From Oscillospiraceae bacterium (lineage in GTDB: Bacteria > Bacillota > Clostridia > Oscillospirales > Oscillospiraceae), in NCBI GenBank assembly GCA_009781695.1, contig WQVH01000008.1:1-49477 (forward strand): a stretch of 49,477 nucleotides of DNA, given 5' to 3'. A program made the translations under genes and the position numbers. Shown piece after piece: positions 1 through 49,477 of this stretch. Below the pieces are notes generated by a model that had not been told where the DNA came from, searched no databases, and saw only the letters and a program-made list of their open reading frames with translations. Within the stretch, counting starts at the first letter, position 1. Each line of letters starts with the position of its first letter.

Positions 1-655
1 ACGTCACATCAAAGGCCAGCCCATAATCCGGATCTACCGAATATGCCGATGTTTTGGCACCTCTGAGTCCCACTTCCTCTTGCGTGGTAAATACAAAATA
101 GAGATCATATGCAGGATTTTTGAGCTGCTTGAGCGCTTCAATCATGATAAAACATCCGATGCGGTCATCGAGTGCAGGCGCAATCAACACATCCCCATTT
201 TCTGATGGTAACGTGGCATATACACAGACATCGCCAATTTTTACAAGCCTTTTTGCATCTGCTTCATCTTTAGCACCAATATCCAAATAGAGCTTATCTA
301 TGGCCATATCTTTAGGATCATCCAGACGCTCACATTGCACCACAGCCAAAAGTCCGGACGGAAATACAAACCGCTGCGCAACCAGCACTGTCGGATTAAA
401 ACCACCCACCGCAGCAAAGCGCATAAACCCCTCTTTGTCAATATGCGTCACCATAAGACCAATTTGATCCATGTGTCCGGCAAGCATCATCTTCTTGCCG
501 GGTCCTTTTTTATGGGCAATAAGATTACCCAGAGCATCTGTCCTTACATCATCAACAAGATCTTTTATTTCATCACGGATGATAGCGCTGATGGCTTGTT
601 CATGTCCTGATGTACCATTTGCTGCGCACATCTTTTTTAAAAACTCTATGTTCAT
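1..655 (-). CDS. M42 family glutamyl/metallo-aminopeptidase, partial (C-terminus beyond window)
   Basis: The first 218 residues of an M42 (TET-type) zinc/cobalt aminopeptidase read leftward off the window edge. It starts MNIEFLKKMCAANGTSGHEQ and carries the family motifs GHMDQIGLM (first metal His), ALDDRIG (bridging Asp) and TQEEVGLRGA (catalytic and ligand Glu). The C-terminal ligand His lies outside the window. The ATG overlaps the TAA of the preceding gene (TAATG), so the two are translationally coupled. Known M42 enzymes are cytosolic dodecamers that trim N-terminal residues from peptides. It is the third paralogue in the operon. Family is clear; substrate specificity is not. Confidence 0.93.
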   Translation of the reverse strand, partial: MNIEFLKKMCAANGTSGHEQAISAIIRDEIKDLVDDVRTDALGNLIAHKKGPGKKMMLAGHMDQIGLMVTHIDKEGFMRFAAVGGFNPTVLVAQRFVFPSGLLAVVQCERLDDPKDMAIDKLYLDIGAKDEADAKRLVKIGDVCVYATLPSENGDVLIAPALDDRIGCFIMIEALKQLKNPAYDLYFVFTTQEEVGLRGAKTSAYSVDPDYGLAFDVT

Positions 656-1674
656 TATCCGATCACCCTTTCTGCGCCTTTTTTGATAAAGGCCTCTATG
701 AGCTTAACCAAATTTTCATAATCATTTTTATGCATCACCGAGACAGGCGAATGGATATACCTGCATGGTACGGCGATACCGATGCATGGGGTTCCCGCTC
801 CGCCGGCGTGGTAACGCCCGGCATCTGTCGCACCCATGCCTGTGCGTCTGTACTGATATGGAATTTTATCATCTTCGGCCACCTTGACGATCGCTTCAAG
901 ATATCTTTTCGAATATATCGAAGTCATATCCATCAGTGACAGACATGGCCCTGCGCCTTGAGTGGTGACGCGCTTGCTTTCCTCAATGCCCTCCATATCG
1001 GCGCAAATCGTACCCTCAATGTTAATCACTAAATCTGCATCCAAACTTTGAGCAGCGATGGCAGAGCCTTTGAGTCCGATTTCTTCCTGTACACAGAAAA
1101 TACCTGTCACACTGATGGGCAAGTCCATTTTCATAATTTCGATAATCGCAGCACAACCGACCCGGTCATCCAGCGCTTTTGCTTTGACTTTGTTCGTGCC
1201 AAACGCAACAAATTGACTGGAAAAAGCCACAAAATCACCCTTATGCACAAGCTTTTCCGCTTCTTCTTTGGAATCGCATCCGATATCGATATACATGGCA
1301 TCTATCCCATAGACCTGCTTTTGCTCCGCTTCCTTTTGAAGATGGATGGGCTTATTGCCGATAACACCTTTGATCTTATCTTTACCGATAAGCACATGCA
1401 TGGACGGCAAAATCCGGGAATCTACACCCCACGAGGCAAATTTGAGCGTTCCGTCTCTTTCTATGCCGTTGATGCACAGCCCCACTTCGTCCATATGGGC
1501 ACTAAGCGCAATGTGCGGACTGTCTTTCTTGCCTTTCTTAAAAACAATGACATTGCCGATTCTATCCACTTTTATACTGTCTGCATGTCTTTCAAGTTCC
1601 GCTTTGATGATGTCTCTGACTTCATCTTCAAAACCCGGAAGGCCACAGGCTGAGGTTAGTTTTTCCAGAAGCAT
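655..1674 (-). CDS. M42 family metallo-aminopeptidase (second of three)
   Basis: A 339-residue complete M42 peptidase, the usual family length. It starts MLLEKLTSACGLPGFEDEVR and shows SAHMDEVGL, KALDDRVG, VQEEIGLKGS, an Asp ligand in GTICADMEG and the C-terminal IHSPVSVMH ligand region, so the active site looks intact. The start is set by a GGAGG site seven bases upstream, inside the end of the preceding gene (19-bp overlap), and the stop overlaps the next ATG. Expected role: cytosolic removal of N-terminal residues from peptides left by larger proteases. Three tandem paralogues could form mixed TET particles; that is inference. Confidence 0.95.
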   Translation of the reverse strand: MLLEKLTSACGLPGFEDEVRDIIKAELERHADSIKVDRIGNVIVFKKGKKDSPHIALSAHMDEVGLCINGIERDGTLKFASWGVDSRILPSMHVLIGKDKIKGVIGNKPIHLQKEAEQKQVYGIDAMYIDIGCDSKEEAEKLVHKGDFVAFSSQFVAFGTNKVKAKALDDRVGCAAIIEIMKMDLPISVTGIFCVQEEIGLKGSAIAAQSLDADLVINIEGTICADMEGIEESKRVTTQGAGPCLSLMDMTSIYSKRYLEAIVKVAEDDKIPYQYRRTGMGATDAGRYHAGGAGTPCIGIAVPCRYIHSPVSVMHKNDYENLVKLIEAFIKKGAERVIG

Positions 1675-2711
1675 TTTTCATCCTCCTTCTCACGGTCTTG
1701 CAGGCTGATAATGTAGTCGGACAGGAGCTTTCCGGTCATTTCAACATCTTTGATCATAAGCGTCTCTACCGTAGAGTGCATATACTTCAGCGGTATGTTG
1801 ACCACGCCGGTGCACACACCGCCTTGCGTGATGAGTATTGCATCCGCATCCGTTCCGGTTCCGCTGGGCGCAACTTCCACTTGATACGGCGTATTGTTCT
1901 TCACTGCGGTATTTTTCAAATCTTCAAAGAGCGCTCTGGTGACCGTGGGGCCAATCGTAATCACAGGTCCTTTGCCCAGCTCATAAGATTCGTGCTCTCC
2001 CAGTCCGGCTGTGCGTCCGAATACAACATCCACAGCAATACCGATATCAGGCTTGATAGCGTAGGTCGCCGTCTTGCCGCCGCGGCAACCGACTTCTTCC
2101 TGAGCGGAGGCCACAAAATAAATATCCGCATCATGATTGTAGTGTTCTAAGTTCTTTACAGCGCAATATAATGCTGCGATACCGGCGATATTATCCAGTG
2201 CTTTACACGCGACTTTATCATTTTTCAGCGAGACAAGCTCTTGCTTAAATGTGATGATATCTCCGGGCTTAACAAGCTTTTCCAGCTCTGCCTTGCTATA
2301 TCCTGTATCAATCACCATGTCGTGGAGTTCTACAGGTTTCTGTTGTTCCTTCGGCGATGTCAGATGCGGCGGCTTGATACCGATCACACCATAAACCTTT
2401 TCTCTTCCGTGAATGATAACTTCTTGAGCCAACATATTTCTGGCATCAATTCCGCCCATACGGGAAAACTTGACAAAACCTTCATCGCACAAAACAGATA
2501 CCATCATTCCGATTTCGTCCATATGCGCCATGAACATGACTTTCGGCCCTTTGCCTGTACCCTTTTTACGAGCAATAAGGTTGCCGAATTTGTCTTTTGA
2601 TACTTCGGTGTATTGTGAAAATACATCGGTCAGCACTTGTGCCAGTTCATCTTCGTAACCTGATACATGGGGTACATCGTTCATGCGCGTTAATAATTCT
2701 TTGGTATCCAA
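1656..2711 (-). CDS. M42 family metallo-aminopeptidase (first of three)
   Basis: A 351-residue M42 peptidase and the promoter-proximal gene of the operon. The TTG at 2711 is chosen because an AGAAGG site lies six bases upstream and the protein then begins LDTKELLTRMNDVPHVSGYE, as family members do. An upstream ATG at 2762 would add 17 unrelated residues. Motifs: MAHMDEIGM, KALDNIAG (Asn where the paralogues have a second Asp), AQEEVGCRGG and KYMHSTVET. The bridging Asp is kept, so activity is expected. The ALDN variant may alter substrate preference. Role: peptide catabolism in the cytosol. Confidence 0.94.
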   Translation of the reverse strand: MDTKELLTRMNDVPHVSGYEDELAQVLTDVFSQYTEVSKDKFGNLIARKKGTGKGPKVMFMAHMDEIGMMVSVLCDEGFVKFSRMGGIDARNMLAQEVIIHGREKVYGVIGIKPPHLTSPKEQQKPVELHDMVIDTGYSKAELEKLVKPGDIITFKQELVSLKNDKVACKALDNIAGIAALYCAVKNLEHYNHDADIYFVASAQEEVGCRGGKTATYAIKPDIGIAVDVVFGRTAGLGEHESYELGKGPVITIGPTVTRALFEDLKNTAVKNNTPYQVEVAPSGTGTDADAILITQGGVCTGVVNIPLKYMHSTVETLMIKDVEMTGKLLSDYIISLQDREKEDEKCFWKN

Positions 2712-2832
2712 GTCACACCTTCTTTCTACATAGCTCAGTTTGTTGCTTCTATTCACAGGCATTCAAACAACCCACGAATGATCATAGCTTATCACTTATG
2801 ATGGGTGTTTTCAACTTTTTTCAAAAAATGTA

Positions 2833-2861
2833 TTGACATTCACTTCAGGGCATGGTATGTT
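2833..2861 (+). promoter_or_regulatory. Sigma-A promoter of the ytrA-like operon
   Basis: TTGACA (2833-2838), a 17-bp spacer and TATGTT (2856-2861) precede the GntR gene. The fit to the housekeeping consensus is strong. An operator-like palindrome sits just downstream. Confidence 0.8.
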
Positions 2862-2870
2862 TGTTTCGCG

Positions 2871-2892
2871 GTTAATCACTATAGTAACTAAC
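2871..2892. promoter_or_regulatory. Imperfect palindrome, probable operator of the GntR/YtrA regulator
   Basis: The two halves GTTAATCACTA and TAGTAACTAAC are near-perfect inverted repeats, differing at two positions per half. The site lies over the expected transcription start, 34 bases before the regulator's ATG. YtrA-subfamily repressors commonly autoregulate an adjacent ABC operon, so binding here is a reasonable inference. Confidence 0.65.
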
Positions 2893-2925
2893 CGGTCAAT
2901 CTCTACACAAAGGAGGCATACATCA

Positions 2926-3291
2926 ATGCAACCCATATTTGATCCGCATAAGCCAATATTCCAGAGCATATCTGAATGGCTGAAAGGCGCGATACTTACA
3001 GGCATTTATGAAGAAGAAGGACAAGTACCATCCATTACAGAAATTTCCATGCAGTATAAAATAAATCCCGCAACAGCGCTCAAGGGGGTCAACCAACTGG
3101 TAGATGCCGGGCTGATATACAAAAAGCGAGGTTTGGGCATGTTCGTCAGCACAGGAGCGCGTGCGCAATTGCTGGCTCAGCGGCAAGATCAGTTTTTTGA
3201 CGACTATGTACAGCCACTGGTCAGCGAAGCCAAGAGCCTTCAAATCGGCGCTCATGATTTAAAAGATATGGTAGAAAGAGGGTATCAATAA
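2926..3291 (+). CDS. GntR family transcriptional regulator, YtrA subfamily
   Basis: A 121-residue regulator. A winged helix-turn-helix spans about residues 10-75 (SEWLKGAILTGIY, then VPSITEISMQYKINPATA and GLIYKKRGLGMFV), followed by the short helical tail of about 45 residues typical of the YtrA subfamily. The ATG at 2926 is preferred because AGGAGG ends nine bases upstream and the protein then starts MQPIFDPHKPIFQSI, as relatives do. It overlaps the ABC ATPase gene by one base (TAATG). Likely job: repress this operon until a cell-envelope signal or antibiotic appears; the ligand is unknown. Confidence 0.92.
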   Translation: MQPIFDPHKPIFQSISEWLKGAILTGIYEEEGQVPSITEISMQYKINPATALKGVNQLVDAGLIYKKRGLGMFVSTGARAQLLAQRQDQFFDDYVQPLVSEAKSLQIGAHDLKDMVERGYQ

Positions 3292-4178
3292 TGACTATTC
3301 AAGTAAAAGACATCAGCAAGCGTTTTTGCTCGACCCAAGCGCTCGACAATGTAAGTGTTGCGTTCGGCGAAAACAAGATATATGGACTGTTGGGCAACAA
3401 CGGCGCAGGCAAGAGCACACTGCTCAATATCATCACCAGCCGCATTTTTGCCGATAACGGCACACTCAATTTAGATGGCGTCAATATGGTCGATAATGAC
3501 CACGCACTGAATCAAATATACATGCTCGGCGAAAAAAATTATTACCCGGAAAGCATGAGGGTAAAAGATGCACTCAAATGGGCGCAGGCATTTTATCCCT
3601 ATTTCGACCATGAGTTGGCGCTTGAAATCGCTCAGCGCTTCAATCTCCCGCTGAAAAAGAAAATCACAGCGTTATCCACAGGGTATACCACTATTTTCAA
3701 GATCGTCATCGCCCTGTCATCCAATGCACCATTTCTGCTGCTTGATGAGCCTGTTTTGGGACTTGACGCACAACATAGAGATATGTTTTATAAGCTCTTA
3801 ATCGAGTGCTATACCAAAAATCCCTGCACCATCGTGATTTCAACACACTTGATTGCCGAGGTTGCCGGAATCATTGAGCATTGCATGATCATCAAAGATG
3901 GCCGCGTTATAAAAGATGCACCATGCGAAGCGCTTTTGCACAATGGCTACACACTCACAGGGCCTGCTGCGCTGCTTGACGAATATTTGCTTGGCAAGCA
4001 AGTGCTATCTCATAGCAGCTTAGGTGGATTAAAAACAGCCAGCATTAGTGGGGCAATACCCAACGCAGAGGAGATTCCTCCGGGACTCGAAATTGGCAAA
4101 ATGAATTTGCAAGAGTATTTTATACAACTGATGAGTGACGAAAACAACAGTGTTGCACGCTTTATGGAGGATCAATAA
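3291..4178 (+). CDS. ABC transporter ATP-binding protein
   Basis: A 295-residue ABC ATPase. Walker A is GLLGNNGAGKST, Walker B is FLLLDEPVLGLD, and the switch His lies in VISTHL. The signature loop reads LSTGYTT rather than LSGGQ, a deviation common in YtrB-like exporters. About 75 residues after the core have no clear motif. The next gene encodes its membrane partner, joined by ATG/TAA overlap. Role: energises a two-component ABC exporter of the YtrBC type. Substrate unknown; context suggests envelope stress or peptide antibiotic defence. Confidence 0.92.
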   Translation: MTIQVKDISKRFCSTQALDNVSVAFGENKIYGLLGNNGAGKSTLLNIITSRIFADNGTLNLDGVNMVDNDHALNQIYMLGEKNYYPESMRVKDALKWAQAFYPYFDHELALEIAQRFNLPLKKKITALSTGYTTIFKIVIALSSNAPFLLLDEPVLGLDAQHRDMFYKLLIECYTKNPCTIVISTHLIAEVAGIIEHCMIIKDGRVIKDAPCEALLHNGYTLTGPAALLDEYLLGKQVLSHSSLGGLKTASISGAIPNAEEIPPGLEIGKMNLQEYFIQLMSDENNSVARFMEDQ

Positions 4179-4939
4179 TGAATACACTAAAATTAATGCC
4201 CGCATTACGTTATCAGCTCGACTACATGGTTCGTGCGTTGCTCATCGCATTTGCTGTCATGGCCGCCATCGTGATTTTTATCAGCTTATTTATAACCACA
4301 GCCACTTTTGGCGATGCAGGGCAGGTCATCATTGATATTGCCCCGATAAATTTTCATTTTGAAACATCCTCATTTATAAATGTCGGCCCAATATTCACGA
4401 TCATGATCTTTATCACCGGAATTGTAGGCATCAGAGAAGATTTAAGATTCTTTTTGCAGCATGGTCTGGGGCGCAAATCTACCTATTTAAGCACATTACT
4501 TACAAGCTTGCTTTGCGGGGCTACACTTGCGTTGGTTTTCGAACTACTCGATCTGGTCTTCGTCAATGCCCTATGGCTTCGTTTCTCCGCGGTCAACATA
4601 TCGGGTCTTGGATATGTCGGCGGATGGCTGTTGCAGACACTGGTATTCTTTTTTGCTTGGCAGTTGGGCGCTTTAATCAGTCTGCTCTATTACCGCATGA
4701 GCACGATGGTCAAAGTTATCTTCTCAGTCGCCATCATCGCTACTGTTGTTTTTGCTGTACCGCGTCTGATTGGTGATATTATTGACCTCGTTTTCTCTAA
4801 CAGTTCTGATATGATTGGCGGCACATTGTCTACACTCTTCACCAATCCGCTAAACATCATATGCACCATATTGGCACTTGGCATTATTTGTACCTTGGGT
4901 AACTTCATGCTCATCCGCCGCGCTCCGGTTGTGGATTAG
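4178..4939 (+). CDS. ABC transporter permease (YtrC/ABC-2-like)
   Basis: A 253-residue integral membrane protein with about six predicted hydrophobic segments, the first around residues 18-42 (LLIAFAVMAAIVIFISLF). There is no signal peptide. It is translationally coupled to the ATPase gene and follows the GntR regulator, the standard order of regulator, ATPase and permease. It is the membrane part of the exporter. The sequence is not distinctive enough to name a substrate. Confidence 0.85.
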   Translation: MNTLKLMPALRYQLDYMVRALLIAFAVMAAIVIFISLFITTATFGDAGQVIIDIAPINFHFETSSFINVGPIFTIMIFITGIVGIREDLRFFLQHGLGRKSTYLSTLLTSLLCGATLALVFELLDLVFVNALWLRFSAVNISGLGYVGGWLLQTLVFFFAWQLGALISLLYYRMSTMVKVIFSVAIIATVVFAVPRLIGDIIDLVFSNSSDMIGGTLSTLFTNPLNIICTILALGIICTLGNFMLIRRAPVVD

Positions 4940-5081
4940 AGATGCATTTCGCCCCTAATGCTCAAACTCTGGACTGCGCAAGAGCTCTTCCAACAGAAGC
5001 ACACGATACTCAGAAACAAGCCAATTACTCGAAGACATACGCGCAGGCGACGTGTACCTTTCAAGCACTACAGGAAACATT

Positions 5082-5276
5082 ATGAATATGAAACTCCCCT
5101 GCGCCATTGCTGGCATGAATATTGCAGGGGTTAAGTCCGGAAGCAGAAAGGGCGAAATTATTGCCATCATCTGTGTGGGTGTCTCTTCGTTGGTGACCAT
5201 CGTCATTATGTTCAAAAAAGGTCTTTTGGGCGCACCACCCGCACCCAAAGCACAAGAAGAACAAACGAAGGAATAA
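5082..5276 (+). CDS. Small single-pass membrane protein, hypothetical
   Basis: A 64-residue reading frame starting at ATG 5082, with AGGAA five bases upstream. The product begins MNMKLPCAIAGMNIAGVKSG, has one hydrophobic helix (about residues 24-42), a basic KK after it and a Pro/Ala/Glu-rich tail. A GTG at 5052 is an alternative start. No family recognised. It lies in the 445-base gap between the ABC operon and the next promoter, with no other plausible gene there. Confidence 0.4.
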   Translation: MNMKLPCAIAGMNIAGVKSGSRKGEIIAIICVGVSSLVTIVIMFKKGLLGAPPAPKAQEEQTKE

Positions 5277-5321
5277 TACTACACCACGCATCTGTTACTT
5301 TACAGAGCACCCTTAAATCCA

Positions 5322-5350
5322 TTGACTAAAACACCTCAAAATAATATACT
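5322..5350 (+). promoter_or_regulatory. Sigma-A promoter for the TPR/C39 protein gene
   Basis: TTGACT (5322-5327), 17 bp and TATACT (5345-5350) lie 36 bases before the ATG of the downstream gene. Confidence 0.78.
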
Positions 5351-5385
5351 CTTACTATAACTACGAATTGGAAAGAGAAACTGAA

Positions 5386-6894
5386 ATGAAAAAAGGCACG
5401 ATCACCATAATCACGCTCATAACCGCTTTGATTATATTGATCGTGTCTGTATTATTATGGCAATCACACATACATCACCTGCGCACTGATATGGAAAACC
5501 ATATCGCTGCCGCAAATGTATACTTCGAACGCACCGAAATACAACACGCACTGACGGAGTCCACCGAAGCGCAACTACTGGCCGAGCGACTGCGTGATGA
5601 CGATGCGCAAAGAATAGCAAATACACAAATCCAACTGGCAAAGCAGTTGATTCTTGGAAACAACCATTTTGACACAGACCGGTATAAAGCCGCAAGAACC
5701 GCATACTTGCAATCGCTGGAATATGCCTTCGATTTAGACGCACTCAACCCCGATTTCATCTTCGATTTAATCGCAATAATGGATAATTATATTCATTTCT
5801 ATGCGCTTATGGAGCATGCTGATCGCATGATTGCATCTGAGCGTTTTGATGATGCCCTCACTTTATACCAAGACGCTTTTCTTGTGGCTGTTTCATTTTT
5901 TTTCGTGGACGGTAAAATGTTGGCAATAGACGGCATGACACATGCTGAAGAACTGATTATTGCAGCCAAGCGTGCACAAGCCGGTGCGTTTGAAGCACAA
6001 GGAACAGCCAGCTTTCATAGCGGCAATTATGATGAATCTATCGCACATTTCCAACGCGCACTGTATATCTATCAAGAACTTGGCGACAGCCGAAGTGTCC
6101 ATTCTATACACACAAATATAGACCTCGTGGAGCGGCGAATTGAAGAGCGCAGGCGGCAAGCACTTCAAGCCGAGCAAGAAGCCCTGGAAATATTAGAAGC
6201 GCTGACCGCAGAGACTGCTGCTTCCGCTGCCGCACAAGACAATGCGCTACGAGATGCACAAGATGGCTCAGAAGCCACTGTAAGGGATGAATCCGAGGCA
6301 CTGAGCTCAAACTATGAACATAATCGCAGCATCTTCTTTGACTTAAATACTTTAATAAACAACCAAGCACTGCCTCCGGCCAATCAAATTAGGATGGGCA
6401 CTCATCCGGGGCTCAATGAAGGATGGTATAACGGCTGCGGATGGATTTCCGCATATAATGCATTGATTATCTTAGAAAGTCCCATGCACCCTGCGGAGAT
6501 TGTCAATCATTTTGAAACGAGGCGCGGGACGGTTCTGGGCGGCATGTTTGGTACATTTCCTCACGCCATAGAAGGGCTTTTCAGAGCGTTGGGATATGAT
6601 GTCAATCATGTGCTTTTCCCTCAGCGCAGCTTAAATCTTGATGATGCAATCAGGAATTCAAGAGTCAGCATCCTTGCCTATACGCACACACGCGCCGCAC
6701 ATTTTATTGCGATAGTGTATCGGGCTGAAGATGGTCTGTTTGTTGTTTATAATGATAGTTTTGCCCGGCAGAGGTCTGCCGCCCTAGGTCTTGAAAATGC
6801 GCATCCACCGGGTGCAACGATTGATTCTGTCACTGAACTCATTCGTGACAATCCGGACATGCTTTTTTCATTTTCGCTCATTGTGATTTCGTAA
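5386..6894 (+). CDS. Membrane-anchored TPR protein with C-terminal C39-like cysteine peptidase domain
   Basis: A 502-residue protein. The ATG at 5386 follows GGAAAGAG by eight bases; a TTG at 5368 is less likely. Residues 1-27 form a signal anchor (MKKGTITIITLITALIILIV). An alpha-helical region of TPR character spans about 30-250 (for example ASFHSGNYDESIAHFQRALY), then an Ala/Glu-rich coil. The last 150 residues resemble papain-fold C39 peptidases: catalytic Cys in WYNGCGWISAYNAL, His in RAAHFIAIVY, and an Asn/Asp pair in VVYNDSF. The enzyme should act outside the membrane on peptides or wall-linked proteins. It is monocistronic with its own promoter. C39-fold assignment is by motif only. 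Confidence 0.75.
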   Translation: MKKGTITIITLITALIILIVSVLLWQSHIHHLRTDMENHIAAANVYFERTEIQHALTESTEAQLLAERLRDDDAQRIANTQIQLAKQLILGNNHFDTDRYKAARTAYLQSLEYAFDLDALNPDFIFDLIAIMDNYIHFYALMEHADRMIASERFDDALTLYQDAFLVAVSFFFVDGKMLAIDGMTHAEELIIAAKRAQAGAFEAQGTASFHSGNYDESIAHFQRALYIYQELGDSRSVHSIHTNIDLVERRIEERRRQALQAEQEALEILEALTAETAASAAAQDNALRDAQDGSEATVRDESEALSSNYEHNRSIFFDLNTLINNQALPPANQIRMGTHPGLNEGWYNGCGWISAYNALIILESPMHPAEIVNHFETRRGTVLGGMFGTFPHAIEGLFRALGYDVNHVLFPQRSLNLDDAIRNSRVSILAYTHTRAAHFIAIVYRAEDGLFVVYNDSFARQRSAALGLENAHPPGATIDSVTELIRDNPDMLFSFSLIVIS

Positions 6895-6932
6895 CATTTC
6901 GTCTTATACACAAATATTTCACATATTATTCA

Positions 6933-6961
6933 TTGACAACCCACCGCGCATATGTTAGGAT
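6933..6961 (+). promoter_or_regulatory. Sigma-A promoter for the rhodanese-LysM selenoprotein candidate
   Basis: TTGACA (6933-6938), 17 bp and TAGGAT (6956-6961). The implied start near 6968 gives a leader of about 210 nt before the coding sequence. Confidence 0.75.
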
Positions 6962-7179
6962 CTTTTAAACTGGATAATTTTACTCAAGATTGAATTGAGA
7001 TATCATTTGAGTCTCGTTGATGCGCACATGTATTATTGGAGTAAAATAGTCCATTTAAAATCAGAAAGGGGTGACAATACCGGCTTTGGACGCTTGGCCG
7101 ATACCAAAAACGTCACATCCACAAAGAACGTGGACACAACAATTTACCGGATTTTAAAAATTTAAGGAGGTATGAAAAT
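6962..7179 (+). ncRNA. Long structured 5' leader, type unknown
   Basis: The leader can form a long closing stem: TTTTAAA, TGGA and ATTTTACTC (about 6963-6987) pair with GAGTAAAAT, TCCA and TTTAAAA (about 7039-7060). A second stem has outer GTGAC (7071) and GTCAC (7112) with inner CGGC/GCCG. A small hairpin TCCAC/GTGGA follows at about 7118-7134. AAGGAGG (7164-7170) then precedes the start codon. It matches no riboswitch class I can name. A micro reading frame ATG-AAA-ATT-TGA at 7172 overlaps the true TTG start. Confidence 0.45.
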
Positions 7180-8337
7180 TTGAAAAAGCTCAAATGGTTC
7201 AAATCAATAGTTATGGTGACTATGCTTGTCGCACTTCTGTCAGGCTTCGCAATATCAGCTACCGCATCTGAACGCACAGACGCAGAATCTTTAAGTACCC
7301 CAGTAAACTTAGTGCTCAATAGAGGGCATATAGAAACACTTGCATTCGGAGGCCCAATGGGACTCTCATGGACTGAAGTTGAAAACAGTGATTCCTATAC
7401 GGTCTTCGTCTTTGAAGACGAAAGCACCTACAACCCAGATGAAGCATTTGCTTACGTTGAGGACATAGACGCACTGTATTTAGATGTCAATATTGAGTTT
7501 TCCGACAAGCTCAGCGAGGGACAATTTTGGTTCCGTGTTCAAGCGGTCGCAGATGATATCCCCAGTTCAGCTTTAAGTAATGCAATAGGTCCATTCACAT
7601 ACAGTTTCCATAGCGATGAATTTGCAGACAATCCCGAAGGCAGCTACGCCGTATTTGCAAATCCCGACATACCGGTCATCGTCATTGATACGCGCAGACC
7701 TGCAGAAAGAGATGATCAAGGCCATGTCGTAGGCGATATACATGTTCCGTGGCCAAATGCAGTGGCTGTAGAAGAAGGCATAACTACTCATGCAGACTTC
7801 CAACGCAATGTACTCGCCGCTTGGCACAACTTCATCGAAAATGATTTGACTGATACGCAACGTGAAAATCTTGATCCCGATATGTCGTATAAAGATATTC
7901 ACATATTCATTTACTGAGGATCCGCAAGCAGGACTGTTCCTGCGGCAAGGTCAGTTTCGACCTTGGGATTTGTAAATGTATATAACATCGGTGGATTTTT
8001 CGCAAACCCTGGAATCAGAGAAGTATATCCGGCTGTAGGTGTACCGGAGCCCGAAGAGGTAGAAGAGCCAACTGCTCCGCCGCCACCTCCTCCAGCACCC
8101 CCAGCACCTCCGGTGCCTCCGACTCCTCCTGCACCGCCGACTCCCCCAACGCCACCAGCTCCGGCAAATGAATACAGGACTTACACTGTCCGTGCCGGTG
8201 ATTCTCTGTACAGAATCGCAGGTAGGCTATTGGGCAACAGCTCCAGATGGGGTGAGATATTTGAGCTCAACCGGGATATAATAACCAACCCTCGGATGTT
8301 ACGAATCGGCTGGCAGTTACGTATACCTGCTGAGTAA
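7180..8337 (+). CDS. Secreted Fn3-rhodanese-LysM protein, probable selenoprotein (in-frame UGA at the catalytic Cys)
   Basis: A 385-residue product if the in-frame TGA at 7915-7917 is read as selenocysteine (residue 246). The TTG start has AAGGAGG nine bases upstream. Order: signal peptide (about 1-30, ends AISATASE), Fn3-like domain (about 40-145), rhodanese domain (about 160-285), Pro-rich linker (about 296-328), LysM wall-binding domain (about 332-384, YTVRAGDSLYRIAGRLLG). The rhodanese half before the TGA gives VIVIDTRRPAERDDQGHVVG and ends IHIFIY. The frame after it continues GSASRTVPAARSVSTLGFVN and VYNIGGFF, the normal rhodanese tail. TGA therefore stands exactly where the sulfur-carrying Cys belongs in a C-x4-R loop. 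A stem-loop follows at once. Otherwise it is a fresh nonsense mutation or two separate products (7180-7917 and 7963-8337). Confidence 0.75.
7922..7945 (+). promoter_or_regulatory. SECIS-like stem-loop directly after the UGA codon
   Basis: GCAGGA (7928-7933), loop CTGT and TCCTGC (7938-7943) form a 6-bp stem, extended by CC/GG across a bulge. The apical loop starts 16 nt after the UGA. Bacterial selenocysteine insertion elements are stem-loops placed like this within the coding sequence. The structure is also translated in frame. Confidence 0.55.
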
Positions 8338-8380
8338 AAGGTATTTTATCAAAACGTAACCAACCCACTTTCAAACAATG

Positions 8381-8427
8381 GCACTGGCGTTTACGATTTT
8401 TGAAATCGTAAACGCCAGTGCTTTTTT
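8381..8427 (+). terminator. Strong intrinsic terminator
   Basis: A perfect 19-bp inverted repeat (8381-8399 with 8403-8421, loop TTG) is followed by six T. It ends transcription of the rhodanese-LysM gene. Confidence 0.93.
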
Positions 8428-8439
8428 CACGCTTTTAAT

Positions 8440-9129
8440 TTATTTGGCTTTTTTAGTGGCACAAACAAGCTTGTATACACAAGCCGCAAGCGCAGCGCCG
8501 ACCAATGGGCCTACAATAAACACCCAAAGATCAGTGAGTGCCTGACCACCTGCAAAAAGAGCCGGTCCGATACTCCGTGCAGGGTTCACGGATGTGCCTG
8601 TCAGAGGGATGCCGACAATGTGTACGAATGTCAGCGTCAAACCAATTACGATCCCGGCAACATTGCCTTTGGATGAGTCAGCAGTCACTCCCAGAATTGT
8701 CAGCACAAATATGAAAGTCAATATGACTTCAACGAGCAAACCGCCACCGATGCCACCGGCATTAGCCACACCGTTTGAACCCAGGCTGCCTGTAAAATCG
8801 ATACCTGCTATAGACGATACTGCAAAAAGAAGCGCTGCACCCGCAATAGCACCGACAATCTGAGCGATTACATAGCCAATAAAATCTTTTCCGCTGATGC
8901 GCTTATCGAGCAGCGCCCCCAAAGAAACTGCCGGGTTGATATGACAACCCGAAACATTACCAATAACATAGGCCATTGCAACGATTGACAAACCAAATGC
9001 CAGCGCAACGGCTAAGTGACCGCCTCCCACCGCGGCACCCAAGAATACGGCACTACCGCATCCCATAAAAACGAGCACAGCCGTACCTATAAATTCTGCG
9101 CAATACTTTTTAAAACCGCATTTTTCCAT
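8440..9129 (-). CDS. aqpZ: Aquaporin Z family water channel
   Basis: A 229-residue MIP channel with six membrane helices and both NPA boxes (GCHINPAVSLG and GTSVNPARSIGP). The second half has the His of VHIVGIPLT, the Thr of TGTS and the Arg of NPAR, the narrow-filter residues of water-selective AqpZ rather than the glycerol facilitator GlpF. The ATG at 9129 has GAAGGAG upstream; the frame stays open another 16 codons without a site. Monocistronic, with its own promoter. It carries passive water flux across the cytoplasmic membrane. Confidence 0.95.
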   Translation of the reverse strand: MEKCGFKKYCAEFIGTAVLVFMGCGSAVFLGAAVGGGHLAVALAFGLSIVAMAYVIGNVSGCHINPAVSLGALLDKRISGKDFIGYVIAQIVGAIAGAALLFAVSSIAGIDFTGSLGSNGVANAGGIGGGLLVEVILTFIFVLTILGVTADSSKGNVAGIVIGLTLTFVHIVGIPLTGTSVNPARSIGPALFAGGQALTDLWVFIVGPLVGAALAACVYKLVCATKKAK

Positions 9130-9162
9130 AACTAAACCATCTCCTTCTTTAATACTCCGAAG

Positions 9163-9191
9163 ATAATAACATGCCAATCATAAAATAACAA
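9163..9191 (-). promoter_or_regulatory. Promoter of the aquaporin gene
   Basis: On the minus strand TTGTTA (9191-9186), 17 bp and TATTAT (9168-9163), 34 bases before the start codon. Confidence 0.65.
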
Positions 9192-9303
9192 GTATTTGGG
9201 TAAATTCAAAAAAGACAATACTTCATTGGCATATTCAGCATCATGCCGTAAAGTGTTCTCGTTGTCATCCATACCCAATCCGACACGGAGAGGGGGATAT
9301 TGT

Positions 9304-9393
9304 TTGGTTTACGAGTTTATAGGTGCTGTCATGGCAGGTGTAGTCGCATACTACGTGTGCAAGTGGTTAGATGAGTATCTTGATGACAATTAG
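9304..9393 (+). CDS. 29-residue membrane peptide
   Basis: A short frame from TTG 9304, preceded by a GGAG/GGGGG ribosome site about eight bases away. The product reads (M)VYEFIGAVMAGVVAYYVCKW followed by an acidic LDEYLDDN tail: one hydrophobic helix ending at a Lys-Trp. It resembles the short membrane peptides of Firmicutes whose C-terminus reads YYICKWLD. It is followed at once by a very strong hairpin. Toxin-like or small regulatory membrane peptides have this layout, but no function is shown. Confidence 0.55.
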   Translation: MVYEFIGAVMAGVVAYYVCKWLDEYLDDN

Positions 9394-9408
9394 CCCAACC
9401 GCAAGAAC

Positions 9409-9446
9409 ACTGAAGACCTCGGAGTCGCACCTCCGAGGTCTTCAGT
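9409..9446 (+). terminator. Strong hairpin after the small peptide gene
   Basis: A perfect 16-bp inverted repeat (9409-9424 with 9431-9446, loop TCGCAC). It is not followed by a T-run, so termination may be partial, or the hairpin may stabilise the 3' end. Confidence 0.7.
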
Positions 9447-9540
9447 TAGATATTGTTTCGTTTACGAGTTACCTTTCGGCTGCTTACATAGTACCACCGC
9501 AGAGCCACTGCGTCAACCCTAAAATATAGAATAAAAATCC

Positions 9541-11139
9541 CTAATATAAGAAACCAACCACAGCTAAAATCACAACAAAAAACGCACCGATTGAAAAGCA
9601 AATGCCACGGAAATTCAAATCAATCGCCCGAATACGCCTAAAAATCTTATAATTCCTATCTCCCCTGAGCACATATCGATAAACCAAAAGCCCAACGATC
9701 CAACTGGCTGTCAGAATAATCAGCTTTTCTATAAAACCATAAAACGACATTTGAAAATGCACATTGAAGAGAAAAGACATAATTTCCTCGCCGAAAATCC
9801 CACCCACAAAGCACAACACACCCAGAAAATAAATTGAAATATCACTGGACTTTGCAGTCTTCTTTCCAACAAATGACTCATCTGCCTGCCCAAACAACAT
9901 TGCGGCAAATCGGATTGAGACAAGGATCGTTCCAAGATTTATCAAAATCATCACCGTATTGACTACAGTGTCTGCACCGCTCATTATAAAATACTTAGAA
10001 ACATTGCCATTAAACAGCGGCGCACCCGTTATACCCAAAATGGCCAAAACAATCGCTATGCCAATATACTTATCCTTCTTAAAAATCCCATTGATCTTAC
10101 GCATATCACGTGTACCATACATATCTTCAAGCACACCTGCAATCAAAAACAGCGCAACCTTGAACAACGCATGGTTGATCATGTGATACAAGCTGCCTAT
10201 ATAAGAGTAAGCATCACCAATTGAAAGCCCCGCTATAATCAGACCCACCTGTGCGGTTGAGCTATAGGCCAACAGCAGCTTTATATCCACTTGCGAAACA
10301 GCCATAATCACACCAACAACCGCCGTTATAAGTCCTATGATCAAGAAAAATTCTGTCGAGGCCACAGGTGCAAAAACATCTTGGAATCGTATAAATAAAT
10401 ATATTGCACTCTTGACATGAAGCCCTGAAAGCAGCGCCGCCACGGCCGAAGGTGCCCTTGGAATGCCCTGCACTTTAGGAAGCCAACTGTATAGCGGAAT
10501 TATTGCCGCTTTAAATGCAATAGCAGTCATCAAAAGCGCATAAGGTAAAATCAGTACTTCCCTATCCAAGTTGGCAATAAACGCAGCAGCAACTTGCATA
10601 TCCAAAACACCGGTCAGAAAATAAATATACCCGATACCGAATAGATAAAACTGTATTGCCACCGTATTGGCCATTAAGAACACAAGCCCATCAAACATAC
10701 TGCGCTTGCCTTTATCGTACATAATCAACACAGCAACAACAACCGTTGCGACTTCTGCCAAGACAAAGACATTAAAAAAGTCACGGCTGAGAAAAATACC
10801 AATCAAGATACCTTCCCATATAAACATCAGCAGCCAAAATAGCTTACTGTTATCTTCGTGCAAACTATAGATCGACACAACCAAAAACAAAACAGTTGTC
10901 AGCAGCACAAAGGCCGCCGCCATCATATCCGCTCGTAAAACTACGCCCAACAGCCCTTCATAATTACCGACAAAAGTAATCACCTCACCCAACTGCCTTG
11001 TCTGCAAAAGCAGATAAACAGCAAATCCGGTGAACACGGCTTGCAAAACAATAGCAATAATCCTGCTCGTCTTGTTAGACGAAAACAGATACAAAAATAC
11101 AGCAATAACAATCGGGGTCAACACAAAATATGTTAGCAT
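9541..11139 (-). CDS. mrpD: Mrp antiporter subunit D (NuoM/ND4-like)
   Basis: A 532-residue, roughly 14-helix antiporter-like subunit of the complex I family. The conserved Glu lies in FVLAEVATVVVAVLIMY and the Lys in AFKAAIIPLYSWLPKVQG, then APSAVAALLSGLHVKSAIY; these line the proton/cation path in MrpD. It is the last gene of the operon and overlaps mrpC by 7 bp. Expected role: Na+(or K+)/H+ exchange or sodium-coupled energy conversion in the cytoplasmic membrane. It is the only large antiporter-like subunit in the cluster. Confidence 0.9.
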   Translation of the reverse strand: MLTYFVLTPIVIAVFLYLFSSNKTSRIIAIVLQAVFTGFAVYLLLQTRQLGEVITFVGNYEGLLGVVLRADMMAAAFVLLTTVLFLVVSIYSLHEDNSKLFWLLMFIWEGILIGIFLSRDFFNVFVLAEVATVVVAVLIMYDKGKRSMFDGLVFLMANTVAIQFYLFGIGYIYFLTGVLDMQVAAAFIANLDREVLILPYALLMTAIAFKAAIIPLYSWLPKVQGIPRAPSAVAALLSGLHVKSAIYLFIRFQDVFAPVASTEFFLIIGLITAVVGVIMAVSQVDIKLLLAYSSTAQVGLIIAGLSIGDAYSYIGSLYHMINHALFKVALFLIAGVLEDMYGTRDMRKINGIFKKDKYIGIAIVLAILGITGAPLFNGNVSKYFIMSGADTVVNTVMILINLGTILVSIRFAAMLFGQADESFVGKKTAKSSDISIYFLGVLCFVGGIFGEEIMSFLFNVHFQMSFYGFIEKLIILTASWIVGLLVYRYVLRGDRNYKIFRRIRAIDLNFRGICFSIGAFFVVILAVVGFLY

Positions 11140-11492
11140 TCGTCAAAATTCTCCGTGCTCATAGCTTTTACCTCGTCCCAGTCCGTTGATTTATATCTGC
11201 GCACAAGGTTAATAATCATTGTAAAATCTATTGCCGTTACAGCAAGTCCTATAATTATGGCCGTAATCATCAGCGCCTGCGGCAGAGGATCGGCTACACT
11301 ATAGACATTTTCCAAGCTTTGCCCGACCGGGGGCAAGATACCCGTTCGAAAAGCAAGCCCAAGAATAAACACAATTACGGCCATCTCAAGCAAAACAAGA
11401 CAAGCAATTGATTTTATTATGTTCTTGCTTGTCATGAGTCCGAACATTCCCATAAAAAACACGACTATGGGAACAATTTCCATCATCCGCAT
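11133..11492 (-). CDS. mrpC: Mrp antiporter subunit C (NuoK-like)
   Basis: A 119-residue protein with three membrane helices, homologous in pattern to NuoK/MrpC (SKNIIKSIACLVLLEMAVIV with the membrane Glu, then DPLPQALMITAIIIGLAVTA). AGGAGG precedes the ATG. Overlap with mrpD indicates coupled translation. It forms part of the ion channel module with MrpD. Confidence 0.92.
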   Translation of the reverse strand: MRMMEIVPIVVFFMGMFGLMTSKNIIKSIACLVLLEMAVIVFILGLAFRTGILPPVGQSLENVYSVADPLPQALMITAIIIGLAVTAIDFTMIINLVRRYKSTDWDEVKAMSTENFDEC

Positions 11493-11536
11493 GTTTTTTC
11501 CTCCTTGTCAGCAGCCTCAGTACATCACAAACGCAA

Positions 11537-12490
11537 TTAGCGCCGTCTATCAACTGCAACATATCTGTAAAATAACATCAAAAATCCTAACGCCACCTTG
11601 ATGCCTATGAGCGTATTCATCATAAGCATATAAATCGTCTGGAACAGCGGCAAATGCTGATATGGAAAATACTGATGTACACCCAAGAAAATCGCAAATA
11701 CCGCTACGAGTATGATGCCTAAAAATACGATTTTTTCATCCTTGAGCACTGTATTTATCTTGATATCATAGATATTAAATATCATATATCTGCACACGAA
11801 AAACACTGCAATCGCAACCCCGCCTTGGAATCCTCCGCCGGGTGAAATATGTCCATTGGCAATAAGATATATACCAAAAAGAATGATCACCGAACATATG
11901 CAGCGTATGGTGCGTATGGCTATCTTGGAGTGCCGCACTTCGCTTTGCTCACCATCATCGAATGAAAGCTCATCAAATCGGGAAAGGTGTACAACCGCAA
12001 CCACACTCACCACCAACATAAGTGCCTCGAACACCGTATCGTAGAGACGATAGGCCAGATAAATCGCAGTTACTGCATTTTCGCCGCCCACATCACTTTG
12101 GAACATCGTGATATACTGGTACATTAGATAGGTAGATGCATAACCGCCCGGAATAAAGCGAATAAACATCAGGCACATAATCACACAAAAGGCAAGTGCC
12201 GCCAGTCCCTGTGCTATTTGGGCAGGCTTAAAATGTGCTCTAAATGACTTGCGCCTGACCGGCTTATCCCGAAATCCATAATATTTCTCAAAACATACCA
12301 CAAGAAATATCGTAGAAAACCCACTGACAGAAGCACTGGCAAGCGCTACATCAGGTGCACCTTGAAATAGAAATATAATCGTTGTTATGAGTGAAAAAAC
12401 ACCTAGGTAAATCACCATACGGTATACTGTCTGCTCTTGCAAAATCAATATACCCGACACCACCCATAATAAGAGCAACGCTTCGGTCAT
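11537..12490 (-). CDS. Fused DUF4040/MrpA C-terminal region and MrpB
   Basis: A 317-residue membrane protein. The N-terminal 75 residues are a DUF4040 (MbhD-like) domain (FQGAPDVALASASVSGFSTI). A middle part about 95-185 resembles the MrpA C-terminal/MbhE segment (VTAIYLAYRLYDTVFEAL). Residues about 195-317 are the MnhB domain (LIANGHISPGGGFQGGVAIA). In seven-subunit Mrp systems these pieces belong to the end of MrpA and to MrpB. Here they are joined and the NuoL-like main body of MrpA is absent. The start overlaps mrpG (ATGA). Confidence 0.87.
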   Translation of the reverse strand: MTEALLLLWVVSGILILQEQTVYRMVIYLGVFSLITTIIFLFQGAPDVALASASVSGFSTIFLVVCFEKYYGFRDKPVRRKSFRAHFKPAQIAQGLAALAFCVIMCLMFIRFIPGGYASTYLMYQYITMFQSDVGGENAVTAIYLAYRLYDTVFEALMLVVSVVAVVHLSRFDELSFDDGEQSEVRHSKIAIRTIRCICSVIILFGIYLIANGHISPGGGFQGGVAIAVFFVCRYMIFNIYDIKINTVLKDEKIVFLGIILVAVFAIFLGVHQYFPYQHLPLFQTIYMLMMNTLIGIKVALGFLMLFYRYVAVDRRR

Positions 12491-12846
12491 GCCCTCTCAT
12501 CCTCTTCCAATTTTTTATCGCTGGCCGGTTTATCCCCTTTACCTCCGGTCGCCTTGTGTCCGGAAAGAAACGCAGATCGTGCAACCATATGATTACATAA
12601 CGGCCCAAGCACAATCAAGATCACCGCCAACAAGAGTAATTTGGCCGAAAAAAAACTCAACCCATGGCGAATGGCCATACCAAAGATTATCGTCAGTGTA
12701 CCTACTGTGTCAATTTTTGAGCTTGACATGATTCTCAGATAGAAGTTCTTAAAACGAAAAAGTCCAATAACACCGAACGCCATAAATATTACGCCTGCAA
12801 TAATGACGATATTGCTCACCAAGAGCTGTATTTGTGCCATCTCCAT
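12487..12846 (-). CDS. mrpG: Mrp antiporter subunit G
   Basis: A 119-residue protein with three hydrophobic helices and the MnhG pattern (VIGLFRFKNFYLRIMSSSKIDTVG). The charged C-terminal tail (about 90-119) is cytosolic. AAAGGAGG lies upstream. Small accessory subunit of the Mrp complex; four-base overlap with the next gene. Confidence 0.92.
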   Translation of the reverse strand: MEMAQIQLLVSNIVIIAGVIFMAFGVIGLFRFKNFYLRIMSSSKIDTVGTLTIIFGMAIRHGLSFFSAKLLLLAVILIVLGPLCNHMVARSAFLSGHKATGGKGDKPASDKKLEEDERA

Positions 12847-13116
12847 TTAAGTTCCAACCTCCTTTACCCTTCCCATAAAGAATAGGGCGGCAAAAATAGT
12901 CCCTACAAAACCAATCAGTGCATAAACTATTGCGAGGTCTAACAGATAGGGCAAATCATTTAAAGATGAAAACAGGACGATCACCACAATAACCTTCGTG
13001 GTCACCAGATTTAAACCCAATAATCTGTCCCAAATAGACGGACCAATGAGCGCACGTAATATACATAGCAAAATGAATGCTATAATAATTCCCAGTAAAA
13101 TCATGAGCATATTCAT
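12847..13116 (-). CDS. mrpF: Mrp antiporter subunit F
   Basis: An 89-residue, three-helix protein of the MrpF/PhaF family (GPSIWDRLLGLNLVTTKVIV, DLPYLLDLAIVYALIGFVGT). The ATG at 13116 is chosen because GAAGG lies nine bases upstream; a TTG at 13137 would add seven residues. It lies between mrpE and mrpG, the usual order. Confidence 0.92.
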   Translation of the reverse strand: MNMLMILLGIIIAFILLCILRALIGPSIWDRLLGLNLVTTKVIVVIVLFSSLNDLPYLLDLAIVYALIGFVGTIFAALFFMGRVKEVGT

Positions 13117-13118
13117 CG

Positions 13119-13613
13119 CTACTCGCCTTCCCTGCAATCGGCCTTTATCAGCCGAGCTTCCAATTTACCCTTGACTGCATTGCCGGAATCACCTTTTGGT
13201 TTAGAGGCGTTTTTTGCACGCATCCAAACAACAGTGTACTCACTATCGTGGTAATCCAAAGTGATACTTCCGGGTACAAGGGTTATGGAATTGCCCATAA
13301 TCACTTTGAGCACATTGCTGTTTAAGCGGGTATTAAAGTGTACGATATCAGCTCTGGCTCCTAAAACAATCATCTTGATCACAAAAAATCCGGACAGATA
13401 AATCTGCCCTACCAACCAAAACGGATATGTGATCAGTCTGGATAATTTAATTTCCTCAGACGGCTCGGCCGGTAAAAAGCGGTTGGCAAAAAACAAACAT
13501 GCAATACCCGCACCAACGCCTAACGCCACATCAAAAAGGCTAAAATTCTCTCTTAACACGATCCAGATCACAGCAAGTGAGAAAACGCCAAGTACTTTTC
13601 TAGAAAACCTCAT
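13119..13613 (-). CDS. mrpE: Mrp antiporter subunit E
   Basis: A 164-residue MrpE: two N-terminal helices, then the family block NSNVLKVIMGNSITLVPGSI with TLDYHDSEYTVVWM. The last 25 residues are charged. The ATG at 13613 (MRFSRKVLGVFSLAV) is preferred; a TTG seven codons upstream is possible. First gene of the operon, behind a good promoter. Confidence 0.9.
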   Translation of the reverse strand: MRFSRKVLGVFSLAVIWIVLRENFSLFDVALGVGAGIACLFFANRFLPAEPSEEIKLSRLITYPFWLVGQIYLSGFFVIKMIVLGARADIVHFNTRLNSNVLKVIMGNSITLVPGSITLDYHDSEYTVVWMRAKNASKPKGDSGNAVKGKLEARLIKADCREGE

Positions 13614-13655
13614 GGTAACTCTATAACACTCCAATGTCGCACATTATCAAAGCGC

Positions 13656-13684
13656 ATTCTACTCCAACCCATGCACAAAGTCAA
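13656..13684 (-). promoter_or_regulatory. Sigma-A promoter of the mrp operon
   Basis: On the minus strand TTGACT (13684-13679), 17 bp and TAGAAT (13661-13656), about 40 bases before mrpE. Upstream, ATAAAATGT (13717-13725) and its exact inverse (13735-13743) form an AT-rich palindrome that could bind a regulator. Confidence 0.75.
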
Positions 13685-13773
13685 CATCATTTGTAATATA
13701 TCATTCATAAATCACAATAAAATGTTCACATTTTACATTTTATGTACACATATGTCCAAACTGATGTTACTTT

Positions 13774-14460
13774 TTACTTTCCGGACTTTTCACGAGACTG
13801 CACTCTATATCTTTCCATCATATCTTTAAAAATTTCACCATTAGTCGGCGGAGTCCATGTAATTGCATTGGCACCTGCACTGATCGTCTCAGCAATAGCC
13901 TCATCAGTAGGCCCTCCGGTCGCAACAATAGCTATATCCGGGAATTTTTCCCTGATCGACGCAACAAGCCACGGCGTTTTTCCCGCCGCGGACACATTGA
14001 GTATCGTTGCACCTGCACTAACCCTCGCCACAATATCATCATACTCGCTGACCACCGTTATGACAATGGGAATATCAATCGCTTCACGCACACCCTCTAT
14101 GGTTGCATCAGCAGTCGGCGCATTGAGCACCACACCAAACGCCCCTTGAAATTCGGCATCCGATGCCAGATGCAATACCCGCTTACCGGTAGTCGTACCT
14201 CCGCCAATACCGCAAAAAACCGGAATATCCGCCGCCATGATCAGCGCATGGGATATGATCGGCTGAGGTGTAAACGGATATACTGCGATAACTGCATCTG
14301 CATTGGTGTTGCGAATGATCGCAATATCCGTGCTGAATACCAGTGATTTTATCAGCTTACCAAAAATCCGGATACCCCCGCATGTGTCTATGATTTCAGG
14401 GACAGTGATCATGTGATTGCGCAATGAGCCACTATACTCCGGAACAAATTTCTCTTTCAT
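13774..14460 (-). CDS. TIM-barrel-like hydrolase-family protein
   Basis: A 228-residue protein of the cytosolic beta/alpha-barrel type often labelled hydrolase in clostridia. It has repeated strand-end motifs: TDIAIIRNTNADAVIAVYPF, PVFCGIGGGTTTG, IVITVVSEYDD, GATILNVSAAGKTP and IAIVATGGPTDEAIAETI. The phosphate-binding-like GGPT loop near the C-terminus resembles ThiE/TrpA-type barrels. No catalytic residues can be assigned, and the pathway is unknown. It lies alone on the minus strand between the mrp operon and yifB. Confidence 0.7.
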   Translation of the reverse strand: MKEKFVPEYSGSLRNHMITVPEIIDTCGGIRIFGKLIKSLVFSTDIAIIRNTNADAVIAVYPFTPQPIISHALIMAADIPVFCGIGGGTTTGKRVLHLASDAEFQGAFGVVLNAPTADATIEGVREAIDIPIVITVVSEYDDIVARVSAGATILNVSAAGKTPWLVASIREKFPDIAIVATGGPTDEAIAETISAGANAITWTPPTNGEIFKDMMERYRVQSREKSGK

Positions 14461-14728
14461 ATTCTAATAACAACCGCCTTTAAAATAACATATATGACAT
14501 AGCCGATTCATCGTTATGTGGGATTTTCAAGACACTTTTCACGATGCGTCTACAGCGCTCATTATATCTCACATTATAGTCAAAAACAATCCCACTTTGG
14601 ATCAAATGATGATTGAAATGATGAATGACTCTATGATATTCTAATAGCGTTCATCGATCAAAACACCGTCGGTGTAAGCACATTTCGCGTATTGATCAGA
14701 CCCAAATTTAAAAATCGAGGTAATCATC

Positions 14729-16249
14729 ATGGTCTCGAAAGTCAGGTCATTCGGTTTGGGCGGCATCAGGGGATATGAAGTATCTGTCGAGTGCTATGTG
14801 GCTTCTGGGTTACCTGCCTTTGACATCGTGGGGCTACCCGATGCCGCCGTCAAGGAGGCGCGCGAGCGCGTCAGAGCCGCAACCAAAACTTGCGGCATGC
14901 CCTTTCCTATGAGCAGAATCACAGTCAATCTTGCACCGGCCAATACCAAAAAAGCCGGAACCGTATATGACTTGCCTGTGATGTTGGGCATACTCTGTGC
15001 CGCAGGAAATATCACTCCACTACCCAGAGATACCGCCTTTTTGGGCGAACTGTCCCTAACCGGAGAACTGCGCCACATTTCCGGGGCATTACCTATGGCA
15101 CTCTGCGCCGGAAAACTCGGCGTAAAACATCTGTTCGTACCCGCTGATAACGCCGCAGAGGCTGCATATGCCTCCGATGTCGCCATTTACCCTGTCGCAC
15201 ATGTCCATGATCTGATGTCGCACTTAAGAGGAATTTCACCGATCAAACCTATTTCGCCCAAGACGCCCACGCCGGATTACAGTTTTGCCCCTGACTTTTC
15301 CGAGGTCAAAGGGCAAGAGCATGTCAAGCGTGCACTCGAAGTCGCCGCTGCCGGAGGTCATAACATCCTGATCGTTGGCCCACCGGGTGCAGGAAAGAGT
15401 ATGCTCGCTAAGCGTCTGCCGACAATCCTTCCGGACATGAGCCGGGACGAAATGATTGAAACGACTGAGATTCATTCTGTCGCAGGTCTTACGAGCAGAG
15501 AGCGACCCATCATGTCTTCCAGACCATTTCGTTCACCGCATCATACCGTGTCCGCACCTGCCATCGCCGGCGGCACGTCTAACCCTAAACCCGGCGAGAT
15601 ATCTTTGGCACATAATGGCATTCTATTTCTCGATGAGCTGCCGGAATTTAGTCGCGATGTCTTAGAGGCGCTGCGCCAACCACTTGAAGATGGTCAAGTC
15701 ACCATCTCACGTGCCGCATCCTCAGTCACCTATCCCAGCAGATTTATGTTGGTATGCGCAATGAACCCTTGCAAATGCGGTTGGGTCGGACATAAGTCCG
15801 GTCGGTGCATCTGTTCTGCACACTCTGTTACCAAGTATCATGAGCGCCTATCCGGGCCGCTTCTTGACCGGCTGGATATGTATATTGAAGCTCCATCTCT
15901 TGAGTATGAAGAACTTATTGAAGTCCGCGAGGCCGAATCTTCATGTACCATACGCAAGCGAGTCAATGCCGCACGCAACATGCAGCGCAGACGATATCAG
16001 GAAAGTAAAATCAGCTGCAACGCACACATTGGCACACAGCAGATTCAGGAGCATTGCGCTCTGTCTCCCGAATGCAAGAAGCTCATGCGTGATGCATATT
16101 CAAGACTGGCCATGACCGCCAGATCATATGACCGGATACTGCGTGTGGCACGAACCATTGCCGATCTTGATGATGCTGACCGCATCATGATTTCACATCT
16201 TGCAGAAGCCATACAATATCGTCAAATTTCATTTTTACAAAATGTGTGA
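14729..16249 (+). CDS. comM: YifB/ComM family Mg-chelatase-like AAA+ ATPase
   Basis: A 506-residue protein of usual family length. An N-terminal ChlI domain (about 20-140, LPAFDIVGLPDAAVKEARER) is followed by an AAA+ core with Walker A GPPGAGKSM near 217 and Walker B ILFLDELPEF. The Cys cluster CAMNPCKCGW...CICS follows, then the conserved C-terminal domain (RSYDRILRVARTIADLDD). In Haemophilus and Vibrio, ComM promotes branch migration during natural transformation. A weak GAGGT site precedes the ATG. The 268 bases upstream show no clear promoter. First of three plus-strand genes with thiI and cinA. Confidence 0.93.
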   Translation: MVSKVRSFGLGGIRGYEVSVECYVASGLPAFDIVGLPDAAVKEARERVRAATKTCGMPFPMSRITVNLAPANTKKAGTVYDLPVMLGILCAAGNITPLPRDTAFLGELSLTGELRHISGALPMALCAGKLGVKHLFVPADNAAEAAYASDVAIYPVAHVHDLMSHLRGISPIKPISPKTPTPDYSFAPDFSEVKGQEHVKRALEVAAAGGHNILIVGPPGAGKSMLAKRLPTILPDMSRDEMIETTEIHSVAGLTSRERPIMSSRPFRSPHHTVSAPAIAGGTSNPKPGEISLAHNGILFLDELPEFSRDVLEALRQPLEDGQVTISRAASSVTYPSRFMLVCAMNPCKCGWVGHKSGRCICSAHSVTKYHERLSGPLLDRLDMYIEAPSLEYEELIEVREAESSCTIRKRVNAARNMQRRRYQESKISCNAHIGTQQIQEHCALSPECKKLMRDAYSRLAMTARSYDRILRVARTIADLDDADRIMISHLAEAIQYRQISFLQNV

Positions 16250-16312
16250 TACAATACGGAATGCGAAAAGCCGTACGGCTTTGCTTCTTGCATAAACAAT
16301 GGATTGGAGCTT

Positions 16313-17491
16313 ATGATACAAATGAACGACATAATACTGCTCAAACAAGGTGAAATGGTACTCAAGGGATTAAATCGGCGGGAATTCGAGGTAAAACTCT
16401 TATCAAATATCAGACGCAGATTAAAAACATTCGGCACATTTAAAGTATACAGCATGCAATCCACCGTGTATGTGGAGCCGCAGGATGATGCGCGTATGGA
16501 TGAGGCTTTTGAAGCTTGCAAAGCGATTTTCGGCGCAATGTCTGTCACACGCGCTGCGGCTTGTGCCAAGGACAAAGATGCGATACTTCAGACCACTATA
16601 GAATATCTTGGCCCTACGCTCCGCACAGTAAATTCATTCAAAGTAGAATCCAAACGTGCGGACAAGCGTTTTCCAATGGGTTCTATTGAGCTTTCTCAAT
16701 ATGTCGGCGGGCTGCTGCACGACCACTTTACCCATCTCAAACCCGATATGCATCATCCCGAACTTACGGTCAATATAGAGATTCGTGATCTTGCCGCATA
16801 TGTGCATGGACCTGCGGAGTCGGGCGCAGGGGGGTTGCCTGTTGGCGTTGGCGGTCGCATGGTATCACTGCTGTCCGGAGGGATCGACAGTCCTGTCGCC
16901 ACGCATATGATCGCAAGGCGCGGCGTACAAGTGATCCCTGTACATTTCTTCACACCGCCATATACTTCTGAGATGGCCAAAGACAAGGTGCTTAAACTAG
17001 CCAAACTGCTCACAAAATACTGTGGCCGCCTCAAGGTTGATTTGGTACCCTTTACGCATATATCCGAAGAGATTGGCAAAAACTGTCCCGAGGGTCTCAT
17101 GACCATCATCATGCGCCGATTCATGATGCGCATCGCCGAACGCATTGCGATAGACAATGGCTGTACCGCTATTGTAACCGGCGAGAATCTTGGTCAGGTC
17201 GCCAGTCAAACCGCCGAAGCGCTGGCGGTCACAGAGGCTTGTTTGTCCATTCCTACTTTCAGACCCCTGCTTGCGATGGACAAAAATGAAATCGTCGAAA
17301 GATCACGTGTCATCGGCACATATGAAACTTCAATTTTACCATATGAGGACTGTTGCACCGTCTTTACTCCCCGGCGTCCGCGTACAAAGCCCAAAATAGC
17401 CGAGGTGCTTGACGCAGAAGAAGCATTGGATATTGAGTCACTTGTTCAGGAGGCTATAGATGCCATTGAACGGGTTACGATTGACATATAA
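16313..17491 (+). CDS. thiI: tRNA 4-thiouridine synthetase ThiI
   Basis: A 392-residue ThiI. A ferredoxin-like/THUMP region (about 1-165) leads to a PP-loop ATP pyrophosphatase with SLLSGGIDSP near 187. The conserved ILPYEDCCTVFTPRRPRTKP lies near the end, with the sulfur-transfer Cys. There is no C-terminal rhodanese domain, as usual in Firmicutes. ThiI makes 4-thiouridine at tRNA position 8 and can feed thiamine thiazole synthesis. The start is ambiguous (TTG 16304, ATG 16313 or ATG 16322); GGAG sits just before them. Confidence 0.94.
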   Translation: MIQMNDIILLKQGEMVLKGLNRREFEVKLLSNIRRRLKTFGTFKVYSMQSTVYVEPQDDARMDEAFEACKAIFGAMSVTRAAACAKDKDAILQTTIEYLGPTLRTVNSFKVESKRADKRFPMGSIELSQYVGGLLHDHFTHLKPDMHHPELTVNIEIRDLAAYVHGPAESGAGGLPVGVGGRMVSLLSGGIDSPVATHMIARRGVQVIPVHFFTPPYTSEMAKDKVLKLAKLLTKYCGRLKVDLVPFTHISEEIGKNCPEGLMTIIMRRFMMRIAERIAIDNGCTAIVTGENLGQVASQTAEALAVTEACLSIPTFRPLLAMDKNEIVERSRVIGTYETSILPYEDCCTVFTPRRPRTKPKIAEVLDAEEALDIESLVQEAIDAIERVTIDI

Positions 17492-17549
17492 TCAAGTGGT
17501 CTGCAAAGTCTAAAAGTCACCATATTTATAAAAGAATGGGGTTTTGCAC

Positions 17550-18809
17550 GTGCGTGAATATAAAGCAGAGATCATAGGTGTAGGTACCGAGCTATTATTG
17601 GGGAACACTGTCAACACTGATGCACAGGATGTTTCTTTGCTGCTATCTAAACTGGGCATAAATGTCTATTTTCATACGGTGGTCGGAGACAATCCAACAC
17701 GGCTCAAAGAGGCTGTTGAGATTGCCAAAATCCGCGCAGATATCATCATCACAACAGGCGGTCTCGGACCGACATATGATGATTTGACCAAGCAAACACT
17801 GGCAGAAGCATTTGGTAAAAAACTCATATTCCATGAAGACATCGCTCACAAAATCAGGGATTTCTTTGCAAATCGCATCCCCGCAATAGAGATGACCGAA
17901 AACAACCTTCAGCAAGCACAGTTGCCTGAAGGCTGCATCATATTTGAAAACGAGCTTGGAACTGCACCGGGCTGTGCATTTGAAGCCGAAGGCAAACATG
18001 TCATTATGCTGCCCGGCCCTCCTCGCGAGTGTAGAAGTATGCTCAAAATTTGTGCAGAGCCTTATTTGAAAGCGCTCTCACAAGCCGAAATCCACTCCCA
18101 CAACATACATATATTCGGTCTCGGAGAGAGTGCCGTTGAGGAAAAACTCATTGACCTCATGGAAACGCTGAACAATCCCAGCCTTGCGCCTTATGCGAAA
18201 GACGGCGAGGTGATGCTTCGACTCACTGCAAAAGCATCATCTAGGCAAGATGCACAAGATCTCATGCTGCCTGTCTTGCAAAAAATACAAAATGTACTCG
18301 GCAACATTGTCTATGGCGTGGATACCGACAGTCTGGAAAACACTGTCTTTCACCTACTCAAAGAGCGTGGTCTTACCCTCGCTGTAGCAGAGTCTTGCAC
18401 CGGCGGCTTGTTGTCTAAGCGGCTTACCGATGTCCCGGGAATATCAAGGGTCTTTATGGGCAGTGTCGTAGCCTATAGCGCGCATGCTAAGACTGCGCTT
18501 TTGGATGTACCGCAGGATCTCATATCCGACAACAACGCAGTCAGCCGCGAGGTCGCTCTGGCCATGGCTCAAGGTGTCCGGCATAAATTCAATGCGGATA
18601 TCGGCATCGGCATCACCGGTATCGCAGGGCCTGAAACAGACAGTTCCGGGCAGTCGCCCGGAACGATCTTCATCGCACTGTGCTCAAATGATCATACGTA
18701 TTGCAGAAGCCCTCATCTCTTCCATGATCGGGAGCGTATACGTATTGGCGGCGCTTCACATGCGCTGGATATGATTCGGCGGTTATTGACAGACCTGCCG
18801 GTAGAGTAG
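17550..18809 (+). CDS. cinA: CinA family protein (nicotinamide-nucleotide amidase/competence-damage inducible)
   Basis: A 419-residue two-domain CinA. The N-terminal MoCF-like domain has AEIIGVGTELLLGNTVNTDA and TTGGLGPTYDDLTK. The C-terminal amidase domain has LAVAESCTGGLLSKRLTDVP and GIGITGIAGPETDSSGQSPG, including the Ser nucleophile motif. GTG 17550 is chosen because GGGG lies eight bases upstream and the protein then begins MREYKAEIIGVG. Role: deamidates NMN and repairs pyridine nucleotides; in some species it is co-expressed with competence genes, which fits the nearby comM. Confidence 0.95.
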   Translation: MREYKAEIIGVGTELLLGNTVNTDAQDVSLLLSKLGINVYFHTVVGDNPTRLKEAVEIAKIRADIIITTGGLGPTYDDLTKQTLAEAFGKKLIFHEDIAHKIRDFFANRIPAIEMTENNLQQAQLPEGCIIFENELGTAPGCAFEAEGKHVIMLPGPPRECRSMLKICAEPYLKALSQAEIHSHNIHIFGLGESAVEEKLIDLMETLNNPSLAPYAKDGEVMLRLTAKASSRQDAQDLMLPVLQKIQNVLGNIVYGVDTDSLENTVFHLLKERGLTLAVAESCTGGLLSKRLTDVPGISRVFMGSVVAYSAHAKTALLDVPQDLISDNNAVSREVALAMAQGVRHKFNADIGIGITGIAGPETDSSGQSPGTIFIALCSNDHTYCRSPHLFHDRERIRIGGASHALDMIRRLLTDLPVE

Positions 18810-18844
18810 TTGATATACGCTACCCTTAAGCTAACCCCACCGTT

Positions 18845-18923
18845 TTGTCTTTCTGAGCGCAGCGAAGAATCTTACTTTTGCAATATCTTGTACAATACCC
18901 TTCGCTTTGCGCTTCAATGACAA
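18845..18923. repeat. REP-like palindromic repeat between cinA and the sortase gene
   Basis: Left arm TTGTC(18845)...GAGCGCAGCGAAG(18867) and right arm CTTCGC(18900)...GCGCTTCAATGACAA(18923) are imperfect inverses around a 32-base centre. The core TCTGAGCGCAGCGAAGAATC resembles dispersed palindromic repeats of the TCATTCTGAGCG type known from many bacterial genomes. It sits between convergent genes and may act as a terminator. Confidence 0.6.
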
Positions 18924-18935
18924 GGATGTCTTCAT

Positions 18936-19784
18936 TCACTCCACCCCTCCGAACTGCACCAGCTTCCCTACGACTACAAGCCGTGCATTTGCAAAATCAT
19001 ATGCACAAGTAGCAAGACTCACGATCCTGTCATCTGCCCCAACCTCCACATCGCTCTGCACTATTGAGCGTCTCTTGGTCTCGGCAACATGGCGCAAGAA
19101 GCCTTCATCATCTTTAAAGCTGATCGGTGGAGTTTCGACACCTGAATCGACAAGATACACCGAAAAGAGCATGAGTGCAAAGTCAGCATGCGGCGTGTAA
19201 ATATATATGATGTTGTGCTCATCAAAAAATGTTTGATTTCTCAGATATTTTAATGCGCCGAACATATCATCCGTTTGAGACATATGTCCGTAGATCATTG
19301 TGTTTTTGTCAGATAAATCCGGATTGTTCCTGTAATCTACAAAAATAGAACCGCTCCTGTGCTTCGTCCCATCAGGCAGATGACCCAAAAAGAAGTAGTT
19401 ATCTGTCCACTGTACTATGGGGTAATCAATCGCAGTGCCTTCCAATCTGATCCAACCGGTGAGTGCAGAAATCCGCGCACCCAGCGCTTCAAAATCCATA
19501 TAGGCCATCCAAGGTTCTGACGTTATACGTGCTTGAACATCACCACCGGTCGGCGCACTTACGCTATCAGACAGCGGCGCTGCGCTAAAATTGCGTGGAC
19601 GAGTCTCAACACCTGTGGCAAGCATCGTGTAGTGATTTCGGCTTTGACGCTCTAAGAGCACATCCGTTCCCAACCATATGCCGAATATCAAAACACTTGC
19701 TGCACACAGCCCCAGTGCGATATAAAGAATCCTCAAAGTTTTCTTTGCGCTCTTCTTTTTGGTGTTTTTTTCTGTTGTTGTCAT
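18936..19784 (-). CDS. Class B sortase
   Basis: A 282-residue sortase: basic N-terminus, one membrane anchor (about 17-42), then the beta-barrel. Catalytic His is in MIYGHMSQ, Cys in VSLATCAYDF and Arg in NARLVVVGKL. The TLxTC-like site and the helix insertion between His and Cys fit class B. ATG 19784 has AGGGG nine bases upstream. It is located just downstream of a gene whose product ends in an MPQTG anchor, the likely substrate. Enzyme at the outer membrane face, joining surface proteins to peptidoglycan or to each other. Confidence 0.92.
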   Translation of the reverse strand: MTTTEKNTKKKSAKKTLRILYIALGLCAASVLIFGIWLGTDVLLERQSRNHYTMLATGVETRPRNFSAAPLSDSVSAPTGGDVQARITSEPWMAYMDFEALGARISALTGWIRLEGTAIDYPIVQWTDNYFFLGHLPDGTKHRSGSIFVDYRNNPDLSDKNTMIYGHMSQTDDMFGALKYLRNQTFFDEHNIIYIYTPHADFALMLFSVYLVDSGVETPPISFKDDEGFLRHVAETKRRSIVQSDVEVGADDRIVSLATCAYDFANARLVVVGKLVQFGGVE

Positions 19785-19817
19785 ATCCACCAACCCCTAA
19801 CCTAACTGATTGTGGCG

Positions 19818-19849
19818 TTAGAGCCGATTGTGGGAGCAATCGGCTCTAA
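19818..19849 (-). terminator. Hairpin between surface protein and sortase genes
   Basis: A perfect 13-bp stem (19818-19830 with 19837-19849, loop TGGGAG). There is no T-run after it on the minus strand, so it may be an attenuator or processing hairpin that lowers sortase expression. Confidence 0.6.
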
Positions 19850-19900
19850 CTTAAGAGAGATTACATCTGCGCGCTATAAGAACGCATGGAGTTATTGAGT

Positions 19901-22096
19901 TTAGTCTGCTTCAAGTACTGACTCTGCATCAGCTTTTCTTTTCAGCAAGCGGATCTTGTGTGAGATCACAGCCATAATCAGTGCTGAGAGGATAAATCCG
20001 GAGGTCAGTACCGAGCTGATATCGGCAAGTCCTGTCTGTGGCATCATGCTCAGCGGGACATCCTCTTCCATCAAGACCATTTCGATCTCCGGTGGTGCCT
20101 CATTTTCGTAGTAGCCCTCTTCCAACGCTGCCAGCGGCACTTCCGCTTCAAGCATATCCACAACCTCCGGAGTCGATGCCTCCTCTACTGTGGGTTCATA
20201 TACTACAGGCTCTGGGGCTTGTTCCAGTGGGGCAGGCTCATCTTCAACCACCACTGTGGGTTGATCCTCCGGCTCAGCAGATCCGCCGCCTATTACAACA
20301 GGCTCACCCGGCTCGCTGCGTACGAAAGTTCCGGGGACGAATTCGTTGGTTTGGAAGTTGAATGTTCCCGGTATAAATTCGCCGGTGTCGGGATTGAACA
20401 TTCCGGGGATAAACTGGCCGGGTTCAAAGGCAAAGTCACCGTATATAAATGCCTCTCCCTCAAATTCAAACTCATCGTAGGTGAATTCGCCGCGGATGAA
20501 CACAAACGCTCCTTCATCGAACTCACCGGGGTCGAACACGAACTGCCCTTCTTCGAATTGTCCGGGGATGAACACAAACTCTCTTTCTTCGAATTCACCC
20601 GGAGTGAAGACGAACTCTCCTTTGTCGAATTCATTAGCCTTAAACTCATATACGCCTCTGACATATATGGGTTCTTCCGGACTCTCTCCGATTTGGGGCG
20701 GTGCGGTCGGTATATCGCCCGGCTCTATCGGCGGGCTGGGTGGTTCGAGTCCAAATACCGGCATACCGGTTGAGGTATATTCGCTGAGGCCAAAGCCGGA
20801 AGACCCTGATTGATTGACAATCGTTACATTATGGACACCCACACCGTTGACTGTAAATTCATGGTATGTGTATACATTTCCGTTTTTGAGTGTCAGGGTA
20901 AATGTACCTTGCATTGCTCCATCGGATACGGTGACAATAAACGGTGCATTACCGCCTCCGGAGAGCACGATACCATTGGCTATTTCTAAATATGTGCTGC
21001 CGTTGATATTACTTGATGATGGTGGGGCATTCGGAATTTCCCGATAGCTAAAGGCTTCAACAGTTCCGTTTTCTACACCCTCTTGAAACTCATTCCACGC
21101 ATCAAGTGCTTCTTGATGGCGCGTTCGAGCATCTTGATAGGCTGCTTCTTCCACCAAGTATTTATCCATTGCGGCAAGATATTCACCCAGAACTCTGTCG
21201 TAGTCTTCCACATCAATGCCGTGTTGTGCCAGCGCTTCTTCCCATGCTTTGTACGCTGTTTCCCACTCGCCATATGCATCCAAGTAGTCTTGATATATCG
21301 AATCAAGCCACTCTTTGTGCAGTCCATCTTGCTCTTGATCAAACAAGCCTTCCTCACGAATTGCACGTGCGTCTTCTTCCGCTCTAAAGTCTGCAAGACG
21401 TTGCGCTTCAGATTTCATAAAGCTTCTATATTCTCTCATTTCACGAATTTCTTCATGTTTTTCAAACCGTGCTAAGCGTGCTGCTTCTGCCTCGTCAAAA
21501 TCTCTCTGCTCATCAATTTCACGTTGTGTTTCTTTAGCGTCAAACGCTGCCTTGTCTAATCTTTGTTGTTCATCAAAATCTTCGCGCTCTTTAATTTCAC
21601 GTGCTATCTCAGATTGGTCAAACACTTCCTTGTCTAATCTTTGTTGTTCACCAAAATCTTCGCGCTCTCCAATTTCACGCTCTTTCTCAGACAGGTCAAA
21701 CGCTTTCTCGTGTTTTTCCCTCTCTACATCATAAGCATCACGCGCATCTTTTTCGAGTTCTCTCTGAGTTTCATTCCATTCGCGTTCTGCCTCAGCTTTT
21801 TCTTCCTCGTAAGTTCGCCATTCGGTTTCCCTACGCTCGTCTTCGGCTTTATTGAACTCGTCTTCCAGCCGCTCTTGTTCCGCTTCAAAAGCAATTCTCT
21901 CTAATTCAATACGCGCGGCTTCTTCAGCTTCCCATGCTTCTTTAGCTTCTCTTTGTTCCTCTTCGAAAGCTGCTTTCTCGGTTTCATAGCGCGCAGCTTC
22001 ATCAGCTTCCCATTGCGCCATTCTTTCAGCTTCTGCTTCATTAAAAGCATCTAATTCCGGGTCTTGACCCAGGATTTCTTCATTGATGTCAGCCAT
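19901..22096 (-). CDS. Large coiled-coil/repeat surface protein with sortase-type C-terminal anchor
   Basis: A 731-residue protein. ATG 22096 is picked from two close ATGs because GAGGGGG lies eight bases upstream. Residues about 10-340 form a highly charged Glu/Arg/Ala coiled coil with repeated phrases such as EREDFDEQQRLDK. About 345-440 is a beta-rich domain (STYLEIANGIVLSGGGNAPF). About 482-589 holds nine 12-residue repeats. About 600-680 is acidic and Pro-rich. The end has MPQTG, a hydrophobic helix (SVLTSGFILSALIMAVI) and a basic tail HKIRLLKRK. No N-terminal signal peptide is visible, which is odd for a sortase substrate. Two BTAD-type promoters lie upstream. Confidence 0.88.
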   Translation of the reverse strand: MADINEEILGQDPELDAFNEAEAERMAQWEADEAARYETEKAAFEEEQREAKEAWEAEEAARIELERIAFEAEQERLEDEFNKAEDERRETEWRTYEEEKAEAEREWNETQRELEKDARDAYDVEREKHEKAFDLSEKEREIGEREDFGEQQRLDKEVFDQSEIAREIKEREDFDEQQRLDKAAFDAKETQREIDEQRDFDEAEAARLARFEKHEEIREMREYRSFMKSEAQRLADFRAEEDARAIREEGLFDQEQDGLHKEWLDSIYQDYLDAYGEWETAYKAWEEALAQHGIDVEDYDRVLGEYLAAMDKYLVEEAAYQDARTRHQEALDAWNEFQEGVENGTVEAFSYREIPNAPPSSSNINGSTYLEIANGIVLSGGGNAPFIVTVSDGAMQGTFTLTLKNGNVYTYHEFTVNGVGVHNVTIVNQSGSSGFGLSEYTSTGMPVFGLEPPSPPIEPGDIPTAPPQIGESPEEPIYVRGVYEFKANEFDKGEFVFTPGEFEEREFVFIPGQFEEGQFVFDPGEFDEGAFVFIRGEFTYDEFEFEGEAFIYGDFAFEPGQFIPGMFNPDTGEFIPGTFNFQTNEFVPGTFVRSEPGEPVVIGGGSAEPEDQPTVVVEDEPAPLEQAPEPVVYEPTVEEASTPEVVDMLEAEVPLAALEEGYYENEAPPEIEMVLMEEDVPLSMMPQTGLADISSVLTSGFILSALIMAVISHKIRLLKRKADAESVLEAD
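20330..20653 (-). repeat. Nine 36-bp repeats encoding xFxFxxGEFxxG units
   Basis: Nine in-register 12-residue units, for example EFVFIPGQFEEG, QFVFDPGEFDEG and DFAFEPGQFIPG. Phe at positions 2, 4 and 9 and Gly near 7 and 12 are the constants. The pattern suggests a stacked beta-solenoid-like or fibrous segment. Confidence 0.85.
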
Positions 22097-22136
22097 TGTC
22101 ATTACCCCCTCAAATTTGTTCGCTGAGTATAGTTTC

Positions 22137-22170
22137 ATTGTACGCTATCGTTGTCACAAGCATGTCACGA
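22137..22170 (-). promoter_or_regulatory. BTAD/SARP-type promoter P1 of the surface protein gene
   Basis: On the minus strand: GTGAC-N6-GTGACAA (22169-22151), exactly 8 bp, then -10 TACAAT (22142-22137). There is no -35 box; the direct repeats with an 11-bp period occupy its place, as at promoters activated by SARP-family regulators. Confidence 0.75.
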
Positions 22171-22228
22171 TTTGTGAATTTTCCGCACCCATTCTTCTTT
22201 ATTGAGACATTTTTGTCTCTATATCCGA

Positions 22229-22262
22229 ATCATACGCTTGTTTTGTCACGCATGTGTCACAA
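22229..22262 (-). promoter_or_regulatory. BTAD/SARP-type promoter P2 of the surface protein gene
   Basis: On the minus strand: TTGTGAC-N6-GTGACAA (22262-22243), exactly 8 bp, then TATGAT (22234-22229). The architecture is the same as the promoter 92 bp downstream. Confidence 0.72.
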
Positions 22263-22294
22263 TTATTGACTTTTTTATCTCAAAAACACGAATT

Positions 22295-22314
22295 TTGTCA
22301 CACGAAAGTCACAA
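22295..22314. promoter_or_regulatory. Third TTGTCAC-N6-GTCACAA site
   Basis: The same two direct repeats with six-base spacing. No good -10 box lies 8 bp beyond it on the minus strand, so it may help occupancy of the other sites or act on the divergent gene at 22426. Confidence 0.6.
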
Positions 22315-22360
22315 CAAGACATTTTATGACATATTGTGCATCTCAAGACGCTCACAGGTC

Positions 22361-22389
22361 TTGTAAAAGAGTAGTAAATTCAGTATACT
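22361..22389 (+). promoter_or_regulatory. Sigma-A promoter for the zinc-ribbon protein gene
   Basis: TTGTAA (22361-22366), 17 bp and TATACT (22384-22389), 37 bases before the ATG. Confidence 0.72.
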
Positions 22390-22425
22390 CTTAAGTATAG
22401 TATGTCATGAGGGAGGCGATACCAT

Positions 22426-22929
22426 ATGGGAAAAATATTTGGAAAAGATAAAGATAGAGATGCGATTTTAAACACATCAATAAAGTCCAAGCATACTGCC
22501 CATGAAGAGCCGACGCAGACACTCGATCCTTTTAGTCATCAGGAGCTTTGGGCAAAGTCCACTTTACCACCCGATACTGAGGATTTGTATCCCATATTTG
22601 TCATATCCCCCGGAGAGTATTTGACCAACGAGACCATCAGACACAGGATGTGGCTTCATGATCTTTTTGATGATGAGGGTATACCATATTATATAGAGGT
22701 CAGGACTCAGCCCGGAAGCAGGCTCTTAAATGAGGCGCAGCATATTTTCATTGAAAAAAGACACGCCATGAGAGCGATTGCGCTCATCAATGAGTTTCGC
22801 AACCCGAAAAGTATCGTCAAGCAACAAGTAACTGATGGCAACAGTATCATGCAGAAGCAATGTCATGCTTGCGGCAAGGACATAGATTTTGATTATCATA
22901 AGTGTCCGCATTGTAAGGCATATGTCTAA
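22426..22929 (+). CDS. DUF2007-like protein with C-terminal zinc ribbon
   Basis: A 167-residue soluble protein with no signal peptide. The middle (about 55-125) has the ferredoxin-like look of DUF2007 signal-transducing domains (YYIEVRTQPGSRLLNEAQHI, EKRHAMRAIALINEF). The C-terminus is a CHACGKDIDFDYHKCPHC zinc ribbon. AGGGAGG sits nine bases before the ATG. It is divergent from the surface protein gene and shares the region with the GTCAC repeats. Function unknown; family call tentative. Confidence 0.7.
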   Translation: MGKIFGKDKDRDAILNTSIKSKHTAHEEPTQTLDPFSHQELWAKSTLPPDTEDLYPIFVISPGEYLTNETIRHRMWLHDLFDDEGIPYYIEVRTQPGSRLLNEAQHIFIEKRHAMRAIALINEFRNPKSIVKQQVTDGNSIMQKQCHACGKDIDFDYHKCPHCKAYV

Positions 22930-22944
22930 AATTATAAACACAAA

Positions 22945-22989
22945 AACCCTCCAAACTGATGCGCATTAAAGACATCAACTTGGAGGGTT
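22945..22989. terminator. Bidirectional intrinsic terminator
   Basis: Arms 22945-22961 and 22973-22989 pair over 17 bp with one G-T or A-C position. A-rich and T-rich flanks lie on both sides, between convergent genes. Confidence 0.88.
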
Positions 22990-23012
22990 ATATTATATAT
23001 TTTTAATGCTTT

Positions 23013-23258
23013 TTAGTCTTCCCACTCGACTGACTTGCTTTTGCCATCAGCTAAGGCTTCATCCATCAGTCTGAGCATTTCCAGCACGCTCCGGAAATTT
23101 TGCTTCATATTTTTTTCCGCCCACAATATCTGCCCTTGCCAAGTGGAGTTTTGCTGAAACCTGACAGAAATTTCAAAGGTGCACTTTGATACAGCAGTAT
23201 CTTCCTTATGGAGCTCAATAATCTCGTTCATTTTGTTTTTCTTGATTGCATTATTCAT
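23013..23258 (-). CDS. Small conserved protein of unknown function
   Basis: An 81-residue soluble protein. The core CTFEISVRFQQNSTWQGQIL then WAEKNMKQNFRSVLEMLRLM resembles a short family common in clostridia with the pattern NxSWQGxxxW...FRSxLEMxxLMDEAL. GAGGAAG precedes the ATG. It has its own BTAD-type promoter and lies between the surface protein module and the BTAD regulator, so it probably belongs to the same regulon. Function unknown; partner of a ligand or adaptor is conceivable. Confidence 0.8.
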   Translation of the reverse strand: MNNAIKKNKMNEIIELHKEDTAVSKCTFEISVRFQQNSTWQGQILWAEKNMKQNFRSVLEMLRLMDEALADGKSKSVEWED

Positions 23259-23307
23259 CTCTACACTTCCTCACATCATAACTTGTCTTTCACAGTGTCG
23301 CAACTAA

Positions 23308-23341
23308 AGAATACACTCCGGTTGTCACAACAACGTCACAA
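23308..23341 (-). promoter_or_regulatory. BTAD/SARP-type promoter of the 81-residue protein gene
   Basis: On the minus strand: TTGTGAC-N6-GTGACAA (23341-23322), 8 bp, then TATTCT (23313-23308). The repeat-to-minus-10 geometry is identical to that at the surface protein gene. Confidence 0.72.
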
Positions 23342-23350
23342 TACGCTACA

Positions 23351-24526
23351 CTAGATAATGGGCATTAAGGGGCGGATCGTTGTTCCAATAATTTTAGGCA
23401 GATGCTTTGAGTCCAACTCGTGCAGAATTCTATTGACAAGCATCTTGCAGTCCTCATAAGTCAAGCTGTGGAGCATTACGATATACTGACTGGGGCTGGG
23501 GCGGGTAAATAAGTCGCCCATTCTGAGGCTGTTTGTAATCAGCGTGCCCAGTTGCTTCATGACTCCGCCATTTTTCGCTTCTTTTTCCGGTTTCGTTTCA
23601 ATCATGACTATATATGCTGTTCTTCCCGACCGCGGTACCGATCGCGATTCGATTTGTACGATGGTCTTAAATTCACTGAGGTCACAGTAATAGGCTCCGG
23701 ATACATCCGCTCCTGCAAGCCACTGACTGAGTAGTCCGTCAAGTGTCTCACCTTCTATGGTTGCGGGTCTTTGTATTTGCACATATAGTTCACGCAGGTC
23801 ATCAGAGAAGTTCACACCCAGAACATCAAAAAACATGGCTTCCGCACGTTTATATTCTGTCAGCGCATCCATATTTTTGCCTTGTGCAAGCAGGGTTCTG
23901 ATGCTGTATGATATGAGTTTTTCGTCAAAGGGATCTATGTTTAGCGCTTTGGAGCATAGTTGTTCCGCTTCATCGTGGCGGCCAAAGCGTGTGAGTATTT
24001 CGATGGCTTCTAAGGTGCATGATATGTACGTGGAGCGATACCATCGAGACAGGGGCATGACCCAGAGTTCGCCTACGGCGTTTGGTAAAAAGTCGCCTCT
24101 GTATAGCGCCCCGGCTTTTAAGAGCAGCTCCAGCCTGTATTCATCTTCTTTTGTTGATCCGGCGGCTTTGCACAGTGCTTCAAATTCCTCGACATCCACA
24201 TGGCATGCAATGTCGTTGTTCCAAGCATAGCCGCCGCCTTTGGTCAAAATGAGATTGTCCGCACAGGATAACCCGGCTTTGGCCAGTGCTGTGCGTGCTC
24301 TGTAGACAATTGTGCGCAGGGCGCTTCCTGCACTATCCATGTTGTCTTCGTCGCAAAATGTGTCAGCGAGTTCTTCTTGCGTCACGGTCTTGTGTCGGTG
24401 TGTGACCAGATATTGGAGCAGTTTCCATGTTTTTGAGGATCTTTTTTCTTGTTCAATGATTCGCTTGTTTCCGTCGATTATCGCAAATCCGCCCAGCAGT
24501 TCTACTTTGATAGGTACTTCATCCAT
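23351..24526 (-). CDS. BTAD-domain (SARP-like) transcriptional regulator with C-terminal GGDEF-like domain
   Basis: A 391-residue regulator. A winged-helix OmpR-like domain covers about 5-95 (KVELLGGFAIIDG, SSKTWKLLQYLVTHRHKTVT). A bacterial transcriptional activation (TPR) domain covers about 98-240 (EEFEALCKAAG, RLELLLKAGALYRGDFLP, ALTEYKRAEAMFFDVLG). The last 140 residues look like a degenerate nucleotide-cyclase/GGDEF fold (LGTLITNSLRMGDLFTRPSP, SQYIVMLHSLTYEDCKMLVN) without the GG[DE]EF catalytic loop. GGGGGCG precedes the ATG. SARP proteins activate from 11-bp-spaced direct repeats replacing the -35; such sites lie upstream of its neighbours. Confidence 0.88.
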   Translation of the reverse strand: MDEVPIKVELLGGFAIIDGNKRIIEQEKRSSKTWKLLQYLVTHRHKTVTQEELADTFCDEDNMDSAGSALRTIVYRARTALAKAGLSCADNLILTKGGGYAWNNDIACHVDVEEFEALCKAAGSTKEDEYRLELLLKAGALYRGDFLPNAVGELWVMPLSRWYRSTYISCTLEAIEILTRFGRHDEAEQLCSKALNIDPFDEKLISYSIRTLLAQGKNMDALTEYKRAEAMFFDVLGVNFSDDLRELYVQIQRPATIEGETLDGLLSQWLAGADVSGAYYCDLSEFKTIVQIESRSVPRSGRTAYIVMIETKPEKEAKNGGVMKQLGTLITNSLRMGDLFTRPSPSQYIVMLHSLTYEDCKMLVNRILHELDSKHLPKIIGTTIRPLMPII

Positions 24527-24606
24527 GCCGGTTTCGCCCCCATCCTGATTAGATATGGCTCAATCTCAGTATGCGCGTGTGTTCGTTATGGTCTCTTATG
24601 GTTTGA

Positions 24607-24635
24607 ATTGTATCATAAATCGTTATGCTGTGCAA
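24607..24635 (-). promoter_or_regulatory. Promoter of the BTAD regulator gene
   Basis: On the minus strand TTGCAC (24635-24630), 17 bp and TACAAT (24612-24607). No GTCAC repeat lies here, so autoregulation is not suggested. Confidence 0.65.
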
Positions 24636-24669
24636 TGACTAGTCTATAGGAATTACAGTACAGAGTGCA

Positions 24670-24730
24670 GCCCAAAGCACAGGTAGATATGAGAGTTTTG
24701 CTTGTGTTTTGGGCTTAGATTAGATAGAAT
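24670..24730 (+). promoter_or_regulatory. Promoter of the EamA transporter gene with overlapping inverted repeat
   Basis: TTGTGT (24702-24707), 17 bp and TAGAAT (24725-24730). GCCCAAAGCACA (24670-24681) and TGTGTTTTGGGC (24703-24714) are 12-bp inverses with one mismatch. The right arm covers the -35, a possible repressor site. Confidence 0.55.
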
Positions 24731-24779
24731 GAACGCTGTAAATTTTTATCTTCGACATATTAAAGGAATGGTCATCTAT

Positions 24780-25631
24780 ATGTTAAACCAAAGCAACAAG
24801 GGTTCGCTATGTATTGTCGCAGCTGCAATCTGCTGGAGTTTGGGTGGTCTGTGTTTTCAATTTATCCCATGGAATGCCATGAGTATCATCGGCTTGCGGG
24901 CGCTTTTGGCTGCTGTCGTTTTCGCGATTTTTCGCAAGAGTGTTAAGGTGAAGCTGTCCAAGGGTAATATCATGGCTGCGTTGTTTTTATCCGTTACCAC
25001 GATGCTTTTTGTTTTCGCCAATCAGCTCACAACGGCTGCGGCTGCTGTGATGTTGCAATTTACTGCGCCGGTCTTCGTACTTTTGATACAATTTGTTTTT
25101 TATAAAAAGAGGCCAAGACTCGGTGAGATTTTGGCCGTTATTGTGACGCTCTTTGGAATCGTGCTGTTCTTTGCTGACGATTTGGATACAGGGCATATGC
25201 TTGGGAATATTCTGGCAATCATATCCGGGCTTACTTTTGCTTGTATATTCGTCTGTAACCGACGTCCTGATACGCAGCCTGAGCAGTCTGTGATGCTTGG
25301 GTTTTTGATCAATGCTGTTTTGTGGACACCTTTTGCTTTGTTTGATCCTAATATCACGGCAGATATTGTTCCGTGGGTTTTCATTGTGATTATGGGGGTG
25401 GTGCAGGTCGGGCTTGCTTATGTGTTTTTTACAGTAGGTATCAAGCGTACTCCGGCGCTGCTGGCTATTTTGATCGTGGCTTTAGAGCCTGTGCTCAATC
25501 CGATATGGGTGGCTTTGTTTACGCCGCAGAGGCCGGGGCCTTTTGCTATATTGGGTGGTGCGGTCATTGTGGTTACGATTGTCACTTATAATTTGATCGA
25601 GGCCAAGTCGGCTAAAAAAGAAGCAGTGTAG
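24780..25631 (+). CDS. EamA (DMT superfamily) transporter
   Basis: A 283-residue protein with ten predicted helices in two EamA repeats (IVAAAICWSLGGLCFQFIPW; later MLGNILAIISGLTFACIFVC). AGGA lies about 12 bases before the ATG at 24780. The substrate cannot be read; relatives export amino acids or metabolites. It has its own promoter with an inverted repeat, so expression is probably controlled. Confidence 0.9.
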   Translation: MLNQSNKGSLCIVAAAICWSLGGLCFQFIPWNAMSIIGLRALLAAVVFAIFRKSVKVKLSKGNIMAALFLSVTTMLFVFANQLTTAAAAVMLQFTAPVFVLLIQFVFYKKRPRLGEILAVIVTLFGIVLFFADDLDTGHMLGNILAIISGLTFACIFVCNRRPDTQPEQSVMLGFLINAVLWTPFALFDPNITADIVPWVFIVIMGVVQVGLAYVFFTVGIKRTPALLAILIVALEPVLNPIWVALFTPQRPGPFAILGGAVIVVTIVTYNLIEAKSAKKEAV

Positions 25632-25754
25632 GTTCGTTTTCCCCTTCACTGATTGCAGTGCAACGTTTTACAGCATATCGTTACAGGGCGCGGCATCCTT
25701 GATGCGCCGCAAGAATATTACGCAGCATATCGCAGCCGCCAATATTGTTGTGTT

Positions 25755-26525
25755 TTATATCCCGGTTACAAAGTCAAAGACGATCCGTATCATGAGCAAT
25801 CCCAATACAACAAAGAGCATCGGGCGCAAGAATTTTGTGCCCTTTTTGATTGCAAATCCCGCCCCGAGGTAGTTTCCGGCTATGCCGAATGCCGCTGCAA
25901 TCAGTCCGAGCGTCCATAGGACGTGGCCTGCAATTGCGAAGGTGATCAGTGATGCGATATTTGATGCGAGGTTTAGGATTTTTGCGTTGCCGGAGGCTGT
26001 TTTTAGGTCATAGCGCATGAGTGCGTTATATGCGATGATGGCAAACGTCCCTGTGCCGGGGCCTATAATGCCGTCATAGAGTCCTATGCCGAAGCCGATA
26101 ATTGTTGCAAGCACTGTGACTTTGCGTTTGGATAGTCCTTCTTGTCCGATTTCGTGGACTTTGTCTTTGCGCAGCACTAAGAATAATGCCACACATGGTA
26201 GTGCGATAATGAGCATGATCCTGAGCGTCCGATCGTCCAGCATCAGTACAAAGTATGAGCCGAGTGCTGCGCCAACGAGTGCTCCGGCGGCTGATATGAT
26301 TGCGGCGCGCAGGTCTATGGCTTTGTTTTTGATAAATCGCCCTGCTGCGATGGTCGTTCCGAGGCATGCGCTCAGTTTGTTGGTGCCGAAGGCCATGTGT
26401 GCGGGCATTCCGGTGAGCAGGTATGCGGGGATTGAGATTGTTCCCCCGCCGCCGACTGCGGAGTCAATAAATCCTGCAAGAAAGATGAGTGGTGCAAGAT
26501 ATATAAAGGTGTGTATATATTCCAT
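25755..26525 (-). CDS. TSUP (TauE/SafE) family permease
   Basis: A 256-residue membrane protein with about eight helices and the family motif AGFIDSAVGGGGTISIPAYL near the N-terminus and GFGIGLYDGIIGPGTGTF in the second repeat. TSUP proteins move sulfite, sulfoacetate or other organosulfur anions. It is monocistronic. An AGGGA site precedes the start. If the GRE cluster 7-18 kb away releases sulfite, this could export it; no direct link is seen. Confidence 0.9.
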   Translation of the reverse strand: MEYIHTFIYLAPLIFLAGFIDSAVGGGGTISIPAYLLTGMPAHMAFGTNKLSACLGTTIAAGRFIKNKAIDLRAAIISAAGALVGAALGSYFVLMLDDRTLRIMLIIALPCVALFLVLRKDKVHEIGQEGLSKRKVTVLATIIGFGIGLYDGIIGPGTGTFAIIAYNALMRYDLKTASGNAKILNLASNIASLITFAIAGHVLWTLGLIAAAFGIAGNYLGAGFAIKKGTKFLRPMLFVVLGLLMIRIVFDFVTGI

Positions 26526-26690
26526 TGATGATCCCTGTTTCTCTGTTTTTAGGTAAGCGATGATTCATTCCACCCTAAGCTACCGGGAGTCGATCAGCGC
26601 TTACTTAGGCAATTTTATCATAAATAGGTTCATCTGGAAAGTTCAAAAATGATGGCTGTTGCAGTCTGGAGTATTGTAGTTACAGTAAAA

Positions 26691-26728
26691 CGCCGCCATC
26701 CCTGCAAATACAGGATATGGCGGCGTCT
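26691..26728. terminator. Bidirectional intrinsic terminator
   Basis: CGCCGCCAT (26691-26699) pairs with ATGGCGGCG (26717-26725), with an inner CCTG/CAGG stem. T-rich flanks lie on both strands. It ends the Rrf2 gene on the minus strand. Confidence 0.85.
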
Positions 26729-26775
26729 TTCGATTTGTACAACAAACGTTACACTGCACTGGGCATCTACTTTAA

Positions 26776-27162
26776 TTACACCAGATCATCAATACTCGTT
26801 CCCAACATCTCTTCAATCACGTTGTTTTGCAAAGTCGTGAGGAACTTATGCGTCTTACAGTTTCTACTTTCATGTGTGCAGCTATCTGCTAAGCAATGGG
26901 TGGAGTACGGATCACCTTCTAACGCTAAAAAAACGTCATAAAAACTGATCTCTTCTGCCCGCATCCCGAGTGTATAGCCGCCGCGATGTCCTGATATACT
27001 CTTGACATAACCATATCGTTTGAGCCGCGCCATGATTCTGGTAGCGTTGGGGGATGTGATTCCCACTGATCTTGCAATATTCATGGCTTTGTCTGCTTCT
27101 TGGTGCTTGTGTAAATGGCATAGAATTTGCACTGCATGAAATGTGGTTGCTTCGAGTTGCAT
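26776..27162 (-). CDS. Rrf2 family transcriptional regulator
   Basis: A 128-residue winged-helix protein of Rrf2 type: N-terminal HTH (MQLEATTFHAVQILCHLHKH, NIARSVGITSPNATRIMARL) and wing (GHRGGYTL). Three Cys in the C-terminal part (HCLADSCTHESRNC) are spaced C-x4-C-x6-C, similar but not identical to IscR/NsrR iron-sulfur ligands. It could sense iron-sulfur status, NO or reduced sulfur. ATG 27162 follows GGCGG. No partner gene is adjacent. Confidence 0.88.
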   Translation of the reverse strand: MQLEATTFHAVQILCHLHKHQEADKAMNIARSVGITSPNATRIMARLKRYGYVKSISGHRGGYTLGMRAEEISFYDVFLALEGDPYSTHCLADSCTHESRNCKTHKFLTTLQNNVIEEMLGTSIDDLV

Positions 27163-27262
27163 CCAATCCGCCTTTCGAATGTACTGGGTAACCACGAATC
27201 AATTCACGCGCCTTGTCTTTGTGAGGGTGGAATTAATCATGGCTTACTTTATGTTGTGCTCC

Positions 27263-27296
27263 CTTGGCTGCCGGGCGTTTAACTCCGGCAGCCAAG
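27263..27296. terminator. Hairpin at the edge of the gene-scar region
   Basis: Perfect 12-bp inverted repeat CTTGGCTGCCGG (27263-27274) with CCGGCAGCCAAG (27285-27296), ten-base loop. It has no strong T-run and lies just downstream of the recombinase remnant. Confidence 0.6.
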
Positions 27297-27316
27297 ATGT
27301 ACTGATACTTGCTTCT

Positions 27317-27800
27317 TTAGTTTGTGTTTCTGGAGACTCGGACATCACCCGGTCTTGAATTGGGTTGTTCTAATAGCTGCCATTCAATGTGTGACAAGAT
27401 TGCTGTCCAGTTGATATGGCCATGGGTGTTTTCAAAAATCAGCCAATCCTCTTGTGGTACATTTTTAACTCGGCGGTCTTTGTAGTTCTCTTTCGTGGTG
27501 CGGAAGTTCACCGTATGCCCCAAATATTCTTGCCTTGCGATAAGGTCGGCAATAGTTTTTGCATTCCAATCGTATTTGGTTTCTTCATTATTTCCGTGGT
27601 GGTTATAGTTTACAAAGCCACGCCGCTTCATATAGTAAGATGTGCGTTCGATTTTTTCCGTGGCGAGAATTTTAGCAATCTGCTGAATGCCAATGCCCTC
27701 TATAGTCATCTTGAAAATCCTGCGGACAACTTCTGCGGCTTCGTCATCAATCAGCCATTTTGTTTTGTCCTGTGGGTCAAGCATATAACCATTGCCGCAC
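27317..27800 (-). pseudogene. Large serine recombinase remnant (recombinase domain only)
   Basis: The frame encodes the recombinase (PF07508-like) domain of a large serine integrase: GYMLDPQDKTKWLIDDEAAE, VRRIFKMTIEGIGIQQIAKI and IADLIARQEYLGHTVNFRTT. The N-terminal resolvase catalytic domain with its Ser is missing; sequence upstream of about 27795 is unrelated. After the FENTHGHI motif homology also stops, so zinc-ribbon and coiled-coil parts are lost. It is a decayed fragment of an integrated element and not functional. Confidence 0.8.
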
Positions 27801-27828
27801 CTGTGTTTTGCTATAATAAAAAGTGCCA

Positions 27829-28164
27829 CTACGCTATTCTGAATAATAACGTGTGGCACTCGGATGCACTTTTACTTTTTTCTACCCTCCTTTTCCTCGC
27901 AAAACCGCTTGAATCCGCTACAGATGAGCCTTTTGCCGTATATTGTATTTGGGTATGGTTTAAGTACCCTTTACAATACTTATCATACATCGTAGGAATA
28001 TAGTGCTTAACCCGATATACCCCATGTCCAAGTCGACTTAAACGACCACGATGAGCCAGTTTTACCAACTCAATATTAGGCACACCAAGCACCTTCGCTT
28101 CACTTGAAGTTATTAAGCCGTAGTTGTCTGCGGCATGTTCATAAATAGTATCATAGTTCATCAT
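27829..28164 (-). pseudogene. Truncated AbiEi-type antitoxin (type IV toxin-antitoxin)
   Basis: The first 60 residues (DTIYEHAADNYGLITSSEAK, VLGVPNIELVKLAHRGRLSR, LGHGVYRVKHYIPTMYD) match the N-terminal winged-helix domain of AbiEi-family antitoxins, which end around GVYR. The remaining 50 residues do not continue the family and run into the recombinase scar. The toxin AbiEii is not present. Probably a fragment, but a solo DNA-binding domain is possible because a palindromic operator lies just upstream. Confidence 0.65.
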
Positions 28165-28172
28165 GGCAAAAA

Positions 28173-28190
28173 TATACCATTTTTGGTATA
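28173..28190. promoter_or_regulatory. Palindrome TATACCA-TTTT-TGGTATA upstream of the AbiEi fragment
   Basis: A perfect 7-bp inverted repeat nine bases before the start codon of the antitoxin fragment. Antitoxins of this class bind inverted repeats at their own promoter, so this is likely the old operator. Confidence 0.55.
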
Positions 28191-28243
28191 CTTTTGCAAC
28201 AGTTAGTTAGAAAATTAAATACTAATATGTTACAGATGCAATA

Positions 28244-28408
28244 TGCCGCAGAGATAATTTAGACCGTTATGATGACCGTCTTATGGTGACAACAAATATT
28301 GACCGTTCGCCCGGCACAGCACGTCGAGTGCTTTCACGACTTGTTGATAAAGGCGTTATTGTTGCGGTTGGTGCGAATCGGAATAGGAAGTATAAGTTAG
28401 TGAAATGA
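28244..28408 (+). pseudogene. Winged-helix C-terminal fragment
   Basis: About 51 codons, read RSPGTARRVLSRLVDKGVIV and VGANRNRKYKLVK before TGA 28406. This resembles the C-terminal winged helix found in Fic-like and related proteins. There is no start or upstream domain. It is another relic in the scar region. The rest of 28165-28516 holds only a palindrome and a promoter. Confidence 0.5.
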
Positions 28409-28455
28409 TTGCAATTTTTAACTGTCAAACTAGGGAGCGAAAGGAATCTTTAACA

Positions 28456-28495
28456 TTGACATAGTTTCTTTATCCGTGGTAAAATTACGTAATTT
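28456..28495 (+). promoter_or_regulatory. Promoter with overlapping palindrome ahead of the zinc-uptake region
   Basis: TTGACA (28456-28461), 18 bp, TAAAAT (28480-28485). The perfect palindrome AAATTACGTAATTT (28482-28495) overlaps the -10 and start, a repressor position. A metal regulator (Zur/Fur or MarR type) is a reasonable guess from the downstream genes. Confidence 0.6.
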
Positions 28496-28516
28496 GTAGC
28501 AGATGGGGGTAAATGC

Positions 28517-28807
28517 GTGAATAAAAGACAATTACACAAAATCATATGCTTTTTTCTGACCCTTATCTTCCTGAGTGTCGGTTTTTTCACCATCTTCTCT
28601 GTGTCTGTTCATTATTGCATTGATTGCGTTCAGACTACCGATTTGTGTCCGGATCATGCAAAGCTTGTAGATGGCTTACAACAGTTTATCACGGCACTTG
28701 CCTTTGCGCCTTATACAGCGTTGGCTGTTTTGCCGATGGTCATAGGTTATTTCTTCATAAAATATAACCGTACACTGGTCATGTGTAAGGCCAGAATGAA
28801 TAATTAA
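28517..28807 (+). CDS. Small Cys-containing membrane protein
   Basis: A 96-residue protein with two hydrophobic helices (about 8-30 and 57-80). The exposed loop between them holds HYCIDCVQTTDLCPDHAK, with a CxxC and additional Cys/His that could bind a metal. GTG start behind GGGGG. First gene after a promoter with an operator-like palindrome and directly before the znu genes, so a role in metal handling is suspected. No family recognised. Confidence 0.65.
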   Translation: MNKRQLHKIICFFLTLIFLSVGFFTIFSVSVHYCIDCVQTTDLCPDHAKLVDGLQQFITALAFAPYTALAVLPMVIGYFFIKYNRTLVMCKARMNN

Positions 28808-28808
28808 A

Positions 28809-28953
28809 TAAAAACCTCCGGATTGTGTGCCCATGAGTTAGATTATTTGGCTTTCGAATTCATGTGCACACATCTAAAATAAAATAGCCGCTGCGCTCGT
28901 TTTGAGTACGGCTATTTTGTCTTTCCTATTTTCAATATATTTGGAGGTTTTTA
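28809..28953 (+). ncRNA. Structured intergenic leader with anti-Shine-Dalgarno pairing to znuA
   Basis: TAAAAACCTCC (28809-28819) is exactly complementary to GGAGGTTTTTA (28943-28953), which contains the znuA ribosome site. Inside this closing stem lie two hairpins: 28824-28836 with 28860-28872 (13 bp, one mismatch) and 28881-28890 with 28909-28918 (10 bp). The arrangement resembles a translational switch or a terminator followed by a leader. Confidence 0.5.
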
Positions 28954-28955
28954 GT

Positions 28956-30134
28956 ATGAAACGTATATTTGCAATTTTTACCGCTGTCGCACTGCTTGCA
29001 ACAGTATTACTTTTAGTCGGATGTAACGAAGACCGGACTGATTCAGTTACTGCAAATGGAGGTACCGATGCAGATGGCACACTGCGTGTAATCACCACGA
29101 TCTTTCCGCAGTTTGACTTTGTCCGTCAAATCGCCGGTGACCGGGTGGAGTTGAGTATGCTGATATCACCCGGTGCTGAAAGTCATGGATTTGAGCCTAC
29201 AGCACGTGACATCATTGCGCTCAATGATGCTGATTTGTTTATTTATGTGGGCGGCCATGGTGATACATGGGTTGAGCCTATTCTGGCTTCGCTTGATCGA
29301 GGGGATTTGCGCACGGTGGCGCTTTTTGATCTGGTAGATGTTGTTGCTTCTGATCATCACCATCACGATCATGACCATCATCATGACCACGATCACGACC
29401 ATCATCATGACCATCATCATGACCACGATCACGACCATCATCATGACCACGATCACGACCATCATGACCACGATCACGACCATCATCACGACCACGATCA
29501 CGACCATCATGACCACGATCACGACCATCATGACCACGATCACGACCATCATGACCACGATCACGACCATCATCACGACCACGATCACGACCACCACCAC
29601 GAACATCACGATGATGAACATGTCTGGACTTCACCGCAAAACGCTATTTTGATTGTACAGGCATTGACTGATATTCTGTCGGAGATGGATCCGGATAATG
29701 CGAACTTCTTCCGTGAAAATGCAAGCAACTACATTGAGCAATTGCAGGCACTGGATCGGGCTTTTGCCGAGGTGGTTGCACAAGGTGTCCGTAGCACCGT
29801 AATTTTTGGTGATCGCTTCCCATTTAGATATTTGATGGACAGCTACGGTCTCACTTTTTATGCTGCGTTTCCCGGCTGCTCGGCAGAAACCCAGGCAAGC
29901 CCTGCAACCATTGCTTATCTGATTCAAAAGGTACGTGATGAACATATTCCTGTGGTGTTTTATATCGAATTTTCCAATCGGATGATCGCCAATGTCATTG
30001 CAGATGATACCGGTGCAAGGCTCTTGGATCTGCATTCTGCCCACAATGTCAGTCCCGCAGATTTTGCCGCAGGTGTGACTTATTTGGATTTGATGTGGCG
30101 CAATGTAGATCATTTAGGACAGGCGTTGAGGTAA
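28956..30134 (+). CDS. znuA: Zinc ABC transporter substrate-binding lipoprotein ZnuA/AdcA-like
   Basis: A 392-residue cluster A-I metal-binding protein. ATG 28956 has TTGGAGG nine bases upstream. The lipobox LLLVGC sits near residue 24. Metal ligands: His in ESHGFEPTARDI, His in HVWTSPQN after the loop, His/Glu region in FYIEFSNRM and Asp in VTYLDLM. The acidic His-rich loop, usually 20-30 residues, is enlarged here to 89 residues of almost pure His/Asp. It captures Zn2+ outside the membrane for ZnuCB. Confidence 0.92.
   Translation: MKRIFAIFTAVALLATVLLLVGCNEDRTDSVTANGGTDADGTLRVITTIFPQFDFVRQIAGDRVELSMLISPGAESHGFEPTARDIIALNDADLFIYVGGHGDTWVEPILASLDRGDLRTVALFDLVDVVASDHHHHDHDHHHDHDHDHHHDHHHDHDHDHHHDHDHDHHDHDHDHHHDHDHDHHDHDHDHHDHDHDHHDHDHDHHHDHDHDHHHEHHDDEHVWTSPQNAILIVQALTDILSEMDPDNANFFRENASNYIEQLQALDRAFAEVVAQGVRSTVIFGDRFPFRYLMDSYGLTFYAAFPGCSAETQASPATIAYLIQKVRDEHIPVVFYIEFSNRMIANVIADDTGARLLDLHSAHNVSPADFAAGVTYLDLMWRNVDHLGQALR
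29355..29621 (+). repeat. His/Asp codon repeat tract inside znuA
   Basis: A degenerate 21-bp unit coding HHDHDHD is repeated about a dozen times (89 codons, nearly all CAT, CAC, GAC or GAT). The tract is perfectly in frame. It probably varies in length by slippage. Confidence 0.92.
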
Positions 30135-30142
30135 ACTCCCTC

Positions 30143-30161
30143 AGTCAGCTTCGCTGACTGC
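30143..30161. repeat. Short hairpin between znuA and znuC
   Basis: CAGTCAGC and GCTGACTG around TTC form an 8-bp stem. There is no T-run; it may tune relative expression within the operon. Confidence 0.45.
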
Positions 30162-30225
30162 AGATAATATGCACACAGACGGCGGCCAAGACCGGTCGTC
30201 TCTATGGAAAGGAATGATCTTAACT

Positions 30226-30948
30226 ATGGCTTTGATCACTTGTCGTGACGCAGCTTTTGCATATGAAGGCAGGGTTGTTGTAACAGGTCTGAATTTCGAT
30301 GTACAGCAAGGCAACTATCTGTGCATTGTTGGTGAAAATGGTTCAGGCAAGACGACGCTCATGAAAGGGCTGCTCGGCCTGATGCAACCTAAATCCGGCA
30401 AAATCGAGACCGGCGACGGTTTAAAATCAACACAAATTGGATATCTGCCGCAACAGACCTCGGCTCAAAAAGATTTTCCGGCCAGTGTCTATGAGGTCGT
30501 CATCTCCGGACGGCTCGGCAGCCGGGGCATTTTGCCTTTTTACTCGAAATTAGATAAACAAATCGCACTTGAAAATATGGAGAAGCTTGGAATTTTGCCT
30601 CTGCGCAAGAAGAGCTTCCGTGAGCTTTCAGGCGGGCAACAGCAACGCGTTTTGCTCAGCCGTGCATTATGCGCTACAGAGAAGGTGCTGTTGCTTGACG
30701 AGCCGGTTTCCGGCTTAGACCCGATCGTAACGGCAGAATTCTACAGCACGATCCGGGCGCTTTCCCGCGATACCGGAATCACCATCATCATGATTTCACA
30801 TGATATTCGCGCCGCAGTCGAATACGCCAGCCATATCTTGCATCTGCAAAATCGGCAAATCTTCTTCGGCACGACCGAAGATTATGTGCAATCAGAAGCG
30901 GGACAATATTTTTTAAAGGGAGGTGATCATTATGCCTCTGATCATTGA
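30226..30948 (+). CDS. znuC: Zinc ABC transporter ATP-binding protein
   Basis: A 240-residue ABC ATPase: Walker A GENGSGKTT, Q-loop in GYLPQQTS, signature LSGGQQQRVLLSRAL, Walker B VLLLDEPVSGLD, switch His in MISHD. ATG 30226 is preferred over two upstream ATGs, since AAAGGA lies about 12 bases before it and the protein then starts MALITCRDAAFAYEG. It overlaps znuB and energises zinc import. Confidence 0.94.
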   Translation: MALITCRDAAFAYEGRVVVTGLNFDVQQGNYLCIVGENGSGKTTLMKGLLGLMQPKSGKIETGDGLKSTQIGYLPQQTSAQKDFPASVYEVVISGRLGSRGILPFYSKLDKQIALENMEKLGILPLRKKSFRELSGGQQQRVLLSRALCATEKVLLLDEPVSGLDPIVTAEFYSTIRALSRDTGITIIMISHDIRAAVEYASHILHLQNRQIFFGTTEDYVQSEAGQYFLKGGDHYASDH

Positions 30949-31756
30949 GATGTTTTCTTTCTCTTTCCTCGTACGAGCGATTGTGGTCGGACTTCTGGTT
31001 TCGTTGTGCGCAGCGCTTCTGGGCGTAAATTTAGTGCTTAAGCGCTATGCCATGATCGGAACAGGGCTGAGCCATGTTGGTTTTGCGGCGATGGTCATCG
31101 CCGGTGTCATTGATTTTGCCCCTGTGCCTTTTTCACTGCCGGTCGTAGTGGCCGCTGCATTTTTGCTCCTGCGTATGAATGAGAGTAGCAAGATTAAAGG
31201 CGATAGCGCCGTTGCGCTGGTTTCCACGAGCAGTATGGCGATCGGGGTCATCGTTATGGGCATGACCACAGGCATCACACTACATATATGTAATGTGATG
31301 TTCGGCAGTATTTTTGCTATGACTCAATCCGATATGTACATCAGTGTGGCTTTGAGCGTTGTGGTGATATGTCTCTTCGTCTTGTTTTACAAGCAGCTTT
31401 TTGCGGTCACATACGATGAGAGTTTTGCTAAAGCTACAGGAACAAAAGTGGAAATATACAAGAGTTTACTGGCCATTTTAACCGCAGTTACAGTTGTTTT
31501 AGGTATGCGGATGATGGGTGCTTTGCTCATCGCAAGCCTGACGATCTTCCCGGCACTGAGTGCAATGCGTCTGTGTAAGCGCTTTTTGTCGGTAGTGATC
31601 ACATCGGCGGTGATATCAGTGGTCTGCTTCTTTGTCGGTATGGTTCTTTCTTTCGGTTTGGATCTGCCGCCGGGCGCTTGTATTGTCGGAGTTAATCTTA
31701 TTGTGTTTACGGTGTTTAGTGGTATAGCATTTGTGAGAAAGAAGGGGATCGCATGA
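30932..31756 (+). CDS. znuB: Zinc ABC transporter permease
   Basis: A 274-residue ABC-3 family permease with about eight helices (SLCAALLGVNLVLKRYAMIG, LSHVGFAAM). AAAGGGAGGTGAT before ATG 30932 marks the start, 17 bases inside znuC. The motif GALLIASLTIFPALSAM is typical of metal-type permeases. Pathway for Zn2+ (or Mn2+) into the cytosol. Confidence 0.94.
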   Translation: MPLIIEMFSFSFLVRAIVVGLLVSLCAALLGVNLVLKRYAMIGTGLSHVGFAAMVIAGVIDFAPVPFSLPVVVAAAFLLLRMNESSKIKGDSAVALVSTSSMAIGVIVMGMTTGITLHICNVMFGSIFAMTQSDMYISVALSVVVICLFVLFYKQLFAVTYDESFAKATGTKVEIYKSLLAILTAVTVVLGMRMMGALLIASLTIFPALSAMRLCKRFLSVVITSAVISVVCFFVGMVLSFGLDLPPGACIVGVNLIVFTVFSGIAFVRKKGIA

Positions 31757-32184
31757 TGAAGAGACGAATTATTATTTTAGTTACACTGGTTGTATTGGGG
31801 TTACTCCTTGTGGGGTGTGCTTCCAATGGAGATTCAGACGATGTGATTGAGATCGGTGAACGGTTCTTTGTCACTCAGTTTGAAGACATTGTCTTAAACG
31901 CCAATCGTTATCTTGGGCGGACGATCAGGTATGAGGGGGCATTTCAGTCATTCTTTTGGGAACCCACCGGAGAGCAACTTTACTTTGCCCTGCGTTTTAC
32001 ACAGGGTTGTTGCTCAGATGAGCCGATTGGGTTTGAGCTATATCTGGATGATATCGAGCCTGTTGCAGACAATACATGGGTAGAAATCACAGGAGTGCTT
32101 GAGGAGTATGGCGAAGGTTTTTTAAGACTTCAAGTAATTTCACTTACAGAGCCTGCTGAGCGCGGCGCTGAGCGTGTGTTCTAA
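31753..32184 (+). CDS. Lipoprotein with DUF1980/YcgQ-like domain, zinc-associated
   Basis: A 143-residue lipoprotein (lipobox LLLVGC near residue 22). The mature part has an OB-like fold pattern: YLGRTIRYEGAF, LRFTQGCCSDEPIGFELYLD and DNTWVEITGVLEE. The CC motif and the WVE(V/I)TG strand match the C-terminal domain of TIGR03943/DUF1980 (YcgQ) proteins, which are linked to Zur-controlled zinc handling. Here it is a free lipoprotein, overlapping znuB by four bases, so it likely acts with the importer at the membrane surface. Confidence 0.75.
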   Translation: MMKRRIIILVTLVVLGLLLVGCASNGDSDDVIEIGERFFVTQFEDIVLNANRYLGRTIRYEGAFQSFFWEPTGEQLYFALRFTQGCCSDEPIGFELYLDDIEPVADNTWVEITGVLEEYGEGFLRLQVISLTEPAERGAERVF

Positions 32185-32241
32185 GAGTCATGCCACGCTG
32201 TCGCCTGACCCGGTAGCTTAATTGCTCTGTCATCGATATAT

Positions 32242-32279
32242 ATAGAAGTCAGCTGCATATTTCAGTAGCTGACTTCTAT
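32242..32279. terminator. Bidirectional terminator
   Basis: A perfect 13-bp stem (32242-32254 with 32267-32279) between convergent genes, with T/A-rich flanks. It ends the znu operon. Confidence 0.88.
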
Positions 32280-32295
32280 TTGTTATATTTAGCTT

Positions 32296-33396
32296 TTAAA
32301 ACTTAAGCACGGGCTTTACTGTTTTGCCGTTGTGAGAGTCTTCAAATGCCTTGTCAATTTCTTTGTAATCATAAAATGTGTTGAGCTTATCGACAGGCAG
32401 TCGTCCTTCTTTATAGAATCGCACGAGTTCCGGAATGAATACTTGTGGGTTCGAGTAGCCTTCTACAGCGCCTGCGAGTGTGACACAAGGGTTCATGATC
32501 TGTGGCTCTAGTTTAATCGGAACCGCTGCGTCTGCGGTTACACTGACGAGAATGGCAACGCCTTCTGCCGCCATGGAGTCTAGCATAGTCAGAACCATTT
32601 CCGGTACACCGGCTGATTCAAGTGCATAGTTTACGCCTTTGCCTCCGGTGATTGCGCGGATTTGTCCGGGAACGTCTTCTGTGCGTCCCTCTATGGTGTG
32701 GGTCGCACCAAACTCAATGGCTAATTCTTTGCCGCGGCGGCCATGCACGGCAATGATTGTTGAGCAGCCTGCCAGTTTTGCGGCCATAACTGCGGCCAGT
32801 CCGACTGAGCCGCATCCGAATATGGCAATTGTGGAGCCCGGACGCGGATTCATACGATTGAGCACTGCACCGGCACCGGTTTGAATGCCGCAACCCAGTG
32901 AGCACAATTGCGCCAACTCATCATCACTATCTACGTCTACTTTGACAGCGTTGCGTTGGTTGACAATTGCATGTGTGGCAAATGAGCCTTGACCGAACAT
33001 AACACCGATCTCAGCACCATCGAAGCCTTTCATGCGTTTGGTTCCGTCTGCATAATTTCCGCCGAAGAGCGACCAAAACAGGTTTTCACATGCGAAGGGT
33101 TTGCTGCTTTTGCATGCGTCACATATGCCGCAAGTGGGGTATGAGAGGACGACACGATCACCGGGTTTCAGGTCTGTTACGCCCGGGCCGACTCTCTCTA
33201 CAACACCCACGCCTTCGTGTCCTGCCACCATCGGGAATGTGACCGGCAGATACTGTTCAATGACTGCTGTGTCGGTGTGGCATATACCGCTGGCGACCAT
33301 TTTAACCAGAACCTCATTTGCTTTTGGGTCGGCGAGTTCCACCGTCTCGAAATTTAGTTTGCCTTTTTCACGCGTTACTGCTGCTGTAATTTGCAT
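32296..33396 (-). CDS. Zinc-dependent alcohol dehydrogenase, class III/aryl-alcohol type
   Basis: A 366-residue MDR dehydrogenase. Catalytic zinc ligands: Cys in ASGICHTD, His in AGHEGVG and Cys in LGCGIQTG. The structural zinc site is CGICDACKSSKPFAC. The NAD-binding loop is GCGSVGLAAVMAAKLAG. The length and GICHTD motif fit the benzyl-alcohol/class III group. Divergent from the AOR operon, with its own promoter. Likely oxidises or forms an alcohol related to the aldehyde handled by AOR; substrate unknown. Confidence 0.92.
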   Translation of the reverse strand: MQITAAVTREKGKLNFETVELADPKANEVLVKMVASGICHTDTAVIEQYLPVTFPMVAGHEGVGVVERVGPGVTDLKPGDRVVLSYPTCGICDACKSSKPFACENLFWSLFGGNYADGTKRMKGFDGAEIGVMFGQGSFATHAIVNQRNAVKVDVDSDDELAQLCSLGCGIQTGAGAVLNRMNPRPGSTIAIFGCGSVGLAAVMAAKLAGCSTIIAVHGRRGKELAIEFGATHTIEGRTEDVPGQIRAITGGKGVNYALESAGVPEMVLTMLDSMAAEGVAILVSVTADAAVPIKLEPQIMNPCVTLAGAVEGYSNPQVFIPELVRFYKEGRLPVDKLNTFYDYKEIDKAFEDSHNGKTVKPVLKF

Positions 33397-33434
33397 ATTT
33401 ATTTACCTCCTTAAAAAATTCCACATTGCCTAAG

Positions 33435-33463
33435 ATTATACAATACAAGCTAATAGAATACAA
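33435..33463 (-). promoter_or_regulatory. Promoter of the zinc alcohol dehydrogenase gene
   Basis: On the minus strand TTGTAT (33463-33458), 17 bp and TATAAT (33440-33435). Confidence 0.72.
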
Positions 33464-33621
33464 GCGACTATGCTTTTTTGTCAAATAATTTTTCAAAATG
33501 GCTGCTGATACTAAGTCGTCAATGTACTTGACTTAATATCGGGTAGGGTGATGAGGCTTTACTCCCGCCAACTTATAGTAACATATTGCCAAAAGAGTCC
33601 TTCTATTGACAAGCACATATA

Positions 33622-33651
33622 TTGACAATCACACAGTGGCTATTGTAGAAT
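33622..33651 (+). promoter_or_regulatory. Promoter of the AOR-led operon
   Basis: TTGACA (33622-33627), 18 bp and TAGAAT (33646-33651), 50 bases before the AOR start. A second TTGACA at 33606 lacks a good partner. The rest of the 305-base gap 33397-33701 holds only the two divergent promoters. Confidence 0.68.
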
Positions 33652-33701
33652 GCTTAGGCGAATACCTGTCTAAAAAATTGATTAACTCCCGGGAGGAATA
33701 T

Positions 33702-35579
33702 ATGGGAAACGGATACTCTGGAAAATATGTAATCATTGACCTTTCTGCGCAAAAGTACGAAAAGCGTGAATTTGACGCAGACACACTAAAGAACTTCGTT
33801 GGCGGCCCTGCGCTTGGCGCAAAAGTACTCTACGATGAGATGCCGGCAAAAACGCCGTGGGACGCACCGGAAAGCATGATCGGATTTGTCGCCGGTCCAA
33901 CCAATGGCACAGGCCCGCTGCTCGGTGCACGCTACACTGTCGTCAGCAAATCCCCGGCCACAAACATGTGGAATGACGCAAACAGCGGCGGTCATTTCGG
34001 ACCGATTCTCCGCAAAACAGGATACGATGCTGTTTTTGTCAAGGGCATATCAGCAAAACCTGTGTACGTACTTATCGACAACGGCGACATCACATTCCAC
34101 GATGCAACACACCTCTGGGGCAAAAGAATAGAGGAAACCGAACATGCCATAAAAAAAGAGCTTGACGACGATAAAGTCGGCATCGCCCTTATAGGCCCAG
34201 CCGGTGAGCGCAAGTCCCTTATGGCTGCAGTTATGAATGATACACATCGTGCAGCCGGACGCGGCGGTTCCGGGGCGGTTATGGGCAGCAAAAATTTCAA
34301 AGCACTTGTCTGCCGCGGTGACTTCAAGGTCGAGCCATACGATAAAAGTGCAGTAGTTGCAGTAAATAAAGAAGTCACTGACTGGGCTAAAAATGGCCCT
34401 CTGGCTGACAACATGATTCCGTTGTTTTTCCATCAAGGCACCGGAGGCACATACGAGGGCGCTGTAATATCAGGCGATTCAAGCGTAAAAAACTGGGGCG
34501 GCGTACCTTCTGATCTCACTGAAGAGGAGATTCATGCCGTCGGTTCAGAAAGTATGGATAAGCGCTGGAAGACCAAAAAATACATATGTAACACATGCTC
34601 ACTTGGGTGTGGTGCCATTTATGAGATCAAAGACGGTAAATATCCAATTAAAGAAACAGGACGTCCGGAGTATGAGACCATGGCTATGTTCGGTTCCGGT
34701 CTTAAGTCGGGCGATGCCGAAATGGTAAACTGGTGCAACTATCTATGTAACGACTACGGATACGACACTATTTCATTCGGTGCTGCCGTTGCTTGGGCTA
34801 TGGAATGCTTTGAAAACGGTCTGTTCACTCGTGATGAAGTTGGTGGAATTGACCTCAACTGGGGTAACTCAGAAGCAATCGTAAAATTGAGCGAGTCTAT
34901 TTGCAATGCAGATACCGAGATTGGTAAAGTTTTAAATCTCGGTGTTGACGCAGCGGCAAAGCACTACGGACGCGGAACTGAATATGCAATGACTGCCGGT
35001 GGCATCGAAGTACCACAGCATGACCCAAGAAGAAGCCCTGGTCTGGCACGTACATACCAGTATGACCCCACACCGGGCCGCCACGTTAAGGGCGGACAGG
35101 GCTTCATCGCCGCCTCGCATCTTCCTCCGGAAGTCAAATATAATTTTGACGATCCGGGACAGGTCGCGCGTGATTTGGAAGGTGTTGTCGAAGTCGAACT
35201 GATGAACAATATCGGTTTTTGCGAGTTTTCAAATGTTGCGATACCGCCGGGAACCAAGCAAAAAATGCTCACTGCATTAACCGGCACAGATTATACAGGT
35301 GACTTCGGACGTCAAACCGGTCTGCGCTCATACACTATGCGTCATGCATTTAACCTGCGTGAGGGCATGGTGCGTGAGACCAACAAGATTGCCGGTCGTG
35401 TCGTAGGCAAACCGGCCATGACTGCCGGACCGAATGAAGGCGTCACCATCGACAACGAAAAACTTGCAGATGCATTCTTTACCGCAATGGATTGGGACTT
35501 AAAAACCTTGACTCCGTCCAAAGCTGCGCTTGAAAATCTTGGCGGGCTAGAGCCTGTTATTGCAGATTTATACGGCTAG
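33702..35579 (+). CDS. aor: Aldehyde ferredoxin oxidoreductase (tungsten/molybdenum pterin)
   Basis: A 625-residue AOR family enzyme. ATG 33702 follows GGGAGGA. The N-terminal pterin-binding part is seen in GLLGAR-like GPLLGARYTVVSKSP and AGRGGSGAVMGSKNFKAL. The [4Fe-4S] cluster ligands are CNTCSLGC near 309-316 plus Cys in NIGFCEFSN. It converts aldehydes to acids with reduction of ferredoxin in the cytosol. First gene of the plus-strand catabolic operon; an attenuator-like hairpin separates it from the next gene. Needs W/Mo cofactor genes, none in this window. Confidence 0.94.
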   Translation: MGNGYSGKYVIIDLSAQKYEKREFDADTLKNFVGGPALGAKVLYDEMPAKTPWDAPESMIGFVAGPTNGTGPLLGARYTVVSKSPATNMWNDANSGGHFGPILRKTGYDAVFVKGISAKPVYVLIDNGDITFHDATHLWGKRIEETEHAIKKELDDDKVGIALIGPAGERKSLMAAVMNDTHRAAGRGGSGAVMGSKNFKALVCRGDFKVEPYDKSAVVAVNKEVTDWAKNGPLADNMIPLFFHQGTGGTYEGAVISGDSSVKNWGGVPSDLTEEEIHAVGSESMDKRWKTKKYICNTCSLGCGAIYEIKDGKYPIKETGRPEYETMAMFGSGLKSGDAEMVNWCNYLCNDYGYDTISFGAAVAWAMECFENGLFTRDEVGGIDLNWGNSEAIVKLSESICNADTEIGKVLNLGVDAAAKHYGRGTEYAMTAGGIEVPQHDPRRSPGLARTYQYDPTPGRHVKGGQGFIAASHLPPEVKYNFDDPGQVARDLEGVVEVELMNNIGFCEFSNVAIPPGTKQKMLTALTGTDYTGDFGRQTGLRSYTMRHAFNLREGMVRETNKIAGRVVGKPAMTAGPNEGVTIDNEKLADAFFTAMDWDLKTLTPSKAALENLGGLEPVIADLYG

Positions 35580-35586
35580 TAAATAA

Positions 35587-35624
35587 GGTAACCGCTGAAA
35601 ATTCAGCGGTTACCAGAATTTTTG
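35587..35624 (+). terminator. Intercistronic hairpin after aor
   Basis: GGTAACCGCTGA (35587-35598) pairs with TCAGCGGTTACC (35603-35614), followed by a T-run at 35620. Probably a partial terminator setting expression of downstream genes. Confidence 0.75.
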
Positions 35625-35640
35625 ATAAAGGAGCATTGTT

Positions 35641-36795
35641 ATGTATCGTGAATTCTCAATACCATCGCCCATAATTTTCGGATGTGGGGCAATATCCATT
35701 CTTGGCGAAAAGGTCAAAGAAAAGGGTTGCAAAAAAGTTCTGATCATCTGCGAAAAAGCGGTAGAAGATGCCGGCATCATCGCAAAAGCTACAAAAAGTT
35801 TGGATATGGCAGGTGTCGCATATGCCATCTATAATGGTGTCATTGCCGATCCTCCGGACAAGATTGTAGACGAGGCCGGTGAGATGGCAAAGCGTGAAGA
35901 TGCCGATTGTTTGGTCGGTCTGGGCGGAGGCAGCAGCTTGGATACGGCAAAAGCGGCAGCGATACTTATGACAAATCCTGGTCCTGTAAGTCAGTACATC
36001 TGTGCGCTTCCGATGTATGTGGATACTAAAGCGCCGCTCATCCTTATCCCCACCACGGCGGGAACGGGCAGCGAATGTACATCTGTTGCCATCATTTCAC
36101 GACCTGACCAGAATGCCAAATGGAGTGTTTTTGTAAATTCGTCACTGGCGATAGTTGATCCGGAGCTTACGGTGACGGTACCCAAATCTGTCACGGCGAT
36201 GACCGGAATGGATGCACTTGCACACGCAGTGGAAGGAATGACCAATACGCAAGGCAATCGGCACTGTGATCTTTTCGCAATAGCTGCCATTGAAAAAATC
36301 TTTAAAAACCTTGCCACATGCTGTGATGAACCGACCAACATTGAAGCACGCAGCGAAATGGCGCTTGCGGCAAACTGGGCGGGACTGGCTTTTAACAATC
36401 CGATTGTGCATGTAGGACATGCAATTGCGGATGCTTTATCAATTAATTTCCACACACCGCACGGACATAACTGTGCACTGGCATTGCCGGAAGCCATCGC
36501 TATAGTTGCCCCGGTCATTCCGGATCGTATAGTCATGATTGCCAAAGCTATAGGACTTTCCCTTACCGGCAACGAAACCGGTTCGCAGTTGGGCACAATG
36601 GTTTCAGATGCCGTGCGCAAGCTAATGCGTAACATAGGCATCCCATCTCTGCATGAGTTGGGACATACCCGGGAAACCGTCATCAGTCTTAAGACCGATG
36701 TCGTGTCCAGCTTCCTATCAACGCTATGTCCGGTGACTATTGATGAGCCCACCGCAGAAAAACTGCTTGCAGCAGTGTATGATAATTATTTATAA
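35641..36795 (+). CDS. Iron-containing alcohol dehydrogenase
   Basis: A 384-residue group III metal-dependent dehydrogenase. Nucleotide loop GLGGGSSLDTAKAAA; metal site Asp/His in MDALAHAVEG, then HVGHAIAD and HTPHGHNCA. AAAGGAG precedes the ATG. It sits between aor and split transketolase. It could reduce a short aldehyde (for example glycolaldehyde or sulfoacetaldehyde) released by transketolase, but the family is too broad to decide. Confidence 0.93.
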   Translation: MYREFSIPSPIIFGCGAISILGEKVKEKGCKKVLIICEKAVEDAGIIAKATKSLDMAGVAYAIYNGVIADPPDKIVDEAGEMAKREDADCLVGLGGGSSLDTAKAAAILMTNPGPVSQYICALPMYVDTKAPLILIPTTAGTGSECTSVAIISRPDQNAKWSVFVNSSLAIVDPELTVTVPKSVTAMTGMDALAHAVEGMTNTQGNRHCDLFAIAAIEKIFKNLATCCDEPTNIEARSEMALAANWAGLAFNNPIVHVGHAIADALSINFHTPHGHNCALALPEAIAIVAPVIPDRIVMIAKAIGLSLTGNETGSQLGTMVSDAVRKLMRNIGIPSLHELGHTRETVISLKTDVVSSFLSTLCPVTIDEPTAEKLLAAVYDNYL

Positions 36796-36851
36796 AATAA
36801 TTTATTAATAAATTAAGCGGCGCATTGCGCCAAGAAGGGAGATTTAATTAA

Positions 36852-37721
36852 TTGAGAAACTATAATATTGATCTGGAAATGGTCAAAGGTCTCGAAGACA
36901 AATGCGTAAAAATACGCAAAGATTTGCTCAACTTCATCCACCGTATCGGTATGGGGCATCTGGGTGGAGAACTTTCCATCGTTGAGATGTGTGTTGCACT
37001 CTATTATGAGTACATGAACTATGATGTCCTCAATCCCAAGATGGAAGATCGTGATCGATTTGTTTTGTCCAAGGCACATTGCTCGGAAACACTGTACACC
37101 ATATTTGCAGATCAAGGTGCATATACAATGGATTATGTTGTAGAGCATTTTGAATCACTGGAAACTGCAATATTCGGTATGCACTGTAACCGTCTTTACT
37201 GTCCACAAATCGAAGTATCGGCAGGTTCACTGGGGCATGGATTACCTCTCGCAGTCGGACTTGCACTCGGTGCCAGAAAGCAGAAAAAGAACTGGCGTAC
37301 ATTCGTTATGACCGGTGATGGCGAGCTTAATGAAGGCACCAATTGGGAGGCCATGATGGCTGCTTCACATTATGGGTTGGGCAACTTGGTCTGCATCTGT
37401 GACAAAAACCGTGTTTCGATGACCGGTTTTACACGTGATGTCATGAATATTGACCCTCTTGATGAGCGCGTTAAAGCGTTCGGTTGGGATGTTTACCAAA
37501 TCAATGGCAATAATATGTACGAGTGCTGTGAAGTACTGCAAAACCTTCCTCCGGCAGAGCCGGAATACAGGCGCAAGCCCATTTTCATCATCATGAATAC
37601 CGTCAAGGGCAAGGGCGTTGACTTTATGGAAGATGATTACAAATGGCACGGCGGCGGAATATCCAAAGAAGACCTTGACCGCGCACTCATATCAGTTGAA
37701 AAGAGCAGGAGGATTAGATAG
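36852..37721 (+). CDS. Transketolase, N-terminal subunit
   Basis: A 289-residue TPP-binding half of a split transketolase. The thiamine motif is GDGELNEGTNWEAMMAASHY with Asn in CDKNRVS; SAGSLGHGLPLAVGLALGAR is also present. TTG 36854-side start (36852) follows AAGGGAGAT. The stop abuts the C-terminal subunit gene. Such split enzymes transfer C2 ketol units; several act on unusual sugars (apulose-4-phosphate, sulfofructose) rather than in the pentose cycle. Confidence 0.93.
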   Translation: MRNYNIDLEMVKGLEDKCVKIRKDLLNFIHRIGMGHLGGELSIVEMCVALYYEYMNYDVLNPKMEDRDRFVLSKAHCSETLYTIFADQGAYTMDYVVEHFESLETAIFGMHCNRLYCPQIEVSAGSLGHGLPLAVGLALGARKQKKNWRTFVMTGDGELNEGTNWEAMMAASHYGLGNLVCICDKNRVSMTGFTRDVMNIDPLDERVKAFGWDVYQINGNNMYECCEVLQNLPPAEPEYRRKPIFIIMNTVKGKGVDFMEDDYKWHGGGISKEDLDRALISVEKSRRIR

Positions 37722-38696
37722 ATGTCAGTACAAACCACTTTTAACTTTGATCAAATGCTCTCAAGCGCCCGTGAAGCCTATGGCGAAGAGCTTTTTCGTA
37801 TGGCAGAGGAAGGTATAGATTTCGTATTCACTTATACCGACAATGTAGCACCTTCGTCCTCGGCCGGTAAACTTTTGACAAAATATCCCGAGCGTTGCTT
37901 CAATTTCGGTATCGCCGAGCCCAATCAAGTCGGCGCTTCGGCAGGCATTGCCCTTTCGGGACAGACTGTATTTGCGCAAGTGTTTGGTCCATTTTTATCG
38001 CTGCGTGCGGCAGACCAGATACATACCGATGTTGCATATAATAATGCAAATGTCAAAATAATCGGCACACACTCCGGACTCACCGCTGCCGGTGGACCAA
38101 CCCATAATACGATCGCCGACCTTGCACTATACAGAGCCATACCGAACCTCACCGTTTGTGTTCCGGCTGATGCTGATCAGTGCTGTAAAATTATCCGCAA
38201 GGCTATGGACTTTGATGGACCGATGATCATCCGCATAGACCGCGGCGGCTCACCAAATGTCTACGCTTCCGGCGACTATGAATATGAAATCGGCAAAGCT
38301 ATTGAGACTGTGCCCGGCAAAGATTTGACAATCATCTCCGCCGGTTCGAGCGTCTATTGGTCAATGATGGGCGCAAAGATTCTCAAAGAAAAGCATGGAC
38401 TGGATGTACGTGTTATAGATATGCATACCATAAAACCTATGGACACGGATATGCTGATAAAATGTGCTCGTGAGACAGGTAATATCGTAACAGTCGAAGA
38501 GCATTCAATCAATGGCGGCCTCGGCGGTGCCGTGGCAGAATGTCTGCTTGAGTCAGGTTTTGATGGCAAATTCAAGCGCATCGGTCTGCCTGATGAGTTT
38601 GCATTGTTGGGTGATCCGGATAAGGTCTATGCGCACTATCGTATGGATCCGCAGGGTATCGCCGATCAAATTGCGGAGCTTATGGGCAAAAAATAA
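37722..38696 (+). CDS. Transketolase, C-terminal subunit
   Basis: A 324-residue pyrimidine-binding and C-terminal half. The catalytic Glu is in CFNFGIAEPNQVGASAGIAL; the family block TVFAQVFGPFLSLRAADQIH and the IIGTHSGLTAAGGPTHNTIA region follow. No gap separates it from the N-terminal subunit, so the two are made in equal amounts. Strongly terminated at 38732. Completes a heterotetrameric TPP enzyme. Confidence 0.93.
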   Translation: MSVQTTFNFDQMLSSAREAYGEELFRMAEEGIDFVFTYTDNVAPSSSAGKLLTKYPERCFNFGIAEPNQVGASAGIALSGQTVFAQVFGPFLSLRAADQIHTDVAYNNANVKIIGTHSGLTAAGGPTHNTIADLALYRAIPNLTVCVPADADQCCKIIRKAMDFDGPMIIRIDRGGSPNVYASGDYEYEIGKAIETVPGKDLTIISAGSSVYWSMMGAKILKEKHGLDVRVIDMHTIKPMDTDMLIKCARETGNIVTVEEHSINGGLGGAVAECLLESGFDGKFKRIGLPDEFALLGDPDKVYAHYRMDPQGIADQIAELMGKK

Positions 38697-38731
38697 TTGA
38701 TTATAAAGATCACTATGTAGGTAATACGCAC

Positions 38732-38766
38732 AAAATGGCCATTGTTTTATTAATGGCCATTTTGTA
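38732..38766. terminator. Intrinsic terminator of the aor-transketolase operon
   Basis: AAAATGGCCATT (38732-38743) and AATGGCCATTTT (38752-38763), 12-bp perfect stem with an eight-base loop. Confidence 0.85.
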
Positions 38767-38856
38767 CCTTAGGCTGATGAGAGTCGAACTCCCATCTGTT
38801 TTACAGGGCGGCTTTACTCTCGTTAGTAAGTTATGAATGAAAGGAATTTTTATATT

Positions 38857-39642
38857 ATGACAGAACCAATAAAAGAATTTTCACTTGATGTATTTAGTCT
38901 TAAAGGAAAAGTCGCCATAATCACCGGCGGAAATACCAATCTTGGATTGGGTTATGCCGTTGCATTTGCAAAAGCCGGGGCAGATCTGTACATCCCCCAC
39001 TTCACTCCGGACACAGCAGAAGCGCAAAGACTTATAGAAGCCGAAGGCCGCCGTGTTAAGTTTATTCAAGGCGATCTCAGTGACAATGGGTATGTAAGAA
39101 ACATCGTTGATGATTGCTTAAAAGAATACGGTAAGATTGACATCTTGGTTAACAATGCCGGAACCAATCATTTTGAAGATGTAACAACGTTCCCCGATGA
39201 GAAGTTTAAGCAGGTTACAGACATCAATCTAAATGCTGTTTATTATCTTGGGCATGAAGTCGCTAAGGTGATGATCAAGCAAGGCGGCGGCAAAATCGTC
39301 AATATCGGCTCTGTATTGTCGTTTACTGCCGATACCATGTGTCCCGGATATGTCGTATCAAAACACGGCGTTATTGGCATAACTCGCTATTTTGCCAATG
39401 ATTTGGGCAAGTATAATATCCAGACCAATGCACTCTGTCCCGGTTTTATCAAGACAGAGATCAATGCTGCATTGAGCGATGATACCACATTTTACGATAA
39501 GATAACCAATCGTATTCCTGCCGGTCGCTGGGGCAGTGCGGAGGATCTTATGGGTACTGCGGTATTTTTGGCAAGCCGTGCATCGGATTATATGAATGGT
39601 TGGTATTTGAGTGTAGATGGTGGTTTTTCTACAACACTTTAG
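38857..39642 (+). CDS. SDR family oxidoreductase (KduD/gluconate 5-dehydrogenase-like)
   Basis: A 261-residue classical SDR. Cofactor loop AIITGGNTNLGLGYAVAFA, NNAG, then Ser in NIGSVLSF and YVVSK catalytic Tyr-Lys. The end SDYMNGWYLSVDGGFS is the usual one. ATG 38857 follows AAAGGA by 11 bases. Resembles dehydrogenases of deoxy-keto sugar acids or polyols. Free-standing between the transketolase terminator and a convergent gene. Confidence 0.9.
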   Translation: MTEPIKEFSLDVFSLKGKVAIITGGNTNLGLGYAVAFAKAGADLYIPHFTPDTAEAQRLIEAEGRRVKFIQGDLSDNGYVRNIVDDCLKEYGKIDILVNNAGTNHFEDVTTFPDEKFKQVTDINLNAVYYLGHEVAKVMIKQGGGKIVNIGSVLSFTADTMCPGYVVSKHGVIGITRYFANDLGKYNIQTNALCPGFIKTEINAALSDDTTFYDKITNRIPAGRWGSAEDLMGTAVFLASRASDYMNGWYLSVDGGFSTTL

Positions 39643-39663
39643 ATCAAGCGTATCTGTATATTA

Positions 39664-39691
39664 TTTATGGGCGATTTGTGTCGCCCATAAA
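39664..39691. terminator. Bidirectional terminator
   Basis: TTTATGGGCGA and TCGCCCATAAA (39664-39674, 39681-39691) between convergent genes. Confidence 0.85.
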
Positions 39692-39707
39692 TAGGTGTTT
39701 TTAATTG

Positions 39708-40769
39708 TTATTCACCGTCAAAGTGATTGCATCGGATCAGTATTTTCGGATATTTTCCTGAAACTTGCGCCATAAATGCTGCTTCGATATCATCCAGCTC
39801 AAATACTTTTGATGTAAAATCATCCAACTGCATCCGCGGCATAATCTGCGCTGCACGCGGGAATGCATAAGGTGAAATATTGGTGCCGGTGATTGTCAGC
39901 TCATTTTCATAGCAGTATTTGTATAGATTCAGCGGCATTTCGTAGTCTGCCGGATACATTGCGATATACATCAGCGTACCGCCCTTAGCCGTTATTTTAG
40001 GCAGATTCCCCACGGCGCTGATCGCAGCCGAGCAATCGATTACGCTGTCAAAACCCTTGCCATCGGTAATCTGCATCGCAGCGCTAATGACATCTTCTGC
40101 CAATGGGTCAACACAATGGTCTGCACCGTATTTTTTTGCAAGCTGACGCCGCTCTGCAATAGGCTCTATCAGCGTGAGGTTGACCGCACCCATCATTTTG
40201 AGACATTGGAGCACCAGAAGACCTATAGGTCCTCCGCCACAGACCGCAATGCGCTGACCGATCTTCGGATTGAGTTTATCTACCACTCTCACCGCAACAG
40301 ACACCGGCTCTAAGAGGCAACCTTTTTTAAGGCTGACATCATCCGGAAGCTTATATGCTTGAGATTCATGCCAAGTGATATATTCTGACATACAGGGCTG
40401 ATTTGATGCACCGGCATGTTCACAGAACTGTTCTTGTCCATTTTGGCAATAATAACATGTGCCGCACATATTCAAAAAGTTTCCGGCCACTCTGTCTCCG
40501 ACCTTAAGTCCTTTTTTTACAGCATTTTTTCCAACTTCAACAATCACACCGGACATCTCATGCCCCAGTCCGAACGGCGTATCCCAGCCAAATGGATTCT
40601 CTATAATATGATGAGGGTCTGAACCGCAAATAGAGCAATATGCAACCTTTATTTTTACATCCTCGTCACCGAGCTTGGGTTCCGGAATATCGCATATCTC
40701 GACTTTTCCCAGCTCTGCTTTATTTTTGGCAATTAAACTGCCAACTTTGGTCACTGTTGCTGATTTCAT
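39708..40769 (-). CDS. Zinc-dependent sugar/polyol dehydrogenase (MDR)
   Basis: A 353-residue MDR enzyme of the sorbitol/threonine dehydrogenase type. Catalytic zinc: Cys in YCSICGSDPHH, His-Glu in GLGHEMSG, Glu in LLEPVSVA. The structural zinc motif is CGTCYYCQNGQEQFC. The NAD loop is AVCGGGPIGLLVLQCL. Divergent from the GRE gene with 101 bases between, so they may share control. Substrate probably a secondary alcohol of a sugar-like compound. Confidence 0.92.
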   Translation of the reverse strand: MKSATVTKVGSLIAKNKAELGKVEICDIPEPKLGDEDVKIKVAYCSICGSDPHHIIENPFGWDTPFGLGHEMSGVIVEVGKNAVKKGLKVGDRVAGNFLNMCGTCYYCQNGQEQFCEHAGASNQPCMSEYITWHESQAYKLPDDVSLKKGCLLEPVSVAVRVVDKLNPKIGQRIAVCGGGPIGLLVLQCLKMMGAVNLTLIEPIAERRQLAKKYGADHCVDPLAEDVISAAMQITDGKGFDSVIDCSAAISAVGNLPKITAKGGTLMYIAMYPADYEMPLNLYKYCYENELTITGTNISPYAFPRAAQIMPRMQLDDFTSKVFELDDIEAAFMAQVSGKYPKILIRCNHFDGE

Positions 40770-40870
40770 GTAAAACCTCCTATTTATTGTATTATGGTGC
40801 TATTATTTGTTATTATAAATTACCACATATTTTATTTGCTGTAAACAACACATATCAAGAAGGTGATCGT

Positions 40871-43465
40871 TTGAAAGATTTCAATTTAAACAATGAGGTA
40901 AATATCTTAAAAAATCGGGATACTTATATCCATGCGCATATGGTAGATTCTGATCCGCGTGCCATTGAGCCGATTGAAAAAGAATGGGGCGTCGGACTCA
41001 GCGGCAATACACCGTCACCATCGCCATTTGAGCGCATCAATAACATCCTCGCAATTACAGAAAAAACAACGAATGGCACTGTAGTACCCGATCGGGCAGA
41101 ACTGGTGACCGAAGCATATCAAAAACATTCCGGCGCACCACAAATATTAAAATGCGCCTACGGACTGGCCAATGTTCTGGATAATACTCCTATTTTCATC
41201 TTTCCGCACGAGCTAGTTGTCGGGTGTCTTGGCTGCGATAAAAAGGGCGCACCCGTCCACCCTGAGTTTGGCTTTAACTGGGTTGTTGACGAAATGCGTG
41301 ATGGCCTTATGGACTACAGTCCGCAGCGCACACATGATTATTTTAGCTATATGGATGACACATACCGGCGTCTTGAAGCACTTCGTGATTTTTGGGATGG
41401 CAACACTGTTGAAGATATGACCTATGCAATGCTTGACGATGATACGCTCAAGGGTTCCCATGTCGGCAAAGGTATCTTCTTCGCCGATGCATACATTTTT
41501 TGCGGTGCCGGACATTTAGGGCTGGATTATGATCGCCTTTTGCGGTTGGGTTATTGCGGCATCAAGAAGATGATCGAAGACAAAATATCACAGCTGAATA
41601 TGTCTGACCCGGATGACTTAAAAAAACATATATTTTATAAATCTGCACTGATTGTCACAGAGTCAACCATTAGGCATATTTTGCGTTATGCAGAACTTGC
41701 CGATAAAATGTCCGCTGCACAGTCGGATAAAACCAGAGCGTCCGAGCTGCGTCAAATCGCTGAAAACTGCCGATGGGTATCTGAAAATCCACCGCGAACA
41801 TTTTGGCATGCGATCCAACTGGTTCATCTCGCCAATAATGTCATTCATATTGAGTGTAATGGTCACTCCGTTTCATATGGTCGATTTGATCAGTACATGT
41901 ATCCTTATTTCAAGCGTGATCTTGAAACAGGCACTGCAACACGTGAATTTATGCAGGAGCTTATCGAGAATTTTTACATCAAAATTTGGGAACTCAATAA
42001 GCTGCGCAACCACATCATCATAAAAACATTCGGCAATGGAGGCGTCGGAGGCCCTGCGCTTACCGTCGGCGGTATTTTGTCCGATGGCTCTGATGGTACA
42101 AACGAGCTTACATTTATGGCATTGGATGCACATGCCCATGTACGTATCCCGGCACCATGGCTCGCAGTGCGTATGCATTCAGGTACACCGCAGGAACTTA
42201 AACTCAAGACGGCTAATCTTATCCGTCTGGGCACAGGCGAACCCAAGATATTCAATGATGATGTGGCCATACCCGCTATGCTTTCATCACATGTTGACCC
42301 GGTCGATGCACGAAACTATCAAGTTGTAGGCTGTGTTGAGCCTGATCCGTCCGGTAAGGCATATGGATGGAAAGATTGCGCCCATATGAACATTGCGCGT
42401 GTACTGGAACTGGCCATAAATGATGGCCGTTGCTACAATTGCGGTGATGGCTGCGCACGTTGGAAAATTTGCGGGGCAGTTGGTACTCAGTTGGGACTTG
42501 CTACAGGAAGTCTGGCAGATTTCACAGCGTTTGAACAGGTGCTTGATGCTTATGATAAGCAGATGGCATATTGGTGTGACCGAATTGTTACATTATTAAA
42601 TGCGGTAGATATTGCGCATCAAAATTTACGTCCTCTGCCCTATCTGTCGGTACTTATGGATGGATGCATCGAAAACGGCACAGATATTACACAAGGCGGT
42701 ACCACATATAACTTTACCGGCCCTCAAGGCGTAGGCATCGGCACAGCGGGTGATGGTCTGGCAACGATAAAGCAGTTGGTATTCGATGAAAAGAAGATCA
42801 CAGGGCGTACACTTCTTGATGCAGTCATTGCCAATTGGGAAGGGCATGAGCCGCTGTACGCATATGTCAACAGCGATCGTGTACATCACTATGGCAATGA
42901 CGATGATTATGCTGATAAGCTCACCAAATTCGCAATGGATACTTGGTGCAAACATATAGAGAAAAGACCGAATCCGCGCGGCGGTTTCTATCAGCCGGGC
43001 GCATATTCTGTGACGGTCAATGTTGCGCATGGCGAAAAGCAATGGGCCTCCGTTGATGGACGTGTTGCATTTGAGCCTGTATCTGATTGCATGGGTGCAG
43101 TGCATACCCGATGCGCTTCGCACGATATCAAAGGACCGCTGGCCATATGTAAGTCGGTTACTAAATTAGATCATGCCCGCGCCACGAATGGTACATTGCT
43201 CAATTGGAAGTTTTCTCCGGGTGCGCTTGCAGGAGATGTCGGTCGTGATAATTTTATCTCACTGATGGATGAGTATATTCGCCGCAAGGGCATGCACAGC
43301 CAGTTTACTGTCGCAAACCAAGAGACGCTTATCGCTGCGCAGCAAAACCCGGATGATTACCGCGATCTGCTCGTTCGGGTTGCCGGGTATTCTGCATATT
43401 TTGTAGAATTGAATAAAGCTTTGCAAGATGATATTATTGGGCGCACTTCGCTTTCGTTTGATTGA
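40871..43465 (+). CDS. Glycyl radical enzyme (GCVEP-type dehydratase/C-X lyase group)
   Basis: An 864-residue pyruvate-formate-lyase-like enzyme. The TTG at 40871 has GAAGGTG just upstream; the frame stays open 77 codons further but without a site. Active-site Cys and Glu lie in VVGCVEPDPSGKAYGWKD. The glycyl radical loop RVAGYSAYF is near the C-terminus. GCVEP followed by GKxxGW is typical of the dehydratase, choline-lyase and isethionate-lyase branch, not of formate lyases. Strictly anaerobic and oxygen-sensitive. It needs a radical SAM activase, which is not encoded in this window. Substrate unknown. Confidence 0.93.
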   Translation: MKDFNLNNEVNILKNRDTYIHAHMVDSDPRAIEPIEKEWGVGLSGNTPSPSPFERINNILAITEKTTNGTVVPDRAELVTEAYQKHSGAPQILKCAYGLANVLDNTPIFIFPHELVVGCLGCDKKGAPVHPEFGFNWVVDEMRDGLMDYSPQRTHDYFSYMDDTYRRLEALRDFWDGNTVEDMTYAMLDDDTLKGSHVGKGIFFADAYIFCGAGHLGLDYDRLLRLGYCGIKKMIEDKISQLNMSDPDDLKKHIFYKSALIVTESTIRHILRYAELADKMSAAQSDKTRASELRQIAENCRWVSENPPRTFWHAIQLVHLANNVIHIECNGHSVSYGRFDQYMYPYFKRDLETGTATREFMQELIENFYIKIWELNKLRNHIIIKTFGNGGVGGPALTVGGILSDGSDGTNELTFMALDAHAHVRIPAPWLAVRMHSGTPQELKLKTANLIRLGTGEPKIFNDDVAIPAMLSSHVDPVDARNYQVVGCVEPDPSGKAYGWKDCAHMNIARVLELAINDGRCYNCGDGCARWKICGAVGTQLGLATGSLADFTAFEQVLDAYDKQMAYWCDRIVTLLNAVDIAHQNLRPLPYLSVLMDGCIENGTDITQGGTTYNFTGPQGVGIGTAGDGLATIKQLVFDEKKITGRTLLDAVIANWEGHEPLYAYVNSDRVHHYGNDDDYADKLTKFAMDTWCKHIEKRPNPRGGFYQPGAYSVTVNVAHGEKQWASVDGRVAFEPVSDCMGAVHTRCASHDIKGPLAICKSVTKLDHARATNGTLLNWKFSPGALAGDVGRDNFISLMDEYIRRKGMHSQFTVANQETLIAAQQNPDDYRDLLVRVAGYSAYFVELNKALQDDIIGRTSLSFD

Positions 43466-43511
43466 TTGTTATGATACAGAGATTACAGTTTGCAGGGTAT
43501 CTGGAAAACAC

Positions 43512-43540
43512 TTGACAAATGACGACGAAGTTGACATACT
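43512..43540 (+). promoter_or_regulatory. Promoter of the SDR-hydrolase pair
   Basis: TTGACA (43512-43517), 17 bp and CATACT (43535-43540), 87 bases before the SDR start. Confidence 0.6.
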
Positions 43541-43626
43541 TACTCTTGGTGAACTGATTGGTCATCGAAATAATATACTGATACATTTTGGCAAAAATAA
43601 TTATTAATAATTGTGGAGGATTAAAA

Positions 43627-44451
43627 ATGAGTGGATGTCTCAAAGGTAAAGTTGCTTTAATCACAGGCGGCGGTAGCGGAATAGGTGCCGCAATTGCCAA
43701 GCGCTTCGTTGCTGAAGGCGCAAAAATTGTCATTACAGGTCGGCGTGTAGAGGCACTCGCTGATACATTATCGGCACTGCCGGAAGGTTCCGCACTCCCA
43801 TTTGCAGGCGATGTCAGAAAACCCGAAGATGCCCAAGCTATGGTTGAAGCGACCGTTAAGTTCGGTGGTAAAATCGACATTCTGGTCAACAATGCAGCCA
43901 TTGACCCTGCCGGAACAGTCGTGAATATTCCTGTCGAGCAATTTCAAAGTGTCATTGAAACCAATCTTTACGGCCCATTTTACACAATGAAGTATGCTAT
44001 TCCATACATGACCAATGCAGGTGGCGGCTCAATCGTCAATATTGCCTCACTCGCAGCGCTGCGACGTATTCCGGCTATGCCTGCATACTGCGCATCAAAA
44101 TCAGGACTTATCGGCCTGTCACAAACCGTAGCGCTTGACTATGGTAAGGATAATATTCGCTGTAATGTGGTCGCTCCCGGCGCAACTGCCACTGCAATGC
44201 TGGAAAACTCCATGGCAGGTCTTGCCAAATCACTGAAAACTGACGCCGCCGGAGCACTCAATTACATGGCGCGTTTTAACCCCATCCCCCGCCCTGCAAC
44301 TCCCGATGAAATCACCGGCGCTGTTGTTTTCTTCGCAAGTGATGATTCGGCAGTCATTACAGGCACTGTACTTCCTGTCGATTCCGGCTCATGTGTTGTA
44401 GACCCGAATGGCGCAGCTTTGGCCGGCATGAACTGGGGCGATGCAGACTAA
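43627..44451 (+). CDS. SDR family oxidoreductase
   Basis: A 274-residue classical SDR. Cofactor loop ALITGGGSGIGAAIA, Arg in VITGRRVEAL (suggests NADP), NNAA, Ser in NIASLAAL and YCASK. GGAGG precedes ATG 43627. It lies between the GRE and the hydrolase and likely reduces or oxidises a hydroxyl in the same pathway. The tail after the usual VDSG end extends by about 20 residues. Confidence 0.9.
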   Translation: MSGCLKGKVALITGGGSGIGAAIAKRFVAEGAKIVITGRRVEALADTLSALPEGSALPFAGDVRKPEDAQAMVEATVKFGGKIDILVNNAAIDPAGTVVNIPVEQFQSVIETNLYGPFYTMKYAIPYMTNAGGGSIVNIASLAALRRIPAMPAYCASKSGLIGLSQTVALDYGKDNIRCNVVAPGATATAMLENSMAGLAKSLKTDAAGALNYMARFNPIPRPATPDEITGAVVFFASDDSAVITGTVLPVDSGSCVVDPNGAALAGMNWGDAD

Positions 44452-44527
44452 TTTACCATCTTAATGCACACACCATATATCAACATATAGTTACAATACA
44501 AATTAATTATTAAGGAGAAATGCATTT

Positions 44528-45430
44528 ATGAGTGAAGTTATACTCACACGGCACGGCGAAGGCAAACTTTCTACAAAAGCCTATTTTGCTGATGAGGCTG
44601 GTTTTAGCGTTGCCTCGGTTATTGTCATGGGACAAAAGGAGTGCGTCTTACTTGATTGCCAATGGACAAAATCAAACGCGCACAGAGTGATCGCAGAGAT
44701 ATTGGAAACAGGTCTTGAGTTAAAGGCTGTTTTTGCAACACATCTGCACCCTGACCATTATTGGGGTCTCGGCGAAATCGAAAAAGCATTCCCGAACGCA
44801 AAATGCTATATGCTACCGGACGAAGTGGCCAAATATTCCGACCAATATCAAAGAAAGCTTGATGACTGGATTGACATTGTCGGTGAAGGAAACCTCTGCC
44901 GTCAACAATGTAAGAACCTGCTCCCACTGACAGACAAGTACATCGAACTTGAGGGCGAGCGTATAGAAGTCATTGAGCACATCATGGGTGACCTCAAGTG
45001 GAATTCGGTTGTATGGATTCCCTCGATCAAGACACTTTACGGCAGCGACGTTATATTCAACGAAGCACATCCCTTTACATGCGAAATCAGCAGCCCACAG
45101 CGCATTGAGTGGATCGCCGAACTCGAAAAGCTCGAAAGAGAACTTAAGCCCGAAGTCGTTATCCCCGGTCACCAAAAAGCAGGCTGTCTACTCGATTGCA
45201 GCGGCATAAAATACACCATTGACTATCTGAAAGCAACCGAAGAAGAGCTGGTGAATATAAAAGGACTCGATAGCAAAATCGGAACATCCGTGTTCTTCCA
45301 CGCCATGGAAAAACGTTTCCCCAACAATGCCATCAGCATGTACAGTAACGATATGAACGCCAAGGTGTTCAGCGGTGAATTCGTATGGGATTGGGAATCT
45401 GACGAGCGTAAAGAAGAAAGAGCGCACTAG
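44528..45430 (+). CDS. Metallo-beta-lactamase fold hydrolase
   Basis: A 300-residue enzyme of the MBL superfamily. The metal motif is ATHLHPDHYWGLG (HxHxDH), with a further Asp in LYGSDVIF and His in VIPGHQKAG. AAGGAGA lies eleven bases before the ATG. It could open a lactone or cleave a thioester in the island's pathway. MBL-fold substrates cannot be told from motifs. Ended by a strong terminator. Confidence 0.88.
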   Translation: MSEVILTRHGEGKLSTKAYFADEAGFSVASVIVMGQKECVLLDCQWTKSNAHRVIAEILETGLELKAVFATHLHPDHYWGLGEIEKAFPNAKCYMLPDEVAKYSDQYQRKLDDWIDIVGEGNLCRQQCKNLLPLTDKYIELEGERIEVIEHIMGDLKWNSVVWIPSIKTLYGSDVIFNEAHPFTCEISSPQRIEWIAELEKLERELKPEVVIPGHQKAGCLLDCSGIKYTIDYLKATEEELVNIKGLDSKIGTSVFFHAMEKRFPNNAISMYSNDMNAKVFSGEFVWDWESDERKEERAH

Positions 45431-45460
45431 TTTCCAAGATAAGTATACCAATTTAATTAA

Positions 45461-45500
45461 GGAGCTTGAGTATCGCTTTGACACTCAAGCTCCCTTTTTT
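45461..45500 (+). terminator. Intrinsic terminator
   Basis: GGAGCTTGAGT (45461-45471) pairs with ACTCAAGCTCC (45483-45493), followed by CTTTTTT. Confidence 0.9.
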
Positions 45501-45583
45501 CTAATACTATTGAGTCCAAGCCGTTTGCTTGTTGCAAGAAAATAATCCTACAGACTTGCTGCACGGGTTTTTATCAGCCTGTA

Positions 45584-46483
45584 TTATCTCTTAAGCTTGG
45601 GATCCAGTGCGTCACGCAACGCATCACCAATGAGGTTAAATGACAGTACCGAAAGCATAATGAACACGCCCGGGAATGTGAGCAAATACGCAGACGTATG
45701 CATAAACTCGCGATTCCACGCAATCATAGAACCCCATTCCGGAAGCGGAACCGGTATGCCAAATCCGAGGAAAGACAGTGACGCTCCGGTAATAATAGAC
45801 ATACCCAATATGACTGTAAACATTACGATTATCGGTGACAATCCGTTAGGCAGCACTTGGGTAAACAGTATACGGAATTTACCTAAGCCTATAGCATGAG
45901 CGGCCTCAACAAATTCCTGATTGCGCACAACAAGTATTGATGCGCGTGTTATTCTGATAAAAAATGGAACAGAAGCAACACCTACAGCTATAATAAGCTG
46001 CGGCAATCCATTACCCAAGGTGGTTACGATGACCATGCCCAACAAAATTCCGGGTATAGACGCGAGTGTATCGCTGCAGCGCATGATAACTTCGTCTATG
46101 ACCTTGCCAAAAAAGCCTGCGATAGAGCCTAAAGTAATGCCCAAGATTGCACCCAACCCTGCGGCACCGAAGCCGAGGGACAGTGAATATCTTGTACCAT
46201 AAATAACACGATAGAACTCATTTCGTCCCAGAAAGTCCGTACCAAAAGGAAACTGCGCATTTGGAGGGGTCAACCTAAGAAATGGATTGCCTACTGTGAC
46301 CATAGATAGCGGCATGAAGAAAGAAATGATGAGCATGATAAACATAATGAGGAGTATTCCAACGCCTACCATTGCGCCTTTATTCTTGTAAACACGGTAA
46401 ATAATATCACTCATCTGACCGCGTTTTTGGTACTGCCGCGTAACAAGCGTTTCAGAACTTGCTTTTTCTTTTTTTACACTCAT
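45584..46483 (-). CDS. Peptide/nickel-type ABC transporter permease (DppC-like)
   Basis: A 299-residue inner membrane permease: N-terminal helix about 37-60, periplasm-side loop with PFGTDFLGRNEFYRVIYGTR, then five helices. The coupling motif EAAHAIGLGKFRILFTQVLP is intact. Start overlaps the DppB gene (ATGA). Third gene of a binding protein-DppB-DppC operon. The ATPase genes that normally follow are missing here. Confidence 0.92.
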   Translation of the reverse strand: MSVKKEKASSETLVTRQYQKRGQMSDIIYRVYKNKGAMVGVGILLIMFIMLIISFFMPLSMVTVGNPFLRLTPPNAQFPFGTDFLGRNEFYRVIYGTRYSLSLGFGAAGLGAILGITLGSIAGFFGKVIDEVIMRCSDTLASIPGILLGMVIVTTLGNGLPQLIIAVGVASVPFFIRITRASILVVRNQEFVEAAHAIGLGKFRILFTQVLPNGLSPIIVMFTVILGMSIITGASLSFLGFGIPVPLPEWGSMIAWNREFMHTSAYLLTFPGVFIMLSVLSFNLIGDALRDALDPKLKR

Positions 46484-47451
46484 GCCATGGCCACCTTCCT
46501 CTTGGCTTTCTTTCCGCCGGTGTACTGCGCCTTTATCCTTGGGTCAATAAATGCATAAAGCACATCAACGATCAACTGAACCAGAACGTAAAGCACTGTT
46601 GTGAGGATTATCGTACCCATTATAGTCGTTACATCCCGATTAAATACTGCCTCGGCAGCCAAACGCCCGATGCCCGGCCATGCAAACACTGATTCAACAA
46701 CCACGGAACCGGCAAGTTGTGCGCTCAAGGACGCTCCGGCTGCGGTAACAATCGGAATCCATGCATTACCCAATGCATGGCGCCTGATGACGGTTTCCGA
46801 AGGTACGCCTTTGGCCTTGGCTGTACGTAGAAAATCCGCTTTGAGCAGATCCAACATACTTGAACGTGTCTGCCGTGCGGTAGATGCGGTCAAGGATAGT
46901 CCGGAACATATTGCAGGTAAGATAAGGCTACGAATCCCGGCTTCATTTCCTGCCGCCGGAAGCCATCCCAGACGACCTGAGAAAACGATGATCAGCAATA
47001 GCCCAATCCAGAACACCGGCATACTCATACCTACAAGAGTAAAGAAAGTGGAGATATTGTCTGCCAATTTCCCGGCATTTCTGGCCGCTATTATGCCGAG
47101 CGGAACGGCCACTGCCAGCCCGAATATTAGTGCGGTAAACGATAATAACAGTGTATTTGGCAACCTCTGCATAAACGCATTCCAAACGCTGAGTCCGGTA
47201 ATATCAGATACGCCCAGATCGCCGCGCAGAAGATTGCTCATGTATATTCCATATCTAAAAAACATCGAACGATCCATATGATGTTCCGCTCTGAGTCGCT
47301 CAATGTCCTCCGGTGTGATTTCGCCTGCCCGCGCTACTATAGTGTCAACAATATCGCCCGGAGCTGCTTCCAGAAGCGCAAATACAACAAACGAAACTGC
47401 TATTATGACAGGAATCAAAAGCAGCAGCCGCTTGAGGATAAAAAGAACCAT
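46480..47451 (-). CDS. Peptide/nickel-type ABC transporter permease (DppB-like)
   Basis: A 323-residue DppB-type permease with six helices. The N-terminal helix is LLLIPVIIAVSFVVFALLEA. The loop AKGVPSETVIRRHALGNAWI is the ATPase-coupling site, and SVVVESVFAWPGIGRLAAEA is family-typical. Lies between the binding protein and DppC genes. Imports small peptides or other short ligands; nickel and sugar oligomer transporters share the fold. Confidence 0.93.
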   Translation of the reverse strand: MVLFILKRLLLLIPVIIAVSFVVFALLEAAPGDIVDTIVARAGEITPEDIERLRAEHHMDRSMFFRYGIYMSNLLRGDLGVSDITGLSVWNAFMQRLPNTLLLSFTALIFGLAVAVPLGIIAARNAGKLADNISTFFTLVGMSMPVFWIGLLLIIVFSGRLGWLPAAGNEAGIRSLILPAICSGLSLTASTARQTRSSMLDLLKADFLRTAKAKGVPSETVIRRHALGNAWIPIVTAAGASLSAQLAGSVVVESVFAWPGIGRLAAEAVFNRDVTTIMGTIILTTVLYVLVQLIVDVLYAFIDPRIKAQYTGGKKAKRKVAMA

Positions 47452-47539
47452 TGTAGTCCTCCCCTAGTTAGATGTTTGTGCGTACTTACAGTTGTGGGGC
47501 GTCCGGAGACACCCCCAACTGATAAAACTAAGTTAATTT

Positions 47540-49195
47540 TTAGTTCTCAACGATCATGTAGATGTTTCTAAAGTCGTGAGATGCAGGATCCGGATTTGCA
47601 ATGATGCCGCCCAGACCGTTCACTGCAACATTACCGAATACACGCCATAGAATGTTTTGATATGCCAGTGTTTCAGCAACGATTGCCTGAACTTCCCTGT
47701 ACATTTCTGCTCTGGCATCTTCGTCTATTGTTCTTCTGGCTTCGTCGAGTAGTTCTGTTACGCGTGGGTCATTAAACGAAGCTCTGTTTTGTCCGCCGCC
47801 TTCAATAAACGCATGACGCGCACTGCCGGCTGATGGATTAATCAGTGTGAAGAAGCAGACCATTTGATGGTTGCCGCCGTATCTTGCATGTGCTGCAAGA
47901 GCAGGAGCTTCCATCTCATTAACTACTGCATTGATACCAATTTCGGATAGTTGCATTGCAATACCTTGAGCCATTCTGATGAAAGTGATAATCGCTGCTG
48001 CGATTTCAACTTCTTCACCATTGTATGAGCTTCTGGCAAGGTATTCACGAGCAAGGTCAAGATTACGCTCAGGAAGCGGAATATCTGTGTTGCGGAATTC
48101 TGTTCCAAAGCCCCAGAATGCGCCATCTGCGAGATTACCGTCTGCCCACTGTCCGGCAGCACCGAATGCGATGGCAGGACGATCAATCGCATGAGCAACT
48201 GCTCTGCGGAAGTAATAGTCACCTGTGATGGGGTCATTGAGGTTAAATGCAAGTCCTTGCGGGTCATTACTGGTTGTGGTAAATACCAAGAAGTCATCGT
48301 TATCGAGGAACCATTGCATATCGTCAGCCGGTGTACCGAAGCTGAGATGAGCGTCCCCTGTTTGCATCATAATGGTTCTTGTCGCCATTTCAGGCACAAA
48401 GCGTAAACGAACCAGTTCTGTTACCGGCGGTGTACCCCAGTAGTTCGGATTTGCACGAAGCAGTGCAAAGTCAAGTGTCATGAATTCTTCAACAGAAAAA
48501 GCACCTGTACCAACATGAGGGCCTCTTTCAGAGTCTGCCTCAATTGCACGGCGGTTCAAAATGCCTGCCGGAGGTCTTGAGATACCGAAAAGGAAGTCAA
48601 CATCCACTTCGTCTAATTCAAGTACCAGTGTAAAGGGATCCGGAGCTGTTGCACTGACAACAGGACGCCAAATATCAAATGCAGGTGAGCCAAGGCCATC
48701 AGCCTGTACTCTATTGATTGTGTAAATTACATCTTCCGCAGTAAATGCATCGCCATTGTGGAATGTGACGCCTTGACGCAGAGTAAATGTGTATGTTTGC
48801 ATATCCTCGGTATGCCAACGGGTTGCCAGACCTTCACTGAATCCGTCTTCAGTCGGGAAGTTCTGTATCAGTCTGTCGTGGATCATTGTGAAGACCCAGT
48901 TTGTGCTGGTCGGAGCCGACGCAGGCATATGAGGATCCAGCACGGCGATGTTGTTGTTGTCTACGATGACTTGGATGTAGTCTGCAAGGTTCGTTTCGTC
49001 ATCAACTACGGCAGGCTGTAGAACAACTACGTTTTCATCGGTGTCTGCACCGACTGCACCTTCCGGAGCGCCACCTGTTGGCGGAGTGATCGGCACACTC
49101 GGCGTATCATTCGGTGTACATGCTGCAATCAGTCCTATGCACATGACGAGAGTCAGGGTGATTGCAATGATCTTTAACAATCTTTTTTTCTTCAT
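47540..49195 (-). CDS. Solute-binding lipoprotein, family 5 (DppA/OppA-like)
   Basis: A 551-residue extracellular binding protein. The lipobox is LIAAC near residue 26. A Pro/Thr/Gly linker follows (about 28-65), then the SBP-5 fold (GLATRWHTEDMQTYTFTLRQ, GVTFHNGDAFTAEDV). Strong promoter upstream. First gene of the importer. The ligand may be the compound degraded by the adjacent island, but opposite strands and a terminator separate them. Confidence 0.93.
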   Translation of the reverse strand: MKKKRLLKIIAITLTLVMCIGLIAACTPNDTPSVPITPPTGGAPEGAVGADTDENVVVLQPAVVDDETNLADYIQVIVDNNNIAVLDPHMPASAPTSTNWVFTMIHDRLIQNFPTEDGFSEGLATRWHTEDMQTYTFTLRQGVTFHNGDAFTAEDVIYTINRVQADGLGSPAFDIWRPVVSATAPDPFTLVLELDEVDVDFLFGISRPPAGILNRRAIEADSERGPHVGTGAFSVEEFMTLDFALLRANPNYWGTPPVTELVRLRFVPEMATRTIMMQTGDAHLSFGTPADDMQWFLDNDDFLVFTTTSNDPQGLAFNLNDPITGDYYFRRAVAHAIDRPAIAFGAAGQWADGNLADGAFWGFGTEFRNTDIPLPERNLDLAREYLARSSYNGEEVEIAAAIITFIRMAQGIAMQLSEIGINAVVNEMEAPALAAHARYGGNHQMVCFFTLINPSAGSARHAFIEGGGQNRASFNDPRVTELLDEARRTIDEDARAEMYREVQAIVAETLAYQNILWRVFGNVAVNGLGGIIANPDPASHDFRNIYMIVEN

Positions 49196-49263
49196 CTTAG
49201 TTCCTCCAATAATCTATTATTCTTTGAATACTTCTCCTAATCTCCAATAAAAGCATTCAACAA

Positions 49264-49292
49264 ATTGTACACTTTATTAATTCGCATGTCAA
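49264..49292 (-). promoter_or_regulatory. Sigma-A promoter of the binding protein operon
   Basis: On the minus strand TTGACA (49292-49287), 17 bp and TACAAT (49269-49264), a near-consensus promoter about 69 bases before the start codon. Confidence 0.82.
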
Positions 49293-49394
49293 CTAAAAAT
49301 GTTGTTTTTGCATACTATTGTATACCATTAAATTTAAGTGCATTATAAGAGAAGCCCTCCCTTGTTTGACAGGTAAATAAAAATTGGAATTGTG

Positions 49395-49421
49395 AAGTCC
49401 TTGCGAGAGCAGGGGCTTTTT
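49395..49421 (+). terminator. Orphan terminator-like hairpin
   Basis: AAGTCCTTGC and GCAGGGGCTT (49395-49404, 49409-49418) form a 10-bp stem with a GAGA loop and a T-run on the plus strand. No plus-strand gene precedes it within 3.9 kb, so it may end a small RNA or belong to a leader. The remainder of 49196-49477 shows only the binding protein promoter. Confidence 0.5.
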
Positions 49422-49477
49422 GGTGTGAAAAAATATTTTGACGAAAAATAATAGTAGTAATGTGTAGGGATGTGTGA

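What the first reader, a model, noticed from the sequence alone, without database searches (positions are those of the whole stretch)
7180..8337. Secreted rhodanese-LysM protein with UGA at the catalytic cysteine: probable new selenoprotein
Two open frames that look separate (7180-7917 and 7963-8337) are the same frame joined by one TGA. The first ends inside a rhodanese domain just before the active Cys; the second opens with the conserved rest of that domain, including the loop Arg and GFVNVYNIGG. The codon lost is exactly the catalytic one. An Fn3-rhodanese-LysM layout anchored in the cell wall with Sec instead of Cys would be an unusual extracellular sulfur or selenium carrier. Established: Sec replaces redox Cys in many bacterial enzymes and is coded by UGA plus a downstream stem-loop.
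Basis: partly seen in the sequence, partly recalled or inferred. Interest (0 to 1): 0.93.

Follow-up and report, generated by a model that had tools for sequence, protein, structure and literature searches.

The report
Wall-anchored selenium rhodanese family
A gut-type bacterium appears to make a cell-surface sulfur-handling enzyme whose key residue is the rare selenium amino acid selenocysteine, and related surface proteins in a few other gut bacteria, including a spirochaete, share the same trick.

Summary
Window 7180-8337 is one frame interrupted only by TGA at 7915-7917, exactly at the rhodanese catalytic Cys (IFIY-U-GSASR). The genome has selA, selB, Sec-containing selD and tRNA-Sec, each in two copies. 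I found nine rhodanese domains of this kind in seven genes of five genomes, and all nine carry TGA at that column; 29 of 29 ordinary rhodaneses examined carry TGC/TGT. A hairpin fitting the published bacterial SECIS rules follows; seven domains keep its loop GU, and two of them have a rebuilt stem. Constraint on the protein continues past the TGA into LysM.

The proteins look exported, with LysM (window, L034), S-layer homology (L020, a second gene of this genome), lipobox (two genes of a Treponema bin) or a copper-amine-oxidase-N-like domain (G1076). One gene lies upstream of selA and a seryl-tRNA synthetase gene; another is convergent with selA-selB.

Rhodanese-like selenoproteins are known (five forms in a 2026 review), so this is a new variant of a known kind. 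The chemistry (surface sulfur transfer, selenium handling or redox defence) is inferred, not shown.

The parts
7164..7170 (+). ribosome-binding site AAGGAGG, 9 nt before the TTG start
   Evidence: read directly from the sequence
7180..8337 (+). complete coding region of the proposed selenoprotein (385 aa, TTG start, TAA stop)
   Evidence: homologues
7180..7269 (+). signal-peptide-like N-terminus (KKLKWFKS...AISATAS)
   Evidence: judged by eye from the translation; no signal-peptide program was available
7285..7600 (+). Fn3-like N-terminal domain (limits approximate)
7675..7998 (+). rhodanese domain interrupted by the TGA
7915..7917 (+). TGA, proposed selenocysteine codon at the catalytic Cys of the CX4R loop
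7928..7943 (+). hairpin 1 (GCAGGA-CUGU-UCCUGC), role unknown; does not itself satisfy the bSECIS loop rule
7946..7965 (+). hairpin 2, proposed SECIS (stem CAAGGUC/GACCUUG, loop AGUUUC, 35 nt between TGA and loop)
   Evidence: meets the bSECIS rules quoted; compensating stem changes in relatives
8038..8166 (+). proline-rich linker (limits approximate)
   Evidence: translation
8182..8328 (+). LysM peptidoglycan-binding domain
   Evidence: Pfam PF01476, 29.9 bits against 20.9
8381..8427 (.). strong inverted repeat followed by a T run (terminator-like) between this gene and the convergent aquaporin gene
   Evidence: read directly from the sequence; no terminator scan was run

Best explanation
The gene encodes a genuine selenoprotein: an apparently exported protein with an Fn3-like domain and a rhodanese domain, held in the cell wall by LysM. 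UGA 7915-7917 is decoded as selenocysteine at the catalytic position by the genome's own SelA/SelB/SelD/tRNA-Sec, directed by the hairpin whose loop begins 35 nt downstream. It is one member of a family of surface-anchored Sec-rhodaneses. The most likely chemistry (about 0.5) is a surface sulfurtransferase: sulfane sulfur from thiosulfate, polysulfide or organic persulfides loads onto Sec as a selenenyl-sulfide and passes to an acceptor thiol or other nucleophile. Supported by computation: TGA position and conservation, machinery, SECIS-rule hairpin with compensating stem changes, constraint past the TGA, domain layout. Inferred: Sec insertion itself, export, the reaction and its substrate. 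The confidence below is for the selenoprotein reading, not for the chemistry.
For: TGA at the catalytic column in 9 of 9 domains of seven genes, against TGC/TGT in 29 of 29 ordinary rhodaneses examined (29 of the 44 short matches were available as loci). Own genome: two selA, two selB, two tRNA-Sec and two selD over cut-off, both selD with in-frame TGA at the selD Sec site. A rule-fitting hairpin of -6.1 kcal/mol or lower in 8 of 9 domains (rules). In seven domains GU stands at +37/+38 after the UGA in the hairpin-2 loop; with the register chosen per sequence 39 of 42 stem cells pair (7 to 17 of 42 when slid), and pairs 2 to 6 each have changes on both sides. Synonymous codon identity 90/140 in the 16 codons after TGA against 531/1203 upstream, five domains. 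pN/pS 0.30 before the TGA, 0.34 after the SECIS stretch, 0.26 in LysM. Linkage: a second Sec-rhodanese gene lies upstream of selA and a seryl-tRNA synthetase gene; L035 is convergent with selA-selB. Top fold matches are rhodaneses, and U lies between strand 206-210 and helix 214-225 of the model.
Against: No experiment. No full-length Cys orthologue was found, so the Cys/Sec pair rests on the domain alone. One of nine domains (L088a) has no convincing rule-fitting hairpin (-1.0 kcal/mol), and L088b's is reached by 631 of 2000 synonymous shuffles; shuffle counts for the other seven are 19 to 100 of 2000. The hairpin rule alone is weak: 6 of 28 Cys rhodaneses have one of -6.2 or lower. The published rule asks for MFE of -7.5 or lower; my hairpin-only energies for L034a, L034b, L020 and L088b are weaker, though the folded 51-nt stretches are -13.6 or lower in 9 of 9. 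In the fixed-register count the covariation score hardly beats a one-column slide (0.111 against 0.100); the stem evidence needs the per-sequence register. The 16-codon stretch after the TGA ranks only 24th of 267 windows in synonymous identity with five rows and 12th of 267 with six, where the top three windows lie elsewhere. G447 has selB but no selD over the cut-off. The family is rare: 2 of 19 genomes of the genus, own included. Pfam rhodanese falls just below cut-off in L020 and is absent in L075.
Confidence: 0.93

Rival explanations
1. It is a selenoprotein, but the Sec serves thiol redox chemistry (peroxide, disulfide or electrophile reduction) or selenite/selenium handling at the surface, not sulfur transfer.
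For: A review holds that most uncharacterised prokaryotic selenoproteins very likely serve redox functions (passage). Cys rhodanese can bind selenium as a perselenide (review passage). A surface rhodanese-like lipoprotein, ExtH, lies in the Geobacter cluster whose porin mutant is defective in selenite and tellurite reduction (passages).
Against: The CX4R loop with its Arg is kept in 9 of 9 domains, as in the ordinary rhodaneses; no redox partner is fused, and none is among the neighbouring window genes scanned.
Confidence: 0.4
2. The TGA is a nonsense mutation, decaying gene or sequencing error.
For: The assembly is fragmented (106 contigs, 2.2% contamination), so a single case could be an error.
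Against: Same TGA in 9 of 9 domains, twice each within two genes; constraint past the TGA; no other stop in the frame.
Confidence: 0.02
3. TGA is reassigned (for example to Trp) or generally read through in this lineage.
For: None beyond the open frame.
Against: The YifB-like gene at 14729-16249, complete by Pfam, ends in TGA just before ThiI; two tRNA-Sec genes with UCA anticodon are present; the affected column is a catalytic Cys, not Trp.
Confidence: 0.01
4. Both products matter: a 245-aa protein ending at UGA when selenium is low and the 385-aa anchored protein when selenium is sufficient, so anchoring and catalysis are selenium-gated.
For: The UGA precedes the anchor domain, so termination would leave an unanchored protein without its active site; the same order holds in L020, L034, L088 and L090.
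Against: In the lipobox forms (L035, L075) the anchor is N-terminal, so gating of anchoring is not general; no regulatory evidence.
Confidence: 0.05

Closest known systems
Rhodanese-like domain selenoproteins, forms 1-5 (review PMC13188914, Table 1)
   Same: Sec at a rhodanese-like domain; forms 1, 2 and 4 are listed as PF00581 with UxxS or UxxG motifs, and the window's UGSA would read UxxA (passages).
   Different: The table passages give no anchor; 'termite', 'cell wall', 'S-layer', 'secreted' and 'LysM' do not occur in the main text. I had no sequences of those forms to align, so a listed member could share this layout. The NCBIfam models quoted for forms 3 and 5 (NF041203, NF045694) were not among the listed hits of the window protein.
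Rhodanese-related sulfurtransferase selenoproteins of the Sargasso Sea (COG2897; PMC1088965)
   Same: Predicted Sec at a rhodanese-type enzyme with a predicted SECIS (3 sequences in its Table 1; passages).
   Different: COG2897 is named SseA in the 2022 review; no comparison with those sequences was made here, and no anchor is mentioned in the passages seen.
ExtH of Geobacter sulfurreducens (PMC6148476, PMC5877670)
   Same: Surface rhodanese-family lipoprotein in a gene cluster tied to selenite and tellurite reduction (passages).
   Different: In those passages the Sec protein of the cluster is the cytochrome ExtKL; ExtH is not described as Sec-containing. No sequence comparison was made.
Single-domain rhodaneses (for example E. 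coli rhodanese 2jtq, GlpE 1gmx)
   Different: Unanchored single domains, 26% and 18% identity in those alignments; catalytic Cys (recalled).

Membership tests
Bacterial selenoprotein | In-frame UGA at a column that is Cys in homologues | tested here: met
   9 of 9 domains TGA; 29 of 29 examined ordinary rhodaneses TGC/TGT
Bacterial selenoprotein | bSECIS hairpin: loop 3-9 nt, G in first two loop positions, 16-37 nt between UGA and loop | tested here: met
   window: loop AGUUUC, spacing 35, 7-bp stem, -9.1 kcal/mol; 23 of 2000 synonymous shuffles reach it (rules). Over the family 8 of 9 domains reach -6.1 or lower; L088a does not
Bacterial selenoprotein | Genome encodes SelA, SelB, SelD and tRNA-Sec | tested here: met
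   (two of each over cut-off in the window's genome)
Bacterial selenoprotein | Full-length Cys orthologue exists | tested here: inconclusive
   none found; only domain-level Cys relatives
Bacterial selenoprotein | Product contains selenium at position 246 | not testable with these tools
   needs mass spectrometry or 75Se
Rhodanese domain (PF00581) | Pfam match over the gathering score | tested here: met
   27 against 22.2 bits for the window protein; L020 21.3, L075 no match
Rhodanese domain (PF00581) | Strand - CX4R loop - helix active site in a rhodanese fold | tested here: met
Rhodanese domain (PF00581) | Sulfurtransferase activity | not testable with these tools
   enzyme assay needed
Rhodanese-like selenoprotein forms 3 and 5 (NF041203, NF045694/TsoB) | Match to the NCBIfam model | tested here: not met
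   not among the matches at E up to 1 for the window protein, nor at E up to 0.1 for six relatives
Rhodanese-like selenoprotein forms 1, 2 and 4 | Sequence similarity to the listed accessions | not tested
   their sequences were not fetched
LysM wall-binding protein | LysM domain over the gathering score behind a signal peptide | tested here: met
   29.9 against 20.9 bits; signal peptide judged by eye only

The most novel reading that the evidence does not exclude
A surface selenium/sulfur relay: bacteria of two phyla display Sec-rhodaneses through exchangeable surface modules (LysM, SLH, lipobox, perhaps the copper-amine-oxidase-N-like domain), passed between Bacillota and Spirochaetota, to load selenium or sulfane sulfur outside the cell and to serve the Sec machinery with which two of the genes are linked (selA-serS; selA-selB). 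The double hairpin (nearly invariant hairpin 1 plus covarying hairpin 2) would be a two-part SECIS.
Probability: 0.2. Interest if true: 0.82.

Novelty: new variant of a known kind. Interest (0 to 1): 0.63.

Why it matters
A caller using table 11 cuts this gene in two at the TGA, so an exported selenoprotein family can go unseen. A catalytic Sec on a wall-anchored sulfur enzyme would be unusual, because it puts a costly, oxidation-prone residue outside the cell; it suggests a surface reaction that Cys does not do well enough. The family gives natural examples of one Sec domain combined with several surface modules, of two UGA codons in one gene (L034, L088), and of a Sec gene apparently moving between phyla, where its SECIS must work with a SelB only about 34% identical to those of the window's genome. 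The last point makes SECIS-SelB compatibility directly testable.

Tried and rejected
Pseudogene, sequencing error and code reassignment: rejected on nine conserved TGAs, constraint past the TGA, and TGA used as an ordinary stop nearby. [quoted passage not shown] its near-invariance stays unexplained and may partly be the protein sequence RTVPA. One search's count of both-side changes for hairpin 2 used one register for six sequences, which is not L075's own; I replaced it, in which I chose the register per sequence. Phage or plasmid origin: no relative in viral contigs by patterns; in plasmids only one LysM match. Rfam gave no match at gathering score over 75,969 bases of five sources including the window, which says nothing against a bSECIS. 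One extra motif hit (L023, nine in-frame TGAs) was discarded as chance. Misbinning of L035: its contig has FliG, GC 0.54 against 0.458 for the window, and SelA/SelB only 34-43% identical to those of the window's genome, so it looks spirochaetal; this rests on few genes, and of 195 genomes of that family only its own had the gene. Direction of transfer is unresolved: the five-row group is open in the tree.

Papers: PMC13188914, PMC9312934, PMC1088965, PMC6148476, PMC5877670, PMC9369223, PMC7024585 and PMC1794560 were seen as found passages only; other papers as search listings only. Searches for print precedent. None of the listed papers names a LysM- or SLH-anchored Sec-rhodanese in title or abstract start; several listings were cut (15 of 53, 8 of 32, 5 of 27), and most subscription journals are not held.

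Full report
Observation. The window has ORFs 7180-7917 and 7963-8337 in one frame. Read through the only TGA (7915-7917) the frame gives 385 aa: signal-like N-terminus, a first domain, a rhodanese domain (residues 166-273, 27 bits against a cut-off of 22.2), a proline-rich linker and LysM (335-383, 29.9 against 20.9). The TGA sits where rhodaneses have the catalytic Cys of the CX4R loop: IFIY-U-GSASR-TVPAARSVSTLGFVNVYNIGG. A scan of the window for frames bridged by one TGA listed three cases: this one, two adjacent complete genes (YifB-like and ThiI) and a short one inside the Mrp genes that I regard as noise.

Relatives. Full-length relatives are rare. Of 99 near genomes, own included, only the window's own and one of the same genus (G015) had one; the other matches covered only the C-terminal part. 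2 of 19 genomes of the genus had one, own included. In 400 family genomes only the own match was full length; the other 44 listed matches were short rhodanese stretches. The profile found 1 of 391 in the class (own), 1 of 4 in the genus of G448 (itself, with a second gene), 1 of 195 in the family of G448 (itself), and 2 of 392 relatives of G447 (G447 and G1076); these sets overlap. A scan of genome contigs with six peptide patterns gave two loci, a Defluviitaleaceae bin (L034) and a Treponema bin (L035), both named Emb289P1. With a gene met beside selA in the own genome (L090), this makes seven genes, nine rhodanese domains and five genomes: window and L090 (G000), L020 (G015), L034 with two domains (G447), L035 and L075 (G448), L088 with two domains (G1076). 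All nine have TGA at the catalytic column. L090 was not reached by the profile searches, so more such distant members may have been missed. As a control, 29 of the 44 short matches were available as loci: 29 of 29 have TGC or TGT there.

Sec machinery. The own genome has two selA, two selB and two tRNA-Sec (UCA anticodon) over the cut-offs, and two selD, each with TGA at the selD Sec site. G015 has selB, a TGA-containing selD and tRNA-Sec; G448 has selA, selB, a Cys selD and tRNA-Sec; G447 has selB but no selD over the cut-off, and no tRNA-Sec in the two stretches scanned. G1076 was not tested.

SECIS. Two hairpins follow the TGA. Hairpin 1 (GCAGGA-CUGU-UCCUGC) is nearly invariant in six aligned domains. 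Hairpin 2 has GU at +37/+38 after the UGA in its loop in 7 of the 9 domains: window, L034a, L034b, L020, L035, L075 and L088b. A 2026 review gives the bSECIS rules: loop 3-9 nt, stem 4-16 bp, G in the first two loop positions, spacing 16-37 nt, MFE at or below -7.5 (legend passage). The window's hairpin 2 fits (-9.1 kcal/mol; 23 of 2000 synonymous shuffles reach it). By the same script 8 of 9 domains have a rule-fitting hairpin of -6.1 or lower, in L090 a different one at spacing 23. L088a does not (-1.0), and L088b's is reached by 631 of 2000 shuffles; the counts for the other seven are 19 to 100. Of 28 Cys rhodaneses 6 also reach -6.2, so the rule alone is weak. Stronger is the comparison of stems: GGUC/GACC in five domains, CUCGC/GCGAG in L075 and GUCGC/GCGAC in L088b. 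With a 6-nt loop register for the five and a 4-nt one for the two, chosen by me per sequence, 39 of 42 stem cells pair, against 7 to 17 of 42 when the 3' side is slid by 1 to 3, and pairs 2 to 6 each show changes on both sides; the other register pairs 0 to 3 of 6. With one register for six sequences the count is less telling: 91.7% of cells pair over both hairpins against 33-47% when slid, but only two pairs change on both sides, and a slide of one also gives two.

Codon-level signal. Identical codons at identical residues are 90 of 140 in the 16 codons after the TGA, against 531 of 1203 upstream and 89 of 173 downstream (five domains). The stretch ranks 24th of 267 such windows; the best five overlap it. 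With six rows it ranks 12th of 267 and the top three windows lie elsewhere. Folding of the 51 nt after the TGA beats most same-usage codon shuffles: 2, 48, 30, 5, 10 and 113 of 1000 shuffles reach it for window, L034a, L034b, L020, L035 and L075.

Selection. Window against L034b: pN/pS 0.30 before the TGA, 0.07 in the SECIS stretch, 0.34 after it and 0.26 in LysM (synonymous changes are near saturation, so this is a rough measure). The part behind the TGA is about as constrained as the part before it.

Context. L090 lies upstream of selA, which is followed by a seryl-tRNA synthetase gene, all on one strand: the two enzymes that make Sec-tRNA from tRNA-Sec next to a Sec enzyme. L035 is convergent with selA-selB in a contig that has FliG and GC 0.54. 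L035 is 60% identical to the window domain, as is L020 of the window's genus, while SelB of L035 is 34% identical to the window genome's two SelB, which are 53% and 47% identical to that of G015. This points to transfer between Bacillota and Spirochaetota; direction is open. The tree shows one well supported split (99/98) between seven rows and L088a with L090, with L088a on a very long branch. The paper on these termite bins lists Emb289 as Embiratermes neotenicus, says Defluviitaleaceae genomes came mainly from the P1 compartment and calls P1 highly alkaline (passages). The window's Mrp antiporter genes would fit such a habitat, but the origin of the window's own genome is not known to me.

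What it works like and what it is. By the features tested it is a bacterial selenoprotein and a rhodanese. Rhodanese-like selenoproteins are known in five listed forms, so the kind is known; the anchored Fn3-rhodanese layout is not named in the passages read or in the listings of the searches made. No listed NCBIfam match of the window protein or six relatives reached its cut-off, and none was a selenoprotein model. The sulfurtransferase reading follows from loop and fold and is inference; a redox or selenium-handling role remains a close rival, with Geobacter ExtH as the nearest surface analogue met in print.

Noticed in passing
G000 contigs C4:80382-84962 and C37/C76/C78 (L092; L093, L090, L091): The window's genome carries two divergent sets of Sec genes (SelA pair 40%, SelB pair 49% identical, two TGA-containing selD, two tRNA-Sec); one is a compact selA-selD-selB-tRNA-Sec run. 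A true dual system was not separated from a contaminating contig (2.2% contamination).
   Followed up: partly
L090:1706-6260 (G000 contig C76): Second Sec-rhodanese gene (rhodanese plus three SLH) upstream of selA and a seryl-tRNA synthetase gene.
   Followed up: yes
L088:4122-8393 (G1076 contig C2): A 1424-aa apparently exported protein with two Sec-rhodanese domains, a collagen-like repeat and a copper amine oxidase N-terminal domain; its first rhodanese UGA lacks a rule-fitting SECIS.
   Followed up: partly
window 7928-7943 and the same place in L034, L020, L075: Hairpin 1 between the UGA and the proposed SECIS is almost invariant (GCAGGACUGUUCCUGC) although it does not fit the bSECIS loop rule.
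   Followed up: partly
window 9541-13634 (-): Mrp-type Na+/H+ antiporter gene cluster (Proton_antipo_M, Oxidored_q2, MnhB/MbhD, MnhG, MrpF and MnhE domains).
   Followed up: no
window 655-2762 (-): Two adjacent M42 glutamyl aminopeptidase genes.
   Followed up: no
window 19901-22138 (-): A 745-aa open frame with no Pfam match at E up to 1e-5.
   Followed up: no
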